DNA of 64,000 nt from contig NZ_CP025066.1 in the NCBI RefSeq assembly GCF_002952775.1, positions 1,736,001-1,800,000 on the forward strand. The letters are read 5' to 3'. The stretch is from Halalkaliarchaeum desulfuricum (GTDB taxonomy: Archaea; Halobacteriota; Halobacteria; Halobacteriales; Haloferacaceae). The position numbers and the translations under genes were made by a program. Positions within the stretch are counted from its first letter, which is position 1, and every line of letters begins with the position of its first letter. This document shows positions 1 through 64,000 of the stretch, in pieces. The notes under the pieces are model-generated. The model worked only from the letters and a program-made list of their open reading frames with translations. It was not told the origin of the DNA and did not search any database.

Positions 1-70
1 GAAGACGAACATGGAAGTGACCCGGAACCCGAAGCGCCGAAACTGGCGACGTAGCGACCTCGACGAATAA
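1..70 (+). CDS. rpl39e: 50S ribosomal protein L39e, C-terminal part
   Basis: Only the last 22 codons are inside the window (frame begins at base 2). They read KTNMEVTRNPKRRNWRRSDL then DE and stop, the strongly basic KRRxWRR tail typical of archaeal L39e, a roughly 50-residue protein near the exit tunnel of the large subunit. The TAA stop overlaps the ATG of the next gene (TAATG), so L39e and L31e are translationally coupled, as is usual for this archaeal gene pair. The start lies upstream of the window. Confidence 0.9.
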   Translation, partial: KTNMEVTRNPKRRNWRRSDLDE

Positions 71-345
71 TGAGTACGAGTGATTTCGAGGAGCGCGTCG
101 TGACCGTCCCGCTCCGCGACGCCAGAAAGGCCTCCGTACAGGAGCGCGCCGACGAGGCGATGTCGATCGTGCGCAGTCACCTCGCACAACACTTCAGCGT
201 CGACGAGGACGCCATCCGGCTCGACCCGAGCGTCAACGAGGCGATCTGGGCGAACGGGCGGCAGAGCCCTCCGTCGAAGCTCCGGGTTCGCGCAGCCCGG
301 TTCGTCGAGGACGACGAGGCGATCGTCGAGGCGGAACCGGCCTGA
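70..345 (+). CDS. rpl31e: 50S ribosomal protein L31e
   Basis: A 91-residue protein of the L31e family, found in archaeal and eukaryotic large subunits near the tunnel exit. It opens with the typical strand [15 protein letters not shown], followed by the helix [17 protein letters not shown], and the family signature [20 protein letters not shown] near residues 55-74. The length is normal. The start ATG overlaps the stop of L39e by one base, and the stop is followed after one base by the GTG start of aIF6, so the three genes form one translation operon. Confidence 0.95.
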
Positions 346-346
346 C

Positions 347-1009
347 GTGCTTCGGGCTTCCTTCGCCGGGTCGTCGTACGTCGGCGTCTTCGCCCGGACG
401 ACCAACGGAGTCCTGCTGGTTCGCCCCGACCTCGATGAGGGGCTGGTGAGTGACCTCGCCGAGGAACTGGCGGTGGAGGCCCACCCGACGACGGTCGCCG
501 GCTCGAACACCGTCGGGGCGCTCGCAGTCGGCAACGAGAACGGGATTTTGGTCTCCGAACGCGTCACCGAACGGGAACGGACGTCGATCGAGGACGTTGC
601 CGACCTGCCGGTGTTCGAGTTGCCCGGACGGATCAACGCCGCGGGCAACGTCGTCCTCGCGAACGACTACGGCGCGTACGTCCATCCCGAACTGACCGAC
701 GAAGCGGTCGACGCCGTCGGCGACGCCCTCGAGGTGCCCGTCGAACGCGGGAGTTTCGGGGACGTTCGGACCGTCGGCACTGCCGCCGTGGCGACCAACC
801 GTGGTGCGCTTTGTCACCCGAAGTCGCGCGAACCCGAACTCGAGGCGCTCGAAGCCCATCTCGACGTGCGTGCCGACCTGGGCACCATCAACTACGGGGC
901 GCCGCTGGTCGGCTCCGGGCTGCTCGCCAACGACTCCGGCTACGTCGCCGGCGAGAACACCACCGGTCCCGAACTGGGGCGCATCGAGGACGCGCTCGGC
1001 TATATCTGA
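347..1009 (+). CDS. eif6: Translation initiation factor aIF6
   Basis: A 220-residue protein, normal for aIF6, which binds the large subunit and blocks premature joining with the small subunit. The start is a GTG at 347, one base after the L31e stop; it gives the family N-terminus [19 protein letters not shown]. The five quasi-repeats of the pentein fold are visible as recurring blocks with Ala-Asn-(Asp/Glu)-(Tyr/Asn)-Gly, for example [33 protein letters not shown] and [11 protein letters not shown]. It is the last gene of the L39e-L31e-aIF6 run; the next gene is convergent, and the 85 bases between hold nothing recognisable. Confidence 0.95.
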
Positions 1010-1094
1010 GCGAATTCATCCGGCTTCTGGCGGTTTTTTCGGGATGGTTTCCGACGTCGAGGCCGAATCCGAGCGATAATCGACTCGATGTCGG

Positions 1095-2390
1095 TCACTC
1101 GTGGGCTCTGGCGATGGCCTCCCCGGCCCGCCGGCTCGCCCGTTCGCGGACCGCCGCCTGGTCGAGAACCTGCACGTCCCGGTCGCGCATGAGCACCGTT
1201 CCGTCACACACCGTGTGACGCACGTCGCTCCCCCGCGCGGCGTACGCGAGATGGCTCACGACGTCGTGACGCGGCGTGAGATGGGGTGCCTCGAAGTCGA
1301 CGACCGCGAGATCCGCCGCCGCGCCGGGTTGGATCCGCCCCCCCGGCAGCCCGACTGCGTCGGCTCCCTCGGCGGTCGCCATCCGGACGACCGTGTCGGC
1401 CGGGACGGCGCTTGCATCGTCGGCGGCGAGCTTGCCGATCATGGCGGCGTCACGCATTTCGCCGAACATGTCGAGATCGTTGTTCGAGGCCGCGCCGTCG
1501 GTGCCCAGGCCGACGGTGACGCCCGCCTCGAGCAGCTTTTCCACGGGGGCCATCCCCGAGGCGAGTTTCATGTTCGAGGCGGGACAGTGGATCACGCCGG
1601 TCCCCGACTCCGCCAGTAGTTCGATCTCCCGATCGTCGACGTGGACGCCGTGTGCGAGGAAGTCCTCGGCGGAGAGTCCGAGTTTCCGTGCGTACTCGAG
1701 GGGTCGCATCCCCCAATCCTCGAGGATCGGTTCGACCTCGTCGGTCGTCTCGTTCGCATGGAGGTGGACCGGAACGCCGATCTCCCGGGCGGCCGAAAAC
1801 GCCTCCCGGAGGTACTCCTCGCTGACCGTCGTAAGCGAGTGTGGCGCGACCATCGACCGGATCCGTCCGCCGCCGGCGCCGTCGAATTCGCGGGCGATTT
1901 CGACGCTCTCCTCGAGGTCCGCGCGGGCCTCGGCTTCGTCCTTGCCGACGGTGACGACCCCGTGGCCCAGCCGGGCCCGCAGTCCGGTGCGCTCGACCAC
2001 GTCGGCGATCCGATCGACGTGAAAGTACATGTCGGCGAACGCCGTCGTCCCCGACTTGATCATCTCGAGGACGCCCAGTTCGGCGCCGGCCTCGACGTCC
2101 GCCGGCTCGAAGGCGCCCTCGACCGGCCAGATGTCCTCGCGAAGCCACGCGTCGAGCGGTTTGTCGTCGGCGTAGCCTCGCACCAGCGTCATCGCGACGT
2201 GGGTGTGGGCGTTCACCAGCCCGGGAATCACCACGCAGCCGGACGCGTCGAGCGTCTCCGCCGCGTCGGCGTTCAGCCCCTCGCCGACTTCCAGGATCGT
2301 CCCCTCGTCGCGGTCGACCAGCACGTCCGCGCGTTCGACCTCGTGATCCGGGCCGAGAACGGCGCCGCCGGAAACACACAGGGTGTTCAT
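1095..2390 (-). CDS. mtaD: 5'-methylthioadenosine/S-adenosylhomocysteine deaminase (amidohydrolase)
   Basis: A 431-residue metal-dependent amidohydrolase. It has the metal motif PGLVNAHTHVAM (His62, His64), HLHANET (His209, His211), AHGVHVDD near 246-253 and the distal GTDGAASNNDLDM, all characteristic of the MtaD/TrzA-type deaminases that turn adenosyl compounds (SAH, MTA, adenosine) into inosyl compounds. ATG at 2390 is chosen because it starts the family N-terminus (MNTLCVSGGAVLG); an in-frame ATG four codons upstream is possible. It stands alone on the minus strand, convergent with aIF6. An adenosylhomocysteinase (ahcY) lies near 52-53 kb, so SAH may have two disposal routes here. Substrate preference cannot be read from sequence. 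Confidence 0.85.
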   Translation of the reverse strand: MNTLCVSGGAVLGPDHEVERADVLVDRDEGTILEVGEGLNADAAETLDASGCVVIPGLVNAHTHVAMTLVRGYADDKPLDAWLREDIWPVEGAFEPADVEAGAELGVLEMIKSGTTAFADMYFHVDRIADVVERTGLRARLGHGVVTVGKDEAEARADLEESVEIAREFDGAGGGRIRSMVAPHSLTTVSEEYLREAFSAAREIGVPVHLHANETTDEVEPILEDWGMRPLEYARKLGLSAEDFLAHGVHVDDREIELLAESGTGVIHCPASNMKLASGMAPVEKLLEAGVTVGLGTDGAASNNDLDMFGEMRDAAMIGKLAADDASAVPADTVVRMATAEGADAVGLPGGRIQPGAAADLAVVDFEAPHLTPRHDVVSHLAYAARGSDVRHTVCDGTVLMRDRDVQVLDQAAVRERASRRAGEAIARAHE

Positions 2391-2523
2391 GGGGGACGAC
2401 ACGGCGGCGCCGGTGGTTAATCCGTCGAAGCGCTGACGCTCGGTCGGTTCGGCGTCTCGATTCCCGGGCCCGATATATATGTCAAAAATTTACACGGATG
2501 TGGAAAACCTCGAACATAGAAAA

Positions 2524-2533
2524 CCATTTAATA
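2524..2533 (+). promoter_or_regulatory. TATA-like promoter of the phnD-phnC-phnE operon
   Basis: CCATTTAATA lies about 21 bases upstream of the ATG at 2554 in a locally AT-rich stretch (about 2470-2545), the spacing expected for a haloarchaeal TATA box with a leaderless or nearly leaderless transcript. It lies inside the longer open frame that would start at 2479, which argues for the 2554 start. Confidence 0.5.
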
Positions 2534-2553
2534 GCGGCGTCATATTTGGAGAC

Positions 2554-3564
2554 ATGTCCGGTAGACCGCAGTGGTCGGGGGACAGGCGCACATTCATCAA
2601 AACGACCGGCGCAGCAGGGGTCGCAGGGCTCACTGGTTTTGCAGGCTGTCTCGGCGGTGAAGCTGCTGACATCCAGCTGGTGTTGAACCCTGCCGAGGCC
2701 GGGGTGGACATCCAGGTACAGTATCGCCCGTTGATCGAATACATCGAGTCGGAGGCGGAGGTCTCGATCAACACCGAGCGGACGGCGGGGTACACGGAGA
2801 CCGTCACCGCGATGCGCGACGGCCAGGCGGAGATTTCGGGCGTCTCACCCGGCGCGGTGCCGGCGACGGACCCGGAAATCTTCGACATCATCGGGATGCG
2901 CGTGGCGTTCGGCTCCGCCCAGTACTATTCGACGATCACGACGACGTTCGACAGCCCGGTCGACGAACTCGCCGACATCTCCGAGCTCGACGAGCCCGAG
3001 GTCAACTTCGCGGACGCGCTGTCGGTGTCGGGGACGCTGGTGCCGATGTCGATGCTCGTCGACGCCGGCGTCGACGTCGGCAACGCGCCCGACGGCGACC
3101 CGCCGGACTTCGATCCGAACTACTCGGATCACCAGACCTCCCGCGAACAGATGGTCCAGCGCGAGGACATCGTCGCTGCCGGCCAGGGGGCGTTCCAGTC
3201 GGCACCGTGGATCGAACAGGAGCAGTTCGACGAACACTCCGAGGACTTCGCGGATATCTCCTCGGAGTACCCCGATGCGGGGAGTCGGATCGGCGACGAG
3301 CACGACGAACTCCAGCTGCTCGCGCTTTCGGATCCGATCCCGCGCGCCCCGATGGTCGCGCGGGCGGACTGGGACGATCCGGTCCGCGAGGACGTCGAGG
3401 AGGCGATGCTGACCGCGCCCGACAGCGCGTTCCAGCACGACGAGGAGGTCGACGAGGACGAGGAGCTGTGGTTCACCGGGATCGTCGAGGCCGACCGGTC
3501 GGACTACGAGCCGATCCAGCTCATCATCGACAACCTCGCGATCGAGTTCGAGGACCTCATCTGA
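2554..3564 (+). CDS. phnD: Phosphonate/phosphate-type ABC transporter substrate-binding lipoprotein
   Basis: A 336-residue solute-binding protein of the PhnD family (PBP-like). The N-terminus carries a twin-arginine signal (DRRTFIK, Arg11-Arg12), a hydrophobic run and a lipobox FAGC with Cys32, so the folded protein should be exported by Tat and lipid-anchored outside the cell. The mature domain starts with IQLVLNPAEAG and has the family's P-x-x-Y-I-E type segment (RPLIEYIESEAEV). The frame opens at 2479, but ATG 2554 gives a proper Tat signal and follows a TATA box. It is first of three genes with the ATPase and permease. The ligand may be phosphonate, phosphate or phosphite; the sequence does not decide. 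Confidence 0.88.
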   Translation: MSGRPQWSGDRRTFIKTTGAAGVAGLTGFAGCLGGEAADIQLVLNPAEAGVDIQVQYRPLIEYIESEAEVSINTERTAGYTETVTAMRDGQAEISGVSPGAVPATDPEIFDIIGMRVAFGSAQYYSTITTTFDSPVDELADISELDEPEVNFADALSVSGTLVPMSMLVDAGVDVGNAPDGDPPDFDPNYSDHQTSREQMVQREDIVAAGQGAFQSAPWIEQEQFDEHSEDFADISSEYPDAGSRIGDEHDELQLLALSDPIPRAPMVARADWDDPVREDVEEAMLTAPDSAFQHDEEVDEDEELWFTGIVEADRSDYEPIQLIIDNLAIEFEDLI

Positions 3565-3618
3565 GATCCCCGGCACAGCCAGACAACCAGTAACTTTCAA
3601 CCGAACTAGCCTGACCGA

Positions 3619-4422
3619 ATGAGCACTATCACTGTCGACGGCGTAACGAAACGATTTGGCGACACCGTCGCGCTCGAGGACGTCTCCTTCGAGATCGACG
3701 AGGGGGAGTTCACGATCGTGATGGGCGTCTCCGGATCTGGGAAATCGACGCTATTGCGATGTCTGAGTGGTCTTCTCGAGCCGACGGAGGGGGAGATCTA
3801 CATCGACGGCGAGCCCGTCACCGGAACCAACAAGAACGTCGCTCTGATCTTCCAGCAGCACAACCTCGTGGGACAGATGAGCGCGTACGCGAACGCGCTC
3901 ACCGGATCCCTGAGTCGATGCAGTCTGGTCGAAAGCGTCCTCCAACTCCAGGACGAGGAAGAAAAGTACCGGGCGCTGTCGGCGCTCGAAACCGTCGGAC
4001 TCGTCGACGAGTCCCAAAAGAAGGTCCGTCAGATGAGCGGCGGCCAGCAGCAGCGCGTCGGCATCGCCCGCGCGCTCGTCCAGGAGCCGCAGGTGATGCT
4101 CGCCGACGAGCCGGTTTCGAGCCTCGATCCCGGCTCCGCCCAGGAGGTGATGCGGTATCTCCGGGAGACGACCGCCGAGCGTGGGCTCACCACGCTGACG
4201 AGCCTCCACCAGGTGAACATCGCCCGGAAGTTCGGACACCGGTTCATCGGTCTCCACGACGGACAGAAGGTGTTCGACGGCTACCGCGATGACCTCACGA
4301 TCGATGTCATCGACCGGATCTACGGCGACATCGACACCGAGGGGATGTTCGTCTCCGACGCGGAGACGGCAGGGGAGTCTTCCTCCCCCGACGGGATCGA
4401 AGCTGACGGTGGTCGCCGATGA
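3619..4422 (+). CDS. phnC: Phosphonate-type ABC transporter ATP-binding protein
   Basis: A 267-residue ABC ATPase. Walker A is GVSGSGKST (36-44), the Q-loop Gln is in IFQQHNLV (about 79), the signature is MSGGQQQRVGIARAL (139-153), Walker B is VMLADEP (Asp163, Glu164), and the switch His is in TSLHQVNIA. The segment after the Q-loop (NLVGQMSAYANALTGSL) resembles the PhnC subfamily. The C-terminal tail of about 25 residues is acidic and variable. Its stop overlaps the permease start (ATGA at 4419-4422), so the pair is coupled; it energises import of the PhnD ligand at the cytoplasmic face. Confidence 0.9.
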   Translation: MSTITVDGVTKRFGDTVALEDVSFEIDEGEFTIVMGVSGSGKSTLLRCLSGLLEPTEGEIYIDGEPVTGTNKNVALIFQQHNLVGQMSAYANALTGSLSRCSLVESVLQLQDEEEKYRALSALETVGLVDESQKKVRQMSGGQQQRVGIARALVQEPQVMLADEPVSSLDPGSAQEVMRYLRETTAERGLTTLTSLHQVNIARKFGHRFIGLHDGQKVFDGYRDDLTIDVIDRIYGDIDTEGMFVSDAETAGESSSPDGIEADGGRR

Positions 4423-5594
4423 CCGACGAGTCGGAAGCGCCGACAGACGAGCCGACCGGAGACGCCCCCACGGCGGACGGCGGAACAGCCGAGGCGACCG
4501 AAAGCGCCGAGGCGGCTGCAGCCGGTCCGGAAGGCGGGGTAAGCGACTACGTCGAGCGCCAGTTCGCGGAAATCGCACTCTCCCGGAAGGCGCGCTGGCT
4601 CGGCGCGTCGATGGCGGTGGTCGTCGTCGTGTACCTGTTTTTGATGTCGCTGGAGACGGTGGGTTGGTTCCGCGCGGACCTGCCGTCGTATCTCGGCACA
4701 TTCGCCGAGGCGCTGCAGGACTACTTCCCCTTTATCGTCTTCGGGGAGACGACCTGGAACCTCGGGATCGCCACCGTCCCGTCGATCCACTTCAATCCGG
4801 GAGGGTTCCTCGAGTACTGGGCGTTCATCACCGAACGGAACCTCCTGTATGAAACCGGGTTCTTCTCCGAGGCGGAAACCATCCTGGATTATCCGATCCT
4901 GTTGTTCACCGAGACGGGGGGGCCGATCGGCATCTTCGGCGCCGCCGGGGAGACGCTCGCGATCGGCTTCGCCGGGACCATCATGGGGTTCCCGCTCGCG
5001 CTGCTTTTCAGTATTCTCGGCTCCGGACGGGTGACGCCGTTCCCGTTCAACTTCCTGTTCCGGGGCGTCATGTCGTCGATCCGTGCGATCCCGGCGCTCG
5101 TCTGGGTGCTGATCTACGTGCCGCTGGGCGGGATCGGGCCGACCACGGCGACGCTTGCGGTCGCGACCGACACCGTCGGCAACCTCGGCCGGCTGTTCAG
5201 CGACGAACTCGAGGAGATCGCCGACGGGCCCGTCGAGGCGATGCAAACCACCGGCGCGAACAAACCACAGATCATCGTGTTCGGGATGCTCGCGCAGGTG
5301 AAACGCTCCTTCATCGCGTGGACGCTGTACGTCTTCGAGATCAACGTCCGGATCGCGGTCGGGCTCGGCATCATCGGCGCCGGCGGGCTCGGGCTCGTGC
5401 TGGACGTCCAGCAGGGACTGTTCGCGTACACCAACATGATGGCGACCATCATCGTGATCTTCCTGCTGGTGGTCTCCGTCGAGATGATCTCACAGCGGAC
5501 CCGGGCGTATCTCCGCTCCGACGAGGAGCCGATGGGCATCGTCCAGCTCATTACCGGGTTCCCGCGCCGGATGATCGAGTCGATGGCGAAGTAA
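4419..5594 (+). CDS. phnE: Phosphonate-type ABC transporter permease
   Basis: A 391-residue membrane permease. An acidic, Ala/Glu-rich cytoplasmic N-terminus of about 50 residues is followed by a first membrane segment (MAVVVVVYLFLMSL, about 62-75), a long extracytoplasmic loop, and a C-terminal MetI/BPD-type core of about five segments from residue 170 on. The EAA coupling loop is visible as EEIADGPVEAMQTTGANKPQIIVFGMLAQ (quoted in part: EAMQTTGANKPQIIVFGML) near 272-292. It completes the PhnD-PhnC-PhnE importer, and the 4-base overlap with phnC supports an operon. Confidence 0.88.
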   Translation: MTDESEAPTDEPTGDAPTADGGTAEATESAEAAAAGPEGGVSDYVERQFAEIALSRKARWLGASMAVVVVVYLFLMSLETVGWFRADLPSYLGTFAEALQDYFPFIVFGETTWNLGIATVPSIHFNPGGFLEYWAFITERNLLYETGFFSEAETILDYPILLFTETGGPIGIFGAAGETLAIGFAGTIMGFPLALLFSILGSGRVTPFPFNFLFRGVMSSIRAIPALVWVLIYVPLGGIGPTTATLAVATDTVGNLGRLFSDELEEIADGPVEAMQTTGANKPQIIVFGMLAQVKRSFIAWTLYVFEINVRIAVGLGIIGAGGLGLVLDVQQGLFAYTNMMATIIVIFLLVVSVEMISQRTRAYLRSDEEPMGIVQLITGFPRRMIESMAK

Positions 5595-5632
5595 ACGACA
5601 ACCGACTTATTCGCTCGGACGGACTGGAACGT

Positions 5633-6304
5633 ATGAGTCACAACGTGCCCGGGGAGACGATCGCCGAGGAGACGATCGCCGACGTCGTCGTCGTCGACTA
5701 CGGGCTGGGAAACCTCCGCAGCGTCACGCGGGGGCTGGAACGCGCCGGCGCCGGAGTCGAGATCACCGACGATCCCGACGACTTCGCGGCGGCCGACGGG
5801 GTGGTCCTCCCCGGTGTGGGCGCGTTCCGCGAGGGGATGGAAAACGCCGGACCGTACCGCGAGGCGCTCGCGAACTACGCGGCGGCGGGGCGGCCGCTGT
5901 TCGGGATCTGTCTGGGCATGCAAATGCTTCTGGGCTCCAGCGAGGAGGCGAAACACGCCGGAGAAGGCGACGTCGAGGGGCTGAACCTGATCCCGGGGAC
6001 GAACGTCCGGTTCGACGTCGACCGGAAGATCCCCCACATGGGATGGAACGAACTCGCGGTGACGCGTGACCACCCCGTCGTCGCCGGGGTCGACGGCGAG
6101 TACGCCTACTTCGTTCACTCCTACTACGCGCTGCCGGACGACGACGACGCAGTCGTGGCCGAAAGCGACTACGGGGCGTCGTTTCCGGCAGTCATCGCGA
6201 ACGAGCGTGGAAACGTCTTCGGAACCCAGTTCCACCCGGAGAAGAGCGGCGAGACCGGCCTCCGGATCCTGCGAAACTTCGTCGACTACTGCGCGGACGG
6301 ATAG
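5633..6304 (+). CDS. hisH: Imidazole glycerol phosphate synthase, glutaminase subunit
   Basis: A 223-residue class I glutamine amidotransferase. The nucleophile is Cys93 in FGICLGMQML, and the catalytic His201 and Glu203 are in GTQFHPEKS. VVDYGLGNLRSV at the N-terminus and VHSYYA are HisH signatures. It makes ammonia for HisF in histidine synthesis; hisF is not in the window. The start at 5633 is taken because HisH homology begins near it, although the frame is open far upstream over phnE; a TATA-like CTTATT about 25 bases upstream suggests its own promoter. The 10-15 residue N-terminal extension (MSHNVPGETIAEE) is not part of the usual domain. Confidence 0.93.
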   Translation: MSHNVPGETIAEETIADVVVVDYGLGNLRSVTRGLERAGAGVEITDDPDDFAAADGVVLPGVGAFREGMENAGPYREALANYAAAGRPLFGICLGMQMLLGSSEEAKHAGEGDVEGLNLIPGTNVRFDVDRKIPHMGWNELAVTRDHPVVAGVDGEYAYFVHSYYALPDDDDAVVAESDYGASFPAVIANERGNVFGTQFHPEKSGETGLRILRNFVDYCADG

Positions 6305-6541
6305 CCGGCGAGACGGTGACACATTGCAGACGTTCGGCTCGTCACCACCGCCTGCTGTACTGTTTAGTTATCGATATCAATAATTGGGTCGTTTATCGGA
6401 TGCGAAACCCGAATATCGCTGCTGAATCCGGAGGATCCGGCTCGAGTACGGCGATTTATCGTCGTCGATCTCGACAATTGGAAAGCGGGCGATCCGTCCG
6501 GTACTCTTATGGTGACAAGAATCAAAAATGAGAACGGTTAC

Positions 6542-6877
6542 ATGGCGTCGGAGCAGCTGATAGAGGTTCTCGGCAACAAGTACAACACCGACATCCTGTC
6601 GGCGACGTCGGAGCCGAAGTCGGCACAGGACCTGAGCGATGAGCTCGACGTGCCGATCGCGACCTGTTATCGCCGCATCGACGAGCTAACTGACGCGGAG
6701 TTGCTCGAACTGTACGACCGGCCCCTCTCGGAGGAGCACCGACGGGTGAAGGTGTACCGGCGAAACGTCGATCAGGTCGAAATCGACTTCCAGGAGGGCG
6801 TAACCGTCAGCGTCACCGAACGGACGGAAGTGAAAAACCGCCTCGACGACGTCTGGCGGACCCTCTCGGACGCCTGA
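6542..6877 (+). CDS. Winged helix-turn-helix transcriptional regulator
   Basis: An acidic protein of 111 residues. Residues 1-60 form a winged-helix domain (EVLGNKYNTDILSATSEPKS, then LSDELDVPIATCYRRIDELT as the helix-turn-helix), with a C-terminal strand-rich part (VEIDFQEGVTVSVTERTEV). ATG 6542 is preferred over the in-frame ATG at 6509 because a TATA-like CTCTTATGG lies just before 6509. It is convergent with the KaiC-like ATPase gene. Its targets are unknown. Confidence 0.75.
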   Translation: MASEQLIEVLGNKYNTDILSATSEPKSAQDLSDELDVPIATCYRRIDELTDAELLELYDRPLSEEHRRVKVYRRNVDQVEIDFQEGVTVSVTERTEVKNRLDDVWRTLSDA

Positions 6878-6919
6878 ACGGGGGCGGACCGATCTCGACC
6901 GGAAAAAAGCCTGCTCCCC

Positions 6920-7684
6920 TCAAAACGACGGGCCGGCCTCCGAGTCCGACCCGGACGTTCCCGGTACGTCACGCTCGCCACCCATCATCGAGAAGCCGCC
7001 CGCCTGTTCGTGCACCGTGATCCCGCCGTCGCCGATCTCCATCGGGTAGATGTCGGTGTCGATGTCCTGCTTGCGCATCTTCGCCACCCAGACGTACCGG
7101 TTGACGCCCGACTCCGTCGGGGTCTGGATGAAGTAGACGTTGCCGTCGGTGAGAAAGTTCTCCAGTCCGACTTCGGTCTTCGGGAAGACTGCCCCCTGCT
7201 CGTTTATCAAAAGCGACGTCAGCCCGTGGTCCTTGAGGATGTCGGTGAACTTCAGCAGGTAGGTGCGCTCCTCCTGTTCGTCCTCGAAGAAGAGCTGGAA
7301 CATCGAAAGCGAGTCCAGCACCAGCCGTTCGTAGGAGTCCTCCTCCAGCGCGTCGAGGAGCTTATCGAGCGCGGCGGAGAAGTTACTGTTCCCCAGCATC
7401 TCTCGTTTGTCGTACACCGTGATCTCGCCGTCGTCGACGAGATCGCCCCACTCGTCGAGTCCGATCGACTCCGCCGCCTGGCGGATGTCGTCTTTGTCCT
7501 CCTCGAAGGAGACGTAAATCCCGCGTTGTCCCTCCTCGATCGCGCCGTAATACAGGTACTGAATCCCGAAAATGCTCTTTCCCGTTCCGGGGTTTCCGCT
7601 CACCAGCACTGCCGACTGCGGCCTGAAGCCGCCTCCCAGCAGGGCATCGAGCCCGTCGACCCCCGTCTTGACGAACGTCACCAT
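6920..7684 (-). CDS. KaiC/RadA-superfamily single-domain ATPase
   Basis: A 254-residue single-domain P-loop ATPase of the KaiC/RAD55 group. It begins FVKTGVDGLDALLGGGF, the hallmark of the family, with Walker A GNPGTGKS (30-37), Walker B in RLVLDSLSMFQLFF (about 117-130) and the conserved QYLYYGAIEEGQ after Walker A. Homology starts at ATG 7684, so the longer open frame upstream is ignored. The C-terminal 25 residues are Gly/Ser-rich and variable. Such proteins are abundant in haloarchaea and are thought to act in signalling, but no partner domain is present. It is convergent with the winged-helix gene; the relation is only positional. Confidence 0.85.
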   Translation of the reverse strand: MVTFVKTGVDGLDALLGGGFRPQSAVLVSGNPGTGKSIFGIQYLYYGAIEEGQRGIYVSFEEDKDDIRQAAESIGLDEWGDLVDDGEITVYDKREMLGNSNFSAALDKLLDALEEDSYERLVLDSLSMFQLFFEDEQEERTYLLKFTDILKDHGLTSLLINEQGAVFPKTEVGLENFLTDGNVYFIQTPTESGVNRYVWVAKMRKQDIDTDIYPMEIGDGGITVHEQAGGFSMMGGERDVPGTSGSDSEAGPSF

Positions 7685-7724
7685 ATCAACCGTTGCGTCC
7701 TCTTGCCTGATAAAGGGACCCCGT

Positions 7725-9185
7725 TCAGGACAGTTGTTCGCCCACGAGTTCGTCGACGGCCGCGAGGAACGCGTCCCGCTTTTCGGCGGGGATCGTCGCG
7801 CCCGCGGCCACGTCGTGACCGCCGCCGTCGCCGCCGACCCCCCGTGCGGCCTCCCGCATGACCGCAGAGAGGTCGAGTCCGTTCCGGACCAGCCGGTAGT
7901 TCCCACGGGCGGACACTTTCAGCTCCGTTTCGTTTTTCGACGCGAACGCCACGATCGGTTTGCCGCCGTCGACGTCGGGGGTGCCGATAGCCATTCCGGC
8001 CACGATCCCGACGATCGTCTCCCGGATTCGGGTGCCGGCGTCGAACCACTGGACGTTCGACTCGACGGTGACGCCTTCGGTTTTCACCCACTCGAGCCCC
8101 TCCGAGAGGTTTCGTCGGTGGTTCGAAAGCAGCGTTCTGGCCCGCTCCAGCGCCGCATCCCGATCGCCGAGACACACCGCGAGCCCGACGTCGGCCCGTT
8201 CGTACCGCGCGGTCGCGTTCAACAGCGTCGAGAACTCGCTTACGTCCCTGAGAGCAGTTCCGGGCGCCTCATCCAGCAGCGTGTAGGAGGTCCCAACGAG
8301 CGTCTCCACCCGGTTCGATGGAACGCCACGCTCGATCGCCCGCCGGATGAGCGCGCTCGCGACGGTCTGCCGTTCCGCTGGCGAGAGATCTGCCCAGACG
8401 CGCCAGTCGCCCTCCCGCTTCAGGTCGACGGACAGCTCCGAGAGGAACCGTACCGCCCCTGCCTCGTCGTTCGTGATCCCGGGGATCCGGACGTCGGTGG
8501 CGTACTCGAGGAACTTCGGCAGGGGTCGCGTCTGTCTCCCGTAGATCGCCAGGTCCGTGGCCGACTCGATCACGCCCGCCTCGATCCCTTCCTCGAGGAT
8601 CGCCCCGTTCGCGCCCGCGAGCCCGTCGGTTCCGCCCTGCATGTCCCCGACCGCTCCGACGACCGCAAGCGCCGCCAGGTCGCGGTTGTCGATCCGGGCG
8701 GCGTCGGTCGATCCCTCGTCGGTCGCTGCGACCGATTCCATCGCGCGGGCGAGCACGTACGCCGCCCCCGCCCCCGAGAGTTCGGCGGCGCCGTCGATCC
8801 CGAAAAGCAGCGGGTTGAGGTGGTACTCGGTCTCGGCGTCGGCCGGTTGGTGGTGGTCGGCGATCACCGGCGTGAACGCGCCCGCCCGCTCGTGAGGGCG
8901 GATCTCCTCCAGCTGTCCGGAGCCGAAGTCGGTGAACAGCACGGTGTCGTACTCGCGGGCGGCGACCGCTTCGATCGACTCGGCGTCCAGCTGCTTTTCG
9001 AAGACGACCTCGTGGGGGATTTCGGCGCGCTCGAGGGCGGTCGACGCGATCGCCGCGCTCGTGAGCCCGTCGGCGTCGATGTGGGACGCGAGGAGGACGC
9101 GATCGGCCTCCTGCAGTCGCTTCGCACAGGCGTCCGCACGGTCGGCCATGGCGGACACCGGAGGGGATCCGACGGAGACGGCCAT
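7725..9185 (-). CDS. DHH-family phosphoesterase (RecJ-like)
   Basis: A 486-residue DHH/DHHA1 phosphoesterase. Metal-binding motifs are LASHIDADGLTSA (32-44), FTDFGSG (84-90) and ADHHQP (109-114). A C-terminal DHHA1 domain carries GGDGGGHDVAAGATI (about 450-464). This architecture is shared by archaeal RecJ homologues, including the GINS-associated nuclease (GAN), which degrade single-stranded DNA or RNA 5' to 3'. Which of the several haloarchaeal RecJ paralogues this is cannot be decided from the window. Met13 (MADRADACAKRL) is an alternative start. Confidence 0.82.
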   Translation of the reverse strand: MAVSVGSPPVSAMADRADACAKRLQEADRVLLASHIDADGLTSAAIASTALERAEIPHEVVFEKQLDAESIEAVAAREYDTVLFTDFGSGQLEEIRPHERAGAFTPVIADHHQPADAETEYHLNPLLFGIDGAAELSGAGAAYVLARAMESVAATDEGSTDAARIDNRDLAALAVVGAVGDMQGGTDGLAGANGAILEEGIEAGVIESATDLAIYGRQTRPLPKFLEYATDVRIPGITNDEAGAVRFLSELSVDLKREGDWRVWADLSPAERQTVASALIRRAIERGVPSNRVETLVGTSYTLLDEAPGTALRDVSEFSTLLNATARYERADVGLAVCLGDRDAALERARTLLSNHRRNLSEGLEWVKTEGVTVESNVQWFDAGTRIRETIVGIVAGMAIGTPDVDGGKPIVAFASKNETELKVSARGNYRLVRNGLDLSAVMREAARGVGGDGGGHDVAAGATIPAEKRDAFLAAVDELVGEQLS

Positions 9186-9209
9186 GTCAGTCGGTATTTC
9201 CGCGATCGG

Positions 9210-9467
9210 TCATAAATCGTCGTCTTCTCCGTCGTCCCCGTCCCGGAACGCGTCGGGGTCCCGACGGAGCGCGTCGATGTCCGCTTCGGTGGGCTCCCTG
9301 TCGCCGGGGAGCCGCTCCATGCAGTCGAAACAGAGGAAGTGCTCGGTGTCGTCGGTCAGCTCGAGGGTCATCCCCTGGGTGGAGGAGAACTCGAAGTTCC
9401 AGAGGTCGGCGATCCCGCCCCCGATCCTGACGTCGTCGCCGCAGACGTCACACCGCTTGGTTGCCAT
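9210..9467 (-). CDS. Small zinc-ribbon-like protein
   Basis: An 85-residue acidic protein, function not recognised. CDVCGDDV (Cys6, Cys9) and FLCFDCMERLPGD (about 44-56) supply two CxxC pairs that probably bind one zinc ion. The C-terminus (DGDDGEDDDL) is highly acidic. It lies 24 bases upstream of the DHH phosphoesterase gene on the same strand and is probably co-transcribed with it. Confidence 0.72.
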   Translation of the reverse strand: MATKRCDVCGDDVRIGGGIADLWNFEFSSTQGMTLELTDDTEHFLCFDCMERLPGDREPTEADIDALRRDPDAFRDGDDGEDDDL

Positions 9468-9580
9468 CGACCGCTCTACGCGCTACAGCCCTAAAGGGGC
9501 TCCCATCGGGTGGTGCACGCTGCGTTCTGGACGTGTCGGCCGGCGGTCTGTTTTAGTCGTGCGAGTGCGTACCACTCGGC

Positions 9581-10507
9581 GTGCATCTCGACTGTGAGGG
9601 CTGTGCGGGCTGCTGTCTGGACTGGCGTCCGCTGGTTGCCGACGGCAGCGATCACGAACGCCGGGGACGGCGGGACCCGATGGACGATCGCTACAACTTC
9701 CCGCAGTTGAGCGGTCGGGAAGTCCGGGGGTTTATCGAGGCCGGATACGGGGACGCCTTGACGGTTCGACTGTTCGAGCCGGACGAGGGCGACGACGTGG
9801 TGTGTGTCGACGGTCACGATCTGGCGGCGATACGGGGGCGTCCAGTGTTCCTCGTCGGCCTCCGCGTGGCGCCAAAACCCGTCGCGCCGTTCGGCATCGA
9901 TCCCGACGCGACGGACGAGAACGGAACCGACGCGACCGGTCGAACGTGGCTCGACGCGTGCGTCTTCCTGGATCCTGCAACCCTGCAGTGTCGGATCCAC
10001 GGCGGCGATCGCTATCCGGAGACGTGTTCGACGTATCCGGGGACGAATCTCCACCTCGGCCGGGAGACCGAATGCGAGCGGGTCGAGGACGCCTTCGGGG
10101 GCGAGCGGTTGCTGGACGACGAGCCGCCAGCCGACGTTTCGAACCCGTTCGATCCCGGTGCGCTCGGCGACAGCGTGTTCGCCCACCCCTCGCCGGAGGC
10201 GCTCGAAGGGGCAGTCGATCGGGTCGTCGCCGGCGACCCGCGGCGGGAGCACCTGATCCCCTTTTTAACTGTCGCGGCCGGGTCGGCACCCGGAACGCTC
10301 GCCGTCGACGACGATCGGGTCCGGCAGGCCGAGACGGCCCTGCGGGATCCCGGCGAAAACGCGGAGGGCTCCTGGGTCGGGGATGCACTGTCGGCGTGGA
10401 CCGAACGGGCTGGTGAACCGGGGACTCCGGCGACGGGATCGTGGGTGAACGCCGACCGGAAATGCGGTGCCCCCGCTACTCCAGGATGGACGCGGAACGA
10501 TCAGTAG
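9581..10507 (+). CDS. YkgJ-family cysteine-cluster protein
   Basis: A 308-residue protein starting at GTG 9581 with MHLDCEGCAGCC, the N-terminal Cys cluster of the YkgJ (zinc- or iron-chelating CxxCxxCC) family. The second cluster is LDACVFLDP, then LQCRIHGGDRYPETCSTYPG near 130-152, with a further Cys in ETECERVED. The family binds a metal, but its role is unsettled; some members are implicated in protein modification. The C-terminal 100 residues are less conserved and may be lineage-specific. It is divergent from the small zinc protein gene. Confidence 0.75.
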   Translation: MHLDCEGCAGCCLDWRPLVADGSDHERRGRRDPMDDRYNFPQLSGREVRGFIEAGYGDALTVRLFEPDEGDDVVCVDGHDLAAIRGRPVFLVGLRVAPKPVAPFGIDPDATDENGTDATGRTWLDACVFLDPATLQCRIHGGDRYPETCSTYPGTNLHLGRETECERVEDAFGGERLLDDEPPADVSNPFDPGALGDSVFAHPSPEALEGAVDRVVAGDPRREHLIPFLTVAAGSAPGTLAVDDDRVRQAETALRDPGENAEGSWVGDALSAWTERAGEPGTPATGSWVNADRKCGAPATPGWTRNDQ

Positions 10508-10538
10508 CGACGAGAATCAGGTCCGAAATACCCCGCGT

Positions 10539-10712
10539 TCACTCGCCCTGCAGCTCGCGGAACTGATCGAGCAGTTCCTCGGTAGAGTCCCCCGAATCGT
10601 AGGTGAGCGTCCCGTCGTACTCCGTCCGCTCGTCGTCGAAGTCGGCGTCGACGGTCGTAGACTTCCGTTCGCGGCGCTCGTGCTCGTCCTCGTCATAGGC
10701 ACCCATTGACAT
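10539..10712 (-). CDS. DUF5786-type small acidic protein
   Basis: A 57-residue protein: MSMGAYDEDEHERRERKST, then TTVDADFDDERTEYDGTLTY and a C-terminus ending LLDQFRELQGE. It matches a small acidic protein family that I recall as near-universal in haloarchaea (DUF5786, typically MxxGxYDExE...). Function unknown. An in-frame ATG two codons downstream (10706) also fits the family start. TACATATAAT at 10750-10741 on the coding strand is a good TATA box about 29 bases upstream. Confidence 0.78.
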   Translation of the reverse strand: MSMGAYDEDEHERRERKSTTVDADFDDERTEYDGTLTYDSGDSTEELLDQFRELQGE

Positions 10713-10740
10713 AGTATGCCTTCACTTGGCAATGTTGGGT

Positions 10741-10750
10741 ATTATATGTA
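10741..10750 (-). promoter_or_regulatory. TATA box of the DUF5786-type gene
   Basis: On the minus strand the sequence reads TACATATAAT, about 29 bases from the ATG at 10712, inside the only AT-rich patch of this intergenic region. Confidence 0.5.
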
Positions 10751-10807
10751 ACGGTCGGCCACATTCCACTCTCGGGACACGTCCGTCCGACCCGACTCCG
10801 CGTCAGC

Positions 10808-11017
10808 TCACTGTCGCTGCCAGACTGGCGGCGCGTAGCCGAGTCGGCGCACGACAGGTGGGTACCCGAAGCCGATTATAAACACGATCACGAGCGACTG
10901 CCAGAAGGAAAGCGTCATCACGTACGCTTCGATCACTGCGAGCACGCCGATCATGAGAATGAACATCGCAGCCCAGTGGGGGGCGAGCTGCCGGATCCGC
11001 TCTTTCCAGTCGGTCAT
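10808..11017 (-). CDS. Small two-helix membrane protein
   Basis: A 69-residue protein with a short basic N-terminus (MTDWKERIRQLAPHW), two hydrophobic segments (AAMFILMIGVLAVIEAYV, about 16-33; and SFWQSLVIVFIIGFGY, about 37-52) and a basic tail. Function not recognised. Real gene status is supported by the clean membrane pattern. It sits between two other minus-strand genes. Confidence 0.65.
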   Translation of the reverse strand: MTDWKERIRQLAPHWAAMFILMIGVLAVIEAYVMTLSFWQSLVIVFIIGFGYPPVVRRLGYAPPVWQRQ

Positions 11018-11095
11018 ACCGGAGCAACGACGGTACGGGGAAAGAAACTGTCGACCGAGATCAGCGTCGGTAACCCAACTGTACTCGGCGTCGAG

Positions 11096-11956
11096 TCAGT
11101 ACCGGGATGGGAGATACGCCAGCGCAACCAGCGTGATCACCATGAGCGCGGCGACGGTGGTGATGTACCACAGTCCGGTCACTCTCTGCTCGTACTCGTC
11201 GATCGCGGCGAGCTGTGCCTCGTAACTCTCGAGGTCGGTTGTCAGTTGCAATCGGAGGTCGGCCTCCTCGCCGGTGAAGTGTGCTAGATACTCCGTCTCG
11301 CCGAGTGTCGTCTCCGCCCCCTGTGTGAGCGACGTCGTCCGCATCTCGTCTTCGTTCCACATCACGGTCACGCCCGTTTCGTCGATCGCCTCGACGGATG
11401 CGGTGTGGTTCCCGTACTCGAAGGTGTCGCCGACCGCGAACTGTCGCTCTTCGGGCGCCGGGAAGTACTCGTCCGCGTGGACGAACCGAACCTCGTCGTC
11501 GTCTTCGATCACGACGTACTCCTCGCCGTCGCGCTCGACGGTTTCGTTGTCGGCGGCCGGATCGTCAGCGAGGATCGCCTCCCTGTCGATCACCTCGCGC
11601 AGCGTGAACGTCTCCGGATCCTCGTCGTCGACGAGCACCTCGTACTCGCCGTCGGCGTGTGGAATCACGGTTCCGCTCTCCCACGTCTCCTGCTGTTGTG
11701 CGTCCGTCACAGTCCACTCGATCGTCGCCTCGTAGGTGACGCGGATCTCGCCCATTTCACCCTCTTCTTCCATGCGATCGAGAGACGTCACCGTGTACAG
11801 CTGTCCGTCGATTTCGAACTCGTCTCCCTCGGCCAGTTCGAAGTCCGGATCGTCGAACTGGATCTCCGGATCGTCGGCCGTCGCGATGAGCGAGTACGAC
11901 GCTACCGCAACCAGGAGGAAAAACGCCGCGTATATCGCTACCGTCCGTCGTTGCAT
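11096..11956 (-). CDS. Membrane-anchored extracytoplasmic protein
   Basis: A 286-residue protein with an N-terminal membrane anchor (AIYAAFFLLVAVASYSLIA, about 7-25), a long acidic strand-rich domain (Asp/Glu-rich, several VTVTY-like strands) and a C-terminal membrane segment (LWYITTVAALMVITLVALAY, about 263-282). The topology puts the central 230 residues outside the cell. No enzymatic motif is visible. ATG 11956 is chosen because it directly precedes the anchor; the frame is open further upstream. I do not recognise the family. Confidence 0.68.
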   Translation of the reverse strand: MQRRTVAIYAAFFLLVAVASYSLIATADDPEIQFDDPDFELAEGDEFEIDGQLYTVTSLDRMEEEGEMGEIRVTYEATIEWTVTDAQQQETWESGTVIPHADGEYEVLVDDEDPETFTLREVIDREAILADDPAADNETVERDGEEYVVIEDDDEVRFVHADEYFPAPEERQFAVGDTFEYGNHTASVEAIDETGVTVMWNEDEMRTTSLTQGAETTLGETEYLAHFTGEEADLRLQLTTDLESYEAQLAAIDEYEQRVTGLWYITTVAALMVITLVALAYLPSRY

Positions 11957-12069
11957 GGATGACGCATAGGACAGATATTGTATAACGGTTACTACCGAGA
12001 ACGGATGCGATGGGGAATTCCTTGCCTTGTCGACCACCGCCTTAAACCGACCGAGACCCAACACCGCAC

Positions 12070-13179
12070 ATGGCCACCACGGAGGGGACCTGGCGGTACC
12101 GCGATCGGTTCGGGGACGCGTTCGGGCGGACGGGGTTTCGCCAGTTCGGCCCGGGTGTCGTCTCCAGTCTCGGGGTCGGGACGTATCTCGGCGAGCCGAC
12201 CGACGCGGTGGACGACCGGTACCGGGAGGCGATCGTGACGGCGCTGGAAAACGGCGTCAACGTCGTCGACACGGCGATCAACTACCGGTGTCAGCGCAGC
12301 GAGCGCGTCGTCGGCCGGGCGCTCGGGGAGAGTGACGCCGACCGCGAGGAGGTGTTCGTCGCGACGAAGGGCGGGTTCGTCCCGTTCGACGGGAGTCGGC
12401 CGGCCGATCCGGGGGCGTACGTCCGGCGGGAGTTCCTCGAGACGGGGCTCGCGTCGCCCGACGACCTCGCCAGAGGGAGTCACTGCATCGCGCCGTCGTT
12501 TCTCGACGCGATGCTCGACCGTTCGCTCGACAACCTCGGGGTGGATCAGCTCGATCTGTACTACGTCCACAACCCCGAAACGCAGCTCGCGGTCCGCTCT
12601 CGGGAGGCGGTGTACGACCAGCTCGGGGCCGCGTTCCGGCTGCTCGAGCGCCGACGGATCGCCGGCGATCTCGGCAGCTACGGCGTCGCAACCTGGGACG
12701 CGTTCCGGGTTCCACAGGGACACGAGCGCTACCTCTCGTTGCCGGAGGTCATCTCCCGGGCGGATTCGGCTGCCGACGCCGTCGGTGTCGCCGACCACGG
12801 GTTCGACGGTCACGGGCTGGCGGCGATCCAGCTCCCGTTCAACGTCCACATGGCCGACGCCTTCACCGAACGGGTTCACCCCGTCGACGGGGTGGAGAAA
12901 AGCGCACTCGAGTGTGCCCGAGAGGCTGGCCTCGGAGTATTTACGAGCGCGAGTATCGGCCAGGGGGAGCTGTCGGTCGAGGGGGCGATCCCCCCCGAGA
13001 TCGACGAGCGACTCGCGGGCGACACCCCGATCCAGCGGGCGATCAACTTCGCGCGGTCGGCCCCGGGCGTGACCTGCTCGCTGGTGGGGATGTCCCGGCC
13101 GGAACACGTCCGGGAGAACGTCGCCGCCTGCACGTTCGATCCGCTCGGCGCGCGGGCGTTCGACGAGACGTTCGAATAA
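12070..13179 (+). CDS. Aldo/keto reductase family protein
   Basis: A 369-residue TIM-barrel oxidoreductase of the aldo/keto reductase superfamily. Early motifs are GVGTYLGEP and NVVDTAINYRCQRSERVVGRAL (quoted in part: VVDTAINYRCQRSERVVG; Asp and Tyr of the catalytic tetrad, near 60-65), followed by VFVATKGGF (catalytic Lys about 99) and the strand LDQLDLYYVHNPE-like segment GVDQLDLYYVHNPE. The C-terminal cofactor region (FARSAPGVTCSLVGMSRPEH) is typical for NADPH binding. The long insertion after the Lys and the total length are larger than in classic members (about 320). Substrate unknown. TATA-like CCTTAAACC lies about 27 bases upstream. Confidence 0.85.
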   Translation: MATTEGTWRYRDRFGDAFGRTGFRQFGPGVVSSLGVGTYLGEPTDAVDDRYREAIVTALENGVNVVDTAINYRCQRSERVVGRALGESDADREEVFVATKGGFVPFDGSRPADPGAYVRREFLETGLASPDDLARGSHCIAPSFLDAMLDRSLDNLGVDQLDLYYVHNPETQLAVRSREAVYDQLGAAFRLLERRRIAGDLGSYGVATWDAFRVPQGHERYLSLPEVISRADSAADAVGVADHGFDGHGLAAIQLPFNVHMADAFTERVHPVDGVEKSALECAREAGLGVFTSASIGQGELSVEGAIPPEIDERLAGDTPIQRAINFARSAPGVTCSLVGMSRPEHVRENVAACTFDPLGARAFDETFE

Positions 13180-13225
13180 TCACCCTCGCGTGGGTGACAG
13201 CGGTCACCCGGCTGTCTCGAGGCAA

Positions 13226-13954
13226 TCACCCGACGTCCTGCAGTTCGGCCTCCCGGAGCGCCTCGTTGAGGTCCTCGCGGATCCGCTCGCCAGTCTCGCG
13301 GTCGGACGCGGTCGTGACGATCCGGTTCTCCTGGACGCTCGATCCAGAACGTAACAGCAACCGGAGGTTGCCGTTGTCGTCGGCGCGGGTCACCTTCGCC
13401 CGCAGGCCGGTCCGGGAGCCGGTGCCGCCGGCGTCGATCGGGCCGGGGACCAGCTTTTTTACGTGCGGGTGCTCCGCGACGGTCGTCATCGCACGCCGGC
13501 CGTCGCGGCCGCCGATCAGCGTCGAGTGTCTCCCCCCGAGCTTCTCGCGGGGGGCGACATCGACGACCTCGAGCGCTCGGTCGCCGCGTCGGTCGAGCAC
13601 CCACTCGACGGGGTCGTCGTCGGGGACGCGGTAGAACTCGTAGCGGAGCTGCTTGCGGGCCTCCCGCAACGGGGCCCGGTCTCCAGCGGCGTACACCGTC
13701 TCCGGCCGTTTGCGGCGGATCTCGTCTGCGACCCGCCCGGCGAAGTTGCGCAGCTGGACGACGCCGACCTCCCCGCCGGATTCTGGCGTCGTCGTCACGA
13801 CGGTCCGCCCGACGACCGCCTCCCCGTCGAGCATCGACAGCGTCGCCCGGTCTGTCCCGAACTCGACGACGACGGCGTCGCTGTTTCCGGTGTTGCAGGT
13901 CAGACAGTAGTCCCCCGGCTTCTCCAGGGAGCTCTTACAGCGCTTGCACTCCAT
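13226..13954 (-). CDS. DUF2103-type metal-binding protein
   Basis: A 242-residue protein with an N-terminal zinc ribbon ([18 protein letters not shown], Cys3/6/16/19) and a central domain with a [17 protein letters not shown] segment and [12 protein letters not shown] (about 160-172), which I associate with the archaeal DUF2103 family. The last 70 residues resemble a small RNA-binding-like basic/acidic domain. It overlaps the end of the endonuclease IV gene by 20 bases on the same strand, so the two are one transcription unit. Function unknown. Confidence 0.65.
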
Positions 13955-14783
13955 CGTGAAGCTCCCGGACGCGGGAGACGTTCCACGCGAACCCTCTGCC
14001 GTCTTCGGTCGGCGTCTCCAGCACGAGCGGCACGTCCGCCAGGTCGGGGTGGTTGATCACCGCGCGCATACCGTCATCGCCGATCTCCCCCTCGCCGACG
14101 TGGGCGTGTTCGTCCTTGTTCGTTCCGCAGGCGTGTTTCGAGTCGTTGAGATGGACACACTGCAGGTGTTCCAGCCCGATCACGTCGTCGAACTCCGCGA
14201 TCGTCTCCTCGACCGCTTCGGGCGTCGAGAGGTCATACCCCGCCGCGAACGCGTGGGCAGTGTCCAGACAGACGTCGAGATCCCGGTTCGATCGGGAGAG
14301 TACCGCCGCGAGGTGCTCGAACTGGCCGCCGAGCTTCGTCCCGCTGCCGGCGTCGGATTCCACGAGGATCGTCACGCCCTCCGGGACGTCCAGCTCGTCG
14401 AGCGCCGAGGCGGCGTTGTCGAGCCCCTGTTCGACGCCGGCACCGGTGTGGGCGCCGAGGTGGACGTTGACGTACGGGATGTCCAGTGCTGCTGCGGCGT
14501 CGAGTTCCTTCTGCATCGAGTCGATCGACTTCTCGCGGAGGTCGTCTTTCGGCGTACACAGGTTCACCAGGTACGAACTGTGGATCACCCACGGCCCGTC
14601 GAGGTGTTCGGCGGTACCGTCCCGGAACGCTGCCGCCTCCTCGTCGCCGATGTTCGGGTTCTGCCACACCTGCGGGGAGTGAGTGAATATCTGCCCGCAG
14701 TTGCCGCCGATCTCCAACTGGTTCTCGACGGCGTTGTCGACGCCGCCGGCGATAGAGACGTGTGCTCCGACTTTGAGAGTCAT
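13935..14783 (-). CDS. nfo: Deoxyribonuclease IV (AP endonuclease)
   Basis: A 282-residue TIM-barrel AP endonuclease of the Nfo family, which nicks DNA at abasic sites in base excision repair. Typical segments: [11 protein letters not shown] with the metal His, [33 protein letters not shown] (metal Glu), [12 protein letters not shown] (metal Asp/His), [20 protein letters not shown] and LETPTEDG (metal Glu), together giving the three-zinc site. ATG 14783 is preferred over the ATG two codons upstream. Length is normal. Its 3' end overlaps the DUF2103-type gene. Confidence 0.93.
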
Positions 14784-14853
14784 ACACAAAAATGGTGAGT
14801 ATCGCTCAAATGGACTTCGATCCGCGGAGCTCTCGATGGGAGCCGGGAACCCG

Positions 14854-15684
14854 TCAGGCCCGCGGTGCTTCCCGCTCGCGAATCCACGGTTCGGCGGCGT
14901 ACTTCCCGTCGGCCCGTTCGCGGGCCCGTTCGAGCTCCGCGTCGGTCCAGGAACCGGTCGTCGCGTCGACCCACTCGGCCAGGGTCTCCTCGAGCGTTTC
15001 GACGGCCGCCGTCCGGGTGATCCCCGCCTGCCGGTCGGTTTCGCTCGCGACGTCGGTGGTCCGTTCCCGGAACGTCGCCGCCGACGTCTCCGGTTCCTGG
15101 AACGTCTCGAGGTGCCGGCCCGGCAGCGACTCGAAGGTGATCGATCCGTGCTGGATCACGGCGTCGTGGCGGCGGTACTGGGCGTTGCCCGACAGCTTCC
15201 GCCCGTCGACGACGACGTCGTGGGCGGGATGCAACTCGCGGAGGTAACACGCCGGCTGGTGGATCGCGGGTCGCTCCTCGTCGGCGAACCCGGCGTCGAC
15301 GCCCATCCGCGAAAGCGCCGAAAGCACGGGTTCACACAGCAAGTGATAGCAGTCCAGCAGGTCGCCCGGAACCGACTCGGCGGGCACCGCGATCGAGTAG
15401 GAGATGTCTCCCCAGTTGTCGTGGTAGATGCCACCGCCGCCCGTCTGCCGGCGGGTGACGTCGATCCCCTCCCGGCGGCAGAACTCCCAGTCGACGGTGT
15501 CGGGGTCCTGGTGGTAGCCGAGCGAGAGACAGCTCGGTTCCCAGCGGTACACCCGAACCGTACAGGGGCCGCCCTCGGCAGCCGTTTCGGCGGCCGTCTC
15601 GTCGAGCGCCATCTGGAGCGGTCCCGGTCGGGACTCCTCGGGGACGAGCCGCCAGTCCAGCTGTGAAAGCTCCGGGTCGTTCAT
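14854..15684 (-). CDS. lplA: Lipoate-protein ligase family protein
   Basis: A 276-residue protein of the lipoate/biotin ligase fold. It contains [13 protein letters not shown] (about 98-110), the RRxxGGGxxxH lipoate-binding loop, and [12 protein letters not shown] (about 160-171) with the catalytic Lys. Upstream [15 protein letters not shown] is also family-like. It probably attaches lipoate (or octanoate) to E2 or GcvH proteins; no lipoyl-domain protein is in the window. The C-terminal 50 residues ([17 protein letters not shown]) form the usual helical end. It stands alone between nfo and the phosphohexomutase. Confidence 0.85.
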
Positions 15685-15723
15685 ACCGGTACGCGGGGGC
15701 GAGGGATGAAATCGGTTGCGTAC

Positions 15724-17175
15724 TCACCGCAGCGAGTCGACGAGCGCCTCGCCGGCCCCAGCCAGCTCCGCGGCGCGATCGGCCGCGTCGGCCTCCGCGT
15801 ACACCCGGAGTTTCGGCTCCGTCCCCGACGGGCGCACGAGCACCCACGAGCCGTCGGCAAGCAGGAGCTTGAACCCGTCGAGCGTGACCACCCGGTCGAC
15901 GGGCTCGCCCGCGACCGCCTCGGGCACGGCTCCCTCGAGTTCCGCGAGGACGGCGTCCTTCCGGTCGTCCGGACAGTCGACGTTCCGTCGGGCGGTGTGG
16001 ATCTCCCCGTGGGCGTCGAACAGGCGGTCGACCCTGGTGTCGTACGGCTCGGCCGCCGTCACGGCGGCCGCGAGCAGCGCCATCAACACGCCGTCCTTCT
16101 CCCGGACGTGCCCCCGGACGGTGAATCCCCCCGACTCCTCCCCGCCGAAGATCACGCCCCCGTCGGCCATCGCCTCGGCGACCCACTTGAACCCGACCGG
16201 CACTTCGCGGACGGACTCGCCGTGAGCCTCGGCGATCCGGTCGATCAGGAAGGTCGACGAGACGGTTCGGACGACGCCACGCTCGCCCGACTTCGCCGCC
16301 GCCGCGACGTCCCTGTCGCCGTCACCCGGCGAATCGAGAACGTCCTCCGAAAGCAGCGCCTCGTAGGTCGCCGCGAAAAAGCGGTTGGCGTCGAGGTGGC
16401 CCTCGGGCGTGACGATCGCGATCCGGTCTGCGTCCCCGTCGTTTGCGATCCCGAGGTCCGCGTCCTGCTCCCGGACGTCGGCGACCAGTCCCCCGAGCCG
16501 TTCGGGAACCGGGTCCGGCCCGCCGCCGCCGAAGTCGGGGTCCCGCGAGCACCGCCGGCGGATCACCGTCGCCCCGGCCGCGGAAAGCAGGGCGTCGGTG
16601 ACGCCCCGGCCGCTGCCGTGCATTGCGTCGTACACGACCGCAACCCCGTCGAGGTCGGCGTCGACGATCCGGCGAACCGCGCGTCGGTGCGGTTCGATCG
16701 GGTCGAACCGGCGGATCCGGCCGTCCTCGCGTTCCCCGGTCGTCCCGGGGGCTTCCCCCAGCCGGGATTCGATATCGTCCGTGACTGCTGGAAGCGCCGG
16801 CGCGCCGTCGTCGGGGATGAACTTCACGCCGTTGTACTCCGGGGGATTGTGGGACGCGGTGATGACGACCGCGCCAGCACAGCCGCGGTCGACGACAGCG
16901 TGGGCGATCACGGGGGTGGGGACGTCTCGCTCGGGAAACAGGACGTCGAACCCCTCCCCCGCGAGCGTCTCGGCGACGGTCTCGGCGAACCCCGGCGAAC
17001 TCTCGCGGGCGTCGTAGCCCACGGCGACGGGCCCGTCCGTTTCCTCGGCCCGCAGGTGGTCGGCGATCGCCCGCGCGACCAGCCGGAGCCGCCGGTCGGT
17101 AAACTCCCCCAGGGGCGCCCGCCAGCCGTCGGTGCCAAAGGAAATCGCGTCGGCGTCGGTCCGCTCGGTGTCCAT
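15724..17175 (-). CDS. Phosphoglucomutase/phosphomannomutase family protein
   Basis: A 483-residue alpha-D-phosphohexomutase with all four active-site elements: catalytic Ser in TASHNPPEYNGVKF (about 105-118), metal loop NDGDADRIAIV (about 245-255), sugar-specificity loop GGEESGG and phosphate loop RPSGTEPKLRVYAEA near 453-467. It interconverts hexose-1- and 6-phosphates; glucose, mannose or glucosamine specificity cannot be told. The N-terminus ISFGTDGWRAPLGEFTDRR is typical. It is transcribed with the lipoate ligase downstream of it, 39 bases apart. Confidence 0.9.
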   Translation of the reverse strand: MDTERTDADAISFGTDGWRAPLGEFTDRRLRLVARAIADHLRAEETDGPVAVGYDARESSPGFAETVAETLAGEGFDVLFPERDVPTPVIAHAVVDRGCAGAVVITASHNPPEYNGVKFIPDDGAPALPAVTDDIESRLGEAPGTTGEREDGRIRRFDPIEPHRRAVRRIVDADLDGVAVVYDAMHGSGRGVTDALLSAAGATVIRRRCSRDPDFGGGGPDPVPERLGGLVADVREQDADLGIANDGDADRIAIVTPEGHLDANRFFAATYEALLSEDVLDSPGDGDRDVAAAAKSGERGVVRTVSSTFLIDRIAEAHGESVREVPVGFKWVAEAMADGGVIFGGEESGGFTVRGHVREKDGVLMALLAAAVTAAEPYDTRVDRLFDAHGEIHTARRNVDCPDDRKDAVLAELEGAVPEAVAGEPVDRVVTLDGFKLLLADGSWVLVRPSGTEPKLRVYAEADAADRAAELAGAGEALVDSLR

Positions 17176-17197
17176 ACGCCGGCATGTGCACCCGCGG

Positions 17198-17461
17198 TCA
17201 AAAACCGTCCGGCAGGTCGCCCTGCTCGCCGATCAGTTGCCGTTTCTCCGCCCGCGACAGCGACTTGATCTCGTGTTCCCGGGACATCGCCGCCGAGCGC
17301 GAGTCGTATTCTTCCAGATGTACCAGCTCGACCGGGGTCCGTCCCCGGGTGTACTTCGCCCCCTCGCCGGCGTTGTGTTCCGCGACCCGGCGCTCGATGT
17401 CAGTCGTGTAGCCGGTGTACAGCGTTCCGTCGGCACACTCGAGGACGTACACGTACGGCAC
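17198..17461 (-). CDS. GIY-YIG nuclease-domain protein
   Basis: An 87-residue single-domain GIY-YIG protein of the UPF0213/YhbQ type. The catalytic motif reads [20 protein letters not shown] (residues 3-22), with the GIY represented by YVYVL and the YIG by YTGYT; the conserved Arg-x3-His ([18 protein letters not shown]) and catalytic Glu segment ([19 protein letters not shown]) follow. The start is taken as GTG 17461 because homology begins right there; the frame is open upstream without family similarity. Role unknown, perhaps DNA repair. Confidence 0.78.
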
Positions 17462-17474
17462 TATCTGGGGTATC

Positions 17475-17504
17475 GGAGCCGGAATCAAAGAGTCGTCCGG
17501 CTCC
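17475..17504. repeat. Perfect 9-bp stem with 12-base loop
   Basis: GGAGCCGGA (17475-17483) and TCCGGCTCC (17496-17504) are perfect inverted repeats. The hairpin lies just upstream of the GIY-YIG start and downstream of the CxxC gene at 17574, both on the minus strand. There is no T-run, so an intrinsic terminator is not proven; an attenuator or RNA-stability element is equally possible. Confidence 0.4.
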
Positions 17505-17573
17505 GGAAGTTCACGTGGGTGTTTTCTGGACGGTGCGGCAGTCGTCGGTCGATACGTGTGGTCGCCGGACCGG

Positions 17574-17726
17574 TCAGTTCCCCGAGCGGGCTCGGTGTCG
17601 CGCCACTTCGGCGATCCCCGCGTTGGCCGAGCAGGCCGGACAGGCGTTGAGCTGTCCCTGGCCGTCGGCGAAGACACGGGCGAACTGTTCGGATACGTGC
17701 GAACCACAGTGATCGCAGGTTGCCAT
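17574..17726 (-). CDS. Small CxxC zinc protein (DUF7563-like)
   Basis: A 50-residue protein starting [20 protein letters not shown], with Cys pairs CDHC (4-7) and CPAC (about 33-36), so it probably binds one zinc. I recall similar 45-55 residue proteins with CxxCGSHVSxxFxRVFxD as a common haloarchaeal family. Function unknown. An in-frame ATG 11 codons upstream exists (17759), but the family start and the AT-rich region beyond favour 17726. Confidence 0.7.
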
Positions 17727-17971
17727 TGTCTCTTTGGCCTCCTTCACAGGCTGTATCATACTCTACGTTCTCGGGGGTCATATACTCTACTATAATCAAG
17801 ACCCTGATAGCTAAGGGGGACTTTTTATGCATTAACTTCGTTCTCGAATTCATAGTGATGAAACGAACCCGCCGATGGAGACGGAATGGGCGGTCGAATC
17901 GGGGCAATAGGGAGCCGCTCGCGCCGGAATTTGGGAAGCCTTATTAAGTACGCGTCAATACCTTCGACTGC
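17727..17971. other. AT-rich divergent promoter region
   Basis: Between the CxxC gene (minus) and the histone-fold gene (plus). The stretch 17760-17850 is the most AT-rich of this part of the window, with CATATACTCTACTATAATC near 17779-17797, which offers TATA-like elements for the minus-strand gene. No open frame with protein-like character was found here. Confidence 0.4.
17939..17948 (+). promoter_or_regulatory. TATA box of the histone-fold gene
   Basis: CCTTATTAAG lies 24 bases before the ATG at 17972, the standard haloarchaeal spacing for a leaderless or nearly leaderless message. Confidence 0.55.
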
Positions 17972-18139
17972 ATGGCAGATCTTATCGTCAAAGCAGCAGT
18001 CAAAGAGGCGCTGGACGACAAAAACGTCGCTTCGGACTTTTACGACGCGCTCGACGAGGAAGTTGCGGAACTGCTGGAAGACGCCGCCCGCCGAGCAGAG
18101 GCGAACGACCGCAAGACGGTCCAGCCTCGCGACCTGTAA
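17972..18139 (+). CDS. Histone-fold protein (DUF1931 type)
   Basis: A 55-residue protein beginning MADLIVKAAVKEALDDKNVA with later segments VAELLEDAARRAEANDRKTV and QPRDL. The helix-loop-helix pattern and the RKTVxPRDL end (compare the R-K-T-x-x-x-x-D end of archaeal histones) place it in the DUF1931 histone-like group. It may bind DNA or dimerise with a partner; whether it compacts DNA in haloarchaea is not known to me. It is monocistronic: its own TATA box and a convergent gene follow. Confidence 0.8.
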   Translation: MADLIVKAAVKEALDDKNVASDFYDALDEEVAELLEDAARRAEANDRKTVQPRDL

Positions 18140-18184
18140 CCCGGGCGATCTCCGTTTTCGATTTTTTCGACCGGCGAGCGGCAG

Positions 18185-18907
18185 CTATCCCCAGCGGACG
18201 TCGACGTCGCCGCCGTCGTCGCCGACGTACACCTCGTCTGCGATCCCGACGAACAGCCCGTGTTCGACGACCCCGGGGAGCACAGAGAGCCGTGTAGCGA
18301 GCGCGTCAGGGTCGTCGATCCGGCCGAACGCGCAGTCTACAACCAGGTTCCCGTTGTCGGTGACGACCGGGCCGTCCTTCCGGTCGGCCGTCCGCAGCGT
18401 CGCCTCGCCGCCGAGGTCGGCAACCCTGTCGGCGACTGACCCCCGGGCGTCCGGCAGCACCTCGACCGGGACCGGATCGTCGAGCGTTTCGGTTACCTTC
18501 GACCGGTCGACGACGACGACGAACCGATCGGCCGCGTCGTCGACGAGTTTCTCGCGGGCGTGGGCTGCGCCGCCACCCTTTATGAGGTCGCCGTCGGCGA
18601 CCTGGTCGGCGCCGTCGATCGCGAGGTCGATCCCGGCACCAACGCCGCAGTCACCCGGTTCGACGCCGGTGACGTCGGGAAGCTCCACCAGCGGGATTCC
18701 ACACTCGCGCGCGAGTTCCCGGGCCGCAAACGACGTCGCCACCCCGCGGACGTCGAGGCCGGCGTCGACCCGGCGGCCGATCGCGCGGATCGCGAACGCC
18801 GCAGTCGAACCGGTGCCGAGCCCGACGACCGTCCCGTCATCGACGAGCTCTGCAGCCGTCTCGCCGGCGGCGCGTTTCGCCGCGTCGGTGCCGCCCGTCC
18901 GCTTCAT
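18185..18907 (-). CDS. rpiA: Ribose-5-phosphate isomerase A
   Basis: A 240-residue RpiA, which interconverts ribose-5-phosphate and ribulose-5-phosphate. Signatures: VVGLGTGSTAAFAIRAIG (about 27-44, phosphate binding), AIDGADQVADGDLIKGGGAA (about 99-118, with catalytic Asp residues) followed by REK, and the C-terminal GVVEHGLFVGIADEVYVG. It starts at 18907 and overlaps the sufS stop by four bases, so it is translationally coupled to the cysteine desulfurase, an odd pairing in function. Confidence 0.93.
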   Translation of the reverse strand: MKRTGGTDAAKRAAGETAAELVDDGTVVGLGTGSTAAFAIRAIGRRVDAGLDVRGVATSFAARELARECGIPLVELPDVTGVEPGDCGVGAGIDLAIDGADQVADGDLIKGGGAAHAREKLVDDAADRFVVVVDRSKVTETLDDPVPVEVLPDARGSVADRVADLGGEATLRTADRKDGPVVTDNGNLVVDCAFGRIDDPDALATRLSVLPGVVEHGLFVGIADEVYVGDDGGDVDVRWG

Positions 18908-20181
18908 CCGAACAGTTCGGCCGCGGCGTCGACCGCCTCGAGTAGCTTGTCGACTTCGGCTTTCGTGTTGTACAGGTAAAACGACGCTCGCGCGGACGCC
19001 GCGATCCCGAGGGTGTCGTGCAGCGGCTGCGTGCAGTGGTCGCCCGCCCGGATCGCGACCGCGTAGTCGTTGAGGATGCTCGAGAGGTCGTGGGCGTGGA
19101 CGCCCTCGACGTTGAACGCCACCAGTCCGCCTCTGTCGTCGCCCGGCGGCCCGTAAATCTCCACGTCGCCCCGCTCCGTGAGCCGGCCGTGGGCGTACTC
19201 TGCGAGCAGTTCCTCGTGGGTCTGAATCGCCTCGAGCCCGACGTCCTCGAGGTAGTCGATCGCCGCCACGAGGGCGATCCCCTGTTCGATGACGGGGGTT
19301 CCGGCCTCGAACTTCCAGGGGAGATCCTCCCACTCGGCGTCCTCGTAGGTGACCCGCCGGATCATCTCGCCGCCGTAGAGGTACGGCTCCATCTCCTCGA
19401 GGAGGTGCTGTTTCCCGTACAACACGCCGATCCCGGTCGGCCCGAGCATCTTGTGGCCCGAAAACGCCAGGAAGTCGGCGTCGATCTCGCCGACGTCGAC
19501 CGGTCGGTTGGGAACCGACTGGGCCGCGTCGACGAACGAGTACGCCCCCACTTCGTGGGCCATCGCTGTCAGCTCGGCGACGGGATTGACGGTGCCCAGC
19601 GTGTTCGAGACGTGGACGACGCTTATCATGCGCGTGTCCTCGTCGATCAGCTCGGCGGCGTGATCCATGTCGAGATAGCCGTCCTCGTCGACCCGGATGA
19701 ACCGCGCCTCCGCGCCGGTCTTCTTGCACAGCTGCTGCCAGGTGACCAGCGACGCGTGGTGCTCCATTTGAGTGAGCACCACGTTGTCGCCCGGACCGAG
19801 CTCGTTGAGTCCCCACGCGTACGCGACGAGGTTCTCCGCCTCGGTCGTGTTCTTGGTGAAGATGATCTCCTCGCGTCCCTCGGCGCCGATGAACTCCGCG
19901 ACCCGGTCGTGGGCCTGTTCGTAGGCGACGGACGCCTCCTGGCTCAGCTGGTGAATGCCGCGGTGGACGTTGGAGTTGTAGCCGCGGTAGTAGTCGGTGA
20001 TCGCCTCGACGACCGGCTCGGGGGTGTGGCTCGTCGCCGCGTTGTCGAGATACACCAGCGGTTCGGTGTCGTCCGGTCCCTCGCCCGGCGTTGTGACGTC
20101 GCCGCCGACCTTCCGCTCGAGGATCGGGAAGTCGGCACGGATCGCCTCGACGTCGACTGGATACGATTCTTGGGCTCCCAT
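18904..20181 (-). CDS. sufS: Cysteine desulfurase, SufS type
   Basis: A 425-residue class V aminotransferase-fold enzyme. The PLP Lys is in FSGHKMLGPTGIGVLYG (about 228-244), and the persulfide Cys is in IRAGDHCTQPLH (about 378-389), the RxGHHCxQPL motif of SufS rather than IscS. NAATSHTPEPVV and HRGIHQLSQEAS at the N-terminus fit group II desulfurases. It supplies sulfur for iron-sulfur clusters; sufBCD is not in the window. It overlaps rpiA by four bases. Confidence 0.93.
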   Translation of the reverse strand: MGAQESYPVDVEAIRADFPILERKVGGDVTTPGEGPDDTEPLVYLDNAATSHTPEPVVEAITDYYRGYNSNVHRGIHQLSQEASVAYEQAHDRVAEFIGAEGREEIIFTKNTTEAENLVAYAWGLNELGPGDNVVLTQMEHHASLVTWQQLCKKTGAEARFIRVDEDGYLDMDHAAELIDEDTRMISVVHVSNTLGTVNPVAELTAMAHEVGAYSFVDAAQSVPNRPVDVGEIDADFLAFSGHKMLGPTGIGVLYGKQHLLEEMEPYLYGGEMIRRVTYEDAEWEDLPWKFEAGTPVIEQGIALVAAIDYLEDVGLEAIQTHEELLAEYAHGRLTERGDVEIYGPPGDDRGGLVAFNVEGVHAHDLSSILNDYAVAIRAGDHCTQPLHDTLGIAASARASFYLYNTKAEVDKLLEAVDAAAELFG

Positions 20182-20259
20182 TGCCGGGATGTTGGAGCGA
20201 GTGCCTAATTTCTCTTCGGTCTTTCGCGGCGACGTAACCTAATGGAGTTACGTATTCGG

Positions 20260-21708
20260 CTACTCTTTCGCTTTGAGGTTGTGGACCACCTCGAGCCAGT
20301 CGACGATCTCGGCGGTCGGTTCGATCGCCTCAGCGATGGCCTCGGTCGGCTTGTATGCCATCGGCGCCTCGTCGACCACTTCCTCGACGACCGACTCGGA
20401 GTAGACGCCCTCCATCGCGTCCTCGAACGCCTCGATGTTCAACTCCTCGTGGGCTTCCCGTCGGCCCATCACGCGCCCTGCACCGTGTGGTGCGGTCCGG
20501 TTCCACTCCTCGTTGCCCTTCCCGCGCGCCAGGATCGACCCCTCCGCCATGTTGAACGGGATGATCAGCCGCTGTCCCTCGCGGGCCGGCGTCGCTCCCT
20601 TCCGGATCGTCAGATCCCGGAAGTCGATGTAGTTGTGGATCGACTCGACTCGATCGGTCTCCTCGACGTCCAGCACGTCACAGATCGCGTCGCTCATCAG
20701 CCGACGGTTCCAGCGGGCGTACTGCTGGGCGAACAGCATGTCGACGTAGTAGCCGTGGGCCTCCCGTCCCTCGAGCCAGTCGAGTTCCTCGTTTCGCTCG
20801 TCGACGTCCTCGTGTGGCCGGGAGAGTCGGTCGAACACCGCTTCGACGTCCGTTCCCTCGAAGTCTTCACGAACCCGCTCTTTGCGGATGTGGGACTCAC
20901 CTTTGCCGCCGGTCACCCACTCGTAGAGGTCGCGGTCGCTGACTGTCTCGGGATCGAATTTGAGATACTCGGCGTACTCGTCGGGAATGATCTCGCGGAT
21001 CGCGTCCGCGTTGCGATACTGGTTCGCCCTGTGTTGCCAGTACTCGGCGACGGATTTTCCCAGGTACCGCGACCCACTGTGCACGACCAGCCAGTAGTCG
21101 CCCGACTCGCGGGCCGCCGCGAACTCGATGAAGTGATTCCCGCCGCCGAGGGTTCCCGCACTCCGGATGACGTGACCCATCCCCTGGCGCTGGCGGGAGA
21201 GCACGCGCCGACACAGCCCCTTGAAGTAGTCGCCGTCGTAGCCGTCGAACTCGAACTCGAGCGGATCGATCGGGCGGTCGAACCGGTCCTCGTAGGCGGC
21301 GGCAAACCGATCGAACACCTCGTTCGCCCGGTCGAAGGGAAACTCGTCGACGAGGTGGGGCGCCTCGTCGTAGTCGTGGACGTTCCGGCCCATCGGCACC
21401 GCCTCGCGCACCCGCCGTTCGCGTTCCGCATCTTCGAGGGGCAGCTCCGGGCCGAGATCGGTGGCAGTCATGCCACATCCCACGTCGACGCCAACGATGT
21501 TCGGGACCACTTTGTCGGGCAACGTCATCGTGAACCCGACGGGGGCGCCCGCCCCCCAGTGGGCGTCCGGCATCACCCGGACCGGTTCCGTGAACGCCGG
21601 GTGATCGACGAGTTCGCGTATCTGCTCGAGGCAGTTCTCCTCGACGAGTGACTCCTCGTCGACCAGGATCCGGGCGGTGGTGTACTCGCCCTCGAGTGTG
21701 ATGGCCAT
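20260..21708 (-). CDS. rtcB: tRNA-splicing ligase RtcB
   Basis: A 482-residue RtcB, which joins 2',3'-cyclic phosphate (or 3'-phosphate) and 5'-OH RNA ends in tRNA exon ligation, using GTP and Mn. Metal and nucleotide motifs are visible: GVDVGCGMTATDL (about 74-86), GTLGGGNHFIEF (about 186-197), VVHSGSRYLGK, and the guanylylation region PHGAGRVMGRREAHEEL (about 402-418). Length matches intein-free archaeal RtcB, so no intein is present here although many archaeal copies have one. It is transcribed alone. Confidence 0.95.
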   Translation of the reverse strand: MAITLEGEYTTARILVDEESLVEENCLEQIRELVDHPAFTEPVRVMPDAHWGAGAPVGFTMTLPDKVVPNIVGVDVGCGMTATDLGPELPLEDAERERRVREAVPMGRNVHDYDEAPHLVDEFPFDRANEVFDRFAAAYEDRFDRPIDPLEFEFDGYDGDYFKGLCRRVLSRQRQGMGHVIRSAGTLGGGNHFIEFAAARESGDYWLVVHSGSRYLGKSVAEYWQHRANQYRNADAIREIIPDEYAEYLKFDPETVSDRDLYEWVTGGKGESHIRKERVREDFEGTDVEAVFDRLSRPHEDVDERNEELDWLEGREAHGYYVDMLFAQQYARWNRRLMSDAICDVLDVEETDRVESIHNYIDFRDLTIRKGATPAREGQRLIIPFNMAEGSILARGKGNEEWNRTAPHGAGRVMGRREAHEELNIEAFEDAMEGVYSESVVEEVVDEAPMAYKPTEAIAEAIEPTAEIVDWLEVVHNLKAKE

Positions 21709-21780
21709 CGCTCGACGGTTGCGCGCCTTGCTACTTAAGGGGCCGATCGGTCGACCGACAGCTCACGGGAGATCGACGGC

Positions 21781-22134
21781 TCACAGCCAGAGCAACTGGG
21801 CGTGTCTGGTCCCCTCGAACTCGAGGACCGTCTCCTCGTCGACGAGCCCCGCCTCGATCGCTACCCCGACGCTTTCGGTCCCCACCAGGTTCGCCACCTG
21901 CGCGCGGTGGAGGCTCTCGACGACGGCGTCGGCGCCGGCCTCGACGGCTGCCTCGCCCCCGTAAAAGCCGGGGTCGACTTCCAGCCTCGCTTCGCCGTTC
22001 TCGTACGTCTCGCCGAGACAGTCCGAATCGCAGACCGAGACGAGCAGCCCTTCCGGGGTGTCTCGTTCGCGGAGGAGCATCGTCACGTCGCCGGTGGAGT
22101 CGCCGGTGGAGTCGTCGGTGGAGTTGTCGCTCAT
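21781..22134 (-). CDS. DUF424 family protein
   Basis: A 117-residue protein. After an Asp/Ser/Thr-rich N-terminus of about 18 residues it contains LLVSVCDSDCLGETYENGEA, EVDPGFYGGEAA and ANLVGTESVGVAIEAGLVDE, the conserved blocks of archaeal DUF424. The family is archaeal; a role in translation or tRNA handling has been suggested but is not established. It starts in a TGATG overlap with the upstream TPR gene, so the two are coupled. Confidence 0.75.
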   Translation of the reverse strand: MSDNSTDDSTGDSTGDVTMLLRERDTPEGLLVSVCDSDCLGETYENGEARLEVDPGFYGGEAAVEAGADAVVESLHRAQVANLVGTESVGVAIEAGLVDEETVLEFEGTRHAQLLWL

Positions 22135-22892
22135 CAGTTCTCGCGGCGGCCGTGCTCCTCGACGAGCTCGCGTTCCGCCTCTTCGCGCAGTTCCTGTGCC
22201 TGTTCGTGGACGGTTTCGGCCTGCTCGTGTTCGCCCTGCTCTTCGAGTGCCCTGGCCTTCTCCTCGAGGACGTCGGCGTTGCGCATCCCGAGCCGGATCG
22301 CGTTGTCGAAGGCCGTGACGGCGTCTTCGGCCAGGCCTCGCTCGAGGAGGAAGAAGCCGCGGTTGTACCACGCCTGTGCGAACCGGGGATCGATCTCGAC
22401 AGCGCGTTCGGCGTGGTCCAGCGCTTCCTCGGTGTGGCCCCACTCCCACAGGGCGTACGCGAGGTTCGTCTCGGCGGTCGCGGCGTGCTCGGAGTCGTCG
22501 TCGATCCGCAGCGCCTCCTCGTAGGCGCCGACGGCGGCGTCGTACTCCTCGAGCCGGGCGTGGGCGGCGCCCTTGTTCACCCACGCCTCCTGTTTGAGCC
22601 GCTCGTCGTCGGCGAACCGTGCGGCCCGCTCGAGGGTTTCGGTCGCCTCCTCGAACCGGTTGATTCCCATGTACGAAAGGCCGATGTCGAGCAGTTCTTC
22701 GGCGTCCACCTGGTCGCTCGCCAGGTTCCGTTCGTCGAGGATGTCCGAAAGCACCCGCGAGTCGACGGGGTCGACCTTCGACGGGTCGACGGAGAGCTCC
22801 GGCGGGTCGAGCGTGAACTCCTCGTACTCCTCGTCGAACCCCTGTCCCGAGGAGAACTCGTGTTCGTCGCGCTCGTCGCGCTCGTCGGTCAT
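22134..22892 (-). CDS. Tetratricopeptide-repeat protein
   Basis: A 252-residue, very acidic TPR protein. At least three TPR units are visible: LLDIGLSYMGINRFEEATET, AWVNKGAAHARLEEYDAAVG, TNLAYALWEWGHTEEALDHA and AWYNRGFFLLERGLAEDAVT (about 80-205). The N-terminus (about 40 residues) is Asp/Glu-rich, and the C-terminal 50 residues form a Glu-rich coiled coil (EEKARALEEQGEHEQAETVH). It is an adaptor-type protein whose partner is unknown; the coupled DUF424 gene is the nearest hint. Homology starts at ATG 22892 although the frame is open far upstream. Confidence 0.8.
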   Translation of the reverse strand: MTDERDERDEHEFSSGQGFDEEYEEFTLDPPELSVDPSKVDPVDSRVLSDILDERNLASDQVDAEELLDIGLSYMGINRFEEATETLERAARFADDERLKQEAWVNKGAAHARLEEYDAAVGAYEEALRIDDDSEHAATAETNLAYALWEWGHTEEALDHAERAVEIDPRFAQAWYNRGFFLLERGLAEDAVTAFDNAIRLGMRNADVLEEKARALEEQGEHEQAETVHEQAQELREEAERELVEEHGRREN

Positions 22893-22967
22893 ACTACGGG
22901 ATTGGCGGTGGTCGCGGGTAAGCGTTGCGTCACGTGTTTTTAGTCCCTTCCCGTTGTAGCTTCCAAT

Positions 22968-23555
22968 ATGAGACTCTTCTTCGCCGTCGACCTCCCGGAT
23001 CGACTGGCCGACGACGTCGCCGCCGTCCAGGACCGGCTGCGCGATGCGGAGGGACTCAGGTTCACCGACCCGGCGCAGGCGCACCTCACGCTGAAGTTCC
23101 TCGGCGACGTCGACACCGACCGCGTCGAGGAACTCGAAACGGCCGCCCGCGAGGCGATCTCGAACGCCGAAGTCGAACACGAGGACGGCACCGTCGCACC
23201 CGTCGAACCGTTCGAAGCCGAGGTGGGTGGGCTCGGCGTGTTCCCCTCGGTCGAGTACATAAGCGTCGTGTGGGCCGGATTCCGGACGGGCGAGGCCGAA
23301 CTGACCGCGCTCCACGAGGCGCTGGAGGCGGAGACGACCGCGCTCGGCTTCGATCCCGAGGACCACGAGTTCACCCCGCACGTCACGCTCGCGCGGATGG
23401 ACGACGCCCGGGGGAAGGAGATCGTCCAGGAGGCAGTCACGGAAACTGATCCGACGATCGGCCGATTTCGGGTCGAGGACGTCCGCCTGAAGGAAAGCAT
23501 CCTCACACCCGAGGGGCCGGAGTACGACACGGTAGCGCGGTTCGAGCTCTCGTAG
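22968..23555 (+). CDS. thpR: RNA 2',3'-cyclic phosphodiesterase
   Basis: A 195-residue member of the 2H phosphoesterase superfamily (ThpR/LigT). The two HxTx motifs are AHLTLKFLG (His39) and PHVTLARM (about 137), and RLFFAVDLPDRL is the usual N-terminus. It hydrolyses 2',3'-cyclic phosphate ends of RNA and can reversibly form 2'-5' links in vitro. Although RtcB, which acts on similar RNA ends, is about 1.3 kb away, the two genes are on opposite strands and not an operon. Confidence 0.9.
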   Translation: MRLFFAVDLPDRLADDVAAVQDRLRDAEGLRFTDPAQAHLTLKFLGDVDTDRVEELETAAREAISNAEVEHEDGTVAPVEPFEAEVGGLGVFPSVEYISVVWAGFRTGEAELTALHEALEAETTALGFDPEDHEFTPHVTLARMDDARGKEIVQEAVTETDPTIGRFRVEDVRLKESILTPEGPEYDTVARFELS

Positions 23556-23586
23556 CGACCCGCCGGCTCCAGTTCTCGGGCGGCCA

Positions 23587-24387
23587 TCACTCGACGTACT
23601 CACAGACAATCCACACACACGCGAGAGCGAGGACGATCCCGGCGACGACGTCCAGCGCCCAGTGGATCCCCAGATACATCGTCGAGAACACGACGCCGGT
23701 CGCAAGGATCCCCGACAGCACCGTCCACAACGGGTAGACGTCGCGAGTCCGATACGCGAGCGCAGCCACGGTCACCGAAAGCGAGGTGTGCAGCGACGGG
23801 AAGACGTTGGATCTGATGTTGATCTGCGTGGTGAGATGCTGGAAATCGGGCGTTGTCGTGTACAGAAGCGACGTCACCATGTCCGGCATCACGTTCCGCG
23901 GGCCGTGTGCGAACACGATCGTGTACACGACGAGCCCGATCGCGTAGTTGAGCGTGTATGCCGCCAGCAGCCGTTTGAGCTGTGTGGACTCCTCGAGCGC
24001 CGCGTACGCGAGGAGAGGGAACACGAGCAGGAACGCGTAGCCGTACACGTACGTCCACGAGAGGAGACGCGTCGCTCCGTCGGTCGCATGTGACTGCAGC
24101 CACGCGACGAACTCCCCCTCGATGGCGAAGATGGTGCCCGTCAGATACAGCCCGTACAGCTGCGACACCGACTGGAGTCCCTCGCGACCGAACGCACTGA
24201 TTACGAGGATAACCCCCAGCGCACCGACGTACGGGGCCACCTCCCTGAGATGGCCTGGAACCGTTCGAACGAGCCCTCGGAGTCGTCTGGGGCCGACGAT
24301 CGTCACCCCAGCGACGACGACCCCGGCCGCGATGACGCTCACCAGAACGAGGACGACGCGGATGAGCGGGGAGAGTTCGGGAAACAT
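23587..24387 (-). CDS. PAP2-superfamily membrane phosphatase
   Basis: A 266-residue membrane protein with about six hydrophobic segments. The catalytic region reads NVFPSLHTSLSVTVAALAYR (about 180-199, His nucleophile-assisting residue in SLHTS) and later MYLGIHWALDVVAGIVLAL, the two conserved blocks of the Aur1/inositol-phosphotransferase-like branch of PAP2 enzymes. It probably dephosphorylates or transfers phospho-headgroups of lipids at the outer face. ATG 24387 is preferred because the longer frame would overlap the upstream gene by 35 bases. The 7-base gap to that gene suggests co-transcription. Confidence 0.8.
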   Translation of the reverse strand: MFPELSPLIRVVLVLVSVIAAGVVVAGVTIVGPRRLRGLVRTVPGHLREVAPYVGALGVILVISAFGREGLQSVSQLYGLYLTGTIFAIEGEFVAWLQSHATDGATRLLSWTYVYGYAFLLVFPLLAYAALEESTQLKRLLAAYTLNYAIGLVVYTIVFAHGPRNVMPDMVTSLLYTTTPDFQHLTTQINIRSNVFPSLHTSLSVTVAALAYRTRDVYPLWTVLSGILATGVVFSTMYLGIHWALDVVAGIVLALACVWIVCEYVE

Positions 24388-24394
24388 GAGCACG

Positions 24395-26212
24395 TCAGGA
24401 TTCCTCCGCGAGTAGTTCCCCGTCGTCACTGTAGCGATACCCCGCCTCGCCGAACGCTTCGCGGGCGCGTTCTTCGTCGAACTCGCCGTCAGGACCCGCG
24501 AAGAACGGCACGACTGGATCCTGCCCGTCCCATGAGAGGTCCGGCGGAACCCACCGTTGCTCCAGCGGACTCGTCGCCGGAACTGCGTAGCCGTCGAACA
24601 CGTCGTCGACGATCTCGCCTTTGTCGAACAATCGGGCGATCGTAACGCGGAACCTGAAATTCGATAGCGGCGCGCGGCGGATGTTGAACCCGACGTGGTA
24701 GAGCGCCCGCGACCGGTCGCTCACCACGGAGGTCGCCGACGATCGAGCGGCACGTGGAAGCGAGTCAGTGCCGAGATTCGAAACCGTCGCGTCTGCCTCG
24801 TCTTCTGCCACCGACTCGACGGCGACCACGTCGGATGGCACGACGGTCAGGTTCAGGCGTTCGAAGGCCGGTCCTCCCTGAAACCGGTCCGGGATGTCGT
24901 CGGCAGCACCGACTGGATGGTCGGGGACCCGCTCGAAGACGACCTCCTCGCCCGCCGTCGCCTCCAGGAATCGGAGCTGCCCGGAGCCCACCGGCTCGTC
25001 GTTCGATCGAACGAGCGCGTCCGTGGTCTCGTCGTTCACTTCGATCCCGGCGATCGTCGCCGCCCCGGTGTACTCTCTCCAGATGTGTTCTGGCAACAGC
25101 GGCACGGTAAATGCCCTGATCGCCACTTCGGGACTTCCGGTTTCGAACCGAACGTCGAATGTCCGGTCATCGACCGGTTCCACGGATTCGACGAGTGACG
25201 AGCGTCCCCGAAACCTGGACGTCGGAATTGCCGATTCCGCCCGCCCCAGCGACGTATCCGCCAGAAACTCGTAGGTGAACGCGACGTCTTCGGAGTCGAG
25301 TGATTCTCCGTCGTGCCAGGAGAGTCCGTCTCGGAGTTCCCCTCGAAGAACCAGATTCTTTCCCTCTTCGCCAGGTTCCTCAACATCGGATCGTTCTCCG
25401 CCGGGTCGTCGCGTCCACCGCTCGAGGAGCCACGGTCGAAACTCGTCGTCGATCCGCCTGACCAGCGGCGCGTAAACCAGTTCGAGCAGGCTCCCGTGCC
25501 GCCGAAACTCCGCGGCGATCGGATTGCGGTTCTCCGTCAAGCGCGGATCGGTCGTCACGAGCCGCAGCGTCGGTTCGGTGTCGTCTCGGCGCGAAAGCGA
25601 CAGGAGGTTTACCGGTTCGATCGGTCTGGGTTCGTGCCACTGATAAAAACGGGTTTCCCTGACGGCGCTGATCTCGTCGGGGAACGCGATCGACACGAAC
25701 GGCTGTGATTCCGCGAGGCGGCGCTGGAGATCGGCTGCCACATCCAGGCGAACGGTGTCCCCCGACGTTCGCTGTCTGGTCAACAGCTCGTCTATGTCCG
25801 GATCGGCGTAGCCGAACGGGTTTTGCCACCCCGGCTCAGCACCGTATTTCGAATGCAACAGCGGGTACAGCGCGTCGGGATCGATTGCCGTCGTTTCGGG
25901 GAGCTGACCGACGTACACGTCGAAGTTCCGGTTCAAAAGCACCTGCCGATACAGCTGCTCTTCGGTCAGCGTGTTGATCCGGGCGTCGACGCCGACCGCG
26001 TCGAGGCGGTCCTCCAGGCTTCGAGCGATACGGACCGCGTTGGGATCGCTGTCGGCTGGCAACGTTCGAATCTCCAGTTCGAGTTGGTCGATCCTGTCGC
26101 GGCCGGCGACGGTCCTGAAGTCGCGAAGACAGCCGGCCGTCCCCGACAGCGCACCTGCTCCAGCCGCCAGAAGCGTCCGACGGGTCGCGGTGGAGCAGGT
26201 ACTCTCGCACAT
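24395..26212 (-). CDS. Dipeptide/oligopeptide-type ABC substrate-binding lipoprotein
   Basis: A 605-residue extracytoplasmic binding protein of the SBP_bac_5 family. The N-terminus has a twin-arginine motif (TRRTLLAAG), a hydrophobic stretch and a lipobox (SGTAGC, Cys28), so it should be exported by Tat and lipid-anchored. Body motifs include LRDGLSWHDGESLDSEDVAF (about 292-311), typical for DppA/OppA proteins. No permease or ATPase genes are adjacent, so it is an orphan component, or its transporter lies elsewhere. Only the PAP2 gene follows. A TATA-like ATTATACGC on the minus strand near 26284-26275 is a likely promoter. Confidence 0.82.
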   Translation of the reverse strand: MCESTCSTATRRTLLAAGAGALSGTAGCLRDFRTVAGRDRIDQLELEIRTLPADSDPNAVRIARSLEDRLDAVGVDARINTLTEEQLYRQVLLNRNFDVYVGQLPETTAIDPDALYPLLHSKYGAEPGWQNPFGYADPDIDELLTRQRTSGDTVRLDVAADLQRRLAESQPFVSIAFPDEISAVRETRFYQWHEPRPIEPVNLLSLSRRDDTEPTLRLVTTDPRLTENRNPIAAEFRRHGSLLELVYAPLVRRIDDEFRPWLLERWTRRPGGERSDVEEPGEEGKNLVLRGELRDGLSWHDGESLDSEDVAFTYEFLADTSLGRAESAIPTSRFRGRSSLVESVEPVDDRTFDVRFETGSPEVAIRAFTVPLLPEHIWREYTGAATIAGIEVNDETTDALVRSNDEPVGSGQLRFLEATAGEEVVFERVPDHPVGAADDIPDRFQGGPAFERLNLTVVPSDVVAVESVAEDEADATVSNLGTDSLPRAARSSATSVVSDRSRALYHVGFNIRRAPLSNFRFRVTIARLFDKGEIVDDVFDGYAVPATSPLEQRWVPPDLSWDGQDPVVPFFAGPDGEFDEERAREAFGEAGYRYSDDGELLAEES

Positions 26213-26274
26213 TTGTTCGGAAGGGTGGCGATCCGTTCGAACCGCCAGATGTTCATCGTATTTCGACGGCGAGC

Positions 26275-26284
26275 GTATAATAGT
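26275..26284 (-). promoter_or_regulatory. TATA box upstream of the binding-lipoprotein gene
   Basis: On the minus strand CACTATTATACGC surrounds 26284-26275, about 63-72 bases upstream of the ATG at 26212. This predicts a 5' untranslated region of roughly 40 bases, longer than for most genes here. Confidence 0.4.
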
Positions 26285-26329
26285 GCTGTGGTGCCTCGGG
26301 ATCAGCCGGGGCTACGGCTACCGGTGAAA

Positions 26330-27046
26330 TCACCGGATTGCGTCGATCAATCGCTCGCCTTCCAGGTAGACGAGCCCGTGACGGTGCGCGTAGGCTGCGG
26401 CGTCGGCCGGCGACAGCGCGGCGCCGGACTCGTCGTCGAGCATCTCACAGACGACGACCGCTGGAGGCAGCTCCGCTCGCTGTGCCAACGCGAGCCCGAG
26501 TTCGGTGTGTCCCTCCCGATCCGCGAGCAGGTTCGGGGCCCCGCGCAGCAGGTGGACGTGTCCGGGGCTCCGGAACTCCTCTGCGAAGTCCGCCGCGGAG
26601 TAGGTTCCCGGGCCCTGAACCGCAGCACTCGCGGCGCCGGACAGCTCCCGGATCGTGAGCGCTCGGTCCTCGTCGGTGATACCCGTGAACGTGTCGCGGT
26701 GATTGACCGGAAGCGAGAACGACGACCGATCGTCGTACGCGAGGTCGTGGTCGCCGGCGGCCGGGTGGTCGATTTCGCCGGCGAGGAACGGCAGTCCGAA
26801 CGTCTCCGCGACCGAATCAGAGAGCGCAACACAGACCAACCCCCCGGCGTCGTTTCGCATCCGTGCGACGTCGGCGGGTCGGACCGCCCCGGCGGGGTAG
26901 ACGAGGTCCGTCTCTCCCTCCCTGTCGTCGAAGTCGTGGACCAACACCGGCTTGCCCGCCGAGAACGCCGCGACCGCCTCTTCGACGGTTCCCCCCTCGA
27001 CGACGCCGTCGCCGAGTGCTCCCGAACTGTTGGGTCGTCGCCGCAT
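26330..27046 (-). CDS. ribB: 3,4-dihydroxy-2-butanone 4-phosphate synthase
   Basis: A 238-residue archaeal RibB, which converts ribulose-5-phosphate to the four-carbon precursor of riboflavin. The acidic metal loop is DFDDREGETDLVYPA (about 38-52), followed by RNDAGGLVCVAL and the region GHVHLLRGAPN...HTELGLALAQRAELPPAVV (quoted in parts) with the catalytic residues and VCEMLDD. It overlaps the preceding kinase gene by one base (TAATG), so it is coupled to the regulator-kinase rbkR. The N-terminal 25 residues are variable. Confidence 0.9.
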   Translation of the reverse strand: MRRRPNSSGALGDGVVEGGTVEEAVAAFSAGKPVLVHDFDDREGETDLVYPAGAVRPADVARMRNDAGGLVCVALSDSVAETFGLPFLAGEIDHPAAGDHDLAYDDRSSFSLPVNHRDTFTGITDEDRALTIRELSGAASAAVQGPGTYSAADFAEEFRSPGHVHLLRGAPNLLADREGHTELGLALAQRAELPPAVVVCEMLDDESGAALSPADAAAYAHRHGLVYLEGERLIDAIR

Positions 27047-27789
27047 TACACCACCCCTCCCTCGATGTCGGTGCCGTCGGCGGGTGTGCCGCCGTGGACC
27101 TCGACGATCAGTTCGTCGCCGTCGGACAGCTCGAGATCCTCCCGGAGCTTGACGGGGGCGATCAGTTCGAGGTTCTCCTCGTCGTGGTGGGTTCGCTCGG
27201 GAACGATGACGTGGGCACGATCGGCGTGTCGGGGATCGCCGGCGGTTCGAACGCTCGCGGGGTAACACGTCGCCGGACCGAACGTTCGTTCCTCGTCCTC
27301 CCAGCCGTCGATCGGAACGCCGTCGATCGACCGCAGCCCGGCGCGGGACCGGACGCTCTCCTCGTCGAGTTCGACGTTCAGCGTTCCCGGGAACGGCTCG
27401 TAGCCGAGTCGCTCTCGGAACTGTTCCATGTAGCCGGAAAGCGAGATGTAGTGGCGCCCCTCGCCCATCCCGCTTGTCACCCGTCCACGCAGCGTGATCG
27501 ACCGTCGCCCCTCGAAGATCCGTCGGTAGTCGGCGTACTCGCGACGCAGTGCCGACTCCCCCTCGTCGGTCACCGCAATCCACTGGCCGTCGCTTACGAC
27601 GTCGCGTTCGAGATGGTCGGCCGCCTCCAGCGCCTGGAGCCGGCGGGAGGCGGTCTGGTTCGACGCGTCGAGTCGATCGGCGAGCTCCGCACACGAGACT
27701 TTCACCGGACCGACGAGGCCGCCATCGAGGGCGACGAGCTTCAGCGTCGCCAGTTCGTCCTGCCCGACGGCGGGTACTGTCCCGGACAT
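27046..27789 (-). CDS. rbkR: Bifunctional transcriptional regulator / CTP-dependent riboflavin kinase
   Basis: A 247-residue two-domain protein. Residues 1-90 are a winged helix-turn-helix ([20 protein letters not shown] as recognition part). Residues about 95-230 are the archaeal CTP-dependent riboflavin kinase: [32 protein letters not shown] and VIVPERTHH are its signatures. This fusion is known in archaea as RbkR, which makes FMN and also represses riboflavin genes. Here it is followed by ribB with a TAATG overlap and preceded by a 14-bp perfect palindrome, which fits autoregulation. ATG 27789 gives the natural N-terminus [20 protein letters not shown]. Confidence 0.9.
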
Positions 27790-27830
27790 ATCTCGACGTT
27801 GGCGGAGGTCGCGGAAAAGCGTATCGGATA

Positions 27831-27844
27831 TGGAACGCGTTCCA
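27831..27844. promoter_or_regulatory. Perfect palindrome, candidate RbkR operator
   Basis: TGGAACGCGTTCCA is a 14-bp perfect palindrome centred about 50 bases upstream of the rbkR start. On the coding (minus) strand it directly follows an AT-rich TATA-like stretch (TTATCATATTTT, 27856-27845). A site at this place would block transcription initiation of rbkR-ribB. Assignment to RbkR is inference from position and from the family's known role. Confidence 0.55.
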
Positions 27845-28056
27845 AAAATATGATAACACCCCGGATCGATTCCGGGATCGTCCTGAACTGACCACCAGTT
27901 TCCCGTTTCGATTTCGTCTGCGGAACGTCTTAAGCAGTCCGCTTCGCGTCGTGGCGGCGCGTTCGTGGCACAGAACAGTTTCGGTTGGGGGCCACAGTCA
28001 GCCCTGTCGCAATCGGCTTCGGAAGGGCCTTTACTGGCCGCGGCAAACGCCCCTGC

Positions 28057-29823
28057 ATGTTCAGGCAGTTCCGGTCGGACGTGGAGTCGGCCCTCGAACG
28101 GGCGCTCTCGGAGCTGGGATATCCGACCGACGATCTCGGGATCGAGGAGCCGCCGACGGACGTGGACGCGACGCTCGCCTCCAGCGTCGCCTTCCGGCTG
28201 GCGGGCGAAGCCGGGGCACCGCCGCCGAAGGTCGCAGCGGAGGTCGCGGGCGCGGTCGAGCCCACGGGGTACGTCGCGACCGCGACCAGCCAGGGGCCGT
28301 ACGTGAACTTCACCACGACCGACGAGTACCTCACGGACACGCTGTCGGACGCCCAAACGGAGGCGTACGGCGCGCTTCCGGACCGGGACACCGCTGTCGT
28401 GGTCGAACACACCAGCGCCAACCCGACGGGGCCCGTCCACGTCGGTCGGGCACGAAACCCGATCGTCGGCGACGCCGTCGCCAACGTGCTCGCGTACGCC
28501 GGCTACGACGTCGACCGCCACTACTACGTCAACGACGCCGGACGCCAGATGGCCGTGTTCACGTGGGCCTACGAGACGTTCGACGAGAGCGATCTCGAGG
28601 CACCGCCCGCCCGCGATCGGATCGAGTACGACCTGGTGCGCTACTACCGGAAGGGGAACCACTACCTCGAGAACGCCGATCCTGACGAGGTTGCGGCCGC
28701 CGAGGAGGAGATCGCTGCGATCCTTCAGGGGCTCGAGGAGGGCAAAGAGGAGGTCTACGAGCGGGTCGGCGAGGTCGTCGACAGCGTGCTCGGCGGGATG
28801 AAGGAGTGTCTCGCCCGGCTTCCCGCGGAGTTCGACGAGTTCATAAAGGAGACGCGGTTCATGCGCGACGGCTCCACCGACGAGGTGGCGGAGCGACTCC
28901 AGGAGACCGACCACGCCGTCTACGAGGAGGACGCCTGGCAGCTCGAACTCGACGACTGGGGGATCGACAAGAACCTCGTGTTCCTCCGGTCGGACGGCAC
29001 GTCGCTGTACACCACTCGGGATCTGGCCCACCACGAGTGGAAGTTCGACAACTACGACCGCGCCGTCACCGTTCTCGGGGAGGACCACAAGCTCCAGGCC
29101 GAGCAGTTGGACGCGGCACTGGAGCTGCTCGGCAACGACGTCGATCAGCTCGATCACGTCATCTACTCGTACGTGAACCTCCCGGAGGGGAAGATGTCCA
29201 CCCGCCGGGGAACCGGCGTGATGCTCGACGATCTGCTCGACGAGTCGATCGACCGGGCGCGCGAGGAGGTACAAAGCCGGATGGACGACCGGATCCGGGA
29301 CGACGAACTGACCGGCGACGACATCGAGCGGATCGCCCGACAGGTCGGCATCGGCGCCGTCCGGTACGACATCGTCGCAAAGCAGCCGACGAAGGCGATC
29401 ACCTTCGAGTGGGACCGCGCGCTGGATTTCGAGGCGCAGTCGGCGCCGTACGTCCAGTACGTCCACGCCCGGTGTTGCGGGATCGAAGCGGAAGCCGCCG
29501 GGGCGGGAATCGAACTCCCCGACGTCGACGCCGAGGTATCCCCGGAACTGCTGGAAACTCCCGAAGAGCAGGAGCTACTCGCCGTCATCGCCCGGTTCCC
29601 AGCGTGCATCGAGGAGGCCGCAGACGAACTGGAGCCGCATCTGGTCGCCACCTACACCCGGGAGTTCGCCGAGACGTTCAACGCGTTCTACCGGGAGTGT
29701 CCCGTAGTGACCGCCGACGACGAGGCGACCGCCAGGGCCCGCCTCGCGCTCGTTCGCGCCGCCCGACACACGATCGCGAACGCGCTGTCGGTGCTCGGCG
29801 TGGAAGCGCCGAAATCGATGTAG
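28057..29823 (+). CDS. argS: Arginyl-tRNA synthetase
   Basis: A 588-residue class I synthetase. The HIGH-equivalent is in [19 protein letters not shown] (PVHVG, about 121-125), and the KMSKS-equivalent is GKMSTRRG near 379-386. The N-terminal Add1 domain (residues 1-95) and the C-terminal DALR anticodon domain (about 470-588, [20 protein letters not shown]) are present. Met at 28057 starts family homology ([20 protein letters not shown]), 24 codons inside the longer frame. It has its own promoter region; the 267 bases upstream hold the rbkR operator region and nothing else recognised. Confidence 0.95.
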
Positions 29824-29857
29824 GACGGAACTCAGACCGGCGCGTCGGTCACATAAC

Positions 29858-31708
29858 TCAGACCGGCACGACGGTGATCTCCTGTCGCCGATCGATCGCG
29901 TCCTCGAGTTCTTCCGCGATCGCCGAGCCGCGGGAGACCTGGATGTCGCCGCCGCGCCCCACCGTCGCCGTAAACAGGTACTCGCCCCCGGCGCGGACTT
30001 CCACCGTCTCGCCGACGAACTCGTCGACGCGGATGACCACGTGTCGCGAGGTGATCTCCGGTTGGACGACGTTCGCGTCGGGGTCCGCGAGCTCCGCGCC
30101 GGAGCGGTCGGCGGCGTTCCCCCCGCCGGGGCGCTCGTCGTGAGTCCGCACGTCGATGTCGATCCCGAGGCGCTCTTCGATGTCGGAGATCCGCCCGCCA
30201 CCTTTGCCGATGACATACGAGATGTCGTCCTCGTCGACGTAGACGACGGCGTTGTTTTGGCCCTTGAGCTGGACCTCGACGTGGCCCTGTGCGACCGACC
30301 GGATCTCCCGTTCGATCTCCTGTTTCGCGATCCGGCCCACGCCGGTGTCGTCCCCGTCCTCGTCGGAAAGCGGCACCGTCACGACCTGCCGGTTGAACGT
30401 GTAGATCTCGTACTCGGGGCGGCCGGTCTCGAAGTCGGTCACCTGGATCACCGGCCGGGCGAGGTCCTCGGCGGTGAGCCCCTCGGGCACCTTCACCGTC
30501 GTCTGGACGTCGTAGACGGTGTCGACCTGCCCGTCCTCGATGAACACGACCGTGTCGACGACCTGCGGGATCATCCCGAGTTCGACCCGCCCGACGAGCC
30601 GCTGGAGCGCGTCGATCGCCCGGGTGGCGTGGACGACCCCGACCATCCCGACCCCCGCCAGCCGCATGTCGGCGAACACCTCGAAGTCTTCGGTCTTGCG
30701 GACCTCGTCGTAGATCGTGTAGTCCGGCCGGACCAGAAGCAGCGAGTCGGCGGTTTTGGCCATCTCGCCGCCCAGCGCCCCGTACTGGGTGATGTCGGGG
30801 CCGACGTCGAGGTCCCTGGGCTTTTCCATCGTCTTGACCGCGTAATCGTTCGAATCGAGGAACTCCGCGACCGCCTGTGCGAACGTCGACTTCCCGGCGC
30901 CGGGCGACCCCGAGATGAGCATGCCTCGCTGGCGCTCGAGCAGCCGTTTTTTCAGCGGTTCCGCGTGGCTGTACTCCTCGAGTTCGGTCTTGACGATCGG
31001 CCGCACGGCGGTGATCTCGATCCCGTCGGCAAACGGCGGCCGGGCGACCGCGATCCGGAAGTCCTGGTACTGGACGATCGTCATCCCCGGCTCGGCCAGT
31101 TCGATGAACCCGTCCGGGCTTGCACGCGCGAGCGCCTCGATCGTGTCGGCCCACTCGCGCATCTGCTCTTCGGTGGTTTCCTCCTCGCCGATCCGCTGGT
31201 AGGTCAGTTCGCCGATTCGGCCGCGTTTCGCCTTCGGTCGTGTCCCCGTCTTCAGGTGGACCGACAGCGTCTCGTCGTCGAAGTACTCCCGGATCGGGAG
31301 GTCGTCGACCTGGCGGACGACCGGCTCGACGTACTCGACCTGCAGCCCTTTCGCACGGCCCACCTCGGCCTGGACGTAGTCGCTTGTGAGCAACACCGCG
31401 TCGTGGTCGGCGGCGACGTCCCTGATGAGGGCGTCGATCTCCCCCTCGCCGGCGGCGTCGCCGGCGTCCGGCCGCGGGCGTTCGCCGACGTACTCGGCTT
31501 CGATCTCGCCGTCCTCGACGAGATCGACGAGCCGCTGGAGCTCGGCGAGCCCCTCCCAACCGGTGTCGAGCCCCTCGTTGGCCTGCGCCTCGAGTTCGCC
31601 CACCACCGCTTCCGGGACGACGACTGTCCATCCGGCGTAGCTCCCGTCCTCGATCCGCTCGGACACGCGGCCGTCGATGACCGCGCTCGTGTCCGGAACA
31701 ACGTTCAT
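29858..31708 (-). CDS. PIN-domain / type IV pilus-like ATPase / KH-domain protein
   Basis: A 616-residue archaeal protein. Residues 1-130 are a PIN domain (VPDTSAVIDGR with Asp6, Glu38, and LLTSDYVQAE with Asp110). Residues about 205-430 are a PilT/VirB11-like ATPase with Walker A GSPGAGKST (267-275) and the Asp-box/Walker B region LLLVRPDYTIYDEVRKTEDF. Residues about 495-535 form a KH domain (SYVIGKGGGRISDIEERLGI). This PIN-ATPase-KH order is conserved in many archaea; an RNA-related function is likely, but the exact one is unknown. ATG 31708 begins the PIN domain; the frame is open 17 codons further upstream. Confidence 0.85.
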   Translation of the reverse strand: MNVVPDTSAVIDGRVSERIEDGSYAGWTVVVPEAVVGELEAQANEGLDTGWEGLAELQRLVDLVEDGEIEAEYVGERPRPDAGDAAGEGEIDALIRDVAADHDAVLLTSDYVQAEVGRAKGLQVEYVEPVVRQVDDLPIREYFDDETLSVHLKTGTRPKAKRGRIGELTYQRIGEEETTEEQMREWADTIEALARASPDGFIELAEPGMTIVQYQDFRIAVARPPFADGIEITAVRPIVKTELEEYSHAEPLKKRLLERQRGMLISGSPGAGKSTFAQAVAEFLDSNDYAVKTMEKPRDLDVGPDITQYGALGGEMAKTADSLLLVRPDYTIYDEVRKTEDFEVFADMRLAGVGMVGVVHATRAIDALQRLVGRVELGMIPQVVDTVVFIEDGQVDTVYDVQTTVKVPEGLTAEDLARPVIQVTDFETGRPEYEIYTFNRQVVTVPLSDEDGDDTGVGRIAKQEIEREIRSVAQGHVEVQLKGQNNAVVYVDEDDISYVIGKGGGRISDIEERLGIDIDVRTHDERPGGGNAADRSGAELADPDANVVQPEITSRHVVIRVDEFVGETVEVRAGGEYLFTATVGRGGDIQVSRGSAIAEELEDAIDRRQEITVVPV

Positions 31709-31797
31709 ACGAGAAGATCCGACCGCGAGCGGTATAAGGATGTTACCTCCGAACGCCACGCCACCCCGTCTGGCGTGGGAGTCGCGCCGATTTCCAA

Positions 31798-32275
31798 TTA
31801 GTCTCGCCGTGTCGTCCCGTCCCGCCGCCCCGGACCGCCCTGGCTACGGAGGAACTTCGGCAGCGAGAGGCTCTCCGGGGGCCGGTTTCGGTGCCGATTT
31901 CGAGCGCCCGAAGCCGGCCGTTCGCGCCCGGGTTGCCGAAAAACCGGCTCCCGTGCGAGGAGAAGGCATCGAGGAACTTGAGCCGCTCCGTCTCGATCGC
32001 GCGCTCGAACCCAAAGGAGAACCCGAAGGAGAACCCGGACATGTCTTCCGTGATCCCCTCGCGGGTTTCGTGCATACTGATGTACAGGCAGGTTTCGCCG
32101 TTCGCGACCCCCTCGGTGACGAACTGCGCACAGAAGGTCGTCTTGCCGCTGCCGGGTGCCCCCGTGACGACACACAGCCGCCCTGCCGGCAACCCCCATC
32201 GACGAGCCGGTCGAAACCGTCGATTCCCCGGATTTGCGGGATCACCGATCCACTCGGAGGGATGGAGTTTCCCAC
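31798..32275 (-). pseudogene. Frameshifted, truncated RAD55/KaiC-like ATPase
   Basis: Two frames on the minus strand carry parts of one RecA-superfamily ATPase: [14 protein letters not shown] in one, then [20 protein letters not shown] (intact Walker A GAPGSGKT) and LYISMHETREGITEDMSGFS in another. They join if one T is restored near 32191-32192 (GGGGGT-TGCCG). After about 31935 similarity is lost, so the C-terminal two thirds are missing. The doubled FSFGFSFGF results from a direct repeat in the DNA. A working single-domain relative is at 6920-7684. The remnant is divergent from the ferredoxin gene. Confidence 0.7.
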
Positions 32276-32338
32276 GGCTGCACTTCGCGAAAAAGAAAAC
32301 AGCAAAGTCTAATGGTCTGGGTGTTGAATCGGCGACTG

Positions 32339-32728
32339 ATGCCCACCGTTGAATACCTGAACTACGAAGTGCTGGACGACCATGGTTGGTCGATGGACGA
32401 CGACGATCTGTTCGAAAAAGCCGCCGACGCCGGACTCGGCGAAGAGGACTACGGCAGCCTCGAAGTCAATCAGGGCGAGTACGTCCTCGAGGCCGCCGAG
32501 GCGCAGGGGTACGACTGGCCGTTCTCCTGTCGCGCCGGCGCGTGTGCGAACTGCGCGGCGATCGCGGTGGAGGGCGACCTCGAGATGGACATGCAGCAGA
32601 TCCTCTCCGACGAGGAGGTCGAGGAGAAGAACGTCCGGCTCACCTGCATCGGGAGCCCGACGACCGACGAAGTTAGGATCGTCTACAACGCGAAGCACCT
32701 CGATTACCTGCAGAACCGCGTCATCTGA
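32339..32728 (+). CDS. fer: 2Fe-2S ferredoxin (halophilic plant type)
   Basis: A 129-residue [2Fe-2S] ferredoxin. Cluster ligands are Cys64, Cys69 and Cys72 in [11 protein letters not shown] and Cys103 in RLTCIG; length and Cys positions agree with the well-studied Halobacterium ferredoxin. The acidic N-terminal insertion [20 protein letters not shown] is the halophile-specific domain. It serves as electron carrier, for example with 2-oxoacid:ferredoxin oxidoreductases. The ATG at 32339 follows a weak TATA-like AGTCTAATGG by 23 bases. A hairpin with T-run follows the stop. Confidence 0.95.
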
Positions 32729-32743
32729 AAAACAGCGTACAAC

Positions 32744-32768
32744 GTGCGTTTCAAACGCACAGTTTTTT
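32744..32768 (+). terminator. Hairpin plus T-run after ferredoxin
   Basis: GTGCGTTTCAAACGCAC (32744-32760) can form a stem of up to 7-8 bp with a tiny loop, followed by AGTTTTTT (32761-32768), 16 bases after the ferredoxin stop. This is a convincing transcription stop for a highly expressed gene. Confidence 0.65.
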
Positions 32769-32812
32769 GCGGCCGCAACAGTTGTAGCAACAGCTGCTTT
32801 CCGGATCGACTG

Positions 32813-32824
32813 ATAATGATTATT
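32813..32824. promoter_or_regulatory. Palindrome, upstream copy (ATAATGATTATT)
   Basis: Contains the palindrome ATAAT-N-ATTAT. The reverse complement of the full 12 bases occurs 70 bases further on at 32883-32894, close to the promoter of the stress protein gene. Paired copies suggest binding of a dimeric repressor or activator. Confidence 0.45.
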
Positions 32825-32882
32825 CTCGGCCGTAACCGGACGATCGGCCCACCGGGTGGCCGACCGACCGGTAAATCGCTAC

Positions 32883-32894
32883 AATAATCATTAT
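32883..32894. promoter_or_regulatory. Palindrome, promoter-proximal copy (AATAATCATTAT)
   Basis: Exact reverse complement of 32813-32824. It lies about 20 bases upstream of the TATA-like GATTTATACG (32914-32923), itself 22 bases before the ATG at 32945, so a bound protein would touch the BRE/TATA region. Confidence 0.45.
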
Positions 32895-32944
32895 GAGTTT
32901 ACACCGATCTCTAGATTTATACGGTTGGGCAAACACGACTATCC

Positions 32945-33862
32945 ATGGACATCCGGCAGCCGATAGGCGGCTGGACATTCGCCGACGCCCCGACCTCCTC
33001 GGACAGGAATACGTCCGCCGAGAAACCGACCGACAGCCACGTTCTCGCGCCGATTCTCACAACCGACGAGTCAAAGACCGCAGACCAACTCAAGATTGCT
33101 CGAACGCTTGCGCAAGCGACCAACATGCCGGTCCGTGTGACGTCGCCGACTGCACCCGGGCATCCCTCGACGACACTCGCACCCACAGCGCACGACGACC
33201 CCGACTCGGATCTCTCCAGTGAACTCACCGACCAGCTTCCGCGTTCGTCGAGGTCCACCGGTTCCGGACTCGTTGATGTCCATCGCCTGACCCGAACCGT
33301 CCACAACACGATCGCCGCGTCCAACGTCGACACAGTCGTGGTCCCGGGAGAGGCACCGACAAGCCTCCTCGCGGGCGACACCAGCGAACGCATCGCCACC
33401 CAGGCAGACTGTGACGTGCTGATTGTGAACGGCACAGCAGGGCTCGATACTGTCCCTTCGATCCTCCTCCCGATCACCGGTGGCCCTCACTCGGGGTTAG
33501 CAGTGGATATTGCTCGTCGCCTCGCCGTTGCATCCGACGCCTGTCTCGACGTGCTCCACGTCGTCGACACCAACGCATCCGATCGTCGTTACGAACGAGC
33601 CGAAGCCTACATCGAGGCTGCCGAACAGCGGCTCGATGATCTCGAGGGAACGAGGAGTTGGCTCCTCGAGGCGGACGACCCGATCGACGCGATCACTGAG
33701 CAGTCGGATTACTACCCCCTCACAGTCCTTGGCGCACCGACGACTGGGAGACTCCAGCGGTTCGTCTCCGGATCGACAAACCAGGCCATCCGCTCGAACG
33801 CGAATAACGTGGTCGTCTCTGTATACAACAACACTGGCCATCCGTCACTCGATGACTCATAG
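32945..33862 (+). CDS. Universal stress protein-like protein
   Basis: A 305-residue protein with two UspA-like halves. The N-terminal half is degenerate and starts after a 30-residue Ser/Thr/Asp-rich leader (HVLAPILTTDESKTADQLKI). The C-terminal half is clearer: SILLPITGGPHSGLAVDIAR, LDVLHVVDTNASDRR, YYPLTVLGAPTTGRLQRFVS and NNVVVSVY. The nucleotide-binding G-x2-G-x9-G pattern is only partly kept. Such tandem domains occur alone or at the C-terminus of haloarchaeal cationic amino acid transporters; no transporter is adjacent. Expression is probably controlled through the two palindromes upstream. Confidence 0.7.
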   Translation: MDIRQPIGGWTFADAPTSSDRNTSAEKPTDSHVLAPILTTDESKTADQLKIARTLAQATNMPVRVTSPTAPGHPSTTLAPTAHDDPDSDLSSELTDQLPRSSRSTGSGLVDVHRLTRTVHNTIAASNVDTVVVPGEAPTSLLAGDTSERIATQADCDVLIVNGTAGLDTVPSILLPITGGPHSGLAVDIARRLAVASDACLDVLHVVDTNASDRRYERAEAYIEAAEQRLDDLEGTRSWLLEADDPIDAITEQSDYYPLTVLGAPTTGRLQRFVSGSTNQAIRSNANNVVVSVYNNTGHPSLDDS

Positions 33863-33971
33863 TCGAGACCTCCTCCGAAGCAGTCTTCACCAACGATCGG
33901 AGTATGTGCCGTTCGAAGGCTTTCCCGTCGATGACTCGTTGTCGATCGCGCGAATACGGTAGCGTTTGTGA

Positions 33972-34382
33972 CTACTCGTAATAACTCAGCCGTTCGACCA
34001 CTTCCGCGAAGGCAACGTTCTCTCGCACGTCCGTGATCTCGACGGTGACTTTTTCTCTCTGTTCCGTATCGGGGACGATGACGACAAACCCGCGTTCGAC
34101 ACGGGTGATACCGTCTCCTTGATCCCCGATGTCTTCAATTTCTACGGTGCGCTGTTCGCCTTCTTTCACGGGTGGCTCGGTCGAGTCATGGGTTTGCTTC
34201 GGTGGTGTTTCCGCCTGCGCTTTTGGTTCCGAAGGAGTAGACAGCAGGGCGACTCGGTAGGTACTTCCCTCATCTATCTCGCCAAGCTGGAGTTCTCGTT
34301 CGGGAACCTCAATAATATACGACCCGTCTCGTTGCTCGACCGTTGCGGAAAACAAACAACGCAGTTGATCCGAAATTTCCAT
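33972..34382 (-). CDS. TRAM-domain protein with N-terminal extension
   Basis: A 136-residue protein. The C-terminal 70 residues are a TRAM domain (EQRTVEIEDIGDQGDGITRV, GFVVIVPDTEQREKVTVEIT, FAEVVERLSYYE), an RNA-binding module of archaeal small proteins that are abundant in haloarchaea and methanogens. Residues 1-50 (LFSATVEQRDGSYIIEVPER) are a separate strand-rich domain, joined by a Pro/Thr/Glu linker (KAQAETPPKQTHDSTEPP). It may act as an RNA chaperone. It lies alone at the left edge of the accessory region. Confidence 0.75.
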   Translation of the reverse strand: MEISDQLRCLFSATVEQRDGSYIIEVPERELQLGEIDEGSTYRVALLSTPSEPKAQAETPPKQTHDSTEPPVKEGEQRTVEIEDIGDQGDGITRVERGFVVIVPDTEQREKVTVEITDVRENVAFAEVVERLSYYE

Positions 34383-34829
34383 CCTTTGATCCTCTTTCTC
34401 AGAAAAGCAGGCTACATCGTCTTGAGTCTGCCGGATACGTTAGTCTTCAACGTGGGACGATAGGTCCAGTCGTGGGGCGACGGAATCGTCCGTCTCGTCA
34501 CTCGAGACGATCGTGTCCCTGCCGGATTCCACGAGGTGGAGTGCATCGAACGGCATGAATCCATGATCTTCGACTTGACCTCCTCCCACGACTGAAGTCG
34601 TGGGATTCCTCCGTTGGGATGTCGGCTATGCCGACTCCACAGAGGCAACTTTCCCCACCATTCGGCGGTGAGTACTCCGGTTTGTGCGCTCCTCTTTGGG
34701 ACTTGTCCTCGCGGGGGAGTATGATGGCTCCGACCAGTCGTGGTCGTCCCACTCGAGGCACACGGGCTGGGCCATCATATGATCCAGTGCATAAGAAGTC
34801 AGTGGGGTGGAGTGATGGAGTCGCCGGCA
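34383..34829. other. Intergenic region with IS200/IS605-like end remnant
   Basis: No protein-like open frame of good quality. It contains the hairpin at 34585-34604 and lower-GC sequence unlike the neighbouring genes. On the minus strand the frame near 34600-34700 reads GGESCLCGVGIADIPTEESH, which resembles translated sequence next to TnpB-type elements in haloarchaea, but no transposase domain is left. Confidence 0.4.
34585..34604 (-). mobile_element. IS200/IS605-family right-end hairpin remnant
   Basis: CCCACGACTGAAGTCGTGGG is a 9-bp perfect stem with a 2-base loop, followed by ATTCCTCC. On the minus strand it reads GGAATCCCACGACTTCAGTC and continues GTGGGAGG, a form I recall at the 3' end of haloarchaeal IS1341/IS605 tnpB genes, where the omega-RNA and right end lie. 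No tnpA or tnpB is present in the window, so this is at most a remnant. Confidence 0.4.
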
Positions 34830-35018
34830 TCAAATCCGCTCGGTTCGGCCGTCGTCGACACGGTCGCCCATCGAATCAACGCCGGCACGGAGTTCCTTGA
34901 GATCCTGGTCGTGACCGTTTGACTCGATGAATTCGGTCATGCGACGACGGAGTCCCTCCACCCGTGCAGTACGGAGGACTTGATGGTCGAGTTCGGTACC
35001 CTCGTCTGTATCGTTCAT
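34830..35018 (-). CDS. Small acidic hypothetical protein
   Basis: A 62-residue frame, MNDTDEGTELDHQVLRTARV, then helix-rich sequence with RRRMTEFIESNGHDQDLKEL and RAGVDSMGDRVDD. The amino-acid make-up fits a haloarchaeal protein, unlike the basic shadow frames around it. No family recognised. It could be a small antitoxin-like or regulatory protein, but nothing shows this. Confidence 0.4.
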   Translation of the reverse strand: MNDTDEGTELDHQVLRTARVEGLRRRMTEFIESNGHDQDLKELRAGVDSMGDRVDDGRTERI

Positions 35019-35326
35019 AAGCGACTGTAGCTCATTAGTCGTTACAAAGGTTTGGTGTTGGCAAGATCACCGATTCGATCGGGATGAAAGCGGGTTCGAT
35101 CGGGAGTCGAAGACCCAGAAAGCCCCCGTCCGCTCGACTCGCCGACCTCCGATACCGTGGCGGCGACGCCGCCCCGCGGCCCGGCCCCTGTCAATCCCGC
35201 CCGCATTGGTTGGGAGACGGTCGAGGTGGCTCGTTCGGCATGGTGTCGATCACGGAGCGAAGAGTCAGCGTGACGGGTGCAGGCGGTCTCCACCAGAGTT
35301 GTGGATCAGACACGTCACCAGAACGA
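35019..35326. other. Gene-free stretch with intergenic repeat copy 1
   Basis: No gene seen. It holds repeat copy 1 (35117-35198). The remaining sequence (35199-35326) has no protein-like frame and no similarity to other parts of the window that I could see. Confidence 0.4.
35117..35198. repeat. Intergenic repeat with conserved ends, copy 1 (82 bp)
   Basis: Left end AGAAAGCCCCCGTCCGCTCG, right end CCGGCCCCTGTCAATCCC. The same ends (AGAAAGCCCCCGACCGCTCG and CCGGCCCCTTTCAATC) occur at 36194-36474 and 39657-39770 with unrelated or different-length interiors. Shortest and most diverged of the three copies. Confidence 0.55.
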
Positions 35327-35731
35327 TCACGGTGCCGCTGTGCCGACACTCCCGTTCGGTCTTGCAAACGGGATGTCGATTTCGAGACCGTCATAGGCTA
35401 GCTTCGGCTTTTTCGCCTGGCCCGGTCCACCGCCTTCGAACTCAATGATGCCGATGTCCGCGAGTTCGGACAGGTTCCGATGGACCTGCTTGTAGTCTCG
35501 CTCTACCAGTTCGGCGGCTTCGCGGATGCTATCGGGTTGGTGTTCGGCGATCGTCTCCAGCAACTCCAAATTTTTCGGACTGAGGAGCCGACTGAGTTCA
35601 GCATACGATCCAAAGTTCAGGACCGGCTGGACGTCGTCGAGATCTTCGCCTTTCTGGGCGGCCGTGATGCGGCTACGGGTGCGCTGATCGAGGCGGTCGC
35701 GTTCGCCGACGGTTACTTTGAGCGTTGGCAT
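35327..35731 (-). CDS. HTH antitoxin-like protein (HVO_A0114 type)
   Basis: A 134-residue protein whose middle is a winged helix: LELLETIAEHQPDSIREAAE, LVERDYKQVHRNLSELADIG, IIEFEGGGPGQAKKPKLAYD. It resembles the haloarchaeal family named after HVO_A0114, which is the DNA-binding partner of TumE-like toxins. ATG 35731 starts MPTLKVTVGERDRLDQRTRS, giving a 23-base gap to the upstream toxin gene on the same strand. It probably binds DNA at the operon promoter and neutralises the toxin. Confidence 0.7.
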   Translation of the reverse strand: MPTLKVTVGERDRLDQRTRSRITAAQKGEDLDDVQPVLNFGSYAELSRLLSPKNLELLETIAEHQPDSIREAAELVERDYKQVHRNLSELADIGIIEFEGGGPGQAKKPKLAYDGLEIDIPFARPNGSVGTAAP

Positions 35732-35754
35732 GGTGTGTCCCTCCTGGTGGCGCC

Positions 35755-36060
35755 CTACTCCGGCCAGTCCCACGACACGGGTGACAGCTCTTCAGCTTCA
35801 CGTTTGAAACGGTCATAGAGCGTGAGCATCCCAGGGAACTCGATGATTTCGACACCGTGCTGGGTGTGGCGCTCGTGGCCGTTCGTCCGTTCGTGGGCAT
35901 TGTCGTATCGAAGGATGGTCTCGCCACCAACGTGCCCGAGATGTAGGCCGTAGTCCCATCCGCTCGGGTACTTTTCAGCCTCCGTTTGCCGGATGGTAAC
36001 ATCGACAACGTAGCCGTCTTCGACATCTTTCCAGTCTTCGATGGTGGTGTAGGACGCCAT
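35755..36060 (-). CDS. TumE/DUF6516-type toxin
   Basis: A 101-residue protein: EDGYVVDVTIRQTEAEKYPS, WDYGLHLGHV, GGETILRYDNAHERTNGHER, HTQHGVEIIEFPGMLTLYDR. The RYDNA-H...H...H pattern (ILRYDNAHERTNGHERHTQH) is typical of TumE-like proteins (DUF6516), proposed toxins of a type II toxin-antitoxin system. The HTH gene follows 23 bases downstream. It is located between repeat copies 1 and 2, consistent with a mobile module. Confidence 0.65.
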   Translation of the reverse strand: MASYTTIEDWKDVEDGYVVDVTIRQTEAEKYPSGWDYGLHLGHVGGETILRYDNAHERTNGHERHTQHGVEIIEFPGMLTLYDRFKREAEELSPVSWDWPE

Positions 36061-36554
36061 CCACTATCTTATGTTACTAACTCCATACCCATAAGCCTAT
36101 GGACCTTACCACATAGGAAATCGGGATGGTGGGCGGCGATCGTGGTGGAGTGAGCGTGGTCGTATGGCAAAGGCAATCGAATGCCGAGACCCAAGAAAGC
36201 CCCCGACCGCTCGACTTCGTTTCGATCTCTCTGGGGTGCGGTCGGGAGCCGAAGACCCAGAAAGCCCCCGGCCGCTCGACTCGTGGGCGACACTCTGCGC
36301 TCCTCGCTCGTTACACTCGCTCACGGCTTCGCCGTTCGCGATTCGAGGGCTTCGCTTCGCTCCGCCCTCGCTCTCGCTGTGGTGCTTGAGGCCGCCGGCT
36401 TCGTCGACCACCGGGAATCGAAGATTCCCGAGCAATCGGCGCAAGCGCCGATGACGGCCGGCCCCTTTCAATCTCGCCCGAGTGGTCTGATTGATCGGTG
36501 GAAGGATTCAATCAGCGGGGTGAAAAGCCAGAGTGAATACCGGACCTGTCGGAT
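36061..36554. other. Gene-free stretch with intergenic repeat copy 2
   Basis: 36061-36193 contains the AT-rich promoter region of the toxin operon (minus strand) and nothing else recognised. 36194-36474 is repeat copy 2, and 36475-36554 is spacer shared with the second epimerase copy. The open frames running through it are repetitive and not protein-like. Confidence 0.45.
36194..36474. repeat. Intergenic repeat with conserved ends, copy 2 (281 bp)
   Basis: The left end occurs twice in tandem (36194 and 36259, both preceded by GAGACCCA or AGACCC); the right end is GGCCGGCCCCTTTCAATC at 36457-36474. Between them lie three small hairpins: ACGGC-TTC-GCCGT (36323-36335), GGGAATC-GAA-GATTCCC (36413-36429) and CGGCGC-AA-GCGCCG (36437-36450). 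The longest copy; structured as an RNA would be. Confidence 0.55.
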
Positions 36555-36816
36555 CTACTCGGTTTTCTCGAACCACTCGATCGTGCGTTCGAGGCCTTCC
36601 CGGAGCGAGACGGTCGGTTCAAGGGCGAGTTTCGCCCGGGCCGTCGAGATGTCGGCTCTGGAGAGGTCGATGTCGCCCTCGCGTGGCTCGGTGTGGACGA
36701 TACCCGAACCGGTGTCGGTGAGATCCTGGATGCGTTCGGCCAGTTCGCGGATCGAGACCGACTCGCCTGTGCCGACGTTGTACGCCTCGCCGACGTGGTC
36801 GGTCCGGGCGGCCGCG
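36555..36816 (-). pseudogene. galE: Sugar-nucleotide epimerase, C-terminal fragment (copy A)
   Basis: The minus strand encodes AAARTDHVGEAYNVGTGESV, SIRELAERIQDLTDTGSGIV, HTEPREGDIDLSRADISTAR and LREGLERTIEWFEKTE before a TAG stop: the last about 87 residues of an NAD-dependent UDP-glucose 4-epimerase-like protein. It is cut at about 36816, where the PIN-toxin gene end begins. The same region is present about 90 percent alike in the longer fragment at 39850-40545, offset 3295 bases. No catalytic part is left. Confidence 0.8.
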
Positions 36817-36825
36817 AATCCACCG

Positions 36826-37356
36826 TCACAATTCTCCGAAGAGGGCCTCCTCGTCGGCAGGGGAAAACCGATACCCGTCGGAACGGCGAAGTTCGTCGCG
36901 TATCGCCGCGAGTTCGTCAGCAGTCTCGATCGCGTCGACCTGTATCGCCGCTTTCAGAAAAAGCGTGAGGTCCCAGATCGGAATCCCTCGCTGTTGACCG
37001 ATCGTCCCGACGTGCGCATCATCAGTAACGAGTCGACGATTCCGTTCAGCTGCGATTGCGAGACACTGTGCATCAGTCATCGACAGCGCATGATCCTGAA
37101 TGTCATCCGCCAATTGCAGTTCCGTCTGTGTCGGCGTGAGAATAGTCAGCCATCCACCGTTATGGGACTTGATCTCGTCGAGACGGGTGACAAATTCGTA
37201 CCCGATAGCTTTTGCACGATCGAGCTCGGAAATAACTGCTGTCGGCGTCCCAACCGCGTCAAATACCTCCGGTAACAACTGTAGTCGGTCGATCTTCGCC
37301 AGCGCGCTCAACACGTTGTTGTCGACAACTGTCATCAGTACGTCGACCTCCGTCAC
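36826..37356 (-). CDS. PIN-domain toxin (DUF3368-like)
   Basis: A 176-residue PIN-domain protein. Acidic residues are at VVDNNVLSAL (Asp11, residues 9-18), AVISELDRA (Glu about 44) and MTDAQCLAIA / RLVTDDAHVG (Asp about 94, 112-113), the usual four-acid nuclease site. It is likely an RNA-cleaving toxin. Its start overlaps the antitoxin stop by four bases. Its stop lies within about 10 bases of the broken end of epimerase copy A, so the cassette seems to have arrived together with that break. Confidence 0.75.
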   Translation of the reverse strand: MTEVDVLMTVVDNNVLSALAKIDRLQLLPEVFDAVGTPTAVISELDRAKAIGYEFVTRLDEIKSHNGGWLTILTPTQTELQLADDIQDHALSMTDAQCLAIAAERNRRLVTDDAHVGTIGQQRGIPIWDLTLFLKAAIQVDAIETADELAAIRDELRRSDGYRFSPADEEALFGEL

Positions 37357-37649
37357 CCACCGAACTCGTCGAGTTCACGTTTCCGGTCATCAGCATCCAG
37401 AAATCCGGCGGTCCGGCTAATCCCGCGGTCGGCGAGTTCGTCCTTGAAGCTCTCGGTCGACATGCCCGCCAATTCAGCAGCACGGTTCAGGCTGACGGCC
37501 CCCGTTCGGTACTTTTCGATCGCAAGCGACGTCCGGAGTTCCGGCCGCCGTCGCAACAGTTCACGAATGGCCTCCTCGAGGACGTCATCGGTGTCCTCGT
37601 AGCCGCCAATAGCCGCAATCGTTTCGATGTCGTTCGCGAAGGTCGTCAT
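37353..37649 (-). CDS. UPF0175-family antitoxin
   Basis: A 98-residue protein. LEEAIRELLRRRPELRTSLA, IEKYRTGAVSLNRAAELAGM and STESFKDELADRGI match UPF0175, a helix-turn-helix family that accompanies PIN toxins of the DUF3368 type. The 4-base overlap with the toxin gene (ATGA) gives a classic antitoxin-first operon. Confidence 0.75.
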   Translation of the reverse strand: MTTFANDIETIAAIGGYEDTDDVLEEAIRELLRRRPELRTSLAIEKYRTGAVSLNRAAELAGMSTESFKDELADRGISRTAGFLDADDRKRELDEFGG

Positions 37650-37757
37650 TAGTTCGACGTAGGGCCGATCCAGTCATAAACGCTGGGACGTGTCGATTTC
37701 GGCCGGTCAACGCTCCGTTCGTCGGATTTGCGGCGCTGAAGGCGTCGATCCGCTCTC

Positions 37758-39509
37758 GTGGCGACGGGTTCGGGATCTCCGCTTCGAACTGGCGTTCCTC
37801 GAGATCATCGAGCGTCGACGCACGGGAACCGGTCGCGGATTCTCGATCTGGGTGGGCTCAACAGCAGCACCCGGACGTTCCTCTCGCGGGTGCTCGTCTC
37901 CCGGTTTTTCCTTGCGGGTCGGCTCCGGCAACGGGACGGCCGCAGCGAGGGGACGCGGCCGCTCGCGAACCTGTATCTCGACGAGGCGCACGCCATCGGC
38001 GACGGCCAGATCCTGCTCGATCTGCTCGCCGAGGGGCGGGCGTTCGACATTTCGGTGTATCTGATGAGCCAGTTGCTCGAGCAGTTCGACGAGGAGGCCG
38101 CCGCCCACATCCGGGGCAACGTCGGGACGCTCCTGGTCGGGCATGCGGATCCCCCCGCCCTCGAGGCCGTCCTCGATCACCAGTACGACGCCCGGACGGC
38201 CGCCCGGATCGCCCAGTCGATGCCGGTCGGGGATTGGCTGGTGCGCATTCGGGCGCCTCGGGAGCAGGCGCCTATTGACCCGTTCGTGATCGCGGCGCCG
38301 CCGCTTCCGGTCGGTCATCCCGACAGTCCACAGCGGGAGGAGTTGTCTTCGGGTGCCCGGGCGGCGTGTGAGCGTGCCGTCCGGGAGTGTCGCGAGCGGT
38401 CGCGGTCGCGTCCGTGGGTGGTCTCGACGGCGGTCTCCGAGACGGGCACCGAACTCTCGGATGCGGAGATTCGCCGCGCGTGTCGGCACACCCTCTGGAC
38501 GAGCGGGACCAGTTTGCCCGGGTCGGTCAAGTACGATGCCGAGAGTGATACGGTTCGGTGTGCTGACGATGGTTCGTGTGGGGGTTCCGGAGAGACGCAG
38601 TTCCCGCCGACGTTCGATGGCGTCTGGAACGCGGTGTCGGCCTGTTCCCCGGAGGGGGCGCCCAGCGCGTCCGACCTGCCGGTCGTCGAGATCGGGCTCG
38701 ACGTCGATCCCTGGGCGGTCAAGACCGCACCCGTGACGGTGCAACAGCTCATGTTTCTGCGGTTGATCGAGCGTGCTCGTCGTCGGGCGATCGACACGCG
38801 CGCCTGGGACATCGTCACGGAGACGATGCGGCCCTTGCGGGACGCGACTGGCTGTACGGCCGCCGACGAGACTGCACTCGAAGAACAGGGGTTGCTCGCC
38901 CTGCAGTCGGATCTGCGGGGGAAGTATTATCATCTGACTGATGACGGGACGGCGTTGTTGCGAAAGGTGCGCAATGGGGCGCCCCCGCCGGAGTCGAAAC
39001 GCGGCGACCCGAACGAATCGGCCGCGCACATCAAAGGTGTGGAGGCTGTCGTGCGGGCGTTGCAGACGCTTGCCAACGCGGATCGGTCCTCGGTCGGTGG
39101 AGCGATCGCGCAGGTCGAACGCTACTGGTCGCCGCCGGATGCACAGACCCGGCTGGACGTGGTGGCGCTGGATGATGATGGGTCGCCGGTGGTTACTGTC
39201 GAGGTCGAACGCCCGACGCACGACATTCAGTCGGGTGTTCCCGCCGACTACGACGCGATGGCGGCGGTCGAGCCTGCGGCTGCTGTGTGGGTGGTGACGA
39301 ATCGCGAGTTGGGGCATCGGATCGTCGAGACGCTTAGTGGGGCTGGTGAAGGGGCGGGGCGGTTGGGGTTGGATGTTGATGCTGTTCGGGCGGCTACGTC
39401 GCCGCTGGATCGCTACGAGTTGGATGCGCCTGGGTGTTCGGCGATCCGGACGCTTTCGTCGGTTTCGGCCGAACTGTTCGAGCGGGTGTTGACGGCGGAC
39501 GGGGGGTGA
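37758..39509 (+). pseudogene. HerA/VirB4-like conjugation-type ATPase, 5'-truncated
   Basis: The frame holds 583 codons, but protein-like sequence begins only near codon 27 (RILDLGGLNSSTRTFLSRVL). Walker B is ANLYLDEAHAIGDGQILLDL (about 69-88), followed by FDISVYLMSQLLEQFDEEAA and IRGNVGTLLVGHADPP, as in HerA/TraG-like motor ATPases. Walker A and the N-terminal half are missing. The second half (SVKYDAESDTVRCADD, YYHLTDDGTALL, LDVVALDDDGSPVVTVEVER) looks like helix-turn-helix and nuclease-like domains of haloarchaeal plasmid proteins. A frame change near 37815 (LEIIERRRTGTG in another frame) is possible. It is probably non-functional. Confidence 0.6.
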
Positions 39510-39540
39510 TGGGTGGATTGTGGGGCGGTGTGGATCGGGG

Positions 39541-39645
39541 GAGGGATGGTGGCGAGTGGGTGAGGGATGGTGGCGAGTGGGGGAGGGATGGTGGCGAGTG
39601 GGGGAGGGATGGTGGCGAGTGGGGGAGGGATGGTGGCGAGTGGGT
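39541..39645. repeat. Tandem repeat, 5 copies of 21 bp
   Basis: Five head-to-tail copies of a 21-mer, GAGGGATGGTGGCGAGTGGG plus T or G, beginning at 39541, 39562, 39583, 39604 and 39625; a sixth start (GAGGGA) follows. Copies differ only at the last base. It sits 31 bases after the stop of the ATPase remnant and directly before repeat copy 3. The 21-bp period keeps frames open and produces spurious GEGWWRV peptides. Confidence 0.9.
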
Positions 39646-39656
39646 GAGGGACGCCT

Positions 39657-39770
39657 CGAAAGCCCCCGACCGCTCGACCCGCCGGGGCTTGCTGCGCGCT
39701 TCCCTCGCTTCGCTCAGTCCAGTGCTTGCGGCGCCCGGGCGGGGTCGACCGGCCGGCCCCTTTCAATCCC
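39657..39770. repeat. Intergenic repeat with conserved ends, copy 3 (114 bp)
   Basis: Left end CGAAAGCCCCCGACCGCTCG, right end GGCCGGCCCCTTTCAATCCC. The interior (CTTCCCTCGCTTCGCTCAGT) resembles part of the interior of copy 2 but is shorter. As in copy 2 it is followed by TGGTCTGATT and then the 3' end of the epimerase gene, so both belong to one duplicated segment. Confidence 0.55.
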
Positions 39771-39849
39771 ATCCACTTGGTCTGATTTATCGTTCGGCCG
39801 TTACAATCGGAAGGATGAGGTGCCGACGTGAGTACCGGACGTGTCGGCT

Positions 39850-40545
39850 CTACTCGGTTGGCTCGAACCACTCGATCGTGCGTTCGAGGCCCTCCCGGAG
39901 CGAGACGGTGGGTTCGAAGTCGAGTTTCGCCCGGGCCGTCGAGATGTCTGCTCTGGAGTGGTCGATGTCACCCTCGCGGGGGTCGGTGTGGACGATATCC
40001 GAGTCGGTGTCGGTGAGATCCTGGATAAGTTCGGCGAGTTCGCGGATCGAAACCGACTCGCCGGTGCCGACGTTGTACGCCTCGCCGACATGGTCGGTCC
40101 GGGCAGCCGCAAGATTGGCCCGGACGACGTCCTCGACGAAGACGAAATCCCGGGTCTGATCGCCTTCCCCGTGGACCGTGATGTCGTCGCCGGCGAGGGC
40201 CTGTTCGATGAAGACGCTGACGACCCCTGCGTAGTCGCCGCCGGTTTGTCCGGGTCCATAGACATTGAAATACCGGAGTGCGACGGTGTCGAGGTCGTAG
40301 AGGTCGTGATACAGACGGGTGTAGTGGTCGGCGGTGAGTTTGTCGAGGCCGTACGGCGAGGTGGGTTCTTTCGGGTGGGATTCGTCGATCGGAGTGTCTT
40401 CGGGGTGGCCGTAGATCGCGGCGCTGGAAGCGACGACGACCCTGACGTCGTGTTCGCGGGCGGCGTCGAGGACGTTCAGGGTGCCGGTGGCGTTGATGGT
40501 GTGGCTCTCGTGGGGCGTCTCGATGGATTCGGCGACGTGTCGGCG
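39850..40545 (-). pseudogene. galE: Sugar-nucleotide epimerase, N-terminally truncated (copy B)
   Basis: About 230 residues remain. VVVASSAAIYGHPEDTPIDE, SPYGLDKLTADHYTRLYHDL (catalytic Tyr-x3-Lys as YGLDK), YFNVYGPGQTGGDYAGVVSV and DFVFVEDVVRANLAAAR are extended-SDR/GalE motifs. The N-terminal NAD-binding GxxGxxG part (about 75 residues) is absent; sequence breaks off around SIETPHESHTIN near 40540, where an FtsX-type permease in the opposite direction begins. The C-terminal 87 residues duplicate copy A. Without the Rossmann start it cannot bind NAD properly. Confidence 0.8.
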
Positions 40546-40551
40546 GTCGTA

Positions 40552-41127
40552 ATGCCGCTGGCCGAGCTACAGACCGCGACCGGGCTCGCAGACGGAGATC
40601 GGGCGGATCAGATCATGATCGCCTCCGGGGATCGAGGAGTGAGAGAAGATCTCGAGGGGATATACCCCGGCACCAACGTGGTCACGCGGGGCGGCCTCGC
40701 CGGAATGGAGATCACGCCGACGAACCTCCCGCTGGCGATGGCGCTCGCAGCGAGCGTGGTCGCCGGCGGAATCGGCATCGCGTTCGTCGCCACCATGATG
40801 GGGCTGGAGGTGACGGCGAACCGCCGGGAGCTGGCGACGCTTGCGGTGGTCGGGTTCTCCGCCCGGTCGCGGGCGCTGGTCGTCACCGCCGAGGCGGTCA
40901 CCGTGACGGTCGCAGGCGGCCTTCTCGGGGTGGCGCTGGGGGCTGTCGGACTCCTCGCACTGAACGCGGGCGTCGCCCGGGCGGTCGGCGTGCCGGCGGT
41001 CGGCACGTTGTCGCCCTGGATCGTCGCCTATGGGCTGGGCATCGCGATCCTCATCGGGATCGTGACCGCGCCGTATCTCTCGTATCTCGGCCTGCGAACC
41101 GACACGCTCGCGGAACTGTCACGATGA
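40552..41127 (+). pseudogene. FtsX-type ABC permease, N-terminally truncated
   Basis: About 191 residues: MPLAELQTATGLADGDRADQ, then a short extracytoplasmic part and three to four membrane segments (LAMALAASVVAGGIGIAFVA, VTVTVAGGLLGVALGAVGLL, WIVAYGLGIAILIGIVTAPY). This is the C-terminal half of a MacB/FtsX permease. The first membrane segment and most of the periplasmic-type domain are missing; the break coincides with the break in epimerase copy B. ATG 40552 could still start translation. Its stop overlaps the next permease gene by four bases (ATGA). Confidence 0.75.
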
Positions 41128-42377
41128 GAGTCACAGAATGGATCCGAGGCGGGGTATCGCGAACCGCGGGCACCGTCGGGTTCGCGATACGGGGGTTGCG
41201 CTCCGATCGGATGCGCACCGCCTTTGCAGTCTTCGGCGTCGTACTCGCGGTGCTGTCGGTGACGCTTCTGGTCGGGGTCGGAGTCGGCGTGACCGAGACC
41301 GGCGAGGAACTGTTCGATCGGAGCGACCGCGACCTGTGGGTGTCCGGCGGGCCGGTCGACATCGCGCCCGGCACCGTCGGCGGGTTCCGCAACCCGGTCA
41401 CCGACGCCCACACCGTGGCAGCGGAGATCGACGGACACGAGGCGGTCCGGCACGCCGGCCCGATGGCATTCCAGGTCGTGTACGTGAGTCCGGACGGCGA
41501 GGAGTTCGAGACGCTCATCGGCACCGGCGTTCCCGGCGGTGGCCCTTCGATCGTGCTGGAGGACGGCGAGGGGTTCACCGGCGGTGATACCCACTACGCC
41601 GACGGCAGCTACGACGGCCCGATGACCCATCAAGTGATCGTCGACCCCGCGACCGCAGAGCGGTTCGACCTCGCGGTCGGCGACACCTTACACGTCGGCG
41701 GCACGATCGGGGACGCCCGACGCAACGAGTTCGAGGTGGTCGGGATCTCGCCGACGTTCAGGGAGTTCCTTGGCACGGGCACCGCCACGATCCGGTTGAG
41801 CGAACTGCAGACGCTCACCGGCTCGGCCCACGAAGACCGGGCGACGTTGATCTCGGTGCGGCTGGAATCCGGCGCGGATCCGGAGGCAGTCCGGGACGAA
41901 CTCCAGGAAGCGTACCCCGCCTACGACGTGCGCACCAACCGGGAACAGTTCCTCGCCGTGCTCGAACGCCAGGCGGTCGTCCTCGCGGGGGGGATCAGCC
42001 TGGCGGCGCTCGGCGTGATCGCCGGGGCAGCGCTGTCGATGAACCTGCTGTTGTCGATGGTGTACGCTCAGCGGGAGACGTTCGCGGTGATGCGCGCACT
42101 CGGGATGGGAGGTCGAACAGTTGTCGGTGTGGCGTTAACGCAGGCGGTGATCGTGGGGATCGCTGGCGGCGCCGTCGGATTGCTCGTGACGCCGGCCGCG
42201 GCCGCAGGGATCGAGACGATCGCGGCGACGGTGACGGGATTCGAGGGACTGGTGCAGGTGCCGACAGAGGCGTACCTCGCGGGCGGTGCCATCGCGGCCG
42301 TCTTCACCGCGATCGGCGGCGTCGCCGGCGCGGTTCGCGTGTCCCGGATCGCCCCGCTCGAACAGTTGACCCGGTGA
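41124..42377 (+). CDS. ABC transporter permease, FtsX/MacB type
   Basis: A 417-residue complete FtsX-family permease: N-terminal membrane segment ([20 protein letters not shown], about 32-51), a large extracytoplasmic domain (about 55-285, with [20 protein letters not shown]), and three C-terminal segments ([60 protein letters not shown]). It normally pairs with a MacB-like ATPase, which is not in the window; the truncated partner permease precedes it. Hence the transporter is probably inactive, unless the ATPase is encoded elsewhere. Confidence 0.8.
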
Positions 42378-42712
42378 ACGTCTCGGAACGGTCGCTGATC
42401 GGGCTCCAGGAGATCGACGGCTACGCCACCGACATCGTCACCGAGGACCTGGATCTGGTGGTGCGGCTCCACCGACAGATGCTCGAAAACGATCGGCCCT
42501 GTCGGGTCGAGTTCGTCCCGGAACCGGTGGTCTGGGCCCAGGTGCCGGAGACGCTTGCGGATCTGAGCACACAGCGCCGACGGTGGTACCGCGGACTGTA
42601 CCTGCTTTCGGAGGGGATCGGGCCGCTGATCGAAACGTACGGCTACGTTGTGGTGCCGGTCGCGTTCGCGCTGGGGGTGGTGAACCTCGAGTCGCAGTCA
42701 CGATTTTTTTGA
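42374..42712 (+). pseudogene. Family 2 glycosyltransferase fragment
   Basis: A 112-codon frame, in GTGA overlap with the permease. It contains [20 protein letters not shown] (the TED acid motif) and [18 protein letters not shown] (the QxxRW motif), both from the middle of processive GT2 enzymes of the BcsA/hyaluronan-synthase type. The N-terminal nucleotide-binding region and most C-terminal membrane segments are missing; the end ([18 protein letters not shown]) keeps one hydrophobic stretch. It is a remnant. Confidence 0.75.
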
Positions 42713-42735
42713 GGCCCGTCGACCTACGGACGGCA

Positions 42736-43158
42736 ATGTCCGCAAACCGGAAGGGAGACAGACGGGAGCGCGAACTCGTCAACGCGCTCGACGAGGCGGG
42801 ATTCGCGGTGATGCGCGCGCCGGCGAGCGGCAGCGCGACCGATCGGGAACTCCCGGACGTGCTCGCCGGCAACGGCGAGATGTTTTACGCCATCGAGGCG
42901 AAATCCAGCGCCGGCGACCCGATCTATCTCAGCGGGGAGGAGGTCGAGGCGCTGGTGTACTTCGCGCGGAACTTCGGCGCCAAACCCCGGATCGGCGTCC
43001 GGTTCGACCGCGAGGACTGGTACTTCTTTCACCCGGGAGATCTCTACACCACCGACGCCGGGAGCTACCGCGTCAAAAAGGAGACCGCGCTCGCGGAGGG
43101 CACCGACTTCGCGGAGTTCGTCGGCGAGTCGAAACGGACGACCCTCGACGATCTGTGA
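42736..43158 (+). CDS. hjc: Holliday junction resolvase Hjc
   Basis: A 140-residue archaeal Hjc, which cuts four-way DNA junctions symmetrically during recombination. Motifs: [20 protein letters not shown] (Glu of the nuclease core), [12 protein letters not shown] (metal Asp, about 35-46) and [20 protein letters not shown] (ExK, about 51-70), then [20 protein letters not shown]. Length and all catalytic residues are normal. It is the first intact gene right of the rearranged region. Confidence 0.93.
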
Positions 43159-43173
43159 GGGGGGTATAACGGT

Positions 43174-44832
43174 CTAGAACACCTGCGCGTTGCCGTCCTT
43201 TCGCGGCTCCGTCGCCGCAGACAACACCCCGTCGTCGTTGCGGACCGCCTGTGCCCCGCCGAACAACAGCGGCTGGAGGATCCGGACGTCGTGTCCCCGA
43301 CGGACGAGTTTCGCCGCCACGTCCGAATCGAAGTGGGGTTCGACTGCGAGCTCCCCCGATTCCCGATAGCGCCAGCGCGGCCGGTCCAGCGCCGCCTGCA
43401 GCGGTAGCTCGTAGTCGACGAGGTTCGACAGCACCTGGACGTGCCCCTGCGGCTGCATGTATCCGCCCATCACGCCGAACGCGAGCCAGTCGTCCGGTCC
43501 CAGACGCGCGACCGCCGGGATCAGGGTGTGGAACGGGCGTTTCCTCGGCTCCAGCCGGTTCGGGTGGTCCGGATCGAGCGAGAACGACGCCCCGCGGTTC
43601 TGTAACGCGATTCCGGTGTCGCCGGCGACGAGCCCGGAGCCGAACCCCGCAAAGCGGGAGTTGATGTACGAGACGACGTTGCCCGCCTCGTCTGCGACGG
43701 TGAGCAGCACGGTGTCGGCGTCCTCGGCGTTCGCATCGGGCACGCCGAAGGTGACGTCGTCGCTCGCCTCCTCGCCGACGGTTTCGGCCCGCCGTTTCGC
43801 CCACGACTGCGACCCAAGCGGGGGATGATCCTCGTAGTCGGGGTCGGTGATGTACCGGTGGCCGTCGTGGAACGCGCGCTTCATCGCCTCCGCGAAGTAG
43901 TGGACGCATTCGGGCGATTCGAGCGGATGGTCGCCGGCGCCCAGTTCGGCGGCGACGTTGAGCGCCTCCAGCGCGATCAGTCCCTGGTTGTTCGGGGGAA
44001 GTTCGTACACCTCGGCGCCGTTGTACGTCGTCGAAACCGGTTCTGGCCACTCCACCTCGAAGTCGGCGAGGTCTTCGACGGACAGGAACCCGCCCCGCGA
44101 CTGTACCTCCTGTGTGATCTCCCCGGCGATCTCGCCCTCGTAGACGACGTCCGCGCCCTCCTCGGCGATCTTTTGCATCGATCGGCCGAGTTTCGGCAGC
44201 GTCACCAGCTCTCCGGTTTCGGGTGCCCTGTCGTCGACCAGGTACGCCTCCCTGGCGTTGTCGGTCCGGAAGAGCGCTTCGGCGTGGCTCCAGGAGGACG
44301 CGATCACTTCCGAGACGGGATATCCCTCGATCGCGTACTCGATCGCGGGCTCGAGCAGCTCCGAGAGCGGTTTCGTCCCCAGCTCCCGGGCAGTCGCCTC
44401 CCACCCCCTGGCGGTCCCGGGGACCGTCACCGTGTGGGGGCCGTGCATCGGCATCTCGACGTCGTCGGGTTCGTCCGTCTCGGGCGCCCACGGGTAGTCG
44501 GTGTCGCCGTCCGGCTCCGCCTCGGCGAGCGCCTCCCGGACGCGCTCGATCGTCGCGCCCGCCGGTGCACCGCCGCAGGCGCGCATCGCGCCCACCTCGC
44601 CGTCTGCGGTCCGATAGAGCGCGAACACGTCGCCGCCGAGGCCGGTCGAGGTCGGTTCGACGACGTTGAGCGCCGCGGCGGTCGCGACGGCCGCGTCGAA
44701 CGCGTTGCCGCCCTGCCGGAGGCTCCGTATCCCGGCTTCCGCCGCCAGTGGCTGACTGGTCGCGACTGCACCGCGCCGTCCGTAGACGGTCGAACGCCTC
44801 GAAGTGAACCGGTCGAGGTCGGGGTCTGCCAT
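43174..44832 (-). CDS. ggt: Gamma-glutamyltransferase family protein
   Basis: A 552-residue Ntn-hydrolase precursor of the GGT family. N-terminal signature: YGRRGAVATSQPLAAEAGIR and GGNAFDAAVATAAALNVVEP. The self-cleavage site before the small-subunit Thr is in DADTVLLTVADEAGNVVSYI (about 358-377), followed by FAGFGSGLVAGDTGIALQNR and GMGGYMQPQGH-like GVMGGYMQPQGHVQVL. No signal peptide is seen, so it is likely cytoplasmic. In haloarchaea, which use gamma-glutamylcysteine, it may transfer or hydrolyse gamma-glutamyl groups; acylase-type activity is possible too. Confidence 0.9.
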   Translation of the reverse strand: MADPDLDRFTSRRSTVYGRRGAVATSQPLAAEAGIRSLRQGGNAFDAAVATAAALNVVEPTSTGLGGDVFALYRTADGEVGAMRACGGAPAGATIERVREALAEAEPDGDTDYPWAPETDEPDDVEMPMHGPHTVTVPGTARGWEATARELGTKPLSELLEPAIEYAIEGYPVSEVIASSWSHAEALFRTDNAREAYLVDDRAPETGELVTLPKLGRSMQKIAEEGADVVYEGEIAGEITQEVQSRGGFLSVEDLADFEVEWPEPVSTTYNGAEVYELPPNNQGLIALEALNVAAELGAGDHPLESPECVHYFAEAMKRAFHDGHRYITDPDYEDHPPLGSQSWAKRRAETVGEEASDDVTFGVPDANAEDADTVLLTVADEAGNVVSYINSRFAGFGSGLVAGDTGIALQNRGASFSLDPDHPNRLEPRKRPFHTLIPAVARLGPDDWLAFGVMGGYMQPQGHVQVLSNLVDYELPLQAALDRPRWRYRESGELAVEPHFDSDVAAKLVRRGHDVRILQPLLFGGAQAVRNDDGVLSAATEPRKDGNAQVF

Positions 44833-44933
44833 GGGGTCGCTTGCGCGGGGAACCGCAAAAGCGTCCGGCTCCCGGGGGGGATTGCCACCTTTCGGAAAGA
44901 GGGCCTAAGTCGTTCCGCCTCGAATCGGGTCGC

Positions 44934-45575
44934 ATGAAGACGGCAGTCGTCGTCGCAGGAGGGCGATCGACCCGATTCGGGGGCGCCGACAAGGCGGTCG
45001 CCGACCTGGCGGGCACGCCGATGATCCGCCGGGTCGCCGATCGGATCGTCGACGTCGTCGACGCCGTCGTGATCAATTGCCGGGACGATCAGGTCCCTGC
45101 GATCCGCGAGGCGATGGCGGGGTATCCCCGCCGCGTCACGTTCGCGGTCGATCCCGAACCCGACCGCGGGCCGATGGCCGGCATCATGACCGGACTCCGG
45201 GGCGTCGAATCGATCGCGGGCCCGGACGCGCCGGCGTTCGTCGTCGCCTGCGACATGCCGTTCGTCGATCCCGGCTTCATCGAGCACCTGTTCGATCGCG
45301 TCGACGGCTACGACGCGGCGGTCCCCCGACTCGACGATCGGTGGTTCCAGACCACACAGGCCGTCTATCGCGCCGAGCCGATGGCGGCGGCCTGCGAGGC
45401 TGCGCTCGACCGGGGCGAACGCAAGATCATCGAGCCCCTGTTCGACCTGGAGTACGTCGTCATCGAGGAGGCGGAAGCGCTGGAACACACCACGAGGGGC
45501 GCCTTCGAGAACCTCAACACCCGCGAGGAGTTCCGCCGGGCCGAAGAGCGGTTCCTCGACCGGGAGCGTCGCTGA
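44934..45575 (+). CDS. mobA: Molybdenum cofactor guanylyltransferase
   Basis: A 213-residue nucleotidyltransferase. The N-terminus KTAVVVAGGRSTRFGGADKA (GTP binding, Lys in DKAV) and VACDMPFVDP (metal Asp, about 103-112) are MobA signatures, as is DPEPDRGPMAGIMTGL. It attaches GMP to molybdopterin. ATG 44934 gives the family start; the frame is open 31 codons upstream without homology. It lies between divergent ggt and the convergent aminotransferase. Confidence 0.85.
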   Translation: MKTAVVVAGGRSTRFGGADKAVADLAGTPMIRRVADRIVDVVDAVVINCRDDQVPAIREAMAGYPRRVTFAVDPEPDRGPMAGIMTGLRGVESIAGPDAPAFVVACDMPFVDPGFIEHLFDRVDGYDAAVPRLDDRWFQTTQAVYRAEPMAAACEAALDRGERKIIEPLFDLEYVVIEEAEALEHTTRGAFENLNTREEFRRAEERFLDRERR

Positions 45576-45581
45576 TCTCGA

Positions 45582-46769
45582 TCACTCCTCGAGTGCGCGT
45601 GCTGCCGCCACGGCGCCGGCGTCGGAGTCGACGTCGGCTCCCTCCTCGGCGAGGATCGAGCCGAACGCGGCAATGAAGTGGGTGATGTTCTCCGGCCGGG
45701 CGGAGTTGCCCATACAGCCGACCCGGAAGATGTCGCCCGACAGCGCCCCGAGACCGCCGACGATCTCGATGCCGTGTTCGTCCATCAGACGGTCGATCAC
45801 CCGGCCGTCGTCGACGCCGTCGGGCACCTGCACGGGATTGAGCGTCGGCAGCCAGTGGTCGTCGTCCACGTTCAGGGGCACCCCCATCGCCTCGACGCCG
45901 GCCTTGAGCGCGCCGGCGACCCGGCGGTGGCGGGCCCAGCGGTCCTCCAGGCCCTCCTCCTCGACCATCCGGAGCGCCTCGCGGAGCGCATACGTCGTCG
46001 CGGTCGGTCCCGTGTGGTGGTAGTTCCGTTCGGCGCCCCAGTACTCCCAGACGCCCTCCAGGTCGAGATACCACGATCGGACCGGCTCCTCCCTGTCGTG
46101 GACCTTCTGAACAGCGCGGTCGTTGAAGGTGATCGGGCTGGATCCCGGCGGCGCCGAGAGGCACTTCTGGGAGCCCGAGTACACCACGTCGACGCCCCAC
46201 TCGTCGGTCCGGAACTCCACCCCGCCCAGCGAGGCGACCGTGTCGGCGATCACGTACGCGTCGTGGTCGTGGGCGATCCGCGCGAGCTCGGGGATCTGCG
46301 TTTGTCGCGCCCCGGTGCTCGTCTCGCCGTGGACGAACCCGAACACGGTCGGCTCGTGGCGGTCGAACGCCGCGGCCACGTCGTCGGGATCGAGCGGTTC
46401 GCCCCACGGCGCGTCGACGGTGACGACTTCGCCCCCCGCCCGCTCGGCGATCTGCCCCATGCGGTCCCCGAAGTAGCCGTTTGACGGCACGAGGACGGTC
46501 TCGCCGGGCTCGACGAGGTTCGCGAAGGCGGTCTCCATGGCCGCCGAGCCGGTGCCGCTGACCGCGAAGGTGTACTCGTTGTCGGTGCAAAACAGCATCC
46601 GGAGCAGCTCCTGAACGTCGTCCATCACCTCGACGTAGTAGTCGTCGAGATAGCCGACGAACGGGGTGGCCATCGCCTTCAGCACCCGGGGGTGGGCGTC
46701 GCTCGGGCCGGGGCCCAGAAGCGTCCGATCCGGCGGTACCAGCTCGTCGGTCTCCGAGTTGCGCGCCAT
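45582..46769 (-). CDS. Class V PLP aminotransferase (serine/alanine-glyoxylate type)
   Basis: A 395-residue fold-type I aminotransferase. [20 protein letters not shown] is the classic N-terminus of the alanine-glyoxylate/serine-pyruvate group; [20 protein letters not shown] binds PLP, and the Lys is in [19 protein letters not shown] (about 193-211). C-terminal [20 protein letters not shown] is typical. Possible reactions include serine or alanine-glyoxylate transamination, or (S)-ureidoglycine-glyoxylate exchange as in PucG; no purine-degradation genes are adjacent. It is followed by menC upstream on the same strand, 31 bases apart. Confidence 0.85.
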
Positions 46770-46800
46770 ACTCGCCGGTACACTCGACTCGCAGGTAAAA

Positions 46801-47919
46801 CTACCCGCCGTCCGTGCCGTCACAGAGCCCGTCGAACGCCCCATCCGCGATCCCCGGTCCGTCGGGAACGCGGATCCGACCGCCCTCGGCGGGCGCGGGA
46901 TCCGGCGCGAGATCCTCGGCGAGCAGTCCGCCCGTTGCGAGTCCACACGCGGAAACGTCGGGAATCGCCGCGGCGACGTGGACGGCGGCAGTCCGGGCGA
47001 CGACGGCGTCGATCGTGGTCGTGATCACGGGCTCGACGCCGGCCTCCCTGGCCGCCGTCGCCGCCTCGACTGTCAGATCTGGCCCCCCGAGCGCCATCGG
47101 CTTCAACACGACGACGTCTGCCGCCTCCGCCTCGATTGCCCGCCGGACCCGGTCGAGTGGGCTGGTTTCGCCGTCCCCTCGAACTGCGAGCGATTCGTCG
47201 AGTGCGATGCCGACCCCCCGGCTGCGGAGGTGGGCGTGTCCCTCGAGATCGTCGGCAGGGAGGGGCTGTTCGACGTAGTCGACGCCGAACGCGCCGAATT
47301 GCTCGATTGCTCGCTCGGCCGTCCCCCGGCTCCATGCGCCGTTCGCGTCCGCCCGGAGCGTCACCGCCTCCCCGACGGCATCCCTGACGGCGCGCAGCCG
47401 CTCGAGATCGCCCGAGAGCGCCCGATTGCCGACCTTGACTTTGAGACAGTCGAACCCCACGTCGACGGCCTCACGGCAGCTGGCTGCCGTCTCTGCCGGC
47501 GATCCGTCGCCGACGGTGGCGTTGACCGGCACCGTGTCGGCTGGAGCGGCGCCGGTTCCATGGCGGTTCGAGAGCCGTTCGGCGAGTGACGCGTTCGCGG
47601 TCCGGGCGTCCCGGTCGAGCCGAGCCAGCGCGACGCCGTGGCGGGCCGCCGGCGCCTCGGGTGGATCGACGGCGGACGCCGCGTCCCCGCTTGCGGCAGC
47701 GAACGCCTCGAGTTCCTTCCGACAGCGGCCGTACGGCTCGGTCCACCCCGGAAGCGGCGTCGCCTCTCCGATTCCCTGAACCGTCGGTTCCGCTTTCGAC
47801 GCGTCGTTGTCTTCGCCGCCCCCTCCGATCCCAACGAGAAACCCTCGACGCTGGGAGATTTCCCCGCGTGCGGTCGAAAGCGGCGCGACGAGCGGCACTG
47901 AAAAGGGACGAATCCGCAT
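46801..47919 (-). CDS. menC: o-Succinylbenzoate synthase-like enolase superfamily enzyme
   Basis: A 372-residue protein of the enolase superfamily. The active site is ordered as CLKVKVGNRALSGD (KxK, about 199-212), TLRADANGAWS (metal Asp), VDYVEQPLPADDL (metal Glu), IALDESLAV (metal Asp) and VVLKPMALGG (catalytic Lys), as in MenC. Neighbouring menA supports a role in menaquinone synthesis. ATG 47919 is used; a GTG at 47928 would overlap the menA stop (GTGA). A 35-residue Gly/Asp-rich insertion near residue 30-45 is unusual. Dipeptide epimerase is an alternative. Confidence 0.82.
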   Translation of the reverse strand: MRIRPFSVPLVAPLSTARGEISQRRGFLVGIGGGGEDNDASKAEPTVQGIGEATPLPGWTEPYGRCRKELEAFAAASGDAASAVDPPEAPAARHGVALARLDRDARTANASLAERLSNRHGTGAAPADTVPVNATVGDGSPAETAASCREAVDVGFDCLKVKVGNRALSGDLERLRAVRDAVGEAVTLRADANGAWSRGTAERAIEQFGAFGVDYVEQPLPADDLEGHAHLRSRGVGIALDESLAVRGDGETSPLDRVRRAIEAEAADVVVLKPMALGGPDLTVEAATAAREAGVEPVITTTIDAVVARTAAVHVAAAIPDVSACGLATGGLLAEDLAPDPAPAEGGRIRVPDGPGIADGAFDGLCDGTDGG

Positions 47920-47924
47920 CCGGA

Positions 47925-48860
47925 TCACCCGATCGCGAGCCCGACCGCGAACAGGATCGCGAACGCGGCCAGCAGCTTGCCTGCCGATTCGAGCGCGGGG
48001 TTGAGAACGTCCCCGGCGGTCTCGGTCAGCACCGTCCGTGCGATCCGCCCCGCGAACGGCAGCGTCAGCAGGGGTGAAAGAACCACGATCGACCAGCCCT
48101 GGAGCAGGAACCAGAACGGGACCGCGTACGCCAGCGCGAGCATCGAGAGGAACTGCGCGCGGGAAAACCGGTAGCCGAACCGCACTGTGAGCGTCCGCTT
48201 GCCGGTTTCGGCGTCCTCCTCGCGGTCGCGAACGTTGTTCACCACGAGGATGTTCGTCGAGAGCGCGGCGATCGGGAGGCTGGCGACGACCGCCGGGACG
48301 GTGACGGTTCCCGGCGGGATCCAGACCGGGAACGCGCCCGGGAGCAGTGCCGCCGCCTGGACGTAGTAGGTGCCGACGACCGCGATCACGCCGAAGAAGA
48401 CGAACACGAACAGGTCGCCGAGGCCGTGATATCCGAGCGGGTACGGGCCGCCGGTGTAGGCGATCCCGGCGGCGATCGACACCAGCCCGACGACGAGGAT
48501 CGGCACCCCGCCGACGTACACCAGGTACGTGCCGACCACCACCGCGGCGGCGAACGTGAGCCACATCGCCCGTTTCACGGACTGGGGTTCGATCAACCCG
48601 CCGGCAGTCACCCGCGTGAAGCCTTCGCGCTTTTCGGTGTCGGCCCCCTGGACGGCGTCGTAGTAGTCGTTGGCGAAGTTGGTGCCGATCTGGATGAGCG
48701 AGGCACCGACCAGCGCGGCAACCGCCGGCGCGGCCGCGAACACGCCGTCCTGGAGCGCGATCCCCACCCCGACGACGACCGGCGCGAGCGCCGCCGGCAG
48801 CGTCTGTGGCCGCGCGGCGATGAGCCAGGCCTTCCGCCGCGAGACGTCCTGCGTAGCCAT
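47925..48860 (-). CDS. menA: 1,4-dihydroxy-2-naphthoate polyprenyltransferase
   Basis: A 311-residue UbiA-superfamily membrane prenyltransferase with about eight hydrophobic segments. The first acidic motif is GTNFANDYYDAVQGADTEKR (NDxxDxxxGxD, about 57-76), and the second is NNVRDREEDAETGKRTLTVR (about 188-207). RPQTLPAALAPVVVGVG is the MenA start. It joins a polyprenyl tail to dihydroxynaphthoate, making demethylmenaquinone. ATG 48860 gives MATQDVSRRKAWLIAARPQT; an extra ATG 10 codons upstream is less likely. menC follows within 5 bases, so they are one operon. Confidence 0.92.
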   Translation of the reverse strand: MATQDVSRRKAWLIAARPQTLPAALAPVVVGVGIALQDGVFAAAPAVAALVGASLIQIGTNFANDYYDAVQGADTEKREGFTRVTAGGLIEPQSVKRAMWLTFAAAVVVGTYLVYVGGVPILVVGLVSIAAGIAYTGGPYPLGYHGLGDLFVFVFFGVIAVVGTYYVQAAALLPGAFPVWIPPGTVTVPAVVASLPIAALSTNILVVNNVRDREEDAETGKRTLTVRFGYRFSRAQFLSMLALAYAVPFWFLLQGWSIVVLSPLLTLPFAGRIARTVLTETAGDVLNPALESAGKLLAAFAILFAVGLAIG

Positions 48861-48947
48861 CGTCCGTCGTTCGGGCCTCCTGTCCCTCAATGTTGTTATC
48901 CGCGGCGCCTGTTAGTGTCGGGCCCCGCGACCCCGAATCACGCCGCT

Positions 48948-48957
48948 CGTTTTATGA
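48948..48957 (+). promoter_or_regulatory. TATA-like element of the HTH-ferredoxin gene
   Basis: CGTTTTATGA lies 24 bases upstream of the ATG at 48981, in the right position for a haloarchaeal promoter. Confidence 0.4.
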
Positions 48958-48980
48958 GACGGGTGACGTAACAGGGGTGT

Positions 48981-49793
48981 ATGTCCGAACTGGAAGGCGT
49001 CGCGGTCGAGGATCTCCGGGAGTGGATCGAACACGTGTCCGAAAAGGAGTCGGCGCAGTTCCTGATGATCGCGCTCGCGAGCGCCGAAGAGGGGCGCGAC
49101 GTCGGCGAACTGGCCGACCTGTACGGGCTCGACGGCGACGAGATCGCAGACTGGATCGACACCGCCAACGAGGAGTCGCTCGTCACTGCGGTCGCCCGAA
49201 CCGAGGGCGTCGACGTCGACGAACTCGCCGATACGTACGGCCTCTCGCCGCGGACGGTGCTCGACTGGTTCCGGAACCTCGAGGGGGAGCCGATCCCGGA
49301 CGCGGCGGCAGTCATTGCGCGGTACAGCCAGCGCGGATCCGCGCCGGTCGTCCGGCAGACGCCCGCGCGGGTGACCTACCTCGACTACGAAGCGATCCAC
49401 GCCAACGGCTGGTCCGTCGAAGACGACGACCTGTTCGAGAAGGCCTCCGAGGTGTACCGCCTGAATTCCGAAGAGTACGGCCGTATCCTGGTCGAGCCAG
49501 GCGAGACGATCCTCGAGGCCGCCGAGAACCGCGGGCTGTCGTGGCCGTACGCCTGTCGCGGCGGTGCCTGCGCGAACTGTGCGGTGCTCGTAAAGGAGGG
49601 CGACGTCGCGATGCCCGGCAACCACGTGCTCACTGACGACCAGGTCAACGTGATGAACGCCCGGCTCACCTGCGTCGGCGTTCCGGTGACGGATGCGGTA
49701 AAGCTCGTGACGAACGTCCAGCAGCTCGAGGACTTCGAGGACCTCCGTCTGCCGTCGCCCCTGGGCGAAAGCGACACGCCGCCGTCGGCGTGA
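48981..49793 (+). CDS. 2Fe-2S ferredoxin fused to two helix-turn-helix-like repeats
   Basis: A 270-residue protein. Residues 130-250 are a halophilic plant-type ferredoxin with Cys192, Cys197, Cys200 (ACRGGACANC) and Cys231 (RLTCVG), including the acidic insertion [20 protein letters not shown] that parallels the classic ferredoxin at 32339. The N-terminal 125 residues carry two similar helical units, VGELADLYGLDGDEIADWID (41-60) and VDELADTYGLSPRTVLDWFR (79-98), each like a helix-turn-helix. It could be a redox carrier with a docking or DNA-binding module, or a redox sensor. It is monocistronic. Confidence 0.82.
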   Translation: MSELEGVAVEDLREWIEHVSEKESAQFLMIALASAEEGRDVGELADLYGLDGDEIADWIDTANEESLVTAVARTEGVDVDELADTYGLSPRTVLDWFRNLEGEPIPDAAAVIARYSQRGSAPVVRQTPARVTYLDYEAIHANGWSVEDDDLFEKASEVYRLNSEEYGRILVEPGETILEAAENRGLSWPYACRGGACANCAVLVKEGDVAMPGNHVLTDDQVNVMNARLTCVGVPVTDAVKLVTNVQQLEDFEDLRLPSPLGESDTPPSA

Positions 49794-49827
49794 TCCCGGC
49801 GCCGGCGCCGCGTTGTATCCCCGACGG

Positions 49828-50595
49828 CTATCCGTCGACGAGCGGCTCTTCGGCGCGATAGACGATCCGCATCGGGAGCCCACGCTCGTCGGTCGGCGGC
49901 TCTTCGGGCAGCGATCGGAGCGGCGCCCTGGACGGTCGGGCGGTGTATCCCAGAACCACGGCGTCGAGCACATCCTCGATCCGCACGTCGTGACCCGCCG
50001 TGGCCTCTGCGGCGGCCTGGACCGTCGGCGCCCCGTCCCGATCGAACGCCGCCAGCCTGCGCATCCGTTCGGCGTACCCGCCCGCAGTCCGTCGGTCGTA
50101 CCGCAGCGGCCCGTCGCCGATGGCACGAAAACAGACGTCCGGCCGCGATTCCAGGATCGTCGCTCTCGCCTCCGGAATCTCCCCGACGAGTTCGTCCACC
50201 GCGGCGATCGAGGGCGCACGCTCGAAGGCGGCCTCGGGGAGCCGTTCGCCCGTCTTCCGCTCGTGAACTTTCGCGGCGGTCGAGTACCGTCGCTTTCGCG
50301 TCGCTTCCCGGACCGGAGTGACGCCCGGACGGCTCGACTCTCGCGGCGGTTCTCCGCCGTCGTCGTGCTGGAGGACCTGTTTTGCGAGAACGTCACATTG
50401 CCGGTGGGGATCCCCGTCGTCGACCAGGCCGATCGGCACGTCGACGAGGATCCGGTCGGCCTCCTCGTACCGAAGCCACAGGTCACCGATTTCGGGGAAG
50501 ACCTCGGCGTGATCGAACTCCCGGCCGTCGAAGGCAACGGCTACCCACGCGGCGTCACCCCGAACGGCCCCAACCGACAGCGACGCGTCACTCAT
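49828..50595 (-). CDS. DUF429 family protein
   Basis: A 255-residue protein of the RNase H-fold-like DUF429 group. ILVDVPIGLVDDGDPHRQCD (about 50-68, with a conserved Asp), TATRKRRYSTAAKVH-type basic region, FERAPSIAAVDELVGEIPEA, LESRPDVCFRAIGD (Glu/Pro-Glu motif in ESRPDVCF) and HDVRIEDVLDAVVLGYTARP (Asp near C-terminus) are its conserved blocks. Enzymatic function is unknown; a nuclease-like role is inferred from the fold. ATG 50595 starts MSDASLSVGAVRGDAAWVAV. Confidence 0.75.
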   Translation of the reverse strand: MSDASLSVGAVRGDAAWVAVAFDGREFDHAEVFPEIGDLWLRYEEADRILVDVPIGLVDDGDPHRQCDVLAKQVLQHDDGGEPPRESSRPGVTPVREATRKRRYSTAAKVHERKTGERLPEAAFERAPSIAAVDELVGEIPEARATILESRPDVCFRAIGDGPLRYDRRTAGGYAERMRRLAAFDRDGAPTVQAAAEATAGHDVRIEDVLDAVVLGYTARPSRAPLRSLPEEPPTDERGLPMRIVYRAEEPLVDG

Positions 50596-50645
50596 CGTTC
50601 GATGGTTCAGCGGCCGGAACAAAAACAGTACGGTGGCCGGCGGGG

Positions 50646-51110
50646 CTATTTCGCCGGGGCGTACTTTCGGGCGTACGGTCCCGCGATCGGAACCGAGTAT
50701 TCCGACCCCTGGTACGCCTTGTACATCAGGAACAGCCAGGCGACGAATGCGACCGGGGCCAACAGTATACTCACGATACCGAGCAGTGCGCCCGCGATCC
50801 AGCCGACGACCGGGATCACGGCGAGTACCGTCAAAAGCACCGTCATGCCGATGCTGAGGACGAACAGCCCGCCGAAGACGATCGTGCTCTGGGCGCCGTG
50901 GAACCGGACGAACTCGTCGTCGTCCTCCACGAGGTAAAAGAGGATCCCCGTGATCGGACCCAGGAGATAGCTCAACGCACCGGCGACGTTCGAATCCAGG
51001 CCGGTTCCCGATGCGCCTTCCGTCTCGCCGCCCCCCTCGTCGACGTCGGCGTCGTGTTCGGTCTGTGTTTCGTCGTCCTGTTCGTTCGGCGTATTCTGTT
51101 TGCTCGTCAT
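50646..51110 (-). CDS. DUF4870-type membrane protein
   Basis: A 154-residue protein. An acidic cytoplasmic N-terminus (about 37 residues, Asp/Glu/Thr-rich) is followed by NVAGALSYLLGPITGILFYL, VRFHGAQSTIVFGGLFVLSI, LTVLAVIPVVGWIAGALLGI and VSILLAPVAFVAWLFLMYKA, four hydrophobic segments with the DUF4870 pattern (SYLLGPITG, FVRFHGAQS). Function unknown. The AT-rich ACATATACC on the minus strand near 51160-51152 is a possible TATA box. Confidence 0.78.
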   Translation of the reverse strand: MTSKQNTPNEQDDETQTEHDADVDEGGGETEGASGTGLDSNVAGALSYLLGPITGILFYLVEDDDEFVRFHGAQSTIVFGGLFVLSIGMTVLLTVLAVIPVVGWIAGALLGIVSILLAPVAFVAWLFLMYKAYQGSEYSVPIAGPYARKYAPAK

Positions 51111-51260
51111 AGTTGTGTCCCTCCGTAGGAATGAGGGCCTTCGAGGGAAAAGGTATATGTTGCCTACCGGTCGGATACCCTGACCGATCGCCGAAAAATA
51201 ACGGCTTATTTTCATGAACCCGTCAAGATGTCCCGAGAGCCGAGTGAACAGTACTCGCAC

Positions 51261-51270
51261 AACCCTTATC
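51261..51270 (+). promoter_or_regulatory. TATA-like element of cspA
   Basis: AACCCTTATC lies about 28 bases upstream of the cspA ATG at 51298; the rest of the 187-base intergenic region holds the divergent promoter of the DUF4870 gene and no other feature recognised. Confidence 0.4.
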
Positions 51271-51297
51271 CCTCCAGTGCCCCTCCCACAACAGGCA

Positions 51298-51492
51298 ATG
51301 GCAACTGGTACTGTTGATTTCTTCAACGACACAGGCGGTTACGGTTTCATCTCGACTGAGGACGCGGACGACGACGTGTTCTTCCACATGGAAGACGTTG
51401 GCGGCCCGGATCTCGAAGAGGGGCAGGAAGTCGAATTCGACATCGAACAGGCCGACAAAGGCCCCCGCGCGACGAACCTGCAGCGGCTGTAA
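51298..51492 (+). CDS. cspA: Cold-shock protein
   Basis: A 64-residue cold-shock domain. RNP1 is TGGYGFIS (about 12-19), RNP2 is DVFFHMED (about 26-33), and the end reads GPRATNLQRL. The first strand MATGTVDFFNDTGGYGFIS is typical of haloarchaeal CspA. It binds single-stranded RNA/DNA as a chaperone. ATG 51298 is chosen because homology starts there. Confidence 0.93.
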   Translation: MATGTVDFFNDTGGYGFISTEDADDDVFFHMEDVGGPDLEEGQEVEFDIEQADKGPRATNLQRL

Positions 51493-51613
51493 CTCGGTTT
51501 ATCCGACGTTCTAGCCCGGTATCGACGATCGAAACGATCGAAACGAAGCGGTCCGTGGTTTCTGCGGGCCGGAACTGACCGGCGAGCGACGGCGCTCGAC
51601 TCGAGAGGGAGCG
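51493..51613. other. Convergent intergenic region with short inverted repeat
   Basis: Between cspA and nikR (tail to tail). GATCGAAACGATCGAAACG (51527-51545) is a short repeated GATCGAAAC; no T-run terminator is visible. Nothing else recognised. Confidence 0.3.
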
Positions 51614-52036
51614 CTATGCGTGAATCGTCTCGAAGTCGTCGACCGGCATCACGCTGTAATCGATCGACAGCGTGTCCTTCGTCGCCCGGATCTTGCCCAC
51701 GAACGTGGAAATCTCCTCGAGGTCGCCCTCGAGCACGAACAGTTCCATACAGTAGTGGTTCCCGACGTGGCTGTGGAAGTTCGAGGCCACTAGGTCCTCG
51801 TGCTCGTGTCGCAGATGCATCATCTGCTCTTCGACGCTTGTGGTCTCGTAGTTGAAAAGCACCGTCACGACCGCCATCAACTCGCGGTCCTCCAGGCGAC
51901 TGTCCTCGAACTCGTCGAGCAGGTTCCGGGAGGCCTCCCGGACGACCTCGCTTCGCCCGGTGTAGCCGTGGTCCTCGGCGAACTCGTCGATCCGCTCGAG
52001 CAGCTCTTCCGGCATCGAGACGCTCACTACCGTCAT
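51614..52036 (-). CDS. nikR: Nickel-responsive regulator NikR
   Basis: A 140-residue NikR. The N-terminal ribbon-helix-helix reads [20 protein letters not shown] and [16 protein letters not shown]. The C-terminal ACT-like nickel domain has the ligands in [30 protein letters not shown] (His, His-x-His, Cys; about 75-97). It represses nickel uptake genes when nickel is plentiful; no nickel transporter or urease is in the window. The start ATG 52036 fits the family length. Confidence 0.92.
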
Positions 52037-52076
52037 GTATTAAAAGAGGCGGCTGTTCCTGTTAATCCTTATTATC

Positions 52077-53366
52077 TTACGTTCCGTGCTGCCACGAGGA
52101 GAGGTACTCCTCCTGTTCTGCCGACAGGGTGTCGAACTCGACGCCCTCGGCTTCGAGTTTGATCTCGGCGATCTCGCGGTCGAGGTCGTCGGGCACCTCG
52201 TGGACGCCCGGCTCGTAACCGTCGCCGTTCTCGGCCAGTTCCCTGACGCAGGCGGCCTGGACGCCGAACGACTGGTCCATCACCTCGACGGGGTGGCCCA
52301 GCGCGAGCGGGGCCGCCAGGTTGACGAGCCGGCCCTCCGCGAGCACGTTCAGCCGGCGGCCGTCCGGCATCTCGTATGCCTCGACGCCATCCCGGGCCTC
52401 GTAGTGGTCGGCCGCCAACTCCTCGAGCGCCACCAGGTCGATCTCGACGTCGAAGTGGCCCGCGTTCGCCAGCAGGACGCCGTCTTGCATCTTCCGGAAG
52501 TGCTCTTCGACGATCACGTCGCGGTTGCCGGTGGTGGTGATGAAGACGTCGCCCACCTCGGCGGCCTCGCTCATCGGCATCACGTCGTACCCTTCCATGT
52601 GCGCCTCGAGCGCCTTCCGCGAGTCGACTTCCGCGACGATGACGTTGGCGTTTTGCCCGGACGCTTTCTTTGCGACACCCTTCCCGCAGTAGCCGAAGCC
52701 GGCGACGACGATGTCCTTGCCCGCAAACGAGAGGTTCGTCGTCATCGCGATCGTCGCGAGTGAGGACTCCCCGGTGCCGTGGACGTTGTCGAACAGCCGC
52801 TTCATCGGCGTGTCGTTCACCGCGAAGACGGGGTACTCCAGCGCGCCGTCCTCGGCCATCGACCGCAGCCGGTGGACCCCGGTGGTCGTCTCCTCGCAGC
52901 CCCCGACGATGGTGTCGATCAGTTCGGGGTAGTCCTCGTGGATCGCGAACACGAGGTCGCCGCCGTCGTCGACGGTGATCGTCGGATCGTGGCCGATGGT
53001 GGCCTCGATCGCCTCGTAGTACTCCTCGTCGTCGACGCCCCGCACCGCGTAGGAGGTGATCTTCTCGTGGGCGTCCAGCGCCGCGCTCACGTCGTCGTGG
53101 GTCGACAGCGGGTTACAGCCGGTGAGCGTCACCTCGGCGCCGCCGTCTGCAAGCAACTCGACGAGGTTTGCGGTCTTTGCCTCGACGTGCATTGCCATCG
53201 CCACGCGCTCGCCTTCGAGGGGCTTCTCTGCGAGAAAGTCCTCACGCAGCGACTCCAGGATCGGCATGTGCTGTAGCGCCCAGTCCATTTTTCGGCGACC
53301 CTCCTCGCGGGTCGTCTCCGGCTCCGCGAGCTGCTCGGTCACCGGCGGGTATCCGGTTGTACTCAT
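52077..53366 (-). CDS. ahcY: Adenosylhomocysteinase
   Basis: A 429-residue NAD-dependent S-adenosylhomocysteine hydrolase. MKTANLVELL-like VEAKTANLVELLADGGAEVT, TGCNPLSTHDDVSAAL, NDTPMKRLFDNVHGTGES and the NAD loop VAGFGYCGKGVAKKASG (about 205-225) are hallmark segments, followed by MPMSEAAEVGDVFITTTGNR and NAGHFDVEID. It splits SAH to adenosine and homocysteine and so keeps methylation going. ATG 53366 starts MSTTGYPPVTEQLAEPETTR; the frame is open 16 codons upstream. Confidence 0.95.
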   Translation of the reverse strand: MSTTGYPPVTEQLAEPETTREEGRRKMDWALQHMPILESLREDFLAEKPLEGERVAMAMHVEAKTANLVELLADGGAEVTLTGCNPLSTHDDVSAALDAHEKITSYAVRGVDDEEYYEAIEATIGHDPTITVDDGGDLVFAIHEDYPELIDTIVGGCEETTTGVHRLRSMAEDGALEYPVFAVNDTPMKRLFDNVHGTGESSLATIAMTTNLSFAGKDIVVAGFGYCGKGVAKKASGQNANVIVAEVDSRKALEAHMEGYDVMPMSEAAEVGDVFITTTGNRDVIVEEHFRKMQDGVLLANAGHFDVEIDLVALEELAADHYEARDGVEAYEMPDGRRLNVLAEGRLVNLAAPLALGHPVEVMDQSFGVQAACVRELAENGDGYEPGVHEVPDDLDREIAEIKLEAEGVEFDTLSAEQEEYLSSWQHGT

Positions 53367-53434
53367 ACATCCAGGATTCGGGAACGGCGGTGAAAACGCT
53401 ACCGACACGCGCACAACAGTACTGTGGCGGCTAT

Positions 53435-53488
53435 CCCCTCAACGGCTGCTGTCTCCCCCAACGGCTGGTGTCCCCTCAACGGCTGTCC
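53435..53488. repeat. Three imperfect copies of CCCCTCAACGGCTG
   Basis: CCCCTCAACGGCTG at about 53435, CCCCCAACGGCTG at about 53455 and CCCCTCAACGGCTG at about 53472, spaced 17-20 bases, in the 186-base divergent region between ahcY and the PPC-domain gene. No other feature was recognised in this region. Confidence 0.5.
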
Positions 53489-53552
53489 GGCAGCGACAGC
53501 GACGACGACCGCGGACTCAACCTTTTTGTCGGCGAGGGTCGTCTCCCCGGAC

Positions 53553-53972
53553 ATGAACTACCGGGAGGTCACGCCGACGCGAGAGTTCCTCGCGCGGCTC
53601 GACACTGGGGCGGACTGGCGCGAGGAGATCGAATCGCTGGCCAGCGAGGAGGGGATCGAGTCGGCCTGGTTCAACGCGATGGGGGCGGTCCAGGACGCCG
53701 AGATCTGGTTTTACGACCAGGAGACCAAGGAGTACCAGCCGGTGACGTTCGACGAACCGCTGGAGGTCGCCGCCTGCATAGGGAACATCGCGCTGCTCGA
53801 GGGCGAGGTGTTCGCCCACACCCACGCGGTGTTGTCCCGTCCGAGCGGGCAGACGCTTGCAGGTCACCTCAACTCCGCGACCGTCTTCGCCGGCGAGGTC
53901 CACATGCGGGCGTTCGAGGAGCCGCTCGAGCGGTCCCACGACGACGTGACCGATCTGGACCTCTGGCTGTGA
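53553..53972 (+). CDS. PPC-domain (DUF296) DNA-binding-like protein
   Basis: A 139-residue single PPC/DUF296 domain. IESAWFNAMGAVQDAEIWFY, FDEPLEVAACIGNIALLEGE, VFAHTHAVLSRPSGQTLAGH and LNSATVFAGEVHMRAFEEPL match the plant-and-prokaryote-conserved family, including the metal His residues (HTH, GHL, VH). Family members form trimers; plant relatives bind AT-rich DNA, but function in archaea is unknown. ATG 53553 begins homology. Confidence 0.83.
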   Translation: MNYREVTPTREFLARLDTGADWREEIESLASEEGIESAWFNAMGAVQDAEIWFYDQETKEYQPVTFDEPLEVAACIGNIALLEGEVFAHTHAVLSRPSGQTLAGHLNSATVFAGEVHMRAFEEPLERSHDDVTDLDLWL

Positions 53973-54000
53973 ACGGCGGGAACGAGGGGAGCGAACAACC

Positions 54001-57000
54001 GTGAGACCGGACGACGAGCGCTACTTCGAGCGGATCGAATCCCGGCTGGACGAGGCGTTCGACCGCGCCGAGGCGGCGAAAGCGCAGGGACGCGACCCCG
54101 AACCGGAGATCGAGATCCCGGTCGCGCGCGACATGGCCGACCGGGTCGAGAACATCCTCGGGATCGACGGCGTCGCCGAACGGGTCCGCGAACTCGAAGG
54201 CGAGATGTCCCGCGAGGAGGCCGCCCTCGAGCTAGTGACTGACTTCGTCGAGGGATCGGTCGGGGAGTTCGACTCCCGGGCGGGGAAAGTCGAGGGGGCG
54301 GTGCGGACCGCCGTGGCGCTGCTCACCGAGGGGGTCGTCGCCGCGCCGATCGAGGGGATCGACCGGGTCGAGCTGCTGCAAAACGACGACGGGACGGAGT
54401 TCATCAACGTCTACTACGCCGGCCCGATCCGATCGGCAGGGGGGACCGCCCAGGCGCTGTCGGTGCTGGTGGCCGACTACGCCCGGTCGCTTCTGGACAT
54501 CGAGGAGTATCGCGCCAGAAGCGACGAGATCGAGCGCTACGCCGAGGAGGTCTCCCTCTACGACAAGGAGACTGGCCTCCAGTACACCCCGAAGGACAAG
54601 GAGACGAAGTTCATCGCCGAACACCTGCCGATCATGCTCGACGGGGAGGCCACCGGCGACGAGGAGGTCTCCGGCTTCCGGGATCTCGATCGGGTGGACA
54701 CCAATGCCGCCCGCGGCGGGATGTGTCTCGTACTTGCAGAAGGGATTGCTCTCAAGGCGCCGAAGATCCAGCGGTACACACGCGAACTCGAGGAGGTCGA
54801 CTGGCCGTGGCTCCAGGAGCTCATCGACGGCACGATCGGCGAGGAAGACGCTGCCGGTGACGGCTCCGGCGAAGATAACGGTTCGGGCGAGGCTGACGGT
54901 GAAGGCGGAGAGTCGAACGACGAAGGCCTGGATGAAACGGGGGACGACGCCGACGGAAGTGCTGCGGGCGCCGACGGCACGCCCGGCCCGCCGCGACCCG
55001 AGCCCTCCGAGAAGTTCCTCCGGGATCTGATCGCCGGGCGGCCGGTGTTTTCCCACCCGTCGGAGCCGGGGGGCTTCCGGCTCCGGTACGGCCGCGCCCG
55101 CAATCACGGCTTCGCGACGGGCGGGATTCACCCGGCGACGATGCACATCGTCGACGACTTCCTCGCGGCCGGCACCCAGATCAAGACCGAACGCCCCGGT
55201 AAGGCCCACGGCATCGTTCCGGTCGACAGCATCGAGGGGCCGACGGTCCGGCTGGCCAACGGCGATGTCCGGCGGATCGACGACCCCGAGGAGGCGCTTG
55301 CGGTGCGCAACGGCGTCGAGGAGATCATCGACGCCGGGGAGTATCTCGTCAACTACGGGGAGTTCGTCGAAAACAACCATTCGCTTTCGCCCGCGTCGTA
55401 CACGGTCGAGTGGTGGGTACAGGAGTTCGAGGCCGCCGGCGCTGACGTCCAGGCGCTCCGGGACGATCCACACGTCGACCTCGCGGAGCCAACCGTCGAG
55501 GAGGCGCTCTCGTGGGCTCGCGAGTACGACTGCCCGCTCCATCCGAAATACACCTACCTGTGGCACGATATCGATGTCGAGACGTTCGAGGCGCTCGCCG
55601 AGGCCGTGGCCGACGGGGAGACCGTCGATCGGACCGCCGGCTCGACAGCCGACTCGACTGACGATCCGACCGACGGTGGAGGTGTCGCGGACGGGGGCGC
55701 GATCGATCGGACGTCTGCCGAGGACGCTCCGACTGTCGGGGAGGGTCCTCTCGTCATCGAACGAACCGAGACAACCCGACGCGCGCTCGAATATCTGCTC
55801 GTCGAGCACACGCAGCGAGCGGAGACGCTCGAAATTCCGACCTGGCGACCCCTCGCACGGTCGCTGGGGATCGACGACGGCCTGGAGCGGACCTGGGAGT
55901 CTGCGGCGCTTTCGTCGGCCCGCGAGTACGCCGGCGGCGACAACGCCGTCGCGGCCGTCAACGCGGTCGCGCCCTTCGAGATCCGAGAGCGTGCGCCGAC
56001 GCGGATCGGCAACCGGATGGGGCGGCCCGAGAAGTCCGAGTCGCGTGAGCTCTCGCCGGCAGTTCACACGCTGTTCCCGATCACGGAAGCCGGCGGGAGC
56101 CAGCGCGACATCGCCAAGGCCGCCAAAGGGATGGACGAGCGGGGCCGACGAGGGATGCTCGAAGTCGACATCAACGACCGCGTTTGCCCCGACTGCGGCG
56201 ACCACTCCTACCACAACCGGTGTCCCGACTGCGAGGTCCACACCGAACTGTACTACGAGTGTGGCGAATGCGGGACCCAGTGTGAACCCGACGAGTCGGG
56301 CCGGGTCGTCTGTCCCCGGTGCGAGTGGGACGTGACGGCGGCGACGCGCCGGGAGATCGACCTCAACGAGCGGTTCCACGCCGCCATGGAGTCGGTCGCC
56401 GAGCGCGAGGCGGCCTTCGACGTCCTGAAAGGCGTCAAGGGGCTCTCCTCGGAGCACAAGGTGCCCGAACCGATCGAGAAGGGGATCCTCCGGGCGAAAC
56501 ACGGCGTCTCCTCGTTCAAGGACGGCACCGTCCGGTACGACATGACCGACCTCCCGGTGACGGCGGTCCGGCCGGCCGAACTGGACGTCACCGCCGACCA
56601 GTTCCGGGAACTGGGGTACGTCACCGACATCGACGGGGAACCGCTCCGCCACGACGACCAGCTGGTCGAACTGAAGGTACAGGACGTCGTCCTCTCGGAC
56701 GGCGCCGCCGAGCACATGATGAAGACGGCGGAGTTCGTCGACGAGTTGCTCGAGGACTTCTACGGGCTGCCGCCCTTCTACGAGCTCGACGACCGGGAGG
56801 ACCTGGTCGGCGAACTCGTGTTCGGGATGGCGCCCCACACGAGTGCGGCGACCGTCGGCCGGGTAGTGGGCTTTACGTCGGCGGCGGTCGGCTACGCGCA
56901 CCCGTATTTTCACGCTGCGAAGCGGCGGAACTGCTTTCACCCGGAGACGAAACTGTGGTACGAGGACGAAGCCGGCGAGTTACGCTACGAACGGATCTCG

Positions 57001-60000
57001 GCGTTCGTCGAGGAGTATCTCGGGCAGTCCGACGTCGAATACGACGACTTCGGAACCGCGGTCGGTACGCTGGAGGACACGGATTCGGCGATCCGCGTCC
57101 CGTCGCTGACTCCCGAAGGAGAACTGGTGTATCGTCCCGTCGAGGCGGTCAGCAGACACCCGGCACCGGACCACACGATCCGGATCCGGACCCAGTCCGG
57201 TCGGTCAATAACCGTTACTCCGGATCACGAAGTGCACGTGTACGACGTCGAATCCGACCAACTCGTCGGAAAAGAAGCGAGAGAGCTGAATACGGACGAT
57301 CGTCTCGTTACCCCTCGGTCGGTCGATCGAGACAATCCAGGATTCGACGAGGACGCTGATCCGAAACGGTTCGATCTGCTCGAAGAGTTCATCGAGTCCG
57401 AGGCGGTTCCGAACGACCGCCTGATGATAAAAGGACTCGACAAAGACCGCCTGTACGACCGCTTCGAGGAGACGTTTGCTGACGACTGGGACGGTCAGTT
57501 CTACCCGCTCCAGGGCATGACCGAGGTCTTCGGGACGAACAAGAAAACGCTGAGTAACTACCTCTACCGGGAGAGTTTCCCCGCGTCCTCCCTCCAGCAG
57601 TGCTTTTCGTCCCTCGAGGAGCTTCTCGAGTTCGTGCCGGAAGACGTGACGCTCGGGATGAAGCGCGACCGGACTGTAATCGATCGGTTTGTCGAACTCG
57701 ACGAACGGGTCGCGACGCTGCTCGGTTATTACGCCGCGGAAGGATTCGCCCGCGAACAGGAGACGCCGAACGGGACCATCCATCAGACGACGATCTGTGG
57801 CACCGAAGCGGAGGCACGCGAATTCTTTATAAAGACCTTCCGTGACGAGTTCGGCGTCGAACCGTACGAGGAGAACCACGCCAAAATAACCGTCTCCGGG
57901 CGTTTACTTCGGGTCTTCTTCGATACGATCCTGGATGTGGGGATCTACGCTCACACGAAACGCGTTCCCGATCCGATTTTCGACGCGTCCGAGGACGTCA
58001 TCGCTGCGTACCTCGGCGGATACTTCAGTGGGGACGGGTCGATCCATTCGAGGTCAACGACGATCTCTGCCTGCACGGTGAGTCGTGAACTCAAAGAGGA
58101 CATTATTGCTCTATTAACACGTCTCGGCATCGATTCGCGGGTCACAGAGGCGGAACCGGCCCCACTCCACGAGTGCTTCCCCGAGTTCTACGATCAGGGG
58201 AGTGGGACGTCGAGACCTTCATACGAGATCCGGGTCACAGGGGATGGAACGGCACAGTTCGCAGACCTCGTCGGATTTCACCTCACACGAAAGAACGAAA
58301 CCCGTCTGGAAAACGTCGCCAGTCGGGTGACCAGTGAGCGACACCCCCGCTGTTTCGACGGCGGAAACGACCGATATCTGTTGGATCCAATAGATTCGAT
58401 AGAGACCACAAAATCAGATGTAGATGAGGTCTATAGCCTCACAGTCGAGGATACGCATACTGTCGTAGTCAACGACTTATCAAGCAGGCAATGTGACGGC
58501 GACGAGGATTGCGTGATGTTGCTCATGGACGGACTGTTGAACTTCAGTAGACAGTACCTCCCCGACAAGCGCGGGGGAAGTGTCGCAGAAGAGTCCCGCC
58601 TCGTTGCAGTCGATCCAGAGGATCGCGTCCGATATCTCACGTTCGACGAACTCTGGAATGCACTCGAGGCTCCGATTGAAGTGGACGGGAAGTTCAGGAA
58701 GCGAACCTGCGTGCGTGAAGGGTGGCAAACGTACGCCTTCGACGCGAATCACGAGTCGAGCCTCGAGCCGATCGAGAAGGCCATCAGATATTGTGCCGAC
58801 GAGGATGACGAACTTCTACGGATCCAAACGCAGTTCGGACGGTCACTCAAAATCACGCCGAATCATAGCCTCTTTCGATACGACGACGGGATCGAGGAGG
58901 TTGCAGGCGAGGCTCTCGACGAGGGGGATTTGATCGTCGCCCCACAGTCTCTCGATATCGAACCAACAGGCTCTGTCATCGATGTTGCAGAGTGTGTTCC
59001 GAACCCGTACGTATTTATCGACGATCGGGTCGAAAAGTATCTCCGCAGAGTGTGGGAGGGAGCCGATCACGGCAGCGAAACGAGGGCGGCATTCGACGGC
59101 GGACTTTCCTACCGTCTCTCGAAAAAGAAGACAGCTTTCGAAACCCTGGAGGAAATCGAAATGAAGTCCGGGGAGTGGCGGGGCGACTGGAACCCGAAAA
59201 TCGGACTGAAAGGGTCTTCGGAGGGGATTCCGCGGTTCATTACCCTCGACGAAGAGTTCGCTTGGCTACTCGGGATTTTCTCCGCGGAGGGCTCTCTCTC
59301 GAGTAGTCGCCCGACGATCCACAACAGCGATGAAGAACTCGTTCGCCACGTCGAACGGATAACGGAGGACAAATTTGACACGTCACCGAGTGTTCGGTGG
59401 TCGAACAAGGCCTACGAAGTCGCGTTCCCTGCGGTGTTCCGGGAGGTGCTCTTCGATCTCGGATTCGCGGACAAAGACTCCTACAATTCGAGCGAGAAGA
59501 TCGTTCCCGATCCGATCCTTCGCGGCGAGCGGTCAGTTGTCACGGCGTTTCTCCGTGGCTTCATCGCTGGCGACGGGAGCGAAACGACCAACGACAATCA
59601 CACGACGATCGGTTTCCATACGACGAGCGAAGATCTCAAGGACGGCATCGTTTTTCTCCTGCATCGACTCGGGCTCGTCGCCAACATTTCTCGGATGGAA
59701 CGAGACGACTCCCGCCAGCCGATATACACTGTCAATGTCTCAGGTGGTTCCAGTGATAACCCACTGAGGCGGATCCTCCAGGATGAGGAGACGTATCAGC
59801 CGAAAAGCCTCGTCGTGACTGTTCCCGACGCGCTGATGGAGATCCGCGAGATGGAGATCTCGGGAGTCAAACAACTGATCCCGAAATACCTGAAACGCCG
59901 TGAGAATATCTCGGTAGCGAAACTCGAGGAGATCGTGACTGCACTTGACGATCGAGACCTCCCCTCGCACGCGGCCCAGAAATTGGGCGAAATTCGTCCG

Positions 60001-60795
60001 TTGGTTGACGGTGATTTATCGTATCTTCGGATCACGGACATCGATCGTGTCGACTACGACGGATATCTATACGACCTGCAGGTCGGCGGCGAACCGATCT
60101 TCACTGCGAACTGGCTGTACGCGCACAATTCCATGGACGCACCGCTGGTGATGTCATCCCGGATCGACCCCTCGGAAATCGACGACGAGGCGCACAATAT
60201 GGACATCGTGCGGCAGTATCCCCTGGAGTTCTACGAAGCGACCCGGCGGATGGCCGACCCCGGAGAGGTGGAGGAGCTGATCCAGCTCGGGGAGGACACG
60301 CTGGGCACCGACGACGAGTATCGCGGGTTCGATCACACCCACGACACCACCGACATCGCGATGGGGCCGGACCTCTCGGCGTACAAGACGCTGGGGTCGA
60401 TGATGGACAAGATGGACGCCCAACTGGAACTGGCCCGGAAGCTCCGGGCGGTCGACGAGACCGACGTCGCCGAGCGGGTGATCGAGTATCACTTCCTGCC
60501 GGACCTGATCGGCAACCTCCGGGCGTTCTCCAGACAGGAGACCCGGTGTCTCGACTGCGAGACGAAGTTCCGCCGGATGCCGCTGTCCGGCGAGTGTCGC
60601 AACTGCGGGGGGACGGTGAACCTCACCGTTCACGAGGGGTCGGTAAACAAGTACATGGACACCGCGATCGAGGTGGCCGACCGGTTCGACTGCCGGGAGT
60701 ACACCAAACAGCGGCTGGAAATCCTCGACCGGGCGCTGGAGTCGACGTTCGAGGACGACACCAACAAACAGTCGGGTATTGCGGACTTTATGTAA
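54001..60795 (+). CDS. polC: DNA polymerase II (family D) large subunit with two inteins
   Basis: A 2264-codon gene starting at GTG 54001. The mature DP2 (1227 residues) comes from residues 1-977, 1498-1526 and 2044-2264. N-terminal blocks include NVYYAGPIRSAGGTAQALSV. Acidic linkers occur near 280-335 and 540-580. A zinc region (CPDCGDHSYHNRCPDCE, then CGECGTQCEPDESGRVVCPR) spans about 728-776, and the active-site core is AAKRRN/CDGDEDC and KRGG/SMDAPLV. A C-terminal zinc finger (CLDCETKFRRMPLSGECRNC) is near 2182-2201. DP2 is the catalytic replicative subunit, partner of DP1, which is not in the window. Both inteins sit in the most conserved catalytic segment, at sites where any insertion must be removed for function. 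Confidence 0.95.
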   Translation: MRPDDERYFERIESRLDEAFDRAEAAKAQGRDPEPEIEIPVARDMADRVENILGIDGVAERVRELEGEMSREEAALELVTDFVEGSVGEFDSRAGKVEGAVRTAVALLTEGVVAAPIEGIDRVELLQNDDGTEFINVYYAGPIRSAGGTAQALSVLVADYARSLLDIEEYRARSDEIERYAEEVSLYDKETGLQYTPKDKETKFIAEHLPIMLDGEATGDEEVSGFRDLDRVDTNAARGGMCLVLAEGIALKAPKIQRYTRELEEVDWPWLQELIDGTIGEEDAAGDGSGEDNGSGEADGEGGESNDEGLDETGDDADGSAAGADGTPGPPRPEPSEKFLRDLIAGRPVFSHPSEPGGFRLRYGRARNHGFATGGIHPATMHIVDDFLAAGTQIKTERPGKAHGIVPVDSIEGPTVRLANGDVRRIDDPEEALAVRNGVEEIIDAGEYLVNYGEFVENNHSLSPASYTVEWWVQEFEAAGADVQALRDDPHVDLAEPTVEEALSWAREYDCPLHPKYTYLWHDIDVETFEALAEAVADGETVDRTAGSTADSTDDPTDGGGVADGGAIDRTSAEDAPTVGEGPLVIERTETTRRALEYLLVEHTQRAETLEIPTWRPLARSLGIDDGLERTWESAALSSAREYAGGDNAVAAVNAVAPFEIRERAPTRIGNRMGRPEKSESRELSPAVHTLFPITEAGGSQRDIAKAAKGMDERGRRGMLEVDINDRVCPDCGDHSYHNRCPDCEVHTELYYECGECGTQCEPDESGRVVCPRCEWDVTAATRREIDLNERFHAAMESVAEREAAFDVLKGVKGLSSEHKVPEPIEKGILRAKHGVSSFKDGTVRYDMTDLPVTAVRPAELDVTADQFRELGYVTDIDGEPLRHDDQLVELKVQDVVLSDGAAEHMMKTAEFVDELLEDFYGLPPFYELDDREDLVGELVFGMAPHTSAATVGRVVGFTSAAVGYAHPYFHAAKRRNCFHPETKLWYEDEAGELRYERISAFVEEYLGQSDVEYDDFGTAVGTLEDTDSAIRVPSLTPEGELVYRPVEAVSRHPAPDHTIRIRTQSGRSITVTPDHEVHVYDVESDQLVGKEARELNTDDRLVTPRSVDRDNPGFDEDADPKRFDLLEEFIESEAVPNDRLMIKGLDKDRLYDRFEETFADDWDGQFYPLQGMTEVFGTNKKTLSNYLYRESFPASSLQQCFSSLEELLEFVPEDVTLGMKRDRTVIDRFVELDERVATLLGYYAAEGFAREQETPNGTIHQTTICGTEAEAREFFIKTFRDEFGVEPYEENHAKITVSGRLLRVFFDTILDVGIYAHTKRVPDPIFDASEDVIAAYLGGYFSGDGSIHSRSTTISACTVSRELKEDIIALLTRLGIDSRVTEAEPAPLHECFPEFYDQGSGTSRPSYEIRVTGDGTAQFADLVGFHLTRKNETRLENVASRVTSERHPRCFDGGNDRYLLDPIDSIETTKSDVDEVYSLTVEDTHTVVVNDLSSRQCDGDEDCVMLLMDGLLNFSRQYLPDKRGGSVAEESRLVAVDPEDRVRYLTFDELWNALEAPIEVDGKFRKRTCVREGWQTYAFDANHESSLEPIEKAIRYCADEDDELLRIQTQFGRSLKITPNHSLFRYDDGIEEVAGEALDEGDLIVAPQSLDIEPTGSVIDVAECVPNPYVFIDDRVEKYLRRVWEGADHGSETRAAFDGGLSYRLSKKKTAFETLEEIEMKSGEWRGDWNPKIGLKGSSEGIPRFITLDEEFAWLLGIFSAEGSLSSSRPTIHNSDEELVRHVERITEDKFDTSPSVRWSNKAYEVAFPAVFREVLFDLGFADKDSYNSSEKIVPDPILRGERSVVTAFLRGFIAGDGSETTNDNHTTIGFHTTSEDLKDGIVFLLHRLGLVANISRMERDDSRQPIYTVNVSGGSSDNPLRRILQDEETYQPKSLVVTVPDALMEIREMEISGVKQLIPKYLKRRENISVAKLEEIVTALDDRDLPSHAAQKLGEIRPLVDGDLSYLRITDIDRVDYDGYLYDLQVGGEPIFTANWLYAHNSMDAPLVMSSRIDPSEIDDEAHNMDIVRQYPLEFYEATRRMADPGEVEELIQLGEDTLGTDDEYRGFDHTHDTTDIAMGPDLSAYKTLGSMMDKMDAQLELARKLRAVDETDVAERVIEYHFLPDLIGNLRAFSRQETRCLDCETKFRRMPLSGECRNCGGTVNLTVHEGSVNKYMDTAIEVADRFDCREYTKQRLEILDRALESTFEDDTNKQSGIADFM
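56932..58491 (+). mobile_element. Intein 1 in polC (520 residues, LAGLIDADG, C-terminal Gln)
   Basis: Residues 978-1497 of the precursor. It starts with Cys in CFHPETKLWYEDE, has block B GRSITVTPDHEVHVYD, two LAGLIDADG-type endonuclease motifs (LLGYYAAEGFA about 1239-1249; YLGGYFSGDGSI about 1338-1349), block F VDEVYSLTVEDTHTVVVND and ends LSSRQ before extein Cys1498 (CDGDEDC). The last residue is Gln and the one before it Arg, in place of the usual His-Asn. Flanking exteins KRRN and CDGDED fix the boundaries. Confidence 0.9.
58579..60129 (+). mobile_element. Intein 2 in polC (517 residues, LAGLIDADG)
   Basis: Residues 1527-2043. It starts with Ser in SVAEESRLVAVDPEDR, has block B GRSLKITPNHSLFRYD, endonuclease motifs LLGIFSAEGSL (about 1756-1766) and FLRGFIAGDGSE (about 1850-1861), block F YDGYLYDLQVGGEPIFTANW and ends YAHN before extein Ser2044 (SMDAPLV). 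The canonical His-Asn end and Ser at both splice positions make normal class 1 splicing likely. Only 29 extein residues separate it from intein 1. Confidence 0.92.
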
Positions 60796-60863
60796 CCGAT
60801 TCAACTATTCCTGGCTGCTTCGTCGATTTCTCTGCCAGTCGATATTCGGAATACCCGAGAACG

Positions 60864-61853
60864 CTACGTCGCCCACGGCGCTTCGGGATCGACGAGTCCC
60901 TCGGGCTCCTCGCCGGAAAGCGCCCGCCGGAGATCCCTGGCGGCCCGACGGTTGAGTTCCGTCCGGGATTCCTCGGAGTACCAGGCGGCATGGGGGTTGA
61001 CGATGACGTCGTCGCGACCGACCAGCGGGTGGTTCTCGCCCGGTGGCTCCTCCGCGAGTACGTCGAGCCCGGCCATCTTCAGGTCGTCCGCTTCCAGTGC
61101 CGCCACCAGATCCTCCTCGTCGATCACTTCACCCCGGCCAGTGTTGGCGAGCACACTCCCGGGACCGAGCCTGGAGAGCACGTCTGCGTCGACCATCCCT
61201 CGGGTGTCTGCGGTCAAGGGGGCGAGCACGACGACGTGATCCGCGCGGTCGAACAGTTCCTCGAACCCGGTCTTCTCGACGCCGAGATCGGCCATCTCCT
61301 CGCCGTCGACGTACGGATCGTACGCGAGCGTCTCGCAGCCGTACGGCTCCAGCAGGGTTGCGACCGCCCGGGCAATCGGCCCCAGCGAGACCAGCCCCAC
61401 CGCCGACGCCGAAAGCCGGTGGATCGGTCGTCCGTCCCGCCAGTCCCACCGGCCCGCGCCGACCGATCGGTCGTAGGTGCCGATCGAGCGCAGGCAGCTC
61501 AACAACAGCGCGACAGTGTGGACGGCAACCTCCTCGGTACAGTACTCCGGCACCCGGATCACCGGGATTCCGTACTCGGCGGCGGCCGCCACGTCGACGG
61601 TCCCGACGCCCACCGAAGCGCGCACGATTACCGACGGCTCGATCGTCTCGACCGCCTCACGGGGGATCGGGGTGGCGACGTCACCCACGATCGCATCGAA
61701 CGGCTCACCGCGTTCGTTTGCGACCGTACCGGCTTCGATCACGGCGTCGGTGGTACCGAGTTGTTCGACGCGAAAGACGGCATCTTGACCGAGTTCCTCG
61801 CGAAAGATGTCGGGATCGATCATCGGAGAGCCGCTGAGTAGTACCCGGGGCAT
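60864..61853 (-). CDS. D-2-hydroxyacid dehydrogenase family protein
   Basis: A 329-residue NAD(P)-dependent 2-hydroxyacid dehydrogenase (SerA/CtBP-like). ASVGVGTVDVAAAAEYGIPV, PEYCTEEVAVHTVALLLSCL, the Rossmann loop ASAVGLVSLGPIARAVATLL (GxxSxGPI in place of GxxGxGxIG), NTGRGEVIDEEDLVAALEA (catalytic Arg), LDVLAEEPP (Glu) and NPHAAWYSEES (His) are in the proper order, so the active site is complete. Substrate unknown. The start ATG 61853 gives MPRVLLSGSPMIDPDIFREE; an AT-rich promoter region follows upstream. Confidence 0.87.
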   Translation of the reverse strand: MPRVLLSGSPMIDPDIFREELGQDAVFRVEQLGTTDAVIEAGTVANERGEPFDAIVGDVATPIPREAVETIEPSVIVRASVGVGTVDVAAAAEYGIPVIRVPEYCTEEVAVHTVALLLSCLRSIGTYDRSVGAGRWDWRDGRPIHRLSASAVGLVSLGPIARAVATLLEPYGCETLAYDPYVDGEEMADLGVEKTGFEELFDRADHVVVLAPLTADTRGMVDADVLSRLGPGSVLANTGRGEVIDEEDLVAALEADDLKMAGLDVLAEEPPGENHPLVGRDDVIVNPHAAWYSEESRTELNRRAARDLRRALSGEEPEGLVDPEAPWAT

Positions 61854-62007
61854 GGCTGAGGATTGGGAAAGCAAATTAATAACTTTTGTTGTAAATTTTT
61901 TACCCGCGGCGTGCCAGGCCACTCGGGGGGAGAGGTGTTTCGGCGATTTTCGCTCACCGCCGTGGCGAACCGACCGATATTATAAGGCGGCGCGTTCGAT
62001 CCTCGCT
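61854..62007. promoter_or_regulatory. Divergent promoter region
   Basis: For the minus-strand dehydrogenase: AAATTAATAACTTTTGTTGTAAATTTTTTA region (61872-61901), very AT-rich. For the plus-strand ubiD gene: GATATTATAAGG at 61977-61988, about 20 bases before ATG 62008, a strong TATA box. No operator symmetry was noticed. Confidence 0.5.
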
Positions 62008-63309
62008 ATGGGTCTCAGGAGCTTTCTGGAGGGGACGGAGCCGACCGTGCTCACCGAGCCGGTCGATCCCCGGTTCGAACTCCCGGCGCTCGCGACACGC
62101 GACGAGACGCGTCCGGTCGTCTTCGACGACGTGGTCGGACATCCTGACGTGCGCGCAGTCGCCAACCTGGTGTCCACCCGGTCGTTGATCGGGTCGGCGC
62201 TGGGTGTCGAGCCGTCGGAGATCATCGACGAGGTGAGTTCGGCGATGGACGATCCGTCGCCAGTGTCCCGGACGGAACCCGCGGCGTTCGAGCACGTCGC
62301 CGACGACCCGACGATCGCCGAGGAACTGCCGGTGCCGATCTACTACGACGAACACGAGCGGCAGTACTTCGCCTCGACGATCGTGATCGCGAAAGACCCC
62401 GACACCGGCGTCCACAACCTCTCGTTTCACCGGATGATGGTCCAGGAGGACAACCGGCTGGTGATGCGGATGGTCGAGCGACACCTCCACGACATCTACA
62501 CCCGATCGGGGGAGGAACTCGACATCGCGATCGTCGTCGGCGTCCATCCCGCCGTCGAGATCGCCGCCGCGACGTCGTTCTCGCCGGACATGAGCGAACT
62601 CGAACTGGCCAACCGGCTCCACGGCGGGGAGCTCGCGACGACGGAGATACACGGCCTGCAGATCCCCAGCGAGGCGGAGGTCGTGATGTTCGCGACGATT
62701 ACCGACGAGCTTGCCGACGAGGGGCCGTTCGTCGACCTCTCTCGCACCTGGGATAAGGTTCGGCAACAGCCGGTCGTCGAGGTGAACGAGCTGTGGACCC
62801 GGCCGGACCCGCTGGCGCGGGTGATCGTCCCGGGCAAGCGCGAGCACGCCCACCTGATGGGGATCCCCCAGGAGCCCCGGATCTACCGGATCGTCGAAAA
62901 CACCGTTCCCACGGTGCGGAACGTGGTGCTCACCCCCGGCGGCTGTTCGTGGCTCCACGGCGTCGTCCAGCTGGAGCCGCGGGCCGACGGGGACCCCAAG
63001 AACGCCGGGATGGCGGCGCTTTCGGCGCACCCGTCGATGAAGAAGGTGACGCTCGTGGATCCGGACGTCGATCCCGCCGATCCGGACGCCGTCGAGTGGG
63101 CCACAGCGACCCGAATGCAGCCGCACGAGGACATCGTCACCATCGAGGGGGCGAAAGGCTCCTCGCTGGATCCCTCACAGAACTACGAACGCGGCGTGAC
63201 GAGCAAGTGGATCGTCGACGCCACGATGCCCCGAGATCGGGATCGGGAGGCATTCCTGGAGGCGACCGTCCCAGGCGCCGAGGACGTTTCCCTCGAGGAG
63301 TATCAATAG
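62008..63309 (+). CDS. UbiD-family decarboxylase
   Basis: A 433-residue UbiD-family protein, an enzyme type that uses prenylated FMN for reversible decarboxylation. PVPIYYDEHERQYFASTIVI, VHNLSFHRMMVQEDNRLVMR, IAIVVGVHPAVEIAAATSF, HGGELATTEIHGLQIPSEAE and VMFATITDELADEGPFVDLS carry the conserved Glu/Arg/Glu and cofactor-binding residues (E-x-x-L/T...R...E). It is upstream of an aconitase X gene (57 bases), a pairing known from archaeal mevalonate genes, where the UbiD homologue is anhydromevalonate phosphate decarboxylase. UbiX, needed for the cofactor, is not in the window. Start at 62008 just after a TATA box. Confidence 0.85.
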   Translation: MGLRSFLEGTEPTVLTEPVDPRFELPALATRDETRPVVFDDVVGHPDVRAVANLVSTRSLIGSALGVEPSEIIDEVSSAMDDPSPVSRTEPAAFEHVADDPTIAEELPVPIYYDEHERQYFASTIVIAKDPDTGVHNLSFHRMMVQEDNRLVMRMVERHLHDIYTRSGEELDIAIVVGVHPAVEIAAATSFSPDMSELELANRLHGGELATTEIHGLQIPSEAEVVMFATITDELADEGPFVDLSRTWDKVRQQPVVEVNELWTRPDPLARVIVPGKREHAHLMGIPQEPRIYRIVENTVPTVRNVVLTPGGCSWLHGVVQLEPRADGDPKNAGMAALSAHPSMKKVTLVDPDVDPADPDAVEWATATRMQPHEDIVTIEGAKGSSLDPSQNYERGVTSKWIVDATMPRDRDREAFLEATVPGAEDVSLEEYQ

Positions 63310-63350
63310 TCGACCGCGATCGCAGATCGAACGCACTTGGGACAAACCAA

Positions 63351-63356
63351 CAGGAG
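63351..63356 (+). promoter_or_regulatory. Strong ribosome binding site before acnX
   Basis: GGAGGA lies about 10 bases upstream of ATG 63367 (in CAGGAGGAGACACGACATG), a near-perfect Shine-Dalgarno in a genome where most genes lack one. It suits an internal gene of an operon with ubiD and fixes the start. Confidence 0.55.
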
Positions 63357-63366
63357 GAGACACGAC

Positions 63367-64000
63367 ATGCATCTCACACGCGAGGAAGAGGAACTGCTCG
63401 AATCGGACACCCCCGGCGAGCGGAAGGCGATGGAGCTGCTGGTGACGCTGGGTGACGTCTACGGCGCCGAGGAGATGGTCGAGATCGGCTCCGCGCAGGC
63501 GTCGGGGATCTCTTATAAGTCGATCGGCGATCCGGGCGTCGAGTTCCTGGAGGGGTTCGCCGCGGAGGGTGCGAAAGTGTCGGTGTCGACGTTCGCCAAC
63601 CCCGCCGGCATGGACATGCAGCAGTGGCGCGAGATGGGCGTCAGCGAGGAGTTCGCCGAGAAACAGGAGCGCATCCAGGACGCACTCCGCGAGATGGGGG
63701 TCACGCTGTCGTTCACCTGCACGCCGTATCTGGCCGGGAACCTCCCCCGCCGCGGCGAACACGTCGCCTGGGCGGAGTCGTCTGCGGTGTCGTTCGTCAA
63801 CTCCGTTGTGGGCGCGCGGACGAACCGCGAGGGTGGGCCGTCGGCGCTCGCGGCCGCGATCACCGGTCGGACGCCGAAACACGGCCTCCACCTCGCGGAG
63901 AACCGCCGGCCCGACTACCTGATCGAGGTCGACGCCGAGATCGACTCCCAGTCTGACTTCGCCGCGCTCGGTTCGTGGGCCGGCCGGATCGTCGAGGACG
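63367..64000 (+). CDS. Aconitase X catalytic (large) subunit, N-terminal part
   Basis: The first 211 residues of a DUF521/AcnX protein; the gene runs off the window. HLTREEEELLESDTPGERKA, EEMVEIGSAQASGISYKSIG, VSTFANPAGMDMQQWREMGV, TLSFTCTPYLAGNLPRRGEH and NSVVGARTNREGGPSALAAA are typical of AcnX, with the Cys in SFTCTPYL and ligand Asn/Arg in GARTNREGG. AcnX proteins are dehydratases: mevalonate 5-phosphate dehydratase in the archaeal mevalonate pathway, or cis-3-hydroxyproline dehydratase in bacteria. The ubiD neighbour favours the first; a small AcnX subunit would be expected outside the window. Confidence 0.85.
   Translation, partial: MHLTREEEELLESDTPGERKAMELLVTLGDVYGAEEMVEIGSAQASGISYKSIGDPGVEFLEGFAAEGAKVSVSTFANPAGMDMQQWREMGVSEEFAEKQERIQDALREMGVTLSFTCTPYLAGNLPRRGEHVAWAESSAVSFVNSVVGARTNREGGPSALAAAITGRTPKHGLHLAENRRPDYLIEVDAEIDSQSDFAALGSWAGRIVED

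Follow-up and report, generated by a model that had tools for sequence, protein, structure and literature searches.

A palindrome upstream of rbkR in Halalkaliarchaeum desulfuricum probably marks the centre of a conserved operator of the rbkR-ribB operon

Does the perfect palindrome in front of the regulator-kinase gene rbkR of Halalkaliarchaeum desulfuricum belong to an operator through which the encoded protein controls its own operon? The question arose in a window of 64,000 nucleotides (contig NZ_CP025066.1, positions 1,736,001 to 1,800,000), to whose first letter the coordinates below refer. RbkR operators have reportedly been predicted in archaea as palindromic, lineage-specific sites at rbkR and at riboflavin genes, and CTP is said to stimulate, and FMN to suppress, the binding of RbkR to DNA. 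To our knowledge, the published core RbkR regulon always includes rbkR itself. An earlier note on this DNA had proposed the 14-bp sequence TGGAACGCGTTCCA as a feedback operator of this kind.

On its predicted domains, the gene at 27789-27046 on the minus strand (27046..27789) is rbkR, because its product combines a winged helix-turn-helix (HTH) with a CTP-dependent riboflavin kinase domain and has the Thermoplasma acidophilum RbkR TA1064 (structures 3cta and 5trd) as its closest solved relative. The C-terminal kinase domain matched PF01982 at 148.5 bits (cut-off 25), while the N-terminal winged HTH passed narrowly (HTH_20, 27.6 bits against 27). The alignment with TA1064 spans residues 32-232 at an E value of 7.1e-38; beginning at residue 32, it takes in the HTH region and preserves the order of the two domains. 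The NCBIfam model PRK14165 scored 231.8 bits, below its cut-off of 279. The next gene, ribB (26330..27046, minus strand; PF00926 at 182.3 bits, TIGR00506 over its cut-off), overlaps rbkR in the sequence TAATG, and the two overlapping genes form one operon. On the 3′ side of ribB, the same strand carries genes for a family 5 solute-binding protein (PF00496; 24395-26212) and a PAP2-type membrane protein (23587-24429). The solute-binding protein gene also follows ribB in the congener G015 and was found in 0 of 80 named loci within the fetched flank. On the other side, argS (28057-29820, plus strand) is divergent to rbkR, its ATG lying about 200 bp from the putative operator; part of argS stands upstream of rbkR in 33 of the 81 loci checked (the 80 named loci and G015).

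The palindrome occupies 27831-27844, 41 bp upstream of the rbkR ATG (27789, minus strand), and both its coordinates and its perfect symmetry were as the earlier note had given them. Perfect 14-bp palindromes are common in the window (22 observed versus 7.4 expected from base composition), so the string by itself proves nothing. Its exact form is retained in only 2 of 89 family loci, and in the congener its counterpart is TGGAACGCATCCCA, which is not an exact copy. We also searched the 3,313,120-bp genome, where the 14-mer had been expected to recur as the mark of a regulon; there is a single exact copy and there are two places with one mismatch, and this expectation was abandoned.

What is conserved is the half-sites, not the palindrome. 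They belong to a 41-bp element (27815..27855, minus strand; matrix score 45.4) built of four CRTNNCR half-sites in alternating orientation with an 18-bp period and ending in a TTWT-type TATA box; put differently, two 18-bp dyads, CRTNNCR-N4-YGNNAYG, stand head to tail and are followed by TTWT, with an approximate consensus of CRTMACRATTCTGNNAYGCATCYCATATYCGRTAYGCTTAT. In the window, all on the minus strand, half-site 1 is TATCATA (27849..27855), half-site 2 is TGGAACG in reverse orientation (27838..27844), half-site 3 is CGTTCCA in forward orientation (27831..27837), and half-site 4 is CGATACG in reverse orientation (27820..27826), next to the TATA-like CTTTT (27815..27819). Half-sites 2 and 3 together are the palindrome. 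Half-site 1 is weak, with two mismatches to CRTNNCR, and this is a point against reading the array as an operator.

Phylogenetic footprinting upstream of rbkR, which the earlier note had suggested for the palindrome, thus brought out the longer element in its place. We collected rbkR upstream regions from 90 of the 147 Haloferacaceae genomes that had an rbkR match, representing 27 genera, and scored them with a 41-bp matrix refined on genera other than that of the window. The element was present in 89 of the 90 loci at scores of at least 30.6 (47.5 in the congener). The one exception, L048, is a degenerate locus, which was left out of the profile model described below and of the counts of exact palindromes and of mutual information. 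With up to 4 mismatches tolerated over the 20 scored positions, the four-half-site array was found in 90/90 upstream regions, against 0/780 shuffled regions and 0/156 regions further upstream, the place chosen by the scan in L048 probably not being the true site. Named loci from GTDB genomes, some of them shared with the family sample and together including Haloferax, Halobellus, Natrinema, Natrialba, Natronomonas and Halorientalis, carried the element in 80 of 80 cases, with scores of at least 31.5. In other halobacterial families, ten of ten loci passed the per-locus 1% shuffle level. A dyad-symmetric site is thus conserved in the rbkR promoter, with the palindrome as only its central pair of half-sites.

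These counts bear on the simplest alternative, that TGGAACGCGTTCCA is a chance palindrome without function. Such a reading would fit the excess of palindromes in the window and the rarity of the exact form among relatives, but each arm is a half-site that 88 of 90 family loci retain with no more than one mismatch, and the two arms recur likewise in 45/57 and 47/57 loci outside the Halobacteria. Because the half-sites are conserved, we reject chance as a full account and regard it as very improbable; for the middle bases alone, perfect symmetry may nevertheless be accidental.

The position of the element also corrects the reading of the promoter. The earlier note had placed the palindrome between an AT-rich, TATA-like stretch and the rbkR start; the palindrome does lie upstream of rbkR, but that AT-rich stretch is on its far side and, from its position, would fall within half-site 1 and the first spacer. 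The conserved TATA-like element is instead CTTTT, between the palindrome and the ATG. It starts 30 bp ahead of the ATG, as does a CTTAT or CTTTT in 62 of the 90 loci, the window included. According to PMC4983044, 72% of the protein-coding transcripts of Haloferax volcanii are leaderless and the haloarchaeal consensus is TTWT for the TATA box and CGAAA for the BRE; with a TATA-like box at this distance, the rbkR start is therefore probably leaderless. A CGAAA-type BRE is absent beside the array in haloarchaea, and half-site 4 occupies its place, so that, by position, CGATACG would lie where TFB is expected to recognize the promoter.

This layout leaves little room for control by RNA. The riboflavin genes of bacteria are often under the control of riboswitches or other RNA leaders, and by analogy a flavin riboswitch could control the operon, with the palindrome as part of its leader. 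We consider the chance of this negligible: a search of 26200-28200 with Rfam models gave no match up to an E value of 1, to an FMN riboswitch or to any other family, a TATA box 30 bp ahead of the ATG leaves hardly any leader, and the palindrome falls on the upstream side of that box.

How specific the element is to rbkR was examined with R1, a sequence-only profile of 68 sites, with at most 4 per genus and the window's own genus excluded. In this genome, R1 found one strong site, the one at rbkR (E 2.8e-6). A second match (L107, E 0.16) looks like chance and lies inside a 238-aa open reading frame (ORF) that reads like a methyltransferase. The four-half-site pattern with two mismatches occurs at two other places in the genome, neither of them promoter-like: one (L430) is inside a 301-aa ORF and the other (L431) at the 3′ end of a 181-aa ORF. 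Across the family, R1 matched 57 of 60 genomes, with the best match at rbkR as judged by the known rbkR places, a result that is partly circular within the 26 training genera. The three negative genomes were the one with the degenerate locus (G002), a 56% complete one in which no rbkR was found (G012) and one in which the rbkR match begins at a contig end (G050). In genome G017, another rbkR copy, a partial one (L428, G017:C8:113270-115800), lies some 2 kb away and has an operator match of its own (E 1.1e-5); a run of N follows it, and an assembly artefact is possible. Among the weaker R1 matches, 22 loci were followed, and no relative of RibB, RibH, ArfA or ArfC adjoined them; one was a copy of RbkR. 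Eight proteins from six of these loci gave Pfam matches of methyltransferase, cytochrome b5-like, UPF0060 and IclR type, and three had no match.

Similar sites had also been anticipated at other riboflavin genes, and here the expectation failed: in this genome, no dyad above shuffle level and no site comparable to that at rbkR stands upstream of ribH, arfC or either copy of arfA. Over 47 upstream regions of ribH, arfA and arfC, the matrix score was never above 7.2. In a sample of 15 family genomes, arfA, the first gene of the pathway, nonetheless had one dyad exceeding the 99% shuffle level at 7 of 17 loci, against 0/15 for ribH and 0/15 for arfC. The best of them, CATAACGAAACTGAGACG (L258, genome G078), scored 20.2, compared with a median of 18.7 at rbkR. 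The strength of R1 at rbkR only, and the lack of riboflavin genes at its weaker matches, indicates that rbkR-ribB is the sole recognizable target in this genome. The predicted control of rbkR-ribB is thus supported by a conserved element at the promoter of two overlapping genes, but a wider regulon taking in ribH, arfA and arfC of this genome is not. From the dyads, arfA is probably a further target in certain other genera, though not in this genome. This genome has two GTP cyclohydrolase III (arfA-type) genes (L253 and L268; C1:946980-947693 and 2562453-2563166); among the 15 genomes searched, only it and G022 have two arfA-type matches over the family cut-off.

Beyond the Halobacteria, R1 also picked out the promoter of rbkR in further classes of the phylum, methanogens included. 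At 14 of 16 loci followed (L304-L319; 3 halobacterial and 11 not), both rbkR and ribB adjoined the match; at the other two, L311 and L319, this gene pair was not found beside it. Locus L319 (G263:C6) has a perfect TGAGATGCATCTCA away from rbkR, with none of the five riboflavin proteins in the fetched flanks and a next ORF without a Pfam match. In these other classes, the core is often TGAGATGCATCTCA, set in the same array, as in CATCTCATATTTGAGATGCATCTCATATTTGAG (L355). The non-halobacterial sample comprised 57 of the 94 genomes with an RbkR match. The rbkR upstream region exceeded the per-locus 1% shuffle level in 45 of the 57, compared with 2/57 for control regions (-400 to -200). A significant site was missing in the remaining 12/57, including every examined locus of families f19, f22, f25 and f30. 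In genus g96 (family f26, methanogen side), neither an RbkR match nor an R1 match at E 0.1 was found (0/5 each; G282, G298, G308, G329 and G337). With at most one mismatch, half-sites 2 and 3 were kept in 45/57 and 47/57 of the non-halobacterial loci, and half-sites 1 and 4 in 23/57 and 36/57. Half-sites 2 and 3 being the most widely kept, the palindrome appears to mark the most widely kept, and perhaps the oldest, part of the operator.

The distance from array to gene varies, and in many non-halobacterial genomes the array is nearer the start of the rbkR coding match than in haloarchaea. The shorter distance in many genomes of the methanogen side suggests that the operator moved relative to the core promoter. 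Exact TTTAWA occurred 11 times upstream and 4 times downstream of methanogen arrays (n = 37 loci), which is too weak to place a TATA box. We tentatively propose, at somewhat short of even odds, that a single ancestral RbkR operator of alternating CATCTCA-type half-sites, with an 18-bp period and a TGAGATGCATCTCA-like core, has been kept at rbkR throughout the phylum and was moved relative to the core promoter with its geometry intact.

The same comparisons weigh on the possibility that some other regulator binds the element, or that it is an extension of the core promoter, and that RbkR is simply what the gene downstream encodes. The link between RbkR and the element is one that we infer here, and in haloarchaea the end of the element does overlap the core promoter (TATA and BRE). 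Against this, the element stays with rbkR phylum-wide despite its changing distance to the gene, and arfA is the only other tested pathway gene with a dyad. It is also near-unique in genomes, so it is no general promoter element. We judge this alternative unlikely. Because the element is conserved at rbkR across the Halobacteria and much of the phylum, and because rbkR and ribB overlap, we favour the reading in which the palindrome forms the middle pair of half-sites in an operator through which RbkR would control its own operon, rbkR-ribB, and assign it a probability of about 0.85.

Under that operator reading, RbkR would be the protein that binds the 41-bp array, as one or two dimers, and the flavin or CTP held in its kinase domain would set the binding. 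Two dimers may bind the array cooperatively; mutual information between half-site positions did not single out the pairs that would form a dimer. As the operator would abut the TATA box on its upstream side and half-site 4 would cover the BRE position, bound RbkR could block TFB/TBP and repress rbkR-ribB, an outcome that we hold to be slightly better than even. The opposite sign of control, with the same operator, is the less probable but a real possibility: FMN-free RbkR upstream of the TATA box would recruit TFB/TBP, and FMN would release it. The haloarchaeal array does lie upstream of the TATA box, where half-site 4 takes the place of a CGAAA-type BRE, and the stimulation by CTP and suppression by FMN attributed to RbkR fit an activator better than a repressor; if FMN suppresses DNA binding, feedback then requires an activator. 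Half-site 4 over the BRE position would, on the other hand, hinder TFB, and many methanogen arrays are much closer to the gene start, a place more typical of repressors. The relocation of the operator could itself mark a switch between repression and activation.

The element is, on good support, a member of a kind already published, RbkR with lineage-specific operators. The rbkR locus of the window shares with the archaeal RbkR regulons, as these are reported, a winged HTH joined to a CTP-dependent riboflavin kinase and a palindromic putative operator at rbkR. In Haloferax volcanii, HVO_0326/HVO_0327 (rbkR-ribB) are annotated in PMC8305020 as a bifunctional gene regulator and enzyme beside ribB; that article cites Rodionova et al. 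2017 for RbkR, and its accessible part gives no operator for the pair. Other Haloferax species in our sample carry the same element as the window. The phylum-wide geometry of the operator and its positional shift might be the parts that are new to a specialist.

Archaea control vitamin B2 synthesis with a protein that serves as FMN-making kinase and regulator alike, and the element supplies an exact, testable candidate operator for haloarchaea, some of which are amenable to genetic manipulation. Natural variants that differ in operator position across the phylum could decide whether RbkR is a repressor or an activator and how many of its dimers take part.
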